Below are positions 1 through 31,503 of a stretch of 31,503 nt of DNA, piece after piece. Source of the DNA: a virus; the IMG/VR virus record IMGVR_UViG_3300008217_000041, positions 1 to 31,503 of that record; one strand, 5' to 3'. The position numbers and the translations under genes are program-made. Every line of letters starts with the position of its first letter. Within the stretch, counting starts at the first letter, position 1. The notes under the pieces were generated by a model. The model did not search any database, was not told where the DNA came from, and worked only from the letters and a program-made list of their open reading frames with translations.

Positions 1-204
1 GATGATGAAGCAACACTTTTTAATATGGAAATTGGTAAAGAAAAACTAGATAAATTAAAAGAGTTTTCTACTTCTAAAGAAATTCCAGCAGGTGTTATAC
101 CAAAAGATATAGAAGAAAAAATTGAAGAACTTCCAGTTTCCAGTTTATTGTCCAAACCTGAAGAAGAAGATAAACCTACTGATAGCCTATTAGGAAGGGA
201 ATAG
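1..204 (+). CDS. C-terminal end of an unidentified phage protein
   Basis: The window opens inside a reading frame that ends with TAG at 202-204. Only the last 67 residues are visible. They are rich in Glu and Lys, with no hydrophobic segment, and end in SLLGRE. The next gene starts 2 nt later, so it belongs to the same plus-strand late operon as the large virion-type proteins. By position it is probably a structural or internal virion protein. The visible part shows no recognisable domain and the 5' end lies outside the window. Confidence 0.75.
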   Translation, partial: DDEATLFNMEIGKEKLDKLKEFSTSKEIPAGVIPKDIEEKIEELPVSSLLSKPEEEDKPTDSLLGRE

Positions 205-206
205 CT

Positions 207-2057
207 ATGACTGATATTGATGATTTAGGAACACGTTTAGTAAAAGAAAGTCAGGATAGGCGTGATCAGATACGCAGGAGGCAAGAACGCTATGAGAAAA
301 GGGCGGCTATTGCTTCTCTTGTGCTTCCTTTAGGTGCTAAGATTATTGAAGATGGGCTAATTCAAAAGTCTCAAGATTTCTTTAATTCAGAAAATGTTTT
401 AAATCTAACAAGAGAGTACAATAAAGCGGCTGCTAATTCAGCAGGGCGAATAAATACAGAGCAGCAGATACAGAATAGTGGTGGTGATGCTGAAAGTTAT
501 TTTGAAGATCAAAATTTTGAAGCTGCTAAAACTCAACTAATAGACTTACTTACTGAAGAACAAAAAGGTGGTAGGGAAATGTTGAATATGGCTGAAATAG
601 ATATGAGGGCTAGGACTATTGCTAGAGATATGGCAATTCCACAAGCAAAAGAACATAATGAATCTCTTGCTATTGCTCTCAATTTACCTACTAGAGAAGA
701 ATTCCATACAGAACGGGATAGAGTACTAAAACCTACTACGCCTACAACAATAACGGGGTGGCTAGGAAGAGGAGTAACTACTGCTCTTGGTGGGGATTCT
801 ACACAAGAAAGACAGGCAACAGCTATACAAGACTTTAAACAAAGTGGTCAATTTGAAACTATAAGCCATCTAAATACTGCTGTAGATGAGTTTAAAGCTA
901 CTAATAACTGGAGATCAGCTTTTTCAAAAGCAGCCGAAGATTCCAGCAAACCTGAAGTTTCCCAATATTGGAAAGATAAGATAGATGAAATTACAGGAAT
1001 GGAAGAGTATAAACCAGATAAACAAACTCAAGCGTCTATTGGTACAGGCCCAGACGGAAGAAGAACTATTGATATATATTCATTTGATGTAGATGTAAAC
1101 GGTAATATGCTTCCTGAGACTGTGGAAGCTCAAAAAAATGTTGTACTATCAGAAAGTACTGAGGCACAAATGTTATTTAATTCAAGAGTAAAACAAGCAT
1201 TAGAAGTAAACTTTAATCCAAGAACAGATGCTACACCTTTCCTAACTCAAGAGGGATATAAAGAATTTCGAGCGTTAGTACGTGAAAATACAAGAGAGGA
1301 TGGTAGTTCTATTAGTCTAAATGATTGGCAAACCCCAGAAGAACATTCACTTATAAGAAATATTTTTGATGAGTATATGGAAAATAATCAAGATAATAAA
1401 ACTTTAGTTATACAAAATCCTCCTACACAATCAGAACTGATAATAATGGAATCAAGGCTTAAAGGCCCACATTTTCAGAATTTAGAGAGGGAGCTAACTT
1501 TGCGGAATGTTGATCTGTTGAGAAATGAAAATCCAGAAGAATTTGAAGCGGCAAAACAGCATTATATAAAAACTTTATTGGGTTCTGATGAAGAATTAGT
1601 AGAGCCTACTAATTACGGTAATCTTAGATCAGCTGTAAAAGCCGAGCATGAGTGGGAAACTCTTTTAAATAGAATTCTTAATTATCCAGAAGAGGGCATA
1701 CCACATCCTGAATTTGAAGAGGCTAATAATCAGGTTAGTAATTTACCAGAATTAGAGTTTCCAGAAGGCTCGCTTACACAGGTAGTAGGTGGAGAACCAG
1801 ACCCACAACCAGAACCAGACTTAGAACTGGATTGGCCTGATGATTATAAATTACTTAAAAGACCTACTCAAAGAGCTATGTACGAAAAAAATAAAAAAGC
1901 CAAAATACAAGGCTATAGAAATAGGCTGGCTGTAAATGATAATCAAGCAGATAGAGATGAACTAGCAAAACTTGAAGGAGAACTAGAACAGTATCTAGCT
2001 ATGAGAAATAGAGATACAACTACATCTTTTGGAACATTTGCAGGATCAGGAGCATAG
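207..2057 (+). CDS. Putative internal virion protein (616 aa)
   Basis: This is a 616-residue hydrophilic protein starting at an ATG behind a strong purine-rich ribosome binding site (AGGAAGGGA). The N-terminus (about residues 1-32) is very basic and probably helical, followed by a short hydrophobic stretch at about 33-51. The middle is rich in Glu, Gln and Asn and looks helical. Near residue 529 there is an acidic Pro/Asp/Glu linker, followed by a Lys/Arg-rich helix to the C-terminus. No enzymatic motif is visible. It lies 3 nt before a 1294-aa protein, and the two together resemble the large internal or ejection proteins found after the tail genes in T7-like phages. That role rests on position and size, not on homology I can prove. 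Confidence 0.6.
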   Translation: MTDIDDLGTRLVKESQDRRDQIRRRQERYEKRAAIASLVLPLGAKIIEDGLIQKSQDFFNSENVLNLTREYNKAAANSAGRINTEQQIQNSGGDAESYFEDQNFEAAKTQLIDLLTEEQKGGREMLNMAEIDMRARTIARDMAIPQAKEHNESLAIALNLPTREEFHTERDRVLKPTTPTTITGWLGRGVTTALGGDSTQERQATAIQDFKQSGQFETISHLNTAVDEFKATNNWRSAFSKAAEDSSKPEVSQYWKDKIDEITGMEEYKPDKQTQASIGTGPDGRRTIDIYSFDVDVNGNMLPETVEAQKNVVLSESTEAQMLFNSRVKQALEVNFNPRTDATPFLTQEGYKEFRALVRENTREDGSSISLNDWQTPEEHSLIRNIFDEYMENNQDNKTLVIQNPPTQSELIIMESRLKGPHFQNLERELTLRNVDLLRNENPEEFEAAKQHYIKTLLGSDEELVEPTNYGNLRSAVKAEHEWETLLNRILNYPEEGIPHPEFEEANNQVSNLPELEFPEGSLTQVVGGEPDPQPEPDLELDWPDDYKLLKRPTQRAMYEKNKKAKIQGYRNRLAVNDNQADRDELAKLEGELEQYLAMRNRDTTTSFGTFAGSGA

Positions 2058-2060
2058 TAA

Positions 2061-5000
2061 ATGCCTTTACCTACAAGAACAGTTACTTTCGAGAATGGCG
2101 AAACATATGATGATGTACCTATAGATATTCAAACTTATAAAGCCTATACAGATTGGCAAGAAACTAAAGCGGAAGATGAAAGAGGAAGTGAATTCTATCA
2201 AGACCCTGAACGTCTAACTCCTCCTGATGTTGATAACCCGTTTAGGCGTGACCTTAAACGAATCTATAGAGGTGCAATAGGACAACCCCTAGATTTTGCA
2301 AGGGCTGCATTGACCAGTGGTGATTTAACTGTTGGCGAAAAGATGGAAGAGATCAGAGAAACCAGAGCCACAGAACTTTCTGAAATGGAAAAAGAAGGTA
2401 AGTTTTCTTATAGAAGTTTATTATATCCTGATCAAGAAGAACAAGATTTAATTGTAGATGAAGATGGTTATGCTGTTGCAACAGAAACTGCGGCAGGAAT
2501 GGGATTAAATCTTGCGAGTTATCTTGTTGGAGGTTATGGAGTTGCCAGAGGTCTTTCAAGACTAGCACTTAGATCTCCAAAAGCGTTTAAAGCTTTAACA
2601 TCTAAATATAAGAAAACATCTACTTTTCTTCATGGGACTAGCGTGGGAATATTAACTGATCAATGGATTACTAATCCTAATATTGGTAATGTAGTTTCTA
2701 TGTTCGCTAGCGATACAGGAGTTAGTGATGCAGAAATAAATGTTCTGGGGGAATATATAAAAAGAGAAGAGACTTTAGCACAAAAACTAACGCCGAGAGA
2801 AGAGGATTCAGATTTTGAAAAAAGATTTAAAAATATTGTAGGTAATCTTCCTATAGATTTTGCTATTGGTATTAGTGGTGTAGGTATATATGCTTGGGCT
2901 AAAAGAAAAGGTAAGCTACCTAAAGAACTAAATGCTGATGATAAAGTAGAAATGGTTAAAGAGGGTTTAGACGCAACCCGAAAAGAAGCTATACCCCCTA
3001 CCACACAAACTAAAATACATGCTGGTTTAGAAGTAGATGATGCTGCTGAATTAAGACAGGTTATAAATCAAGAAGATAGTTTTTTAGGATGGAGAAAAAT
3101 AAAGCAGAGATTCTTTACTACTAGGGGCTATAATGTTATGTCTGGTCAAGATGCTTTTGAAAGCAGTTTGGCTACTCAACGTAAAATTGATAATCAAGCA
3201 GAACATGCTTCTTTAAGATTAAAAAATTCTATTGATAATGTTGTAAAAAACACCGGAGATGCTAAAACATCTGAACGTGTTATGGATTTCCTAACTGATT
3301 CAAGAACCATTATAGTAAGAGATAAGAAATTACTTACTGCTGATTTTCAAGAGGGGAAATTTAAAACAATAGGAGAACGACAACAGCGCGAAACTAAACT
3401 TATGGAGCTTTTAAGGTCTGATAAAATATCTGACGAAAAAAAGATTTCTTTAATTTCAAAAAAATATAATTTAGATAAAAATGTAGCGGCTGATGCATTA
3501 GAAGCTAGACTTATAATAGATGATCTTACTTCTAAAATAATGAATGATAGTGCTATTGATCCTATAATTAAAAGAAAATTACAGGCCAATTTAGGTTTAT
3601 ATTTAAGAAGATCCTATAAGCTTTTTGAAGATGAAAGTTATAAGGCAGCTTCTCCAGCAAGAGAAAAAGCTTTAAGATTTTTACGGAATAAAATAAAAAG
3701 GACAGAAAAACAATATGCAAAAGCAACTGATGATCAAATAGCAAATGCAGCAGAGTCTAGACTAGATACTTTATTAGCAGAAGCACAAAGAGAATTTAAA
3801 CCTACAACTGCTAGGGGTAGATTACAAGCCCCTATTTTTAAAACAAAAAAAGATATTCCTGATCCCATTAGAGAAGTTATGGGAGAAATAGAAGATCCTA
3901 TAGATTCTCTAATACTCACTGTAAATAAAATGTCTAGATTTTATCAGCGAGATGAATTTTTAAGAAATATGAATAAGCTTGGAACTAAGCAGAAATGGCT
4001 TTTAAAGGAAGTAGATGCGAAGCCAGAGCTAGGGGGAGGAAAAGAGTGGGTAAAAATAACAGGAACAGGTAATAAAAATTTAAACGGTAAGTATACTACT
4101 CCTTTAATGAAGAGGGTAATAGACGATCAAGAACAATATTTATTTAGTGAAGGATACTCAGATAATATTTTTGTTAAAAACTTTCTATCTATAAAAGGAT
4201 TTGCAAATAAGGCGGCTACAGTATTCAATCATATTACAGGCATAAGAAATTTATTAGGTGGAGTACAAGCTAGTGTAGCTAATGGTCTTAGTCCAATTAA
4301 AATTATGGGAGGAGGGCCGGAACGAATACAAGGCTGGAGAACTTTTAAAACTATAAAGAATGAAGTTTTAAGAGGAGGAGATAAAAGACTAGAAGAACTC
4401 TATGAAGATTATCTTGAGTTAGGTATTATTAATACAAATGTAAGGATTGGAGATTTCAGAGCTTTGATCAATGCAGGTGCTGATGCTAGTAGTATTGATA
4501 ATTTAGCGGCTCAAATAAAAAATATTCCTTATGCTGGTAAAGCTGTAGCAAGAGCAGGAGAAATTGCTGAAGATATTTATATGGGTGTAGATGATTATTT
4601 TAAAATAAACGGATTTGAACATGAGTTGGCTTTTTTAAAAAGAGCGCACAAAGGAAGTGGTAGGGATATAGCTTCTCTTAAAAAAGAAGCAGCAGAAAAA
4701 ATAAAGAATACTTACTTTAATTATGATCGAGTTTCTAAAGGAGTTAAGTCTTTTAGACAATCTCCATTAGGTAGTTTTGCTTCTTTCCCTGCCGAAGTTA
4801 TTAGAACAAGTGGACATATCGTAGCGGAAGGTGTAACAGAACTTCTATCTGGAAATGCAGTATTAGCTCAAAGAGGAGCAATGAGACTTGCAGGGTTTGG
4901 AGGTAGTGGATATGCATGGGCAAAAATTACAGAAGCTACGGCAGCAGGTTTAGGTTGGAGTGAGGTTCAACAAGAGGCCGCACAAGTTCTTACAGAAACT

Positions 5001-5945
5001 CCGTATTCAAAAGTTTCTCCTAAAATTTGGTATCAGGATGATGAAACAGGCCAAATATTTTCAGCAGATACAAAATATGTAGACGCTTATAATACAATAA
5101 AAGAGCCATTACTTTTATTAATTGCTGATGCAGAACAAGGAAAACTAGAGGGCGAAGATATTTCAGAAAGAATACTTGAAGCAAGTTTTGTAGCCCTTAA
5201 AGAGTTAGCAAGTCCTTTTATTTCAGAAGCTATTTTTACACAAACAATAACAGACTTATATTACGCTTATAGAAATCCAAACGGAGAAACCCCAGACGGT
5301 AAATCTATATTCCCAGTAGAACAAGAGCCATTACAAAGAGCCACTAATGCTGTTGGCTATGCGCTAGATAACTTAATTCCGGGTTCTGCTAATAGTATAG
5401 AGCGTTTAATAGATGCTAATAGAGGAGCAGTAAATCCATATACAGGTCTTCCTAAACATAATTTGAATGCTGAAATATTAGCAAATGTTTCTGGTATGAG
5501 ATTTTCGGAATTCAATCCTAAAGAACAGGTAGAGTTTGCAATTACTAACTATAGAAGAGAAGAAGGAAGACTCAAAACTGTAAGAGGAGACTATGCTACT
5601 CCTATGGAGAATACTCTTAATGCCTATTCTACTAGACAACGTAATAGATATGAGCTTCAACAAGAACTATTTAGAAAAGTAAAAGCAGCCCAATATTTTA
5701 TTAATGATAATAATTTAAGAGATCTCTTTGAAGAACGAAATATACCCAGCACTTTTGCAGAGAATATATTAGGTGGTATGTTTACTCCAGAAACAGTTAC
5801 TGATTCATTATTAAAGAGTGTAGCTGAAAGATCAGTTCTTGAAGAAGGTGTTTCTTATGATGATATTTATCTAAAGTTTCGTGAAAGATATAGTAGAATG
5901 ACATATACTAACTTACATATTCCAGAAGAAGAAGAGGATGAGTAA
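2061..5945 (+). CDS. Large internal virion / DNA-ejection-type protein (1294 aa)
   Basis: This 1294-residue protein matches in size the large internal virion proteins of T7-like phages, which are ejected into the cell to build a channel for DNA entry. Most of the chain is charged and helical. Several Gly/Ala-rich hydrophobic segments stand out, at about residues 144-165, 259-282, 712-735 and 940-960, as expected for a protein that must cross or insert in membranes. I see no convincing lysozyme or transglycosylase motif. It follows the 616-aa gene by 3 nt and its 3' end overlaps the next gene by 8 nt, so the three are translated from one message. The acidic C-terminus ends in a run of Glu. The family assignment is inferred from size, composition and position. 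Confidence 0.6.
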   Translation: MPLPTRTVTFENGETYDDVPIDIQTYKAYTDWQETKAEDERGSEFYQDPERLTPPDVDNPFRRDLKRIYRGAIGQPLDFARAALTSGDLTVGEKMEEIRETRATELSEMEKEGKFSYRSLLYPDQEEQDLIVDEDGYAVATETAAGMGLNLASYLVGGYGVARGLSRLALRSPKAFKALTSKYKKTSTFLHGTSVGILTDQWITNPNIGNVVSMFASDTGVSDAEINVLGEYIKREETLAQKLTPREEDSDFEKRFKNIVGNLPIDFAIGISGVGIYAWAKRKGKLPKELNADDKVEMVKEGLDATRKEAIPPTTQTKIHAGLEVDDAAELRQVINQEDSFLGWRKIKQRFFTTRGYNVMSGQDAFESSLATQRKIDNQAEHASLRLKNSIDNVVKNTGDAKTSERVMDFLTDSRTIIVRDKKLLTADFQEGKFKTIGERQQRETKLMELLRSDKISDEKKISLISKKYNLDKNVAADALEARLIIDDLTSKIMNDSAIDPIIKRKLQANLGLYLRRSYKLFEDESYKAASPAREKALRFLRNKIKRTEKQYAKATDDQIANAAESRLDTLLAEAQREFKPTTARGRLQAPIFKTKKDIPDPIREVMGEIEDPIDSLILTVNKMSRFYQRDEFLRNMNKLGTKQKWLLKEVDAKPELGGGKEWVKITGTGNKNLNGKYTTPLMKRVIDDQEQYLFSEGYSDNIFVKNFLSIKGFANKAATVFNHITGIRNLLGGVQASVANGLSPIKIMGGGPERIQGWRTFKTIKNEVLRGGDKRLEELYEDYLELGIINTNVRIGDFRALINAGADASSIDNLAAQIKNIPYAGKAVARAGEIAEDIYMGVDDYFKINGFEHELAFLKRAHKGSGRDIASLKKEAAEKIKNTYFNYDRVSKGVKSFRQSPLGSFASFPAEVIRTSGHIVAEGVTELLSGNAVLAQRGAMRLAGFGGSGYAWAKITEATAAGLGWSEVQQEAAQVLTETPYSKVSPKIWYQDDETGQIFSADTKYVDAYNTIKEPLLLLIADAEQGKLEGEDISERILEASFVALKELASPFISEAIFTQTITDLYYAYRNPNGETPDGKSIFPVEQEPLQRATNAVGYALDNLIPGSANSIERLIDANRGAVNPYTGLPKHNLNAEILANVSGMRFSEFNPKEQVEFAITNYRREEGRLKTVRGDYATPMENTLNAYSTRQRNRYELQQELFRKVKAAQYFINDNNLRDLFEERNIPSTFAENILGGMFTPETVTDSLLKSVAERSVLEEGVSYDDIYLKFRERYSRMTYTNLHIPEEEEDE

Positions 5946-8900
5946 GAAAGCTTATGATAGGGGAGGATCTGTAAGCGTTCCACAAGCTCCTGAAGAACCT
6001 GATCAGCGTATAGATAAGATGACCGGATTACCTTATGATCAACAGGCTGGAGGAGCCTTTGTAGACGAAGAGGATCGTTTGCAGTTTGTAGCCGGAGGTC
6101 TAAGAACTATTATTCAAAGACTTGTAAGAGGTGTAGATGATGTTGTTACCGACACTAGACCTGTTACAAGACTTAGCCCAGATGATGGAGCTAAAGAAAC
6201 CCTTAGAGAATTTAGATACCGAGAACCTAAAAACTTTATAGATCCTAATTCTCCTAATTATTCCACGACTAGAGTAAAAGTAGATGATGAAGGAAAGTTT
6301 ATTAAATACTTGGAAGAGGAAGAAAATCTAACACTTAATGATTTTAATAACCTTAGTATATCTGAAAAAGATGATCTTGTAGATATTTTTAATCTATCAG
6401 ATCCTAATCTAAAAATAAAAGATATTGCTAATTATCAAAGAAGAAATGTTGAGTATGTTACACAACCAGATAATAGATACTGGAAGGCTAGAACAGAATC
6501 AGAAACCAAAATAGCCAAAGAACTTGATGATGAATTAAACAATATCCCTGAAGAAGATATGGGATTAGTTAAAAAATATACTGATGATATTCCCCGTGTA
6601 TCTGATAAGCCTCCTGAGTCTGCTACCGTTACCAAGCAAGAGTTCCTAGAAGGCTCTACAGAAAAAAGTCCTCAATACAATGGTAGTTTTTTCTCTGAGA
6701 CTAGATACGATAACCCACTATCATCTGCTGTTCCAAGAGAACTAGGCTTTCATGTAGGGACTAAAGGTCAGGCCGAAAATATAATGATGCGGGGTACACA
6801 CCCTAATGCTGAAACTATTATAGAAGAAGCAGCTGTAAGTTATTATAAAGCAGCAGACGATTTAATCCTACGAGATGAGGCTTTAGATTTAGTTGGTAAG
6901 AAAGGTGTTCCTGATGAAATTTATGATTCTCTTGCAAAAGAACTAAATGAAATAGTTCCAATAGGTGTCGAACCTAAACTACAAAAAGGATTTATAAACG
7001 TAAAGAATCCTTTAGTCCTAGACACAGACTTTATTAATTGGAATCCTTCTAAATTCTTAGGAGGTTCTGACCTTACTGGTAATCTCAAGCTGGCTGAACG
7101 GGCTGACGATTTTATAAAAGCCTTGGATGATCAAGTAAACCTACCCGAAGCACAGTTCACAAAAATAGTGGATGACGCAGCAGGACAAATAAATTCCATT
7201 GTCCGTAAGAAGGACATGAACTCAGGAAAGCTTTTGAATTCTGCCTACGATCACGAAATAAACCGGATAACCAAGACAATGCTAGAGGACTTGGGATTCG
7301 ACAGCATCAAGTATAAGAATCTAGGAGAGCTTGCAAGGGCATCAGAGAAGAAGGCCGGAGGAAACTCTTATATACTGTTCAGAGAAGACCAGTTCAAGAC
7401 TAGTTTTAAACAGGCTGATGATGTAGATGAACTAACTAATATTATTTTAAAAAGTTCTAGAAAAAATGTAAATATTAAACAGGCACAAGAGGCTGCTAAT
7501 AAAATTAATAATATAATAGAGGTCGGTTATGGGGCTGAAGATGCAATTACTAAATCAAAAGCATATGCCCTCGCTAGAACTAATACAAAAGTATTATTAG
7601 AAGAAAAACACAGTCCTATACCTTCACATTTACTAGATGAAAAAGGGGGAATTGATTATTCAAATCCAAGAAAGTGGTCTGAGGATAGAGGATATACTCC
7701 AGATGAAATTAATACTTTTGAAGAAAATATTCGTTTGTCATATGATATGGGGTTAGGTGATTCGGCGGGAGTAAATGCTCAAATATATGATATATTAGAT
7801 GATTATCAGCTTAGAGATGTAGATTATAAACTTGTTGATGGTAAATTTGTTGCGGCTGATGATGTAGTAGGAGATACTATAAAAATTCCATCTGGTAGAA
7901 ATCCTAATTCTGGTGTTACTCGTACCGTACCAAGATATTGGTATCATTCTATAAGAGGTCGAGAGTTTGGTAAAAGGGGGGAAATATTACCTTATAGCCA
8001 TCGAGAATTTGATATACTACTACCAGAATCTTTTCCTGCTAAAGTTGGTCGAGGAGATCGTGTAAGAGACAATCCGTGGCTTAAAACCAAAACTCCTCCA
8101 ACAAAGGCCATTTATCTAGCCCAAGATCCTTCTTATATTCCTGATGCTATAAAAATTGATGCCTCTAAACTAGATCCAGATTTAATGCGGTTGACAGGAC
8201 AAGCTGAAGGTCATGCTATTTATGCCGGAGAAATTCCAAAGTCTGCTCAAGCACCAAAAGCTTCTCAAGTAGCTGATGATGCTCTTGATGTATCAAAACT
8301 TACTGAACCAAAATATCCAGATGCAAGCGTTTCTGAGTTGGATTTAGATAACCCATATCTTTTAACTAAAAAAGAAGCAGAGGCCCTAAAAGAAAGTTTA
8401 CCTAAAGGATTTCCAAGAAAAGAAGTGGCTGAATTACAGCAATCAATTATAGATTTAAAAGGCGGAAAAATATCCCCCGAAGAACACGCTGCAAATGTCA
8501 ATAGGTTAATGCCTATAGAACCTATAGAGGGTGTTCCTAATTTAGATACTTATAAAACTATTGCAGCAGCTTTAAATAGAAGTCTAGTGCAGAAAGGATT
8601 GATAGGTCTTAATTCAAATATTCGTCATGGTAAAAGAGTTGGTTCAAGATTAGATATAAATGCTTACCAAGATAATAATGTTTGGGTAGTTGCTCTACAT
8701 GAAGTTGGAATAAAAGGTAAAGCAATAGGCTACGGTAAAACTTCTGTCTTAGATGATGTTGAATTTACTTCTAGCCCTGAGTTTTTTGCAAAGGTTGGGG
8801 TAGGTACAAAAACCCCATCTGGTAAAAGAACAGCGAAAGGCCCATTAGCTAGGATAGAGGGTAATTGGAACGACATATCTCCAGAAGATGCACGTAGTTT

Positions 8901-9858
8901 GGCTCTTGAGGCAGACGCTTCTGATGAGTGGGTAGAGGTTGGTTTTAATCCTGATAGACATTCATTTTTCTATGATAAAGCAAACGGAAAACCTTTAGGT
9001 TCTGCTGAACGTGTTGTACAGGTAGGGGCAAAGGTTCTTGCAAGGAAGCCAATTTACAGAGAGTTAAGGCATCCTGCACATCAAATAAAAACCACAGATG
9101 GAGGTGTTACATACTTCTCAAGTGGAGGCAAAGTTCTAGGAGGTCTTAAAAGAACTCGTAGAGATGAGGGAGGTTTGATAGGTAGACTACTCGCATCCTT
9201 GAAAAAATTAGTAGGCCGTGGGCCACAGTATGCTCGAAATAGCCATGCGAATGCTACAGAATTAAATAACAGAATGGTGGACGAGGGTGTGCTTCCTGAA
9301 AGTAACAGAGTTGAGTGGGTTCTGTGGAAAAAAAACCCTGAGTGGAAAGAAGGTGATGATGCAAAGACAAAATATTTATGGGGCGAAGATGAAAGGAAAA
9401 TAATAGACCGTAAATTAACTGTTGATGAGCTACGGAAGGGCGGTGATTTTGGTGGAGATGATTATGGTCTTCCTCCTACAGTAGATGAGGAGCCTTATAA
9501 CGCAATCAACCATGCCTTACTGTCTTTTGATCAACCTGCTGGCCCTCATCGTGCTATCCTCCAAGGGAGGGAGCATCGGGGGGCAGAGAAGGCTTGGCTG
9601 GCTGGGAGAGATCCAAGAACAGAACATTTAGATAGATGGAATAACAGCTATGGTATAGAGTCAAATAGGCAGGGTCTTTCTTTAGAACAGTTTGAAGATA
9701 AAATTATAAATGATTTTAAAGAGGGCTATCCAGAGGGAGGGCCACAAGTAGGTCAGAACTTAATAACAAACTATAATGATCTACCAGAAAGTTACTATCC
9801 CGAAATACATAAAACACCTGCTGCCCTTCTTTACGCTAAAGGTTTATTGGAACCATGA
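5938..9858 (+). CDS. Large polyvalent-type virion protein with ADP-ribosyltransferase-like regions (1306 aa)
   Basis: This 1306-residue multidomain protein has N-terminal Gly-rich motifs (YDRGGSVSVP, FVAGG) like those in other marine podovirus virion proteins. Residues about 265-490 look like an ADP-ribosyltransferase fold of polyvalent proteins: an FHVGT start, then VKNPLVLD, LGFDSIKYKN and a closing YILFREDQF strand. Residues about 665-770 look like a second ART or Tpt1-like region (YWYHS, then AIYLAQDP, KIDASKLDP and IYAGEIP). Residues about 870-1040 contain VEVGFNPDRHSFFYDK followed by VVQVGAKVLA, which resembles large-polyvalent-protein-associated domains. It overlaps the previous gene by 8 nt and the peptidase gene by 4 nt. 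It may be an ejected effector that modifies host proteins or nucleic acid. Domain names are from memory of family patterns and catalytic residues are not proven. Confidence 0.55.
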   Translation: MSKKAYDRGGSVSVPQAPEEPDQRIDKMTGLPYDQQAGGAFVDEEDRLQFVAGGLRTIIQRLVRGVDDVVTDTRPVTRLSPDDGAKETLREFRYREPKNFIDPNSPNYSTTRVKVDDEGKFIKYLEEEENLTLNDFNNLSISEKDDLVDIFNLSDPNLKIKDIANYQRRNVEYVTQPDNRYWKARTESETKIAKELDDELNNIPEEDMGLVKKYTDDIPRVSDKPPESATVTKQEFLEGSTEKSPQYNGSFFSETRYDNPLSSAVPRELGFHVGTKGQAENIMMRGTHPNAETIIEEAAVSYYKAADDLILRDEALDLVGKKGVPDEIYDSLAKELNEIVPIGVEPKLQKGFINVKNPLVLDTDFINWNPSKFLGGSDLTGNLKLAERADDFIKALDDQVNLPEAQFTKIVDDAAGQINSIVRKKDMNSGKLLNSAYDHEINRITKTMLEDLGFDSIKYKNLGELARASEKKAGGNSYILFREDQFKTSFKQADDVDELTNIILKSSRKNVNIKQAQEAANKINNIIEVGYGAEDAITKSKAYALARTNTKVLLEEKHSPIPSHLLDEKGGIDYSNPRKWSEDRGYTPDEINTFEENIRLSYDMGLGDSAGVNAQIYDILDDYQLRDVDYKLVDGKFVAADDVVGDTIKIPSGRNPNSGVTRTVPRYWYHSIRGREFGKRGEILPYSHREFDILLPESFPAKVGRGDRVRDNPWLKTKTPPTKAIYLAQDPSYIPDAIKIDASKLDPDLMRLTGQAEGHAIYAGEIPKSAQAPKASQVADDALDVSKLTEPKYPDASVSELDLDNPYLLTKKEAEALKESLPKGFPRKEVAELQQSIIDLKGGKISPEEHAANVNRLMPIEPIEGVPNLDTYKTIAAALNRSLVQKGLIGLNSNIRHGKRVGSRLDINAYQDNNVWVVALHEVGIKGKAIGYGKTSVLDDVEFTSSPEFFAKVGVGTKTPSGKRTAKGPLARIEGNWNDISPEDARSLALEADASDEWVEVGFNPDRHSFFYDKANGKPLGSAERVVQVGAKVLARKPIYRELRHPAHQIKTTDGGVTYFSSGGKVLGGLKRTRRDEGGLIGRLLASLKKLVGRGPQYARNSHANATELNNRMVDEGVLPESNRVEWVLWKKNPEWKEGDDAKTKYLWGEDERKIIDRKLTVDELRKGGDFGGDDYGLPPTVDEEPYNAINHALLSFDQPAGPHRAILQGREHRGAEKAWLAGRDPRTEHLDRWNNSYGIESNRQGLSLEQFEDKIINDFKEGYPEGGPQVGQNLITNYNDLPESYYPEIHKTPAALLYAKGLLEP

Positions 9859-10223
9859 AATACTTCACCCCCAAAGAACTTCAATGCTCCCACTGTGGAG
9901 CTAATGGAATGGATGAGGAATTTATGAAAAAGATAGAGGCTCTGCGTGAGAAGCTAGACTTTCCTTTCCCTGTCAATAGTGCTTACCGTTGTCCAGAACA
10001 CCCCATAGAAGCTCGTAAGAAGACCTCTGGTACACATTCTACAGGGCATGCAATGGATATAGGGGTGATGGGAGACAAGGCTTACAGGCTCTTAGAAGCT
10101 GCTTTAGAGGCAGGATTTACAGGGATTGGGATTAATCAGAAAGGAAGCAACGGAAGATTTATACATTTAGATGACGTTGAATCCTCAATAGGTAGGCATA
10201 GGCCGTGGATATGGAGTTACTAA
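9855..10223 (+). CDS. M15-family zinc D-Ala-D-Ala peptidase, probable endolysin
   Basis: This 122-residue protein has the peptidase M15 signature. The motif H61-x2-G-x-A-x-D68 (GTHSTGHAMDIG) and H104 in FIHLDD supply the three zinc ligands. YRCPEHP at 44-50 fits the conserved strand before the active site. These enzymes cut cell-wall peptide cross-links, and phages use them as endolysins or as virion wall-opening proteins. There is no signal peptide, so export for lysis would need a holin or release from virions. The start ATG overlaps the TGA of the 1306-aa gene (ATGA), which supports it. It is the last gene before the accessory cassette. Two N-terminal Cys (C11, C14) form a CxxC of unknown purpose. 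Confidence 0.85.
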   Translation: MKYFTPKELQCSHCGANGMDEEFMKKIEALREKLDFPFPVNSAYRCPEHPIEARKKTSGTHSTGHAMDIGVMGDKAYRLLEAALEAGFTGIGINQKGSNGRFIHLDDVESSIGRHRPWIWSY

Positions 10224-10224
10224 T

Positions 10225-11514
10225 ATGAGAACATTACTTGGTGTAATAATAGCTACTATATTGCTGGTATCAGCCAGTAAAGTATATTCAGATGAACCTA
10301 CATATGTAGATGATGTTGCATCTATTATAAATAATAACTGTGTAGTCTGTCATCGTGAGGGCGGTATAGGCCCAATGAAGTTTGAGAACTATGAGCAGGT
10401 GCGGCCTTGGAGTCCCTTGATACAGTACAAGGTAGCTAACCGTGAGATGCCCCCATACTCATATGATAGTGGGATAGGTATCCAAGAGCTTCACGGAGAT
10501 TGGAGACTCTCTCAAGAGGATATAGATACTGTAGTGGCGTGGGTAAATGGTGGATCGGAGTATGGAGATACAGACAGGGTTGTTCAACCTCCTGATCTCC
10601 CTGATCCTGACCAGTGGAGTTTTTATCAAGACTTTGGAGAACCTACAATAGTCATACCCTCTATAGCTATAGACATTCCAGCAACTGGTAATGATCTGTG
10701 GCACAAACATAATGTTTCTAGCGGTTTGGAGGAGGATCGTTGCATCAAGGCAATCCAAGTTAAGCCAAGAGGCGATGCAAAAAGCGTAGTCCATCACGCT
10801 AACTCCTCAGTCTTTGTAGACGGAGAAAGGTTTGGAATGCTTACTGAATATGCTATGGGCAAATGGGGTGAGATAGTTCCTGATGGTGTGTGTAGAACTA
10901 TACCTGCTAACGCAGAGATAGCTTGGGATATTCATATGTTTCCCGGTGGACTAGGAACTATAGCTCCCGGAACAGTAATAGAAGATAACGTAGTAGAAAT
11001 AGGGATGTGGTTATATAGTCCAGAAGAATCTAAAGAACTAACGTACAAGCAGGACTTGAGCCTATATCGGATCGGAAAACAAGAAGACATTGTTATCCCG
11101 CCCAATAGTACTTACATGACTCAGGGATTCCACAGTTTTGATCACCCAGTTAGGATAGATAGCTGGCAACCACATGGGCATTTGCGTATGAATGCAGCCA
11201 GCTTTGAAATATTTTATCCACAAACAGGAAGGACAGAAGCCATAAGCCAAGTATCTAACTGGAGTGCCACATGGCATCATAGTCATATATATGATCCAGC
11301 AGTTGCGCCCTTGGTTCCAACCGGAGCAGTCTTAGTACTGAAGCAATGGTATGATAACACAGCGAACAACCCTAATAACCCTGATCCAGATCAGTGGGTT
11401 GTTGGTGGAAGCAGAACTGGAGATGAAATGACCCATGCATGGTTAGCAATAACCCATCTCGATGAAGAGAAATACGAAGAACTAACAACGATGAGGATGA
11501 TAGCCGAAAAATGA
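10225..11514 (+). CDS. Secreted cytochrome c / copper type II monooxygenase-like protein
   Basis: This 429-residue protein has a Sec signal peptide (residues 1-22, cleavage near VYS-DE). A small cytochrome c domain follows: CVVCH at 39-43 would bind heme covalently, M75 in REMPPYS is the likely axial ligand, and the domain ends in a DIDTVVAWVNGG helix. The remaining part resembles copper type II ascorbate-dependent monooxygenases. H190-H191 and H237 line up with one copper site, and H317-x-H319 plus M402 (GDEMTHAW) with the second, in the same order as in peptidylglycine hydroxylating monooxygenase. Such fusions occur in free-living bacteria. The product should act in the periplasm and depend on host cytochrome c maturation. 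It sits 1 nt after the endolysin gene and overlaps the lipoprotein gene (ATGA). The substrate is unknown. It looks like an acquired metabolic or envelope gene. Confidence 0.75.
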   Translation: MRTLLGVIIATILLVSASKVYSDEPTYVDDVASIINNNCVVCHREGGIGPMKFENYEQVRPWSPLIQYKVANREMPPYSYDSGIGIQELHGDWRLSQEDIDTVVAWVNGGSEYGDTDRVVQPPDLPDPDQWSFYQDFGEPTIVIPSIAIDIPATGNDLWHKHNVSSGLEEDRCIKAIQVKPRGDAKSVVHHANSSVFVDGERFGMLTEYAMGKWGEIVPDGVCRTIPANAEIAWDIHMFPGGLGTIAPGTVIEDNVVEIGMWLYSPEESKELTYKQDLSLYRIGKQEDIVIPPNSTYMTQGFHSFDHPVRIDSWQPHGHLRMNAASFEIFYPQTGRTEAISQVSNWSATWHHSHIYDPAVAPLVPTGAVLVLKQWYDNTANNPNNPDPDQWVVGGSRTGDEMTHAWLAITHLDEEKYEELTTMRMIAEK

Positions 11515-11702
11515 AGACAGTCTTTGCACTACTTACAGTTGCGTTGACAGGATGTTCTACAAGTGATCTTGTATATTATATAAATGATGTTCCTATCTAC
11601 CCAGAATTTGAATGGGTGGAACCTTTAATATTCCAAGATAATTTAAACACCTGTAGACACCAACCAACTTGTTCTGTAGATCAATTATTTAATAGATACT
11701 AA
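11511..11702 (+). CDS. Small predicted lipoprotein (63 aa)
   Basis: The N-terminus MKTVFALLTVALTGC is a short lipoprotein signal with a lipobox (LTGC). Cleavage would leave a lipidated Cys15 and a mature peptide of 49 residues with two further Cys near the C-terminus. The start overlaps the stop of the copper/heme protein gene by ATGA, so the two are translationally coupled and may act together at the envelope. An alternative is an Rz1-like spanin component, as it follows an endolysin gene, but it is not especially Pro-rich and no Rz partner is visible. Confidence 0.7.
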   Translation: MKTVFALLTVALTGCSTSDLVYYINDVPIYPEFEWVEPLIFQDNLNTCRHQPTCSVDQLFNRY

Positions 11703-11713
11703 AGGTGCATTCT

Positions 11714-11896
11714 ATGTTAGCTTTATATACAGAAGTCCAATTAGGTGCAGCATACCAGATTTATGCAAGAGCGCATGCAGGGAATAAACTAGATGCCCTT
11801 CCCTTTGAAGAGTTTAGGAAGATGTTTGAGTTTCAATTTCTTGCTATGTCTGATCCTGATATGGTTTTCAGTGGAGAACCGGATGAGCTACATTAA
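11714..11896 (+). CDS. Hypothetical protein (60 aa)
   Basis: I chose the ATG at 11714 because AAAGG at 11701-11705 sits 8 nt upstream. A GTG at 11705 lies inside that site and is less likely. The 60-residue product is helical and acidic near its end, with no motif I recognise. Its TAA is followed directly by the stop of the converging papain-like protease gene, with no intergenic space. It closes the plus-strand late block in this window. Confidence 0.6.
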   Translation: MLALYTEVQLGAAYQIYARAHAGNKLDALPFEEFRKMFEFQFLAMSDPDMVFSGEPDELH

Positions 11897-13054
11897 TTAA
11901 AGAGTAACTATCTTGTCTACTCTCATATTAAATTCATCAGTACCAAAGCCAACATAAATTTCAGCGCCTTTAAATTTAGATAAGTCCAGCCAATTAACTA
12001 CTTTAATATGGTTGTCGTTATCCAACACATAATTTTCTTGTACAGGAACTAAGCCTGATTCTTCTACAGGTAGCCACAAGTCCGGCATGCCACTAACACT
12101 ACCCTCTATACTAGGAACTGGTTGCTTGATATAGACATTACCTTCTGTATCTATCCCTCCCATCCAGACCTTAACAGTCTTACCTATGTCTTCTTTCTCT
12201 GGTACAATCCTAGCCTCAAGCACATATTTACTCTTAAAGTCTACCTTAGAACCAGTAGTCTCTGGCACTTCCATTCCTTTAAAACTTCTAGCTACCCAAG
12301 CTTCAAAGAAAGGCTCACTAACTATACCATAAGGTAATCCACAGTAGCCTCCATCACCCCAAGAAGTTCCCCAACTGTTCTGTACTAAGAATTTCCCTTC
12401 TTTATTATCGTATCCTACGATCAGCATATAGTGTCCACCAAGTCCTGTGTTATCTCTGTCAACTCCTTTATACTTATGTTCTTTCCAAGAACCTTTTAAG
12501 TCTATTAGAGAAGGGGTAATCATCATGGCAAACCCAACCGGCATTCCCTCGTGGAGTGCGGATTTAATAGTATTAACTTTTTTAACACTGTCTATAGTAT
12601 TCCACTGAACTACGTTTTCATACCTATCTATTCTATTATTGAAAGCTTCTCTGTAGTCCTCTTCGGAGGGAGCAATGTTATCTTTAGATATATCATAAGG
12701 GTAGTATTCTTCTGTTGGCATTCCCTGCTTGTAAGCTACATGGTAGGCATCCCTAGTATAAAGCCCTGCTTCCCCTAAACGATCCTCATAAACCTTAGTA
12801 GCGTTATAAAGAAAAAGGCGACTTAAATCTATAGGCTTATCATTCCTATTAGCTATAAGCTCACAGGAACTGGCTACTCCATTTGCCACACAGCTTCCTA
12901 TTGAACCTTGGTTTTCTATTTCGTAAACGTCTTCCCTCATATCTACAGAGCTAGGTAAATCTTCTGGTTTATAAGGAGAGCGATAGGGGATGTCCCTCTG
13001 ATCTGGTATAGAGGGGATTGTGTTTGCTAAAACATATTTAATTTCTTCTGTCAT
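11897..13054 (-). CDS. Papain-family (C1) cysteine protease
   Basis: The product has 385 residues. The papain triad is clear: Q49 and C55 in ENQGSIGSCVANG, H208 in GGHYMLIVGYD, and N226 in VQNSWGTSWG. Residues about 33-255 form the peptidase domain. About 130 further residues, beta-rich by composition, form a C-terminal extension. There is no signal peptide and no clear long pro-peptide, so the enzyme would act in the cytoplasm or after lysis. The start overlaps the previous stop (ATATGA) and GAGGACAT upstream is a good ribosome binding site. It is the last gene of the minus-strand replication block, after nrdB. Its target is unknown: virion maturation, host protein degradation and defence are all possible. 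Confidence 0.85.
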   Translation of the reverse strand: MTEEIKYVLANTIPSIPDQRDIPYRSPYKPEDLPSSVDMREDVYEIENQGSIGSCVANGVASSCELIANRNDKPIDLSRLFLYNATKVYEDRLGEAGLYTRDAYHVAYKQGMPTEEYYPYDISKDNIAPSEEDYREAFNNRIDRYENVVQWNTIDSVKKVNTIKSALHEGMPVGFAMMITPSLIDLKGSWKEHKYKGVDRDNTGLGGHYMLIVGYDNKEGKFLVQNSWGTSWGDGGYCGLPYGIVSEPFFEAWVARSFKGMEVPETTGSKVDFKSKYVLEARIVPEKEDIGKTVKVWMGGIDTEGNVYIKQPVPSIEGSVSGMPDLWLPVEESGLVPVQENYVLDNDNHIKVVNWLDLSKFKGAEIYVGFGTDEFNMRVDKIVTL

Positions 13055-13278
13055 ATGTCCTCACTTTGTATGGCTTGAACTTCTTTCTCTAAATGTTTAT
13101 GTAAAGGCTCTAGTTTCCTAAGCCCCTCTCTTATTATCTTTGCTATTGTTGCTACATCTTCCTCACTAAAAAGACTATCAACCTCATATATAGGGAGGTG
13201 TTTTAGTTCAGAAACTATACTGCCGTCCCTAGCTAAGAAAACTTTAAAAGATACTAGATTCCCTTCTTCACTACTCAT
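13051..13278 (-). CDS. Hypothetical protein (75 aa)
   Basis: A 75-residue charged protein lies between nrdB (its ATG is 2 nt after the nrdB stop) and the protease gene (4-nt overlap). The N-terminal part may form a short beta region and residues about 38-70 look like a long amphipathic helix. There is no Cys and no membrane segment. I recognise no family. The tight spacing on both sides supports a real gene. Confidence 0.6.
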   Translation of the reverse strand: MSSEEGNLVSFKVFLARDGSIVSELKHLPIYEVDSLFSEEDVATIAKIIREGLRKLEPLHKHLEKEVQAIQSEDI

Positions 13279-13279
13279 A

Positions 13280-14248
13280 TTATATACTCATAAAATTAAT
13301 GTTTTCTACATTGCCTTTTAATCCTGCCTTCATATAGGAAGTGGCTTTGCCCTCAAAGAAATTCTGATGCTCAACACTTAGAACTTCATCTAACCAAGTC
13401 AGCGGGTTGTCTTTAACGCCAAAGTTAGGTTTAAGTCCAAGCTGTAGCAGTCTTCTGTCAGCTATATATCTAATGTATTGGTACATGTCTTTCTTTGAAA
13501 GCCCTTGAATGTCTCCCATCTGGAATACTAAATCTAGAAACTTTTCTTCTAGCTTTACCATATCCCTACACACCTGATATATTTCTTTTTTCAAATCGTC
13601 TGTCCAAAGATCTATGTTCTCTTGTATAAACTCTCTAAATAATTTTGTCATAGCTTCAACATGTAGAGACTCATCTCTAATACTATAGGTTACAATCTGA
13701 CCCATGCCTTTCATCTTTCCAAAGCGAGGGAAGTTTAAAAGAATTGCAAAGCTGCTGAATAGTTGCAGTCCCTCAGTAAAGGCAGAATAGATTGCAAGAT
13801 TCTTGGCAATAGATTCTTTTTTAGTTACCTGCATTGTTGTGTTAGATAGATAATCATGCTTATTAGACATGGCCTCATACTCAGCGAATGCTCTGTATTC
13901 TGTTTCTGGCATCCCAACCGTATCTAGAAGAAGAGAGTAGGCATGCTGATGGATTGATTCCATGTTAGCAAAAGAACACATCATCATTCTTGCTTCTGGT
14001 TTCTTAAACACTCGCATAAAATTATCAACATATCCAGAGGCCACATCTACATCAGACTGCGTGAACAATCTAAATATCTGTGTCAATAAATTCTTTTCAG
14101 AATCTTCCATGTCTTGCCAATCTTTAACATCGTTGTGAAGTGGTACGTCTTCAGGCAACCAATGCATTTGGTTTTGCTGGACGTAACAATCGAACATCCA
14201 CGGGTCATCAAAAGGTTTATAATAACTCCTAGTTTTTAGAAGGCTCAC
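13280..14248 (-). CDS. nrdB: Ribonucleotide reductase class Ia small subunit
   Basis: This subunit carries the di-iron centre and stable tyrosyl radical used by NrdA to reduce ribonucleotides. The carboxylate ligands are visible: an Asp in TQSDVDV, the Glu and His of MESIHQHAY, a Glu in TEGLQLF, and RDESLH for the last Glu/His pair. The Tyr four residues after the His in MESIHQHAY corresponds to the radical Tyr. At about 322 residues it is a compact version of the family. The start is probably GTG at 14248 (GTGA overlap with the upstream stop, GGAGG upstream). A TTG at 14251 is the alternative. It is separated from nrdA by three small genes. Confidence 0.92.
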   Translation of the reverse strand: MSLLKTRSYYKPFDDPWMFDCYVQQNQMHWLPEDVPLHNDVKDWQDMEDSEKNLLTQIFRLFTQSDVDVASGYVDNFMRVFKKPEARMMMCSFANMESIHQHAYSLLLDTVGMPETEYRAFAEYEAMSNKHDYLSNTTMQVTKKESIAKNLAIYSAFTEGLQLFSSFAILLNFPRFGKMKGMGQIVTYSIRDESLHVEAMTKLFREFIQENIDLWTDDLKKEIYQVCRDMVKLEEKFLDLVFQMGDIQGLSKKDMYQYIRYIADRRLLQLGLKPNFGVKDNPLTWLDEVLSVEHQNFFEGKATSYMKAGLKGNVENINFMSI

Positions 14249-14544
14249 CAACCATGCCCTCCTTTTTTAACTTTAAGTATATCTTCAAGTTTATCTTCTC
14301 CTTTATTATGTAATTTGTTATGTAAATACATAGCAGTCCAGCAACCTAAAATTGCTCCTATTGCTAACCTCCATATCACATCCCAACTTGCCCCAAGCTC
14401 AACTATATTTAGAATAATATATACTTCTGTAAAGGTCATTCCAAAACTAAAGAACGGTACAGAGATATAATTATTAAAAGCTACATTCCTTTGCTGAAAA
14501 GCTTTAACAAATACAGAAATAAAACTAGCTATTATCAGTGTCAT
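14245..14544 (-). CDS. Small membrane protein (99 aa)
   Basis: The 99-residue product has two to three hydrophobic segments (about residues 1-15, 30-50 and 57-75) and a very basic, Gly/His-containing C-terminal tail. It overlaps the genes on both sides (20 nt upstream, 4 nt with nrdB). It could be a holin-like or inner-membrane accessory protein. Nothing in the sequence decides between these. Confidence 0.6.
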   Translation of the reverse strand: MTLIIASFISVFVKAFQQRNVAFNNYISVPFFSFGMTFTEVYIILNIVELGASWDVIWRLAIGAILGCWTAMYLHNKLHNKGEDKLEDILKVKKGGHGW

Positions 14545-14791
14545 CTATCTCATACTCCCAATACTCCAGTATTATTCCCCAAGGAATATACATAGGAGTA
14601 TTTATATGTTTCTTATCGTCATTAAAATAGTCTGTGGCTAAAACAATTCCTTTATCATTCTCAGAAATTCTCCAACCAACAGTGGTTCTTGTAACAGGTT
14701 TTAACTTCTTGGCTTCAGGTATTGTAATATCTATTGTATCTACCCAAGCATCTTCCCATCTTATTTCAACGATAGTGTTTTTCTTTTTCAT
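14525..14791 (-). CDS. Hypothetical protein (88 aa)
   Basis: I chose the ATG at 14791 because it overlaps the upstream TGA as ATGA. An in-frame ATG at 14803 would add four residues. The product is rich in Trp, Tyr and Ile in alternating patterns, which suggests a small beta-sheet domain, and ends in an acidic tail. No family is recognised. It lies within the nrdA-nrdB operon. Confidence 0.6.
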   Translation of the reverse strand: MKKKNTIVEIRWEDAWVDTIDITIPEAKKLKPVTRTTVGWRISENDKGIVLATDYFNDDKKHINTPMYIPWGIILEYWEYEIDDTDNS

Positions 14792-14943
14792 AAGAAATCC
14801 CATATTAATGGAAGCATTAGCGAGGCCATGAAGATATATAATATGTATGAAATAATTGTTATAGGATCAAATGTAACATAGAACACCGCCCCAAATAACC
14901 CCACTACCGCCAAGCCAACCTTAAATGGATTTGTATTTTTCAT
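14788..14943 (-). CDS. Small two-helix membrane protein (51 aa)
   Basis: The frame starts at the ATG that overlaps the nrdA stop (ATGA at 14943-14940) and ends with TGA inside the ATGA start of the next gene. The 51 residues contain two hydrophobic segments: residues 8-24 (KVGLAVVGLFGAVFYVT) and 28-48 (ITIISYILYIF onward). The size and topology would fit a small holin or membrane anchor. Translational coupling on both sides is the main support. Confidence 0.65.
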   Translation of the reverse strand: MKNTNPFKVGLAVVGLFGAVFYVTFDPITIISYILYIFMASLMLPLIWDFL

Positions 14944-16772
14944 CCTTCGCAGCTTATACAGCCGTCCTCCTCTAGTTTTATTCTAGGTATCTTTGTGTTC
15001 ACATTCTCTGCACCCCTAGCAGAACCAGACCGTAAATAATAAAGAGATTTTAACTGGTGCGCTCCTGCCCAGTGTACATCATTTACATATTGTAGAAAAT
15101 CATCATGTGTCTCTTGCTCTGCCTCTATCGGGGGAGTCTTAAAAAATAAATTTATACTCTGGCTTTGACAAATATATTCCTGTCTATTTTTAGCATGTTC
15201 TATAATCCAAATTTGATTTAGCTCTGGAGCAGTTTTAAATATTTCCTTTACACTATCTGGCAGCATATCCAAATGCTGTACTGAACCATCATGTGCTGCA
15301 ATGTCTCTCCATATCTTTTCTCTCTTATTATTATTTGGATAAAGCTCAAACAATACATCCTCAAGATATTTGTTCTTAACTTTAAAGCTTCCTGTCAAGG
15401 TCTTGTGTGTAAACACATTAGCCCTGAAAGGTTCTACAGAAGGACTAGTTCCACCACAGATGATAGAACTGGAAGCATTAGGGGCTACTGCAAGTAAATG
15501 TGCATTCCTTCTACCACTCCCCTCCATATCAGGTGCTTCTCCACGCTCCTCTGCTAGTTTTCTAGTAGCAGCCAATGCTCTCTCCTTAATTAAAGAGAAC
15601 GCTTTGTGATTGAAGGAAGCAGCATACATGCTTTCAAATGGTATATTATTCTCTTGTAAATAACTATGGAATCCCATAGCACCTAAACCTACAGACCTTT
15701 CTCTCATAGCAGAATAAGCAGCTTTAGAGTAGCCGCTTTTGTCTTTTACAGAGTCAATGAAATGCTCAAGAACATTATCTAGCATTGTTATTAGATCAGA
15801 AATAAAAGTATCTACAATAGACCACTCATTGAAGTGTTCTAGGTTGACACTTGAGAGACAGCACACGGCTGTTCTTTCCTCATTTGTAGGTAGGGTAATC
15901 TCAGAACAAAGATTACTTTGTCTTATCTCCAAGCCTAGTTTCTTTTGTTCTACTGGTAGTGCCTCATTACATACATCTAAATTAACAATGTATGGCTCTC
16001 CGGTTTCCATTCTTGCTTGAATGATTTGGAACCACAAGTCTCTCGCTGAAACTATTTTAACTGCCACGTTAGTCTTAGGGTCTATCAGTCTCCAATCATC
16101 ATCCTCTTTAACGGCCTCTAAAAATTCATTTGTAATACTTACTGCATTGTGGATATTCAAACACTTCCTATTTAAATCCCCGCCTGTGGTTTTTCTCATG
16201 TTAATAAACTCTTCTATCTCTGGGTGAGATATATCTGAGTATGCGGCGTAGCTCCCCCGTCTTGTTATGCCCTGATTAAAGGCCAGCATCTGAGAATCAA
16301 CTACATGCATGAAGGGGATAGAACCAGTAGACTTACTACCGTTAGCAGTATCCACACCATTGCTCCTAACATAGCTCCAACATCCACCGATGCCTCCACC
16401 TCCACTAGCGAGCCATATATTTTCATCATAGTGATCAGATAAACCAGTGCGGGAATCAGGAACAAAATTAAGAAAGCAGCTGATAGGTAGGCCACGGCTA
16501 GTTCCTCCGTTGCTAAGGATAGGAGTGCTATACATGAACCAGCGATTACTGACATATTCATAAAGTCTCTGTGCAAGAGCATAATCAGTATGTCCCTTAT
16601 AAGTAGCACCAAATATACTGGCGCGAGCAAAAGCTTCTTGAGCATGAGTCTCATTCCCCCATAAATATCTGTCTGTTAGGGTTGATAAAGTGAAAGAATC
16701 TAAAACTTTTTCCTTATCATAATTTATCTTTATACCAAGATAATCTTGCTCCCCTATTTTATTGTCGGTCAT
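14940..16772 (-). CDS. nrdA: Ribonucleotide reductase class Ia large subunit
   Basis: This catalytic subunit makes deoxyribonucleotides for phage DNA synthesis. Visible active-site elements are C99 (LPISCF), N287-x-C289-x-E291 (SNLCSE), C304 (AVCCLSS), the paired Tyr of SLYYLRSG for radical transfer, and the C-terminal shuttle CxxC (CISCEG). I start it at ATG 16772, with AAAGGA 8 nt upstream. The longer frame to 16859 would overlap the neighbouring small gene. At 610 residues it is shorter than the roughly 760-residue E. coli enzyme and starts directly near the catalytic core, so the N-terminal ATP cone seems absent. That would free it from dATP shut-off. The gene is followed by a chain of overlapping small genes leading to nrdB. 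Confidence 0.93.
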   Translation of the reverse strand: MTDNKIGEQDYLGIKINYDKEKVLDSFTLSTLTDRYLWGNETHAQEAFARASIFGATYKGHTDYALAQRLYEYVSNRWFMYSTPILSNGGTSRGLPISCFLNFVPDSRTGLSDHYDENIWLASGGGGIGGCWSYVRSNGVDTANGSKSTGSIPFMHVVDSQMLAFNQGITRRGSYAAYSDISHPEIEEFINMRKTTGGDLNRKCLNIHNAVSITNEFLEAVKEDDDWRLIDPKTNVAVKIVSARDLWFQIIQARMETGEPYIVNLDVCNEALPVEQKKLGLEIRQSNLCSEITLPTNEERTAVCCLSSVNLEHFNEWSIVDTFISDLITMLDNVLEHFIDSVKDKSGYSKAAYSAMRERSVGLGAMGFHSYLQENNIPFESMYAASFNHKAFSLIKERALAATRKLAEERGEAPDMEGSGRRNAHLLAVAPNASSSIICGGTSPSVEPFRANVFTHKTLTGSFKVKNKYLEDVLFELYPNNNKREKIWRDIAAHDGSVQHLDMLPDSVKEIFKTAPELNQIWIIEHAKNRQEYICQSQSINLFFKTPPIEAEQETHDDFLQYVNDVHWAGAHQLKSLYYLRSGSARGAENVNTKIPRIKLEEDGCISCEG

Positions 16773-16884
16773 AGTCCCGATCCTTTGTCCTTCTCTTTTT
16801 GTGCTTAGGTTGTTGTTTTCTGTTCTGATCTTTTTTGTTTTTCTTATGGTACTTTTCAATCCTTTCAGCCTTCCTGTCCCACAT
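16759..16884 (-). CDS. Very basic 41-aa protein
   Basis: This short frame starts at ATG 16884 with AGAGGAAT 8 nt upstream and ends with TAA overlapping the first codons of nrdA. The 41 residues are mostly Lys, Arg and Gln, with almost no hydrophobic residues after the first helix. A DNA- or RNA-binding peptide, or one that couples translation to nrdA, is plausible. The good ribosome binding site and its exact fit between the DUF3310 gene and nrdA support it. Confidence 0.55.
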   Translation of the reverse strand: MWDRKAERIEKYHKKNKKDQNRKQQPKHKKRRTKDRDYDRQ

Positions 16885-16888
16885 TGTT

Positions 16889-17182
16889 CTATTCCTCTGG
16901 CTTCATTAAGCTGTCTATTAGTTTATCGAGATACCATCTTGCCTTTCTTAAATCTTTTATATTATCCTTGTATCTAAATCTCCATACATACTTTAATACA
17001 TTAGCACGAACATAACCCTCGAACTCTTCCTTGGTTGAGGCTGCTTTAATAGCATCAATACATTCTATGTTACCATTGTTATAGTGGAATGGACTATCAA
17101 CATCATCTCCATATGTTTTATCTTCTCTTAATTTTCTAGTGACTTCATCCCACTCTTGCGGTGTAGCATCATCAATACTCAT
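16889..17182 (-). CDS. DUF3310-family phage protein
   Basis: The product is 97 residues from ATG 17182, which overlaps the stop of the endonuclease I gene as ATGA. A longer frame to 17203 is less likely. The core with DSPFHYNNGNIECIDAI, then YVRANVLKYVWRFRYKDN and ARWYLDKLI, matches the DUF3310 (nucleotide kinase-like) proteins common in T7-like and other phages. The biochemical activity is not established. It is placed with nucleotide and DNA metabolism genes, directly before nrdA. Confidence 0.8.
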   Translation of the reverse strand: MSIDDATPQEWDEVTRKLREDKTYGDDVDSPFHYNNGNIECIDAIKAASTKEEFEGYVRANVLKYVWRFRYKDNIKDLRKARWYLDKLIDSLMKPEE

Positions 17183-17631
17183 AGTGTCTCCTGTTCCACC
17201 CACGTATTAGGTAATGTATCTTCACTGTACCAAGTGAATCCGTTTGCTTCTGCCCACTCAGCATGGCTTCTTTTAGTACCGTCCTTTCTCTTCTTAGCTT
17301 GTGGCATAGGAGCATACGGATCAGCAAATAAAAAAACTAACTCAGTGTTAGGGGGTAAGGCTTTCTTTACCCAAGTATACTTGTTATATTCTTGGTAATC
17401 CCAAAACCTTCCCTTAGCTTCTATGAAAATTATTTTCCTACCAATCTTTTTTATAAAGTCAGGATGGTACACATGATCTATGGTGTACTTAACCTTATCT
17501 CCATGATGCTCCCAAGATTTTAAAACACCCTGATGTAAAGCATACTCCCAGTTAGAATCATAACTGGTTGGGACATCTTTTTCTTTAGGTCTAACAACCC
17601 TTTGTTTTCTAAATCCTTTTCTAATTTTCAT
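17179..17631 (-). CDS. T7-type endonuclease I, Holliday junction resolvase
   Basis: This 150-residue enzyme cuts branched DNA during phage replication and packaging and breaks down host DNA. The four catalytic residues of T7 gp3 are present in order: E29 (SNWEYAL), D58 (YHPDF), E71 and K73 (IEAKG). The length is the same as that of T7 endonuclease I (149 residues), and the basic N-terminus is also typical. The gene overlaps its upstream neighbour by 11 nt and the DUF3310 gene by 4 nt. Confidence 0.92.
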   Translation of the reverse strand: MKIRKGFRKQRVVRPKEKDVPTSYDSNWEYALHQGVLKSWEHHGDKVKYTIDHVYHPDFIKKIGRKIIFIEAKGRFWDYQEYNKYTWVKKALPPNTELVFLFADPYAPMPQAKKRKDGTKRSHAEWAEANGFTWYSEDTLPNTWVEQETL

Positions 17632-17890
17632 TTAACTCTCGTAAAGTTTTTGGTAACACTCCACTCTCCTTATAGATTCGCTTAACCTTTTTTATAAACC
17701 ATCTATAACTGTGCGAACTTAAATGGTAGCTTCCGTCTTGATAGAACAAGTGCGTTTGCTTTGGTAAAAATGACAAGGCATTATCTATATTATAACATTT
17801 CCCCTGCTCTGTGTCAACCAAAGTTCTTAACCAATCCACAATAAGCTCTTTAGATTTCTTCCTAATTAGCTTAGCGTTCCTTCCGTTCAC
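17621..17890 (-). CDS. Hypothetical protein (89 aa)
   Basis: An 89-residue basic protein lies between the Cas4/RecB-like nuclease and endonuclease I genes, overlapping both (4 and 11 nt). The first half is Lys/Arg-rich and helical. Trp, His and Tyr are frequent in the middle. No motif is recognised. The position suggests a role in DNA replication or recombination. Confidence 0.65.
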   Translation of the reverse strand: MNGRNAKLIRKKSKELIVDWLRTLVDTEQGKCYNIDNALSFLPKQTHLFYQDGSYHLSSHSYRWFIKKVKRIYKESGVLPKTLRELNEN

Positions 17891-18741
17891 GCAATAACCT
17901 CATCCACTCTAGGCTTAGACACAACTTTACTAAAGTAAGATAACCCCTTGTTATATTTAAAAATTCTAAGTCCTTTACCAGCGTTGGAATCCTTAAAGCA
18001 TTCAACTTTGTGAGGACAGAACACGCAGTTCTTATGTATTTTCTCATTACCTTTCTTACCCTCCGCAACAGGACGATAGCATAAGGCTGGAGGGGGAGCA
18101 TCTTTACCAAGAACATCTGTAATGTTTTGTATTCTGTTTCGTATAGGGGGCTTGTCTAACTCTTCAGGTTTATAAAAGCAAAGCTCTCCACTTTCTTTAT
18201 TAACTACCAAGAAGCCTCCATTGTCTGTACCTTCGGCCTCTTCGTAGCCAGCCAACTGTGCAATGTATCCAAACGGATCGTCTTCCCTTAATGTTCCAGC
18301 CTTAAACTTTCTAAAAGCAAATCCAGATGCTGTCTTTATATCAACAACCTCTCCGTTTATTTTACAATCCATGTGACCGGATACACCATCTACTACAACT
18401 TGTTTTTGTTCTGAGTCTACATCGTTATCAGTCATCCTCAATAACATCAGAACTACTTCCTCCAGTAAATGACCATAAAGAAATTTAATAAATGTTTTAG
18501 GAGAATGCTTCTCTCTGTCTAATTCCCTATGACTATCAAACCAAAGCCTTCTTAGTGGCTTACCTATGTTCGACATCCTTAATGTAAAGGAAGAGTCTCT
18601 CTTCTCTGGCCTTGCCCAAGAACGCAGCGCACCCTTCATTCTCTCACCAAATTCTTCTATCTCTTCATCAGAAATATCTAATGGCTTTCCCTCTGATAAG
18701 GGGTCAAGTGCATTATAAATATCTTCTACTATATCATTCAT
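17887..18741 (-). CDS. Cas4/RecB-like PD-(D/E)XK exonuclease with a four-Cys cluster
   Basis: The 284-residue product shows H91, D125 (SGHMDCKING), D134 and K136 (VVDIKTAS) and Q162 (QLAGY), the pattern of RecB/Cas4-type nucleases. Four Cys at 221, 239, 242 and 248 (with CVFCPHKVEC) probably hold an iron-sulfur cluster. This protein likely plays the role of T7 gp6 exonuclease in recombination and host DNA degradation. I start at ATG 18741, with GGAG upstream. It overlaps the preceding nuclease gene by 8 nt. If the cluster is Fe-S, it is a possible client for the phage-encoded IscU. Confidence 0.8.
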   Translation of the reverse strand: MNDIVEDIYNALDPLSEGKPLDISDEEIEEFGERMKGALRSWARPEKRDSSFTLRMSNIGKPLRRLWFDSHRELDREKHSPKTFIKFLYGHLLEEVVLMLLRMTDNDVDSEQKQVVVDGVSGHMDCKINGEVVDIKTASGFAFRKFKAGTLREDDPFGYIAQLAGYEEAEGTDNGGFLVVNKESGELCFYKPEELDKPPIRNRIQNITDVLGKDAPPPALCYRPVAEGKKGNEKIHKNCVFCPHKVECFKDSNAGKGLRIFKYNKGLSYFSKVVSKPRVDEVIA

Positions 18742-19078
18742 CTCTATGCTCCACAAATCTAAGTTGTCTAGTGTCCTTGTTATATAAAAGAATTTTTATA
18801 TTTTTAGCAGTCTGTCGTTTAGTTCTCATAGGATCTCCTTGCTTCTTACTCCTATCTTGTACAGTTTTAACATCTATTAATATAAATTTTTCTGTAGCAG
18901 GATGCCAAGCTACCATATCTGCCATGCCTTGACTACCTGCATTTGGAAATACTTCATAGCCTTGATCCCACAACCAAGTGACAGCATAGTATTCTGATAG
19001 ATCTCCTACTCTACTTTTTGTAGGTTCTGAATCTCTAAATAAATCACCCATCTTTTCAGCGTCATCAATGCGTTTCAT
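18734..19078 (-). CDS. PD-(D/E)XK family nuclease or resolvase-like protein
   Basis: The product is 114 residues from an ATG that overlaps the upstream TGA (ATGA). E29 (GDLSEYYA), D54 (GMADMVAW), D69 and K71 (LIDVKT) form the PD-(D/E)XK active site, in the spacing seen in archaeal-type Holliday junction resolvases and related endonucleases. With endonuclease I and the Cas4/RecB-like gene, it is the third nuclease in a 2-kb stretch. The true substrate cannot be read from sequence alone. Confidence 0.75.
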   Translation of the reverse strand: MKRIDDAEKMGDLFRDSEPTKSRVGDLSEYYAVTWLWDQGYEVFPNAGSQGMADMVAWHPATEKFILIDVKTVQDRSKKQGDPMRTKRQTAKNIKILLYNKDTRQLRFVEHRDE

Positions 19079-19332
19079 TTGCATCCCTCTACTAAGGTAA
19101 GTTCACCTGTCCAAGTGCAAAGATCATAAATATCATAATCTTCTTTTTTCTCATCTTCTTTATAGTGTACAGTTATATTAGGTCTTTTATATTGAGGATA
19201 ACTTTCTTCTAGATTTACAAGAACTCTACCCGCTTGTCTAATGCTTGTTGTTTGTGCATGTTCCATAGGAAACCAACAATCATCACAACCATATTCTTCA
19301 GCCCAAACTGTATATACTTTAGTGCGTTTCAT
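19075..19332 (-). CDS. Hypothetical protein (85 aa)
   Basis: An 85-residue acidic protein has two clustered Cys near residues 15-18 (CDDC) and two further Cys near the C-terminus. Regular strands with Tyr and Val suggest a small compact domain. It overlaps the polymerase gene by 14 nt at its start and the nuclease gene by 4 nt at its end. No family is recognised. Confidence 0.65.
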   Translation of the reverse strand: MKRTKVYTVWAEEYGCDDCWFPMEHAQTTSIRQAGRVLVNLEESYPQYKRPNITVHYKEDEKKEDYDIYDLCTWTGELTLVEGCK

Positions 19333-21091
19333 TCCAACTACTCCCTATCTTGTACTCTCCATCAAGAGGACAATTAAGTTTATAGTATTCTCCCGCTTCT
19401 CTTATGCTATCAACACCCCATCTTCCTACCATGTCAGCATGTTCTTCGTTAACTTCTATCTGCCACTCATCATGGATGTTAGCAACAAACCCCTTATTAA
19501 ATTTTAAAGGTTGGATGTAGACAGGCTTGGATTTAAATTTATTATCTAAACTTATCAACGCTCTCTTCATAGCTATCGAACCACCTCCCTGTAATAAAGT
19601 ATTCAGGGCAGCATGTGGTGAGCGTATGAATAACTTCCTTCCATCTAATGCTTTAATGAATCCTTTTGCTGACGTTCTCGTAACTCTATCTTTAAGCTCT
19701 TTAAGTGCAGGGAGATTAGTAAGAAAACGTTCTCTAAGTTCTCTACCATCGTTTCTGTTTCCCCCAACCACTGTTCCAAGTTTCTTATCTCCTGCTCCGT
19801 ATATGAGGGCATAGATGAAAGTTTTTGCCTGAGTTCTTGATTCAAGCCCAGCAAGCTGCTGATTAGTGGTGTGTATATCTCCGGTGAGGATTTCATTTAT
19901 GTATTCCTTATCGTTCATGTAGTGTGCAAGCATTCTTAACTCTAACCCACTTGCGTCTATGCCTAAAAGTTTATATCCCTCTGGTACTGTCCAACAGGAT
20001 CTACACTCTGCACCATAAGGAGAGGACACGCTAGGAATCTGAGCCATATTAGGACTACGATGGGTCATGCGTCCCGTGATGGTTCCGTTAGGATTAACAA
20101 ACCCACGCACCCTACCATCTTCCTGTTGTGCATCCAGCCAAGAACCAATCAGTGCTATCCTTTTCTGTAACATTAAAAACTCTGCAATCAACTGTGCTTG
20201 GGGGATACCTTTTATTCTTTTCAACGTACCCTCGTCAACAATAGGCTGACCAGTAGGAGTAAGCTTTGTGGGTTTCCACCCAAACTCCTGTAAGTATTCC
20301 CCTATCTGTTTTCTGGAACCAAGATTAAATTCTTTAACCTCTGACCTTACAACAGATAAATTAGTCTGCATGGTTTCAAATTCTTGTGGTGTCAGCCTAG
20401 ACTTCTTACCTGTTTGCAAGTCCTCTGCCATCTTAGACATTGCTCCACTCTTAGTATAGGTAGGATACAGTGTAGTGTAAGATGTGTGTGGTTTGAACTC
20501 CTTCTGTACTTCCTCTACCACAGAGGTAAGCCTATCGTTTAGTTCTCCTTTTAACAGGGAAGCTGCTTCATCATCAAACAAAAAGCCCCTGTCTCTTTGA
20601 TCGTTTAAAATTCTAGCAGTCTCTTGCTCTAACTGTACTGACTCAGGACTAAATCCCTTTGACTCCAGCTTCAAATAATCGTATACTCTTTTGTTAAGTA
20701 GTGTATCCCTTTCACAATACTTTACCATGTCCATAGAAAAATTCTGGAAGTCTTCAAATTCTTTCTTAGGTAAGCCTAGTCTATAACCCCAAGACTTTAA
20801 GCTGTGACCCCCATCTCTAACAGGATTAAACAATCTTGATATGGTAAGAGTATCAACAATTTTCTTACAGGAAAGATCAATACCACATAATTTTTTTATT
20901 ACAGGTATATCAAAGCCTAAGATATTGTGACCTATTAGTTTGTTAGTAGACCCCAATGCTATTAGTCCTTGAGAAAGAGAATCATTATAATATGATCTTA
21001 CCTCTTCTGTCTCAGGATCTACTGTAGTTATACACCATATCTTTGTTGCGTTTAAATCGTCTGTCTCTATATCAAAGACCAGTGAGTTCAT
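19319..21091 (-). CDS. T7-type family A DNA polymerase
   Basis: This replicative polymerase has a 3'-5' exonuclease domain (D7 and E9 in FDIET, D61 in HNILGFD, D129 in YCERDT) and a polymerase domain: motif A with D379 (GIDASGLELR), the O-helix R419 to Y431 (RTQAKTFIYALIYG) and motif C with H540, D541 and E542 (NIHDEW). The residue equivalent to E. coli Pol I F762 is Tyr427, as in T7. The start at ATG 21091 is set by GGAGGAAACAG directly upstream and gives 590 residues. It overlaps the primase-helicase gene by 20 nt, so the two are translated together. No 5'-nuclease domain is present, as expected for this family. Confidence 0.95.
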   Translation of the reverse strand: MNSLVFDIETDDLNATKIWCITTVDPETEEVRSYYNDSLSQGLIALGSTNKLIGHNILGFDIPVIKKLCGIDLSCKKIVDTLTISRLFNPVRDGGHSLKSWGYRLGLPKKEFEDFQNFSMDMVKYCERDTLLNKRVYDYLKLESKGFSPESVQLEQETARILNDQRDRGFLFDDEAASLLKGELNDRLTSVVEEVQKEFKPHTSYTTLYPTYTKSGAMSKMAEDLQTGKKSRLTPQEFETMQTNLSVVRSEVKEFNLGSRKQIGEYLQEFGWKPTKLTPTGQPIVDEGTLKRIKGIPQAQLIAEFLMLQKRIALIGSWLDAQQEDGRVRGFVNPNGTITGRMTHRSPNMAQIPSVSSPYGAECRSCWTVPEGYKLLGIDASGLELRMLAHYMNDKEYINEILTGDIHTTNQQLAGLESRTQAKTFIYALIYGAGDKKLGTVVGGNRNDGRELRERFLTNLPALKELKDRVTRTSAKGFIKALDGRKLFIRSPHAALNTLLQGGGSIAMKRALISLDNKFKSKPVYIQPLKFNKGFVANIHDEWQIEVNEEHADMVGRWGVDSIREAGEYYKLNCPLDGEYKIGSSWNETH

Positions 21092-22739
21092 CTGTTTCCT
21101 CCACATCAACCTCAGACAATCTGCCTGTGTCTCTGTTGTATAATAAATGTGTAGCCATACCGACATCACCAGTGTACCTAGACTTCAGCACCCTCAAGTG
21201 GGTTGTATTAGATTCAATCAAATCATCCGCTTGCTGGTTACGTTCAAGAGCTATGACACAATCAGACAGTTGAGCTATAGATTGAGAACCTCTAAGGTGA
21301 TTAAGCCCTACAGTAACTCCATTCTCATGCCCTCTGTTGCCCTCTATCCTTCGTAGATGTGACACTAGGATCATCCCTGCTCCTGTCTCTTCAACAATAG
21401 AGCGCAGCTTTGTCATAATATTATCTATGTTTCTGCGTTCATCTCCTTCCGCTACTGAGGACACAAGCATATGTAGGTGATCAACTACTATCCACTTACA
21501 GCCACATCCGACTACCATAAATCTTATCTTAGAGAAGATCTCATCCAGATCATTAGACCCAAAGTGTGCATGTATCCACACCCTGTCCTTGTTCTCACCC
21601 TCAAATAGCTTAGAGAACTTAGCATCCAGCTGTTCTTGTGTGAACTCTTCACGCACCTGATCAACATAGAGCCTAGCGTTTGCTTCTATTGAGAGTATTC
21701 CATCAACAGTCCTACGCCAATCTTCTTCTAGTGCTATCACACCTACGTTATCTCTTGTCTGACTGACTAGCCAGTGTTCTATCTCTCTGGTTATTGAGGA
21801 CTTACCTAGTCCTGTTCCACCAGTAAGAGTAACTAGTTCTCCCTGCCTAATACCGTACAGCTTTTCATTAAGCCCACTCCAAGGGTAGGGAACAGAGTCT
21901 TTTCTTTCTCGACTATTAAACTTATCTTTATTGTCGCTTACGTTTAGTACACCAGAAGGTGTGTAAGTCTTAGCATTCCACCACAAGGAGACATACGCTT
22001 GGTTCCTTCGCTGACGCAACATATCGTTAGCATCCTTGAAGTCACTAGTCAAGCTAAGTATCTTGGCCTTGGCTGGGCTGAGAACCCTAGCAACTTTTAC
22101 AGCTGCCTCTTTACCCTGCTTGTCGTTATCAAAATTTATAATTACATTATCAAAAGATTCCAAGAACTCCAGTGAATTCTTCACATCCCTTACTGCACCA
22201 GATGCCCCGTTCTTTATAGATACAACAGGCCACTTAGAACCAAGCAGTTCATACGCTGCCATCGCATCGCACTCACCTTCAACCAGAGTAATGTACTTAC
22301 CTCCTGACTGAAACAACTGCTCTCCAAAAAGTCCACTGCCCTGTGAGTTTCCTCTCCAAGTAAACATCTTGTTGGATTCTCTGATCTTGTACGCTGTGAT
22401 TTCATTGGACACGTAGTAAGGATACAGATGTTTTGTTATCTTACCACCTTGCTGTATAGCCTTGACCCCATACTTCTTAGCAGTCTCAGCAGATATTCCC
22501 CTGTCTGTCAGCCCTATAAAGTTACCCTCTGCTTCATTCATGGCGTTGTTCCTGTATGTCTTTAAATCGCTGGCAGTATCAGGCACTGGGAAAGAAGTCC
22601 TGTCCTCTTCGCATGCCTTATCATAATCAGGGAACCTAGTCTCACAACTAAAGCACCATGCGGTTCCATCTTTATTAAGCGCAACAGGATCGCTGCCTCC
22701 GCAACTTGGGCAGGGCAGATTAGTTTTTATGAATGGCAT
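21072..22739 (-). CDS. T7 gp4-like DNA primase-helicase
   Basis: This 555-residue bifunctional protein unwinds DNA and makes primers. The zinc-binding domain has C10, C13, C29 and C32. The TOPRIM fold carries E154 (VEGECDA) and D204/D206 (NFDND). The helicase domain has Walker A at 307-314 (GGTGLGKS), Walker B ending at D420 (WIVVDH) and a sensor-like ILVSH at 457-461. The C-terminal tail is acidic, as in T7, where it contacts the polymerase. The start ATG has GAGGG upstream. It is followed by the polymerase gene with a 20-nt overlap. Confidence 0.95.
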   Translation of the reverse strand: MPFIKTNLPCPSCGGSDPVALNKDGTAWCFSCETRFPDYDKACEEDRTSFPVPDTASDLKTYRNNAMNEAEGNFIGLTDRGISAETAKKYGVKAIQQGGKITKHLYPYYVSNEITAYKIRESNKMFTWRGNSQGSGLFGEQLFQSGGKYITLVEGECDAMAAYELLGSKWPVVSIKNGASGAVRDVKNSLEFLESFDNVIINFDNDKQGKEAAVKVARVLSPAKAKILSLTSDFKDANDMLRQRRNQAYVSLWWNAKTYTPSGVLNVSDNKDKFNSRERKDSVPYPWSGLNEKLYGIRQGELVTLTGGTGLGKSSITREIEHWLVSQTRDNVGVIALEEDWRRTVDGILSIEANARLYVDQVREEFTQEQLDAKFSKLFEGENKDRVWIHAHFGSNDLDEIFSKIRFMVVGCGCKWIVVDHLHMLVSSVAEGDERRNIDNIMTKLRSIVEETGAGMILVSHLRRIEGNRGHENGVTVGLNHLRGSQSIAQLSDCVIALERNQQADDLIESNTTHLRVLKSRYTGDVGMATHLLYNRDTGRLSEVDVEETDELTGL

Positions 22740-22741
22740 GA

Positions 22742-22996
22742 CTAGCCCTCTTCAGGAGTTTCTATCTGACACCCAGCAACACACTCATTCTCTTGAATGA
22801 AGCCGTGTAGTGAAGCGATAGCTATCTTTTTTAATTCACACTGAGCAGTTAAACTTTTCAAATCATTAATAGCTTGCTGTGCTAAGAGGTATTGCCTCTG
22901 ACCTTCCTTACTGAAAAGGGAAACATCATAGTCTCCCTCCCCAGTACGAAAGATTACAGTAGGCTTCTCTTCCTTTTGTTTAGGCTTGGACTTCAT
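22742..22996 (-). CDS. Hypothetical protein (84 aa)
   Basis: This 84-residue protein starts in an ATGA overlap with the ssDNA-binding protein stop. It has a Lys-rich N-terminus, a GEGDYDVSLFS segment, a long helix at about 30-60 and two Cys near the C-terminus. The arrangement of a short acidic loop followed by a helix resembles small DUF6447-like phage proteins, but the match is weak. It lies between the ssDNA-binding protein and primase-helicase genes. Confidence 0.65.
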   Translation of the reverse strand: MKSKPKQKEEKPTVIFRTGEGDYDVSLFSKEGQRQYLLAQQAINDLKSLTAQCELKKIAIASLHGFIQENECVAGCQIETPEEG

Positions 22997-23439
22997 AGTT
23001 CATTCCCATCATCAAAGCCTTCCTCTGCCTCAAACTCTGCTCCGTCTGGGCTAGAAGTACTAGAGTATTCTACTAGGTCTAGTACCTGCATAGCTTGGAA
23101 GTCTAATCCCTTCCACTCACCACTTTCCCATTCACGGAACTGAACCTTAACCCTTGATCCATTACCTACTTGACAATCCAAAGGTTGCTTGGATTTATCA
23201 AACAGCTTAGGAGCAGGGCGTGTGCGTGTCTGTCCCGTCTTCTTATCAATCCAGTTGACCTTACGCTTTATTACAAGAGCAGTACCAACATCTTCCATTT
23301 CCTTTATACGGAATCCACGCTGCTTGTAATCTTCTATAATCTCACGATCTACTATAAGGTTGACCGAATACGTGGGTTCAAACTTAGTATTAGGTGCTAA
23401 TACACTAGCCCAATATGCTGTGCCTTCTAAAACTGCCAT
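22993..23439 (-). CDS. Phage single-stranded DNA-binding protein (gp2.5-like)
   Basis: The 148-residue product has an OB-fold-type pattern of strands: YSVNLIVD, ALVIKRKVNW, RVKVQFREW and GLDFQAMQVLDLVEY. It ends in the acidic tail EFEAEEGFDDGNEL, typical of T7 gp2.5-like proteins that recruit polymerase and helicase through this tail. GAGGAG precedes the start. It has its own perfect-consensus promoter about 30-60 nt upstream, as suits a protein needed in large amounts. Confidence 0.82.
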   Translation of the reverse strand: MAVLEGTAYWASVLAPNTKFEPTYSVNLIVDREIIEDYKQRGFRIKEMEDVGTALVIKRKVNWIDKKTGQTRTRPAPKLFDKSKQPLDCQVGNGSRVKVQFREWESGEWKGLDFQAMQVLDLVEYSSTSSPDGAEFEAEEGFDDGNEL

Positions 23440-23471
23440 ATGTTTATCTCCTCAATTTAAATTATATGTAT

Positions 23472-23500
23472 ATTATATCACATCTACTTATCTTTGTCAA
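23472..23500 (-). promoter_or_regulatory. Perfect-consensus sigma70 promoter for the ssDNA-binding protein operon
   Basis: On the minus strand, TTGACA (23500-23495) and TATAAT (23477-23472) are separated by exactly 17 nt. Transcription should start near 23465, about 25 nt before the ssDNA-binding protein ATG. The -35 box lies inside the 3' end of the upstream 62-aa gene. It should also transcribe the primase-helicase and polymerase genes. Confidence 0.85.
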
Positions 23501-23672
23501 CAGGTTTTTCTTTGATGGTCTTGACACAGATGTGGTGTTCCTTCTTGATACTCTTAACCATCTCTAAATCATCTGACTCATCATGTTCCGTTGGATGCTG
23601 GTGAACTATAGGTTCCAGTTCATCTTGCATCTGCTCAGACACTGTTGGTTGTTTCTTTTTTATCTCCACCAT
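23484..23672 (-). CDS. Hypothetical protein (62 aa)
   Basis: A 62-residue protein very rich in Lys, Glu, Asp and His lies just before the ssDNA-binding protein promoter. AGAAGGAAA precedes the ATG. It overlaps the upstream gene by 13 nt. No motif is recognised. The composition suggests a soluble, flexible protein. Confidence 0.6.
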   Translation of the reverse strand: MVEIKKKQPTVSEQMQDELEPIVHQHPTEHDESDDLEMVKSIKKEHHICVKTIKEKPVDKDK

Positions 23673-23896
23673 TTTCCTTCTCTCTTAGATTCTCCGCTGT
23701 CTGACAGTTCTATGTCCCTGAGAATCTCTTTACGTACCCTGTCTTTTGTTTCCTTAGCAGCAGTTGAGATAACCTTTATATCTCTAAGCTTCAGCTTATA
23801 GGTTGCCCAATGGATTGCTTCGGGTGGAGTGGTATGTATTTCATACTGCCATACCTCATCATCCAAGTCGCTGTAAAACATCTCACCTATTGTCAT
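23660..23896 (-). CDS. Hypothetical protein (78 aa)
   Basis: The 78-residue product starts with an acidic, aromatic stretch (MFYSDLDDEVWQYEIH) and continues into a basic helix ending in REGKWWR. It overlaps the upstream membrane protein gene by 14 nt and the downstream gene by 13 nt. No family is recognised. Confidence 0.6.
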   Translation of the reverse strand: MTIGEMFYSDLDDEVWQYEIHTTPPEAIHWATYKLKLRDIKVISTAAKETKDRVRKEILRDIELSDSGESKREGKWWR

Positions 23897-24029
23897 CTTC
23901 TACCTCACAAATCCCATACATCTTATCAAGATCATCTAGGGTTCCATCAAAGTATGCACCAATAAGTACATAGATTCCAGTGTTCACAAGAATAAGTATA
24001 CCAAACAATACATACCCTACTATTATCAC
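23883..24029 (-). CDS. Small membrane protein (48 aa)
   Basis: This frame starts with GTG at 24029, which overlaps the upstream TGA as GTGA and has AGGAGA 6 nt before it. One transmembrane helix at residues 2-26 (IIVGYVLFGILILVNTGIYV onward) is followed by an acidic C-terminal tail with one Cys. Its function is unknown. Confidence 0.6.
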   Translation of the reverse strand: MIIVGYVLFGILILVNTGIYVLIGAYFDGTLDDLDKMYGICEVEDDNR

Positions 24030-24193
24030 ACTACATCTCCTGTATCCTGTGTAACAAACTGTTCTGTGTCGTTATCCCACACAAAGCCTAGCCTCTCTAC
24101 AAGCGTATCGAATGCTATAACCCAGTAGTCATCTGTTGTGTCGATAGCATTAAAAATTCTACTCAATGCCTCTGATGTTGTTAAGCTGTTCAT
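24026..24193 (-). CDS. Hypothetical protein (55 aa)
   Basis: A 55-residue acidic protein begins at ATG 24193 with GAGGAAGATG just upstream, and ends in GTGTGA, overlapping the GTG start of the next gene. It begins within the 3' end of the upstream 45-aa gene. The sequence looks globular (a helix, then VIAFDTLVERLGFVWD). No known motif is seen. Confidence 0.55.
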   Translation of the reverse strand: MNSLTTSEALSRIFNAIDTTDDYWVIAFDTLVERLGFVWDNDTEQFVTQDTGDVV

Positions 24194-24296
24194 CATCTTC
24201 CTCTGTAATTTGATCCAGTAAATTGTTTAATTCCTCGTCATGTTTTTCTATTGTATCCCATATTATATCTAGTGCTTCTAATGTTTCAGGTTCCAT
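24159..24296 (-). CDS. Hypothetical acidic protein (45 aa)
   Basis: The ATG at 24296 follows GAGGAGACAAC, a strong ribosome binding site located in the end of iscU, which it overlaps by 11 nt. The 45-residue product is highly acidic (Glu/Asp-rich) and mostly helical, with no Cys. The tight coupling to iscU suggests co-expression. Its role is unknown. Confidence 0.6.
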   Translation of the reverse strand: MEPETLEALDIIWDTIEKHDEELNNLLDQITEEDDEQLNNIRGIE

Positions 24297-24681
24297 TGTT
24301 GTCTCCTCGTTTATGTTTCACATCCGCTATCGCTGCCTTGATAGCATCTTCCGCCAATACCGAACAGTGAATCTTTACCGGAGGTAATCCTAGTTCATTG
24401 GCAATATCTTTATTTCTTATCTCAGTAGCCTCATCCAAAGAACGCCCCTTGACCCACTCAGTTAGTAATGAACTAGATGCAATCGCTGATCCACAACCAT
24501 AGGTTTTAAACTTTGCATCCTCAATCACGCCATCATCATTCACCTTGATTTGTAAGCGCATCACATCACCACAAGCTGGCGCTCCTACCATACCCGTCCC
24601 AACGTTCGAGTCTTTATCATCCAGCCTACCAACATTGCGTGGGTTCTCATAGTGATCTAAAACTTTGTCTGAATATGCCAT
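24286..24681 (-). CDS. iscU: Iron-sulfur cluster scaffold protein IscU
   Basis: IscU assembles Fe-S clusters and hands them to client proteins. All functional residues are at the positions known in E. coli IscU: C37 and D39 (APACGD), C63 (YGCGSAIASSS), H105 and C106 (KIHC), and the HscA-binding motif LPPVK at 99-103. The 131-residue length is that of the full family. As I recall the E. coli protein, most residues are identical, pointing to recent capture from a gamma- or betaproteobacterium. The gene stands alone, without iscS, iscA or hscBA. AAGGAGAAAGC precedes the ATG. A leader of about 230 nt with stable stems separates it from its promoter. Possible clients are the Cas4/RecB-like nuclease or host enzymes needed during infection. 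Confidence 0.95.
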   Translation of the reverse strand: MAYSDKVLDHYENPRNVGRLDDKDSNVGTGMVGAPACGDVMRLQIKVNDDGVIEDAKFKTYGCGSAIASSSLLTEWVKGRSLDEATEIRNKDIANELGLPPVKIHCSVLAEDAIKAAIADVKHKRGDNNGT

Positions 24682-24912
24682 GCTTTCTCCTTAAAGTTAT
24701 GGAAAAGTGTGGACGGAGTAGGTCTATTCACTATGAACAAAGACTGTTGTTCCTACAGCCCTCTAAGTGACTATGATTGCTTTCAGGTATCCGCTACCCA
24801 CACTTCTTAACGCTTTACCATCACGACTATTTTCAGATAGCTCTGATCCTGTGGGTACTCAGTCCACTTCTATCGTGCGGATCACACTAGACAGTAACTA
24901 TCTGTCACGGCT
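24682..24912 (-). promoter_or_regulatory. Long structured 5' leader upstream of iscU (candidate regulatory RNA)
   Basis: About 230 nt lie between the predicted transcription start (near 24912) and the iscU ATG, with no convincing reading frame. Two folding domains are visible. Domain 1 pairs CAGATAG (24904-24898) with CTATCTG (24840-24834), then TGATCC with GGATCA, then a GTGG/CCAC hairpin. Its 5' strand can instead form the hairpin GACAG/CTGTC (24906-24890). Domain 2 pairs AAGTGTGG (24805-24798) with CCACACTT (24712-24705). It encloses a TCACT/AGTGA stem capped by the hairpin GAACAA-CAGTCT-TTGTTC, and a possible GTAG/CTAC helix with a CGGA/TCCG pseudoknot. The iscU ribosome binding site follows domain 2. 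I cannot assign it to a known riboswitch class. The pairings are read by eye. Confidence 0.5.
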
Positions 24913-24919
24913 TTTAAAT

Positions 24920-24972
24920 ACTATACAGTATTTTAAACTAATGTCAATACCTTGTCACAATTTGTTACAATT
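24920..24972 (-). promoter_or_regulatory. Sigma70 promoter with repeated upstream element (copy A), for iscU
   Basis: On the minus strand, TTGACA (24947-24942) and TATAGT (24925-24920) are 16 nt apart. Upstream, 24972-24942 carries the 31-bp element shared with two other promoters: TTGTAACA, 2 nt, TTGTGACA, then a GGTATTGACA-type end. A 7-bp inverted repeat (AAATACT-ATAC-AGTATTT, 24916-24933) covers the -10 box and could be an operator. The start point should be near 24912. Confidence 0.75.
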
Positions 24973-25101
24973 CTTTTCATGGTAGTTTATTAAAACTTCC
25001 AAGGCTTCAAAGAATTCCCTGTCATCTGAGTTCTCAAAAGGGACACCTGACAGGGCATCCCTATAAGTGACAAGATTTTCATACGTTGTCTCGTCCAGCA
25101 T
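24955..25101 (-). CDS. Hypothetical protein (48 aa)
   Basis: The ATG overlaps the DUF932 gene stop as TGATG. The 48-residue acidic protein ends in HEKNCNKL. Its last codons and stop are made from the TTGTAACA/TTGTGACA part of promoter element A, so gene end and promoter share the same bases. No domain is recognised. Confidence 0.55.
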   Translation of the reverse strand: MLDETTYENLVTYRDALSGVPFENSDDREFFEALEVLINYHEKNCNKL

Positions 25102-26039
25102 CACGCTGCCTTACTGAAACTAGCACCCCAGCCTTTATCAGCTGAGATAAACTCTCGTACTTTATCTTGCCTTCTTACTGTAAGATTAGCCACGTTAGTT
25201 TTCTTACTACGGGTAGGTGCATGCGTACTCCAATCAGTGAGCGTATTATATACTGCCCACAAGTTAGCACCCATCGCCTTCTTGTAGTGGTTCTGATACT
25301 TGTTCAGTAAGTAGATGTACGCTGAATTCTTAGAGCCTTCTTTAAGATCAGTGAAGGCTGCAAAGATAACCTGTTCCGTATGAGAAGGAACACCTATCTT
25401 AGCCCACTTACGCCACAGATCTACCTCTGCTTCCATAACCTCCAGACCCTTAGTGATTATTCTAGCACCATGATCTAGATCAAGTGATCGAGTATGCCTA
25501 GCTTTGTACATGGTAGCCGCATCCTTGGTGAATACTTGCATGTTCATGCATGCCCCCTGCTTTGCTCCCGCACTCAGGATAAAGCTAAAGGAACCATCAA
25601 AGCTATTCGTACCTAGGAAACTAAGTGCTGCCTTGTCTCCATCTGGAGTAGTAATACTATGGTTAGGTAACTCATGCGTTACATAAGCCCTTGCTCCATG
25701 ATTAGCTGTGACAATACGTTCCCTAATACCAGCCGCATCAAGATCAGAACGCTCGATAATGCTGCGTTGCATATCTATCATTGACTTATGGTTCACCGCC
25801 TTGTAACGGTTGCCATGAATGCCTAGTACGTGTCCAGTATCTGGTCTAACAGACACCACTTTACCAACAACCATCTGCATTGGACGCTGTTGTCCTTCAA
25901 CTTCTATACCTCGATAGGCTTCTTGCCTAGTGGTAGTCCACAGCGGCATAATCTCAGTATCAAAGTCTGCTTCACCATACCCAGCTGACCTTAGCTTGTT
26001 GATGTGTACAGTGTTACCATACATCTGTCTTATATTCAT
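25101..26039 (-). CDS. DUF932 (phage/plasmid-like) protein
   Basis: The 312-residue protein matches the DUF932 family common on phages and plasmids. The typical elements are an early W-T-T segment, LGIHGNRYKAVNH at about 92-104, a central FLGTNSFDGSFSF region, and a C-terminal helical part with ANLWAVYNTLTDWSTH. The function of the family is not firmly known; links to DNA metabolism or plasmid and phage maintenance have been suggested. It lies 1 bp after a small membrane protein gene, in the minus-strand early region. Confidence 0.8.
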   Translation of the reverse strand: MNIRQMYGNTVHINKLRSAGYGEADFDTEIMPLWTTTRQEAYRGIEVEGQQRPMQMVVGKVVSVRPDTGHVLGIHGNRYKAVNHKSMIDMQRSIIERSDLDAAGIRERIVTANHGARAYVTHELPNHSITTPDGDKAALSFLGTNSFDGSFSFILSAGAKQGACMNMQVFTKDAATMYKARHTRSLDLDHGARIITKGLEVMEAEVDLWRKWAKIGVPSHTEQVIFAAFTDLKEGSKNSAYIYLLNKYQNHYKKAMGANLWAVYNTLTDWSTHAPTRSKKTNVANLTVRRQDKVREFISADKGWGASFSKAA

Positions 26040-26225
26040 CTAGTAATCCTCATAAGTGTATTCTTGCATGCACATATAAACTCGCTCGTCAATACGGAAC
26101 GCATTCATAAGCGCACAGTCCTCTTCAATTCCCCGCCTTGCTAATGCGTATCCTAGCACTGTGCTGGTAAGCATAACAGCTATGATAAAAACAATAACAA
26201 GACCATCAAGCGCATCATTACTCAT
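26040..26225 (-). CDS. Small single-pass membrane protein (61 aa)
   Basis: The ATG overlaps the upstream TGA (ATGA). After a short acidic N-terminus there is one strong transmembrane helix at about residues 8-30, then RR and a soluble tail with two Cys and many acidic residues. Tail inside, by the positive-inside rule. Its function is unknown. Confidence 0.65.
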   Translation of the reverse strand: MSNDALDGLVIVFIIAVMLTSTVLGYALARRGIEEDCALMNAFRIDERVYMCMQEYTYEDY

Positions 26226-26359
26226 GCTGTTTGACCTCTCTTTCTCTTCATTAAACTTGAGAGAATGAAGGTGTAGCAGTTAGCGCAGTATCTTTTACCT
26301 CCGCCAAACCTGACTACACCTTTACTCTTACAACCCTTTACGCTACAACTAGATCGCAT
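26222..26359 (-). CDS. Small zinc-ribbon protein (45 aa)
   Basis: Starting at ATG 26359, this 45-residue basic protein has C5-x4-C10 and C25-x2-C28 (YCANC), a plausible treble-clef or zinc-ribbon site, followed by a Lys/Arg-rich tail (MKRKRGQ). It overlaps the upstream gene by 11 nt and the membrane protein gene by 4 nt. A nucleic-acid-binding or host-takeover role is possible but unproven. Confidence 0.65.
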   Translation of the reverse strand: MRSSCSVKGCKSKGVVRFGGGKRYCANCYTFILSSLMKRKRGQTA

Positions 26360-26540
26360 GCCAGCCTTCATTGATCGCTTCGGAACCCTTGTTATCTCTA
26401 ACGGATACCTTGATCTCTTTCAGGGCATTCGGCTTCTCAAAGTAAAAGCTACGCTTGAGAAAGTGTATGCCATAAAACACAGGCCCACTTGAAATACCAG
26501 TTCTGTTCTTTCTTGATCTAACTCTATAAATTGTTTGCAT
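26349..26540 (-). CDS. Hypothetical basic protein (63 aa)
   Basis: The ATG follows GCGGAGAATAAA. The 63-residue product is basic, with several aromatic residues in SGPVFYGIHFLKRSFYFEK, and probably forms a small beta structure. It shows no known motif and lies in the run of small early genes. Confidence 0.6.
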   Translation of the reverse strand: MQTIYRVRSRKNRTGISSGPVFYGIHFLKRSFYFEKPNALKEIKVSVRDNKGSEAINEGWHAI

Positions 26541-26568
26541 TTTATTCTCCGCAAAATTGAAATTAAAA

Positions 26569-26763
26569 TTAAAGTATCGTACCTACTTCTACCTTAGAGG
26601 GGTTAAGCTCAAAGCCTATCTCTCTAAGGATTCTTACATGCTCCCTGCTAAAAGTCTTATTACCTGCTAACTGCGCTAACAACTCTGATACTTCACAAGC
26701 AGGATAGACTCTATCAACTCCATAAACTGATTTAACTTTTACAAAAATATCTTTATCAATCAT
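26569..26763 (-). CDS. Hypothetical protein (64 aa)
   Basis: This is the first gene after promoter copy B, with TTAAGGAATTTTAATT before the ATG. The 64 residues contain a beta part (DIFVKVKSVYGVDRVYPA) and then a helical part with HVRILREIGFEL that could be a small helix-turn-helix-like unit. I do not recognise a family. Confidence 0.6.
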   Translation of the reverse strand: MIDKDIFVKVKSVYGVDRVYPACEVSELLAQLAGNKTFSREHVRILREIGFELNPSKVEVGTIL

Positions 26764-26801
26764 AATTAAAATTCCTTAATGTGTTTTAAAAACTTAATAG
26801 T

Positions 26802-26855
26802 ATATTAACATATTTATAAACCCGTGTCAATACCCTGTTACAATTTGTCACAATT
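26802..26855 (-). promoter_or_regulatory. Sigma70 promoter with repeated upstream element (copy B)
   Basis: On the minus strand, TTGACA (26830-26825) and TAATAT (26807-26802) are 17 nt apart. The 31-bp element at 26855-26825 has TTGTGACA, 2 nt, TTGTAACA and GGGTATTGACA. The start is expected near 26795, ahead of the 64-aa gene. The stretch 26856-26886 between this element and the previous gene holds nothing else I can identify. Confidence 0.75.
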
Positions 26856-26886
26856 AATTCCTTAACGTACCTAGTAAGTAGAGAAC

Positions 26887-27015
26887 CTACTCCAAGTCCT
26901 GTACTTCTGGTATCTCAGTATCATCTTGATTTCTTTGTCGTTCAAATTCTTTTGACCAATCAGTTATCCACTGTCTGAATGCCTTCTGGTCTTGTTCAGT
27001 AATTAATTCTTTCAT
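26887..27015 (-). CDS. Hypothetical protein (42 aa)
   Basis: A short frame starts from ATG 27015 with AGAGGATTATGAG upstream. The 42 residues are helical, with Trp and many Gln, Glu and Asp, ending in an acidic tail. It ends shortly before promoter element B. No family is recognised. Confidence 0.5.
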   Translation of the reverse strand: MKELITEQDQKAFRQWITDWSKEFERQRNQDDTEIPEVQDLE

Positions 27016-27026
27016 CTCATAATCCT

Positions 27027-27335
27027 CTAGTGTAAAGCCCATATATCTTGTACTTCTTTATCGTTATCAAGTACATACTGTTTAAGTTCTCTGTACAGCT
27101 GGTTCCAGTACTTGCTTGAAGCGTATACATCATGCGCGGATCTCTCACCATCTGCGTGTAACACCTCTGGCGATAGTTCAAAAGCTATCCGTTGTCCTAT
27201 AGCAGTAACATCTCTTTGTGTTAGCGGGAATTCCATGCGCTCATATCGCTTGGTATTGTCCACATCTAGCTCATTGAAAATCTGAGCCACATCATTCTCA
27301 TCTTGAATGAATTTTTCTAGTGTACTTAGTTTCAT
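27027..27335 (-). CDS. Hypothetical protein (102 aa)
   Basis: The 102-residue product starts at ATG 27335 after CCGGAGAGTAAA. It appears mostly helical and acidic, with no Cys. The middle includes a hydrophobic helix (VTAIGQRIAFELSPEVL) and the end is helical (YWNQLYRELKQYVLD). No domain is recognised. It is probably an early host-interaction gene by position. Confidence 0.65.
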   Translation of the reverse strand: MKLSTLEKFIQDENDVAQIFNELDVDNTKRYERMEFPLTQRDVTAIGQRIAFELSPEVLHADGERSAHDVYASSKYWNQLYRELKQYVLDNDKEVQDIWALH

Positions 27336-27347
27336 TTTACTCTCCGG

Positions 27348-27557
27348 TTATGGGGCAGAAGTTACAGCATCCTCAAATAAACGCTGTCCTGTTTTACCCA
27401 GCTTCGTTACAAGCTCATCAATTCTATCTCTCTCATCCCTACCCTTGATATACACCCTGTTATCATCACTGTACAGGTAGTACCAATCGTGATTCTTGAG
27501 CAGTTCTTCTAGCTCATTATGCCATTGCATAAAATCTTTATAGTTCTCTAGTCTCAT
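27348..27557 (-). CDS. Hypothetical protein (69 aa)
   Basis: The product has 69 residues, starting at ATG 27557 after GGCTGGAGTTACT. An N-terminal helix (YKDFMQWHNELEELLKN) is followed by two aromatic strands (WYYLYSDDNRVYIKG) and another helix, suggesting a small alpha-beta fold. There is no motif of known function. Confidence 0.6.
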   Translation of the reverse strand: MRLENYKDFMQWHNELEELLKNHDWYYLYSDDNRVYIKGRDERDRIDELVTKLGKTGQRLFEDAVTSAP

Positions 27558-27574
27558 AGTAACTCCAGCCCTAG

Positions 27575-27817
27575 TTAGTCAGTGGAATAATTATTAATAT
27601 CTTTAGTCTTTTTCTTTAATTGTTTCCGTAACTTAGCGTTATCTTCTAGCATCTGCATTAATACTGATTGATAGACTCCCAGTTGCCATGCTGTTGAGTA
27701 AGCTGAATAAGACCTCTCATTGTAATCCATAACAGCATCACTAAAATCATCAACTATCCCACTAATTTCAGCCATTCGTAGCTCTCTATCTATCCTCTGT
27801 ATTTGTTCTTTGCTCAT
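27575..27817 (-). CDS. Hypothetical helical protein (80 aa)
   Basis: I chose ATG 27817 because AAAGGG lies 8 nt upstream. A TTG at 27835 would add six residues but overlaps that site. The protein is all-helical by composition, with a likely coiled coil in the last third (LEDNAKLRKQLKKKTKD). It is the first gene downstream of promoter copy C. Confidence 0.6.
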   Translation of the reverse strand: MSKEQIQRIDRELRMAEISGIVDDFSDAVMDYNERSYSAYSTAWQLGVYQSVLMQMLEDNAKLRKQLKKKTKDINNYSTD

Positions 27818-27850
27818 TTCATTTGCCCTTTGCAATTTAAATTATAAGAC

Positions 27851-27904
27851 ATCTTAACATATTAAGTTCCTGTTGTCAATACCCTGTAACAATTTGTTAC
27901 AATT
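27851..27904 (-). promoter_or_regulatory. Sigma70 promoter with repeated upstream element (copy C)
   Basis: On the minus strand, TTGACA (27879-27874) and TAAGAT (27856-27851) are 17 nt apart. Element C (27904-27874) reads TTGTAACA, 2 nt, TTGTTACA, then GGGTATTGACA. The expected start is near 27844, just before the 80-aa gene. The TAA of the upstream 49-aa gene lies inside the element. Confidence 0.75.
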
Positions 27905-28046
27905 TACCTCTACTGGGTAGCCTTGATTCTCTCAGTAAACGATTCATTACCCCTGTGTCTAGCTTCTCAGTCGCACTCCAATCCCTGCGTACTGTGCTGT
28001 TCTGTGGCTTACGATAGATTCTTTTAACCGCTATGTTATAAGTCAT
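27897..28046 (-). CDS. Hypothetical very basic protein (49 aa)
   Basis: Starting at ATG 28046 in a TAATG overlap with the upstream gene, this 49-residue protein is strongly basic, with many Arg and Lys spread along the chain. Its stop codon is part of promoter element C. Nucleic acid binding is possible from charge alone. Confidence 0.5.
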   Translation of the reverse strand: MTYNIAVKRIYRKPQNSTVRRDWSATEKLDTGVMNRLLRESRLPSRGKL

Positions 28047-28201
28047 TATTTTGGCCCTCGCAAAGTTACAGATTTAGGAAAGTTACCGCCCTTCCCGTAT
28101 GGGATTTTCTGAATCTTCCCGCCAGCTTTTATGTACTTAGCGGTGTCGACAGCTACCTGCTCTCGTAATTCCTGCTTAGTCATTTCGTTATAGTCTCTCA
28201 T
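28046..28201 (-). CDS. Small protein with a YIKxGGKIQxIP motif (51 aa)
   Basis: This 51-residue frame starts at ATG 28201, with GGAGATCATAGC upstream. It contains a helix (MTKQELREQVAVDTA) followed by YIKAGGKIQKIPYGKGG. The same motif occurs in the 42-aa protein encoded at 28941 on the other strand, so the two are probably diverged paralogues. A helix plus GGKI turn resembles small phage regulatory or DNA-binding proteins, but this is not proven. Confidence 0.6.
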   Translation of the reverse strand: MRDYNEMTKQELREQVAVDTAKYIKAGGKIQKIPYGKGGNFPKSVTLRGPK

Positions 28202-28202
28202 G

Positions 28203-28418
28203 CTATGATCTCCAAAAATATCCGTCTGGTTTTCCTGAGTTATTCTCTAGGATGTCACCCTCATAGAGTGTATGGTCAGCGATGGCATCGACACTGTGAA
28301 TTTTATTGAATACAGTAGGCCACTCTCTACCGCCGAACATATTCTCAGAGCCTTGATACCAGTAAGTCACTGGGAATTTACCATCTTTTCTCTGCTTTCC
28401 GATTGTGATTTTCTTCAT
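28203..28418 (-). CDS. Hypothetical protein (71 aa)
   Basis: The 71-residue product starts at ATG 28418 with AAGAGGC upstream. The first half is basic with several strands (KKITIGKQRKDGKFPVTYWY), and the second half is more acidic. No family is recognised. It lies in the first operon of the minus-strand early region. Confidence 0.6.
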   Translation of the reverse strand: MKKITIGKQRKDGKFPVTYWYQGSENMFGGREWPTVFNKIHSVDAIADHTLYEGDILENNSGKPDGYFWRS

Positions 28419-28450
28419 AATTGTTTGCCTCTTGGTTGGTTGATTAGGTA

Positions 28451-28639
28451 CTAGCTGTTATACAACGGGTGATCTACTGGCAGGGCTGACCAGACTAAGG
28501 TTCCATATTTATTTCTTTCAGCCACATCAAATAGTATCGCTCCAAATGGGCTGGTAAATTTTACTATTTGGCCTTCGTAATCTGGTTTGCCGTCTGCGTT
28601 AATCGCTTCCGTGGAGGGATTGTAGGTTGGGTTTTGCAT
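28451..28639 (-). CDS. Hypothetical protein (62 aa), first leftward early gene
   Basis: This is the first gene transcribed leftward from the promoter at 28671-28699, with AGGAGC 5 nt before its ATG. The 62 residues look like a small beta-rich domain (GQIVKFTSPFGAILFDVAE, then YGTLVWSAL). Its position at the head of the early region suggests an immediate-early host-directed role. No family is recognised. Confidence 0.65.
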   Translation of the reverse strand: MQNPTYNPSTEAINADGKPDYEGQIVKFTSPFGAILFDVAERNKYGTLVWSALPVDHPLYNS

Positions 28640-28670
28640 ATTCAGCTCCTAGTTATTTGAAACTGTCACT

Positions 28671-28699
28671 AGTATACGCGCAGTGATTTTAAATTGCAA
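28671..28699 (-). promoter_or_regulatory. Leftward early promoter
   Basis: On the minus strand, TTGCAA (28699-28694) and TATACT (28676-28671) are 17 nt apart, with the start expected near 28664, about 25 nt before the first leftward gene. It lacks the 31-bp element of promoters A to C. The 10-bp tandem repeat lies directly upstream. Confidence 0.65.
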
Positions 28700-28723
28700 G
28701 CTTTATTTTATATTGATGCTACA

Positions 28724-28826
28724 TACCGCTCCATATTGCTCCTCTATACCGCTCTATACCGCTCTATACCGCTCTATACCGCTCCATACCGCTCCATACC
28801 GCTCCATACCGCTCCATACCGCTCTA
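28724..28826. repeat. 10-bp tandem repeat array in the divergent promoter region
   Basis: Eight tandem copies of TACCGCTCYA fill 28747-28826: three ending CTA, four ending CCA, one ending CTA. A single copy at 28724-28733 and a degenerate one lie to the left. The unit length is close to one turn of DNA, so all copies face the same side of the helix, as in iterons or multi-site operators. The array sits between the leftward promoter (28671-28699) and the rightward promoter (28881-28908). A short open frame running through it is not credible as a gene. Confidence 0.85.
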
Positions 28827-28880
28827 TATATAGGCAGATAATAGATAATAAAATATCTTTCTACTATATGGGTAATAAAT

Positions 28881-28908
28881 TTGCATTTTCTACTATATGC
28901 TCTATAAT
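28881..28908 (+). promoter_or_regulatory. Rightward early promoter
   Basis: TTGCAT (28881-28886) and TATAAT (28903-28908) are 16 nt apart on the plus strand. Transcription should start near 28915, about 26 nt before the ATG at 28941. It would drive the four-gene operon that ends at the terminator near 30500. The sequence CTACTATATG occurs twice (28861-28870 and 28890-28899), the second time in the spacer. Confidence 0.65.
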
Positions 28909-28940
28909 GTCCCTACATTTAATTAAATGAGGACTCACCT

Positions 28941-29069
28941 ATGCAACATATTTACCCAGAACCCAAGGATGTTACTAGAGCGGCATTGAAACAAGCTATG
29001 GCCGTGTATATAAAGAACGGCGGAAAAATTCAAATAATTCCTAGTAAAAAAATACGAGGTAATAAGTAA
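28941..29069 (+). CDS. Small protein with a YIKxGGKIQxIP motif (42 aa)
   Basis: This 42-residue protein is preceded by GAGG and starts the rightward early operon. It has a helix (DVTRAALKQAMAV) followed by YIKNGGKIQIIPSKK. The motif is shared with the 51-aa protein at 28046-28201 on the opposite strand. Its stop overlaps the next ATG (TAATG). Because one copy leads each arm of a divergent region with an operator-like repeat, a regulatory role is an attractive guess. Confidence 0.65.
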   Translation: MQHIYPEPKDVTRAALKQAMAVYIKNGGKIQIIPSKKIRGNK

Positions 29070-29287
29070 TGATATCTAAAAGAGATTTAAGAGAGCTAGT
29101 AGACTACGAAGTAGAACAGGAATTTGGGACTAGTACTAATTGGAAAGCTGGTACTGGTAACAGTGACGGATTGCATGAGGATGAATTGGCAGAAATATGG
29201 GCCGAAAAGCAGATAGAACAAGCTATAGAAAATAGGGGATTCTGGGACGCATCAGAACAAGAGCATTATGAGCGCAATTGTCGATAA
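29069..29287 (+). CDS. Hypothetical acidic protein (72 aa)
   Basis: The ATG follows GAGGTAATAAGTA and overlaps the previous stop. The 72-residue product is highly acidic and helical, with WDASEQEHYERNCR at the end. Its translation start region is nearly repeated before the next gene (MISK here, MITK there). No family is recognised; acidic early proteins can be DNA mimics or inhibitors, but nothing here shows that. Confidence 0.65.
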   Translation: MISKRDLRELVDYEVEQEFGTSTNWKAGTGNSDGLHEDELAEIWAEKQIEQAIENRGFWDASEQEHYERNCR

Positions 29288-29305
29288 CTATAGAGGTAAT
29301 AAATA

Positions 29306-30196
29306 ATGATTACTAAATCCCAAATAGAAAACAGTAGAATAGAGTTACAGCAATCTGCCATTGAATGGGCATTGGATACCTATAAAGGTAAATCAAATTT
29401 AGATTATATTAATTCTGATTTACCAATACTGGGAACTAGCACGAAAGTAGAAATGGGAGAGCTAAAAGGATATATGACTGCAGTAGTCTATTTACAGCCA
29501 GCCAATAAGGTAGCCAAAAAAACATTATGCCCAGCCGCAAAAATATCTGGCTGTATAAAAGATTGTTTGGAAACTTCTGGCAGATTAGGTATGACACAAT
29601 CCGAGCGAGCAAAATCTAGGCGTACAATTCTATTCTTATTAGATCCCGATAGATTTTATTCTCTATTGCGAAGGGATATCGAAAAAGAACATAGAGCGCA
29701 TGGTGATAAATTGGCTATCAGATTGAATGGCACTTCCGACATAGATTTCGAGAAATTTATTCTATCTATGCCGCATATCAGATTTTATGATTACACTAAA
29801 ATTTATCACAGAATATCCACGCCTAGTCCGACTAGAAAGATATTCGGGACTATGAAATTCCCTTATGATTTAACTTTTAGCGGTAGTGCATTTTCTAGTT
29901 ATTCAATGGGAAAAACTGCTAGAGCTATTCAAGCTGGGCATAGAGTAGCACTGGCATTCAATACAGCCGAAACAAAAGGAGAGTATAAAATACCCAGCGA
30001 GCTATTAAACTTTGATAAGAATGATTTAAGGTTTACAGATGAGCATAAAACAGGAGCATTGAAAGCGAAGGGAACAAGTAAACAATTCAGGAATTCTATA
30101 GAGAATGTGAAAAGCTTTTTCTTTACTGAGAAAACCTATAGAGATTTAAAAGATCTAATAGCTTCTGACTATCCAGCACAATTAAATAGAGGATAA
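29306..30196 (+). CDS. GP88-like / DUF7227-type phage protein
   Basis: The 296-residue product has the pattern of a phage family often called gene product 88-like: GYMTAVVYLQPAN at 55-67, then C75, C83 and C87 (LCPAAKISGCIKDC), SGRLGM, RLNGTSDIDFE at 139-149 and FYDYTK at 160-165. The C-terminal part ends in basic helices and strands. The Cys cluster suggests a metal or Fe-S site, but the activity of the family is unknown to me. AGAGGTAATAAATA precedes the ATG. It is the largest gene of the rightward early operon. Confidence 0.75.
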   Translation: MITKSQIENSRIELQQSAIEWALDTYKGKSNLDYINSDLPILGTSTKVEMGELKGYMTAVVYLQPANKVAKKTLCPAAKISGCIKDCLETSGRLGMTQSERAKSRRTILFLLDPDRFYSLLRRDIEKEHRAHGDKLAIRLNGTSDIDFEKFILSMPHIRFYDYTKIYHRISTPSPTRKIFGTMKFPYDLTFSGSAFSSYSMGKTARAIQAGHRVALAFNTAETKGEYKIPSELLNFDKNDLRFTDEHKTGALKAKGTSKQFRNSIENVKSFFFTEKTYRDLKDLIASDYPAQLNRG

Positions 30197-30200
30197 AACA

Positions 30201-30458
30201 ATGGTTAAATTTAAAGACTGTTATATGTGCATAGATGCAATCAATCCAGCTTATCAAAGCATAGTAAATAGATGTTATAAAAAAAGCAGACAGTATGGTT
30301 ATGCTGTAAATCGTTGCCATAATTTAGGCATATCAGAAGATACTCCTAGAGTAGAGAAAATTTGGAATTCCCTAGAGGTATTAAAAGAATCATTGCCTAA
30401 AAGAGAATTGAATAATTTTAACGCGCAATATTCTAAAATCCACGGCTATACCATCTAG
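30201..30458 (+). CDS. Hypothetical Cys-containing protein (85 aa)
   Basis: The 85-residue basic protein has C7 and C10 (CYMC) and two further single Cys (C25 and C39), which could form a metal site. AGAGGATAAAACA precedes the ATG. It is the last gene before the rho-independent terminator. No family is recognised. It may act with the Cys-containing GP88-like protein encoded 4 nt upstream. Confidence 0.65.
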   Translation: MVKFKDCYMCIDAINPAYQSIVNRCYKKSRQYGYAVNRCHNLGISEDTPRVEKIWNSLEVLKESLPKRELNNFNAQYSKIHGYTI

Positions 30459-30485
30459 CAATCTAAGCTTTAATCGGTAGTAATT

Positions 30486-30514
30486 AAACCCAGTCTAATC
30501 AGCTGGGTTTTTTT
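30486..30514 (+). terminator. Rho-independent terminator of the rightward early operon
   Basis: AAACCCAG (30486-30493) and CTGGGTTT (30503-30510) form an 8-bp stem with a 9-nt loop, followed by four more T. It lies 28 nt after the stop of the 85-aa gene and should end the rightward transcript before the repeat region. Confidence 0.85.
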
Positions 30515-30533
30515 ATGCCTATCTACCAGTATA

Positions 30534-30563
30534 ACCCTACACTTTGTGTGGGTATTATTATTT
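30534..30563 (+). terminator. Possible second terminator hairpin
   Basis: ACCC-T-ACAC and GTGTGGGT pair around a TTT loop (30534-30553) and are followed by ATTATTATTT. The single bulged T and broken T-run make it weaker than the hairpin at 30486. It may act as a back-up terminator. Confidence 0.45.
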
Positions 30564-30649
30564 CTCAGCTGACATCTATAAGCTTTTAAATTTACTGATA
30601 CCAGATAACCTCTAAGATTTTAAAGCTAAGCACAGGGATTCTATGAAAC

Positions 30650-30863
30650 CTCTAGAGTGTATTGAAGGATAATAGAATAGGCCCATAATTTTATTAAGCA
30701 TTCCAGAGTAGAAAGATTACTCTAGAGACTTAAAAGGACTCTTGAATCTCTGGTAACTTGTTTCGATATACTCTGGAGTTCTTCTGAGTGCTTCTGAGTT
30801 CTTCTGAGTGCTTCTGAGTTCTTCTGAGTGCTTCTGAGTTCTTCTGTGTGTTCTACTCTAGAG
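30650..30863. repeat. Three copies of the palindrome CTCTAGAG
   Basis: The 8-bp palindrome occurs at 30650-30657, 30720-30727 and 30856-30863, in a gene-free stretch of AT-rich DNA. The last copy lies in the spacer that interrupts the 10-bp repeat array. Such spaced palindromes can be protein-binding sites. The rest of 30564-30780 shows no gene or clear structure. Confidence 0.5.
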
Positions 30864-30895
30864 TTCTTCTGAGTGCTTCTGAGTTCTTCTGAGTG
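30781..30895. repeat. 10-bp tandem repeat array CTTCTGAGTK
   Basis: Seven copies fill 30781-30850 (the last is CTTCTGTGTG), a 15-bp spacer with CTCTAGAG follows, then three more copies fill 30866-30895. Copies ending in G and T alternate, giving a 20-bp higher-order unit. The unit length matches that of the unrelated array at 28747-28826. It lies between the terminator and the Z-DNA-type tracts. Iterons of an origin, a packaging signal or a phased binding array are the main options. Confidence 0.85.
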
Positions 30896-30916
30896 CGTGT
30901 ACATATATAGATGGCT

Positions 30917-31005
30917 CGCGTGTGTGCGCGTGTGTGCGTGTGCGTGTGTGCGACTATAGATAGCTCGCGCGTGTGCGTGTGTGCGCGCGTGTGCGCGTGT
31001 GCGCG
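30917..31005. other. Two long alternating CG/TG tracts with Z-DNA potential
   Basis: Positions 30917-30952 (36 bp) and 30966-31005 (40 bp) are perfect alternating pyrimidine-purine runs made only of CG and TG steps. Each is preceded by a similar sequence (ATAGATGGCTCG and ATAGATAGCTCG), so the pair looks like an imperfect duplication. Such runs are classic left-handed Z-DNA formers under negative supercoiling. They stand out sharply in this AT-rich genome. A long frame crossing them on the minus strand is low-complexity and not credible as a gene. Confidence 0.85.
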
Positions 31006-31096
31006 AGGGAGGGCAGGAGGCCACCCCCTAGTACCCCTATATATACTAAATCATATACATTTTTAACCAGAAGTATTGTTAAGTAGTTTGGGGCGG

Positions 31097-31123
31097 ACTT
31101 TAAAGTACTCTAAAGATCTTTAG
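31097..31123. repeat. Adjacent palindromes ACTTTAAAGT and CTAAAGATCTTTAG
   Basis: A perfect 10-bp palindrome (31097-31106) and a perfect 14-bp palindrome (31110-31123) lie 3 bp apart, flanked by G-rich GGGGCGG and GGGCGGGGG. They are downstream of the leftward promoter at 31165-31193, so they could be operators or form hairpins in its transcript. The bases 31006-31096 contain no gene. Confidence 0.55.
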
Positions 31124-31164
31124 GGCGGGGGATATTTATATATATCGCCGGGGGCTATATGACT

Positions 31165-31193
31165 ATTATACACCTGAATTCAACTTTTGTCAA
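31165..31193 (-). promoter_or_regulatory. Perfect-consensus leftward promoter without a gene behind it
   Basis: On the minus strand, TTGACA (31193-31188) and TATAAT (31170-31165) are exactly 17 nt apart. Transcription would start near 31158 and run through the palindromes, Z-DNA tracts and repeat array. No credible coding region follows for at least 650 bp. It forms a divergent pair with the promoter at 31233-31261. Confidence 0.8.
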
Positions 31194-31241
31194 GTAAAAT
31201 CGTAATTATTTTCGATTATTTGCAGAAAGTACTTGACAAAA
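31185..31241. repeat. 12-bp inverted repeat joining the two divergent -35 boxes
   Basis: TTTTGTCAAGTA (31185-31196) and TACTTGACAAAA (31230-31241) are exact reverse complements separated by 33 bp. Each arm contains the -35 box of one of the divergent promoters. The symmetric layout suggests either a duplicated promoter or a site where one bound regulator controls both directions. Confidence 0.8.
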
Positions 31242-31261
31242 CCTCAATATGGGTGTATAAT
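31233..31261 (+). promoter_or_regulatory. Perfect-consensus rightward promoter of the terminase operon
   Basis: TTGACA (31233-31238) and TATAAT (31256-31261) are 17 nt apart on the plus strand. The expected start near 31268 is only about 2 nt before the ATG at 31270, so the message would be leaderless or nearly so. Confidence 0.85.
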
Positions 31262-31269
31262 ATATAAGA

Positions 31270-31503
31270 ATGAATAAAGAACTCACAGTCAAACAACAAA
31301 GCTTTTTGGATAATCTAGTAGATACGGGAGGTGATCTAAAGAAAGCTGCGGAGCTTTCTGGTTATGCTGAGAATGGACACTGGCAGGTAGCTAAAGCACT
31401 TAGACATGAGATAATAGAACTAGCCTCCGGCATCTTAGCACAGTCTGCTCCAAAGGCTGCTATGAAACTTGTGGATATAATGGACTCTGAAGCTCCAATA
31501 CCA
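31270..31503 (+). CDS. Terminase small subunit-like protein (5' part)
   Basis: The first 78 residues are visible and the frame runs off the window. The N-terminus LTVKQQSFLDNLV, then GGDLKKAAELSGYAENGHWQVAKALR, fits the helix-turn-helix DNA-recognition domain of phage terminase small subunits, which bind the packaging site. No ribosome binding site is seen upstream and the promoter predicts a start point almost at the ATG, implying leaderless translation. The adjacent repeat and palindrome region may contain the packaging site it recognises. Assignment rests on the N-terminal pattern only. Confidence 0.7.
   Translation, partial: MNKELTVKQQSFLDNLVDTGGDLKKAAELSGYAENGHWQVAKALRHEIIELASGILAQSAPKAAMKLVDIMDSEAPIP

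Follow-up and report, generated by a model that had tools for sequence, protein, structure and literature searches.

A gene carried by several groups of bacterial viruses encodes a protein in which a c-type cytochrome domain precedes a core with the predicted fold of the copper monooxygenases PHM and DBH. It was analyzed in a 31,503-base IMG/VR virus record (the window, to which all coordinates refer) and is referred to below as the copper gene. The copper gene belongs to genuine phage genomes, as an accessory gene of host origin. The explanation that we favor, with a probability of roughly 0.55, is an auxiliary metabolic role: the gene would provide the phage with a heme-copper oxygenase of the periplasm, for which we propose substrate hydroxylation as the reaction. 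An auxiliary metabolic enzyme is also the role that best fits the cellular family to which the protein belongs.

The copper gene occupies positions 10225..11514 of the plus strand, as do all the features of the protein given below, and encodes 429 amino acids in an uninterrupted reading frame, the reality of which is supported by relatives, an alignment, a tree and dN/dS ratios. Among the phage copies, the median dN/dS is 0.08 and the maximum is 0.14 (227 pairs), which amounts to strong purifying selection. Together with the homology described below, this excludes a chance origin of the motifs in this frame. As the original prediction had it, the copper gene lies between an endolysin gene (peptidase M15; PHROG 894, PF08291; 9855..10223, plus strand) and a gene for a small lipoprotein of 63 amino acids (11511..11702, plus strand). 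Its ATG starts one base past the endolysin stop and its own stop overlaps the lipoprotein start. As the endolysin gene, copper gene and lipoprotein gene of this apparent operon are nearly contiguous and overlapping, they are probably translated together.

The probable Sec signal, the heme site with a likely methionine ligand and the six putative copper ligands in the PHM order (HH, H, HxH, M) that had been predicted were all recovered. Residues 1–22 (10225..10290), read by eye and together with a predicted N-terminal helix, look like a Sec signal peptide. They are followed by a monoheme cytochrome c domain at about residues 23–112 (10291..10560), which contains the heme-binding motif C39-V-V-C42-H43 (10339..10353), so that a CxxCH motif is present in a protein with a putative export signal. 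The motif is invariant both in the 219 family members described below and in a wide alignment of 56 sequences. M75 of an MPP motif (10447..10449), likely the axial heme ligand, is invariant in the same wide alignment. The match to the cytochrome fold was modest overall. In the window protein, the PF13442 and PF00034 matches at residues 29–108 were weak, with scores below the cut-off. The domain modeled alone reached a pLDDT of 87.3, and its best VIA alignment was to the monoheme cytochrome PccH (Z 6.7, rmsd 2.0 Å, 76 residues), followed by the hydrazine synthase heme domain (Z 4.9); the Foldseek result for the isolated domain was weak (E 1.2).

An AlphaFold2 model built from the 56-sequence alignment had a mean pLDDT of 86.8 and a pTM of 0.83. 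In a Foldseek search of the PDB, PHM and DBH entries took the first 31 places (E 7e-12 to 5e-9), with the next match at 4e-5. In VIA-align, PHM scored Z 18.6 over 247 residues at 3.1 Å and DBH Z 18.4, whereas the runners-up were PNGase, the next unrelated fold, at Z 8.5 and capsid proteins at Z 7.7 or less. Structure prediction, one of the checks suggested at the outset, thus came out in favor of the copper monooxygenase fold: the core at about residues 137–413 (10633..11463), comprising CuH and CuM domains, is predicted to have the two-domain PHM/DBH jelly-roll fold.

Conservation was assessed in 219 sequences, 83 of them viral or phage-like and 136 cellular. C39, C42, H43, H190, H191, H237, H317, H319 and M402 were each invariant in all 219. 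In DBH, the CuH ligands are His262, His263 and His333, and the CuM ligands are His412, His414 and Met487 (PMC4846438); the six putative ligands of the window protein come in a matching order. The order of H190 and H191 (10792..10797), the putative first CuH ligands, matches that of DBH His262 and His263 (PMC4846438). H237 (10933..10935), the putative third CuH ligand, is also nearly invariant in the wide alignment. In alignments with relatives that PF03712 recognizes, the putative CuM histidines of H317-G-H319 (11173..11181) fall on an HMH motif, and M402 of the DEM motif (11428..11430), the putative CuM methionine, falls on a DEM. H351, H352, H354, H404 and H411 are further invariant histidines. 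The fold match of the model and the invariance of the putative ligands agree with two copper sites.

The Pfam check proposed in the original prediction gave the weak matches described above for the cytochrome c part, and neither the window protein nor any of 21 relatives matched PF01082 or PF03712 in Pfam. Likewise, PHM was out of reach of both phmmer and profile comparisons with the PDB (queries: the protein, A1, A3, A7 and A8), no usable match for the copper protein was found in PHROGs, NCBIfam or INPHARED, and BFVD returned only poor fold matches with a TM of 0.3 or less for the query. The connection to the described family runs through relatives. Of eight host genomes searched, each gave a PF03712 match, which in seven exceeded the cut-off, and the relatives that match PF03712 above the cut-off share the heme motif and the ligand motifs with the window family. 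One such relative, the more distant AhpC/TSA-cytochrome c-PHM protein L160, exceeds the PF03712 cut-off, and an hhalign comparison of the window family with the L160 group gave an E-value of 2.5e-44 over an alignment spanning the heme motif, HH, HxH and DEM. The window protein is filed as a PHM-fold relative outside the described Pfam family; a match to PF01082 or PF03712 marks that family and not the mechanism.

Compared with PHM proper (PF01082/PF03712), the protein has in common the two-domain predicted fold (Z 18.6, 247 residues) and the order of the six copper ligands, but here a heme c domain is fused in front, there is no direct Pfam match, and the bearers are bacterial and viral. With DBH it shares the core fold (Z 18.4), the pattern of three CuH histidines and two CuM histidines plus a methionine, and the presence of an extra N-terminal domain. 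In DBH, however, that domain is a DOMON domain and ascorbate is used, whereas a c-type cytochrome domain takes this place here, and the third CuH histidine follows the paired histidines at a spacing of 46 residues (191 to 237), shorter than the 70 of DBH (263 to 333). The family proper is an uncharacterized, multi-copy cytochrome c/PHM-fold family of the Pseudohongiellaceae, which is 63–75% identical to the window protein and has the same architecture and the same invariant ligands. The phage copies differ from it in forming a clade of their own and in being often accompanied by the lipoprotein, a second fusion protein or a small cytochrome c. Viral nirK and norB (PMC8115048) are likewise phage-borne redox metalloenzymes thought to be active in host metabolism, but they differ from the copper protein in enzyme and chemistry. 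No viral member of a PHM-type family was described in the sequence and structure libraries searched or in the open-access literature, within the limits of sequence sensitivity.

In a scan of viral contigs, 225 viral stretches matched the copper protein, the best 80 of the 225 at 72–87% identity, and the gene order of the window recurred in about 40 contigs, so that viral homologues in the same context, for which a search had been suggested, do exist. The common order is g3 or endolysin, copper gene, lipoprotein or o63b, o75, nrdB, nrdA, endonuclease, exonuclease and polA. The window DNA polymerase is nearest (48–50%) to those of the Pelagibacter phages HTVC115P, HTVC103P and HTVC104P, isolates that infect SAR11. 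HTVC103P-related phages without known hosts have been described from metagenomes (PMC8528129); the words "cytochrome" and "monooxygenase" are absent from the text of PMC8528129. Other carriers are T4-like. In one of them, L042, the copper gene directly follows the major head protein gene (phrog_138), with a portal protein gene and a phage helicase gene close by. A third group of carriers (L024, L028 and L033) has structural genes weakly similar to those of HTVC103P- and CRP-type phages. The carriers belong to several unrelated groups of uncultured bacterial viruses that are probably marine.

The copper gene is not a fixed part of these genomes. In nrdB-related loci with enough flanking sequence, it was present in 11 of 41 and lacking in 30 of 41, and in L278 and L285 the endolysin gene is directly beside o75 with nothing in between. 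Because related phages lack it, the copper gene is cargo, in accordance with the earlier remark that redox enzymes of this type are not standard phage genes. The original prediction had missed that it is accessory cargo of several phage lineages, that its apparent source is a single bacterial family in which it is present many times over, and that in some phages it is accompanied by a second fusion protein, by a small cytochrome c and by a lipoprotein that is conserved.

Downstream of the copper gene, the lipoprotein family recurs in both window-type and T4-like contigs, and it has invariant N, CR, C and F residues. A search of 39 host-family genomes for homologues returned only two weak partial matches. 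The lipoprotein is virus-specific and a likely partner of the copper protein. Many T4-like contigs furthermore encode a second fusion protein, which shares about 25% identity with the first and has 94 viral relatives. Of 80 loci with this second copy, 75 have the first copy beside it; in the remaining five, the second copy lies near the end of the available sequence. The HxH pair is retained in 26 of 27 second copies. A gene for a separate small cytochrome c, recognized by Pfam, is found just before the second copy at 14 loci in about 12 contigs, which supports the proposed cytochrome-mediated electron delivery.

Several other observations concern the surroundings of the gene. Among the T4-like contigs L042–L080, some have TATAAATA upstream of the copper gene, often at -38, and others have TTGC...TTTAAAT, which resembles a sigma-70 promoter; these differing motifs mean that the timing of expression may differ between phages. 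The window contains a gene for a papain-family C1 cysteine peptidase (11897-13054, minus strand; PF00112, E 4e-21), which is variable even among syntenic phages. The peptidase was dropped as a candidate partner of the copper gene, a relative being encoded in just 8 viral stretches. A NifU/IscU-like Fe-S assembly gene is located at 24286-24681 (minus strand) of the window, a 78% identical copy of it directly follows the copper gene in L057 (9244-9627), and an IscA-like gene is apparently downstream in L053 and L073. Near the end of the window contig (28718-28828 and 30776-31005), there are tandem repeats of short period, with 10-bp units and with a GC-rich unit of 49 bp; they may be genuine or may stem from assembly.

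In the tree, a single clade (SH-aLRT 94), nested among the cellular sequences beside copies from the gammaproteobacterial MAGs L084 and L094, unites the viral sequences with the contigs L082 and L083. A cellular origin of L082 and L083 was rejected. The 335-kb L082, labeled Neomarinimicrobiota, falls in the viral clade and carries a clamp loader gene of phage type together with genes that appear to encode a spanin and an endolysin. These neighbors mark L082 as a phage contig; with phage replication and lysis genes present, a binning error is likely. The 6.7-kb L083, labeled Flavobacteriales, has its copper-gene copy in the viral clade and is probably a phage contig. Close relatives were found in 32 of 59 sampled genomes of the family of the Pseudohongiella genome G003, with 1–17 matches per genome, in 4 of 146 sampled genomes of the order and in 1 of 185 sampled genomes of the class; no close copies outside the Pseudohongiellaceae were found in the sampled order or class. 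As far as the sequences go, the viral gene was apparently taken from this one family rich in copies, and the origin of the gene, which is the sole basis here, suggests the Pseudohongiellaceae as the host family of these uncultured phage groups, although the isolated phages closest in DNA polymerase infect SAR11. Two genomes of this family, G003 and G248, have 16 and 17 matches, respectively, some in tandem arrays, which is an unusual expansion of an uncharacterized family. Next to the host arrays lie genes for an MFS transporter, which is closest to the monocarboxylate types, and for a secreted protein, a paralogue of redoxin type and a regulator. Many host arrays also encode, on the opposite strand, a large paralogue from which the HxH pair has disappeared (RMN motif in 22 of 28).

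Two explanations rival that of an auxiliary metabolic enzyme. The enzyme might oxidize a host surface component or a secreted compound late in infection, with the help of the lipoprotein, resulting in superinfection exclusion or an altered envelope. Such envelope modification, raised in the original prediction, is possible but in our estimate unlikely. It accords with the putative export signal, the operon position with the endolysin, the co-conserved virus-specific lipoprotein and the possible late expression in those T4-like contigs that have TATAAATA upstream of the gene, but other T4-like copies have no late promoter motif, and the cellular relatives are multi-copy, have a transporter gene close by and are not obviously envelope-modifying. 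Somewhat more doubtful is a protective role, in which the protein would make no product and would shield the infected cell by taking up electrons, consuming O2 or binding copper. The heme, the two putative copper sites and the five additional invariant histidines would suit this role, as would the small cytochrome c of some phages and the Fe-S assembly genes of some, the window phage included. However, both putative copper sites are fully conserved down to the CuM methionine, which argues for catalysis, and no gene of the neighborhood points to copper handling.

That the protein is a virion component, as had also been entertained, or a structural one built on a double jelly-roll fold is very improbable. 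Beyond a weak resemblance in Foldseek to capsid proteins of the double jelly-roll type, which PHM and DBH far surpass in the structural alignments, we found nothing in its favor, and the putative export signal, the invariant putative metal ligands and the nesting within a cellular protein family speak otherwise. The possibility that would have undone the prediction altogether, namely that the segment is misassembled or transduced host DNA and no phage gene, has practically no probability left. The high similarity to cellular genes would be expected from it, but it is refuted by the recurrence of the gene in the same order in about 40 contigs and in several phage types, as well as by the separate viral clade and the purifying selection.

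If the copper protein is an auxiliary metabolic enzyme, as we favor, it would be exported by Sec and loaded with heme by the cytochrome c maturation system of the host. Electrons from the host respiratory chain would enter the heme domain, in place of ascorbate, and pass from heme c to CuH, and CuM would activate O2 and hydroxylate a C–H bond of a small periplasmic substrate. The lipoprotein may anchor or assist the copper protein. In infected cells, an oxidation run by a host family with many copies of the enzyme would thereby be kept up or extended, and it would feed carbon or energy to phage production. Against this explanation stand the negative PF01082/PF03712 result for the window protein, the PDB sequence searches that stopped short of PHM, the shorter spacing to the third CuH histidine and the modest fold match of the cytochrome domain. 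We give even odds to the broader proposal that in phages of several lineages a fused or separate c-type cytochrome, and not ascorbate, drives a PHM-type dicopper hydroxylase, which would make this protein the first of that enzyme class in a virus and its cytochrome a new scheme of electron delivery.

The PHM/DBH-type copper fold is otherwise known from animal enzymes that make hormones and neurotransmitters. If our reading is true, the cytochrome fusion would explain, in a way that can be tested, the electron supply of bacterial PHM-type enzymes, and the substrate of the gene, once found, would reveal what the virus gains. Furthermore, viruses would then intervene in oxidative metabolism in the periplasm of one bacterial family, by means of an enzyme class best known from animals.
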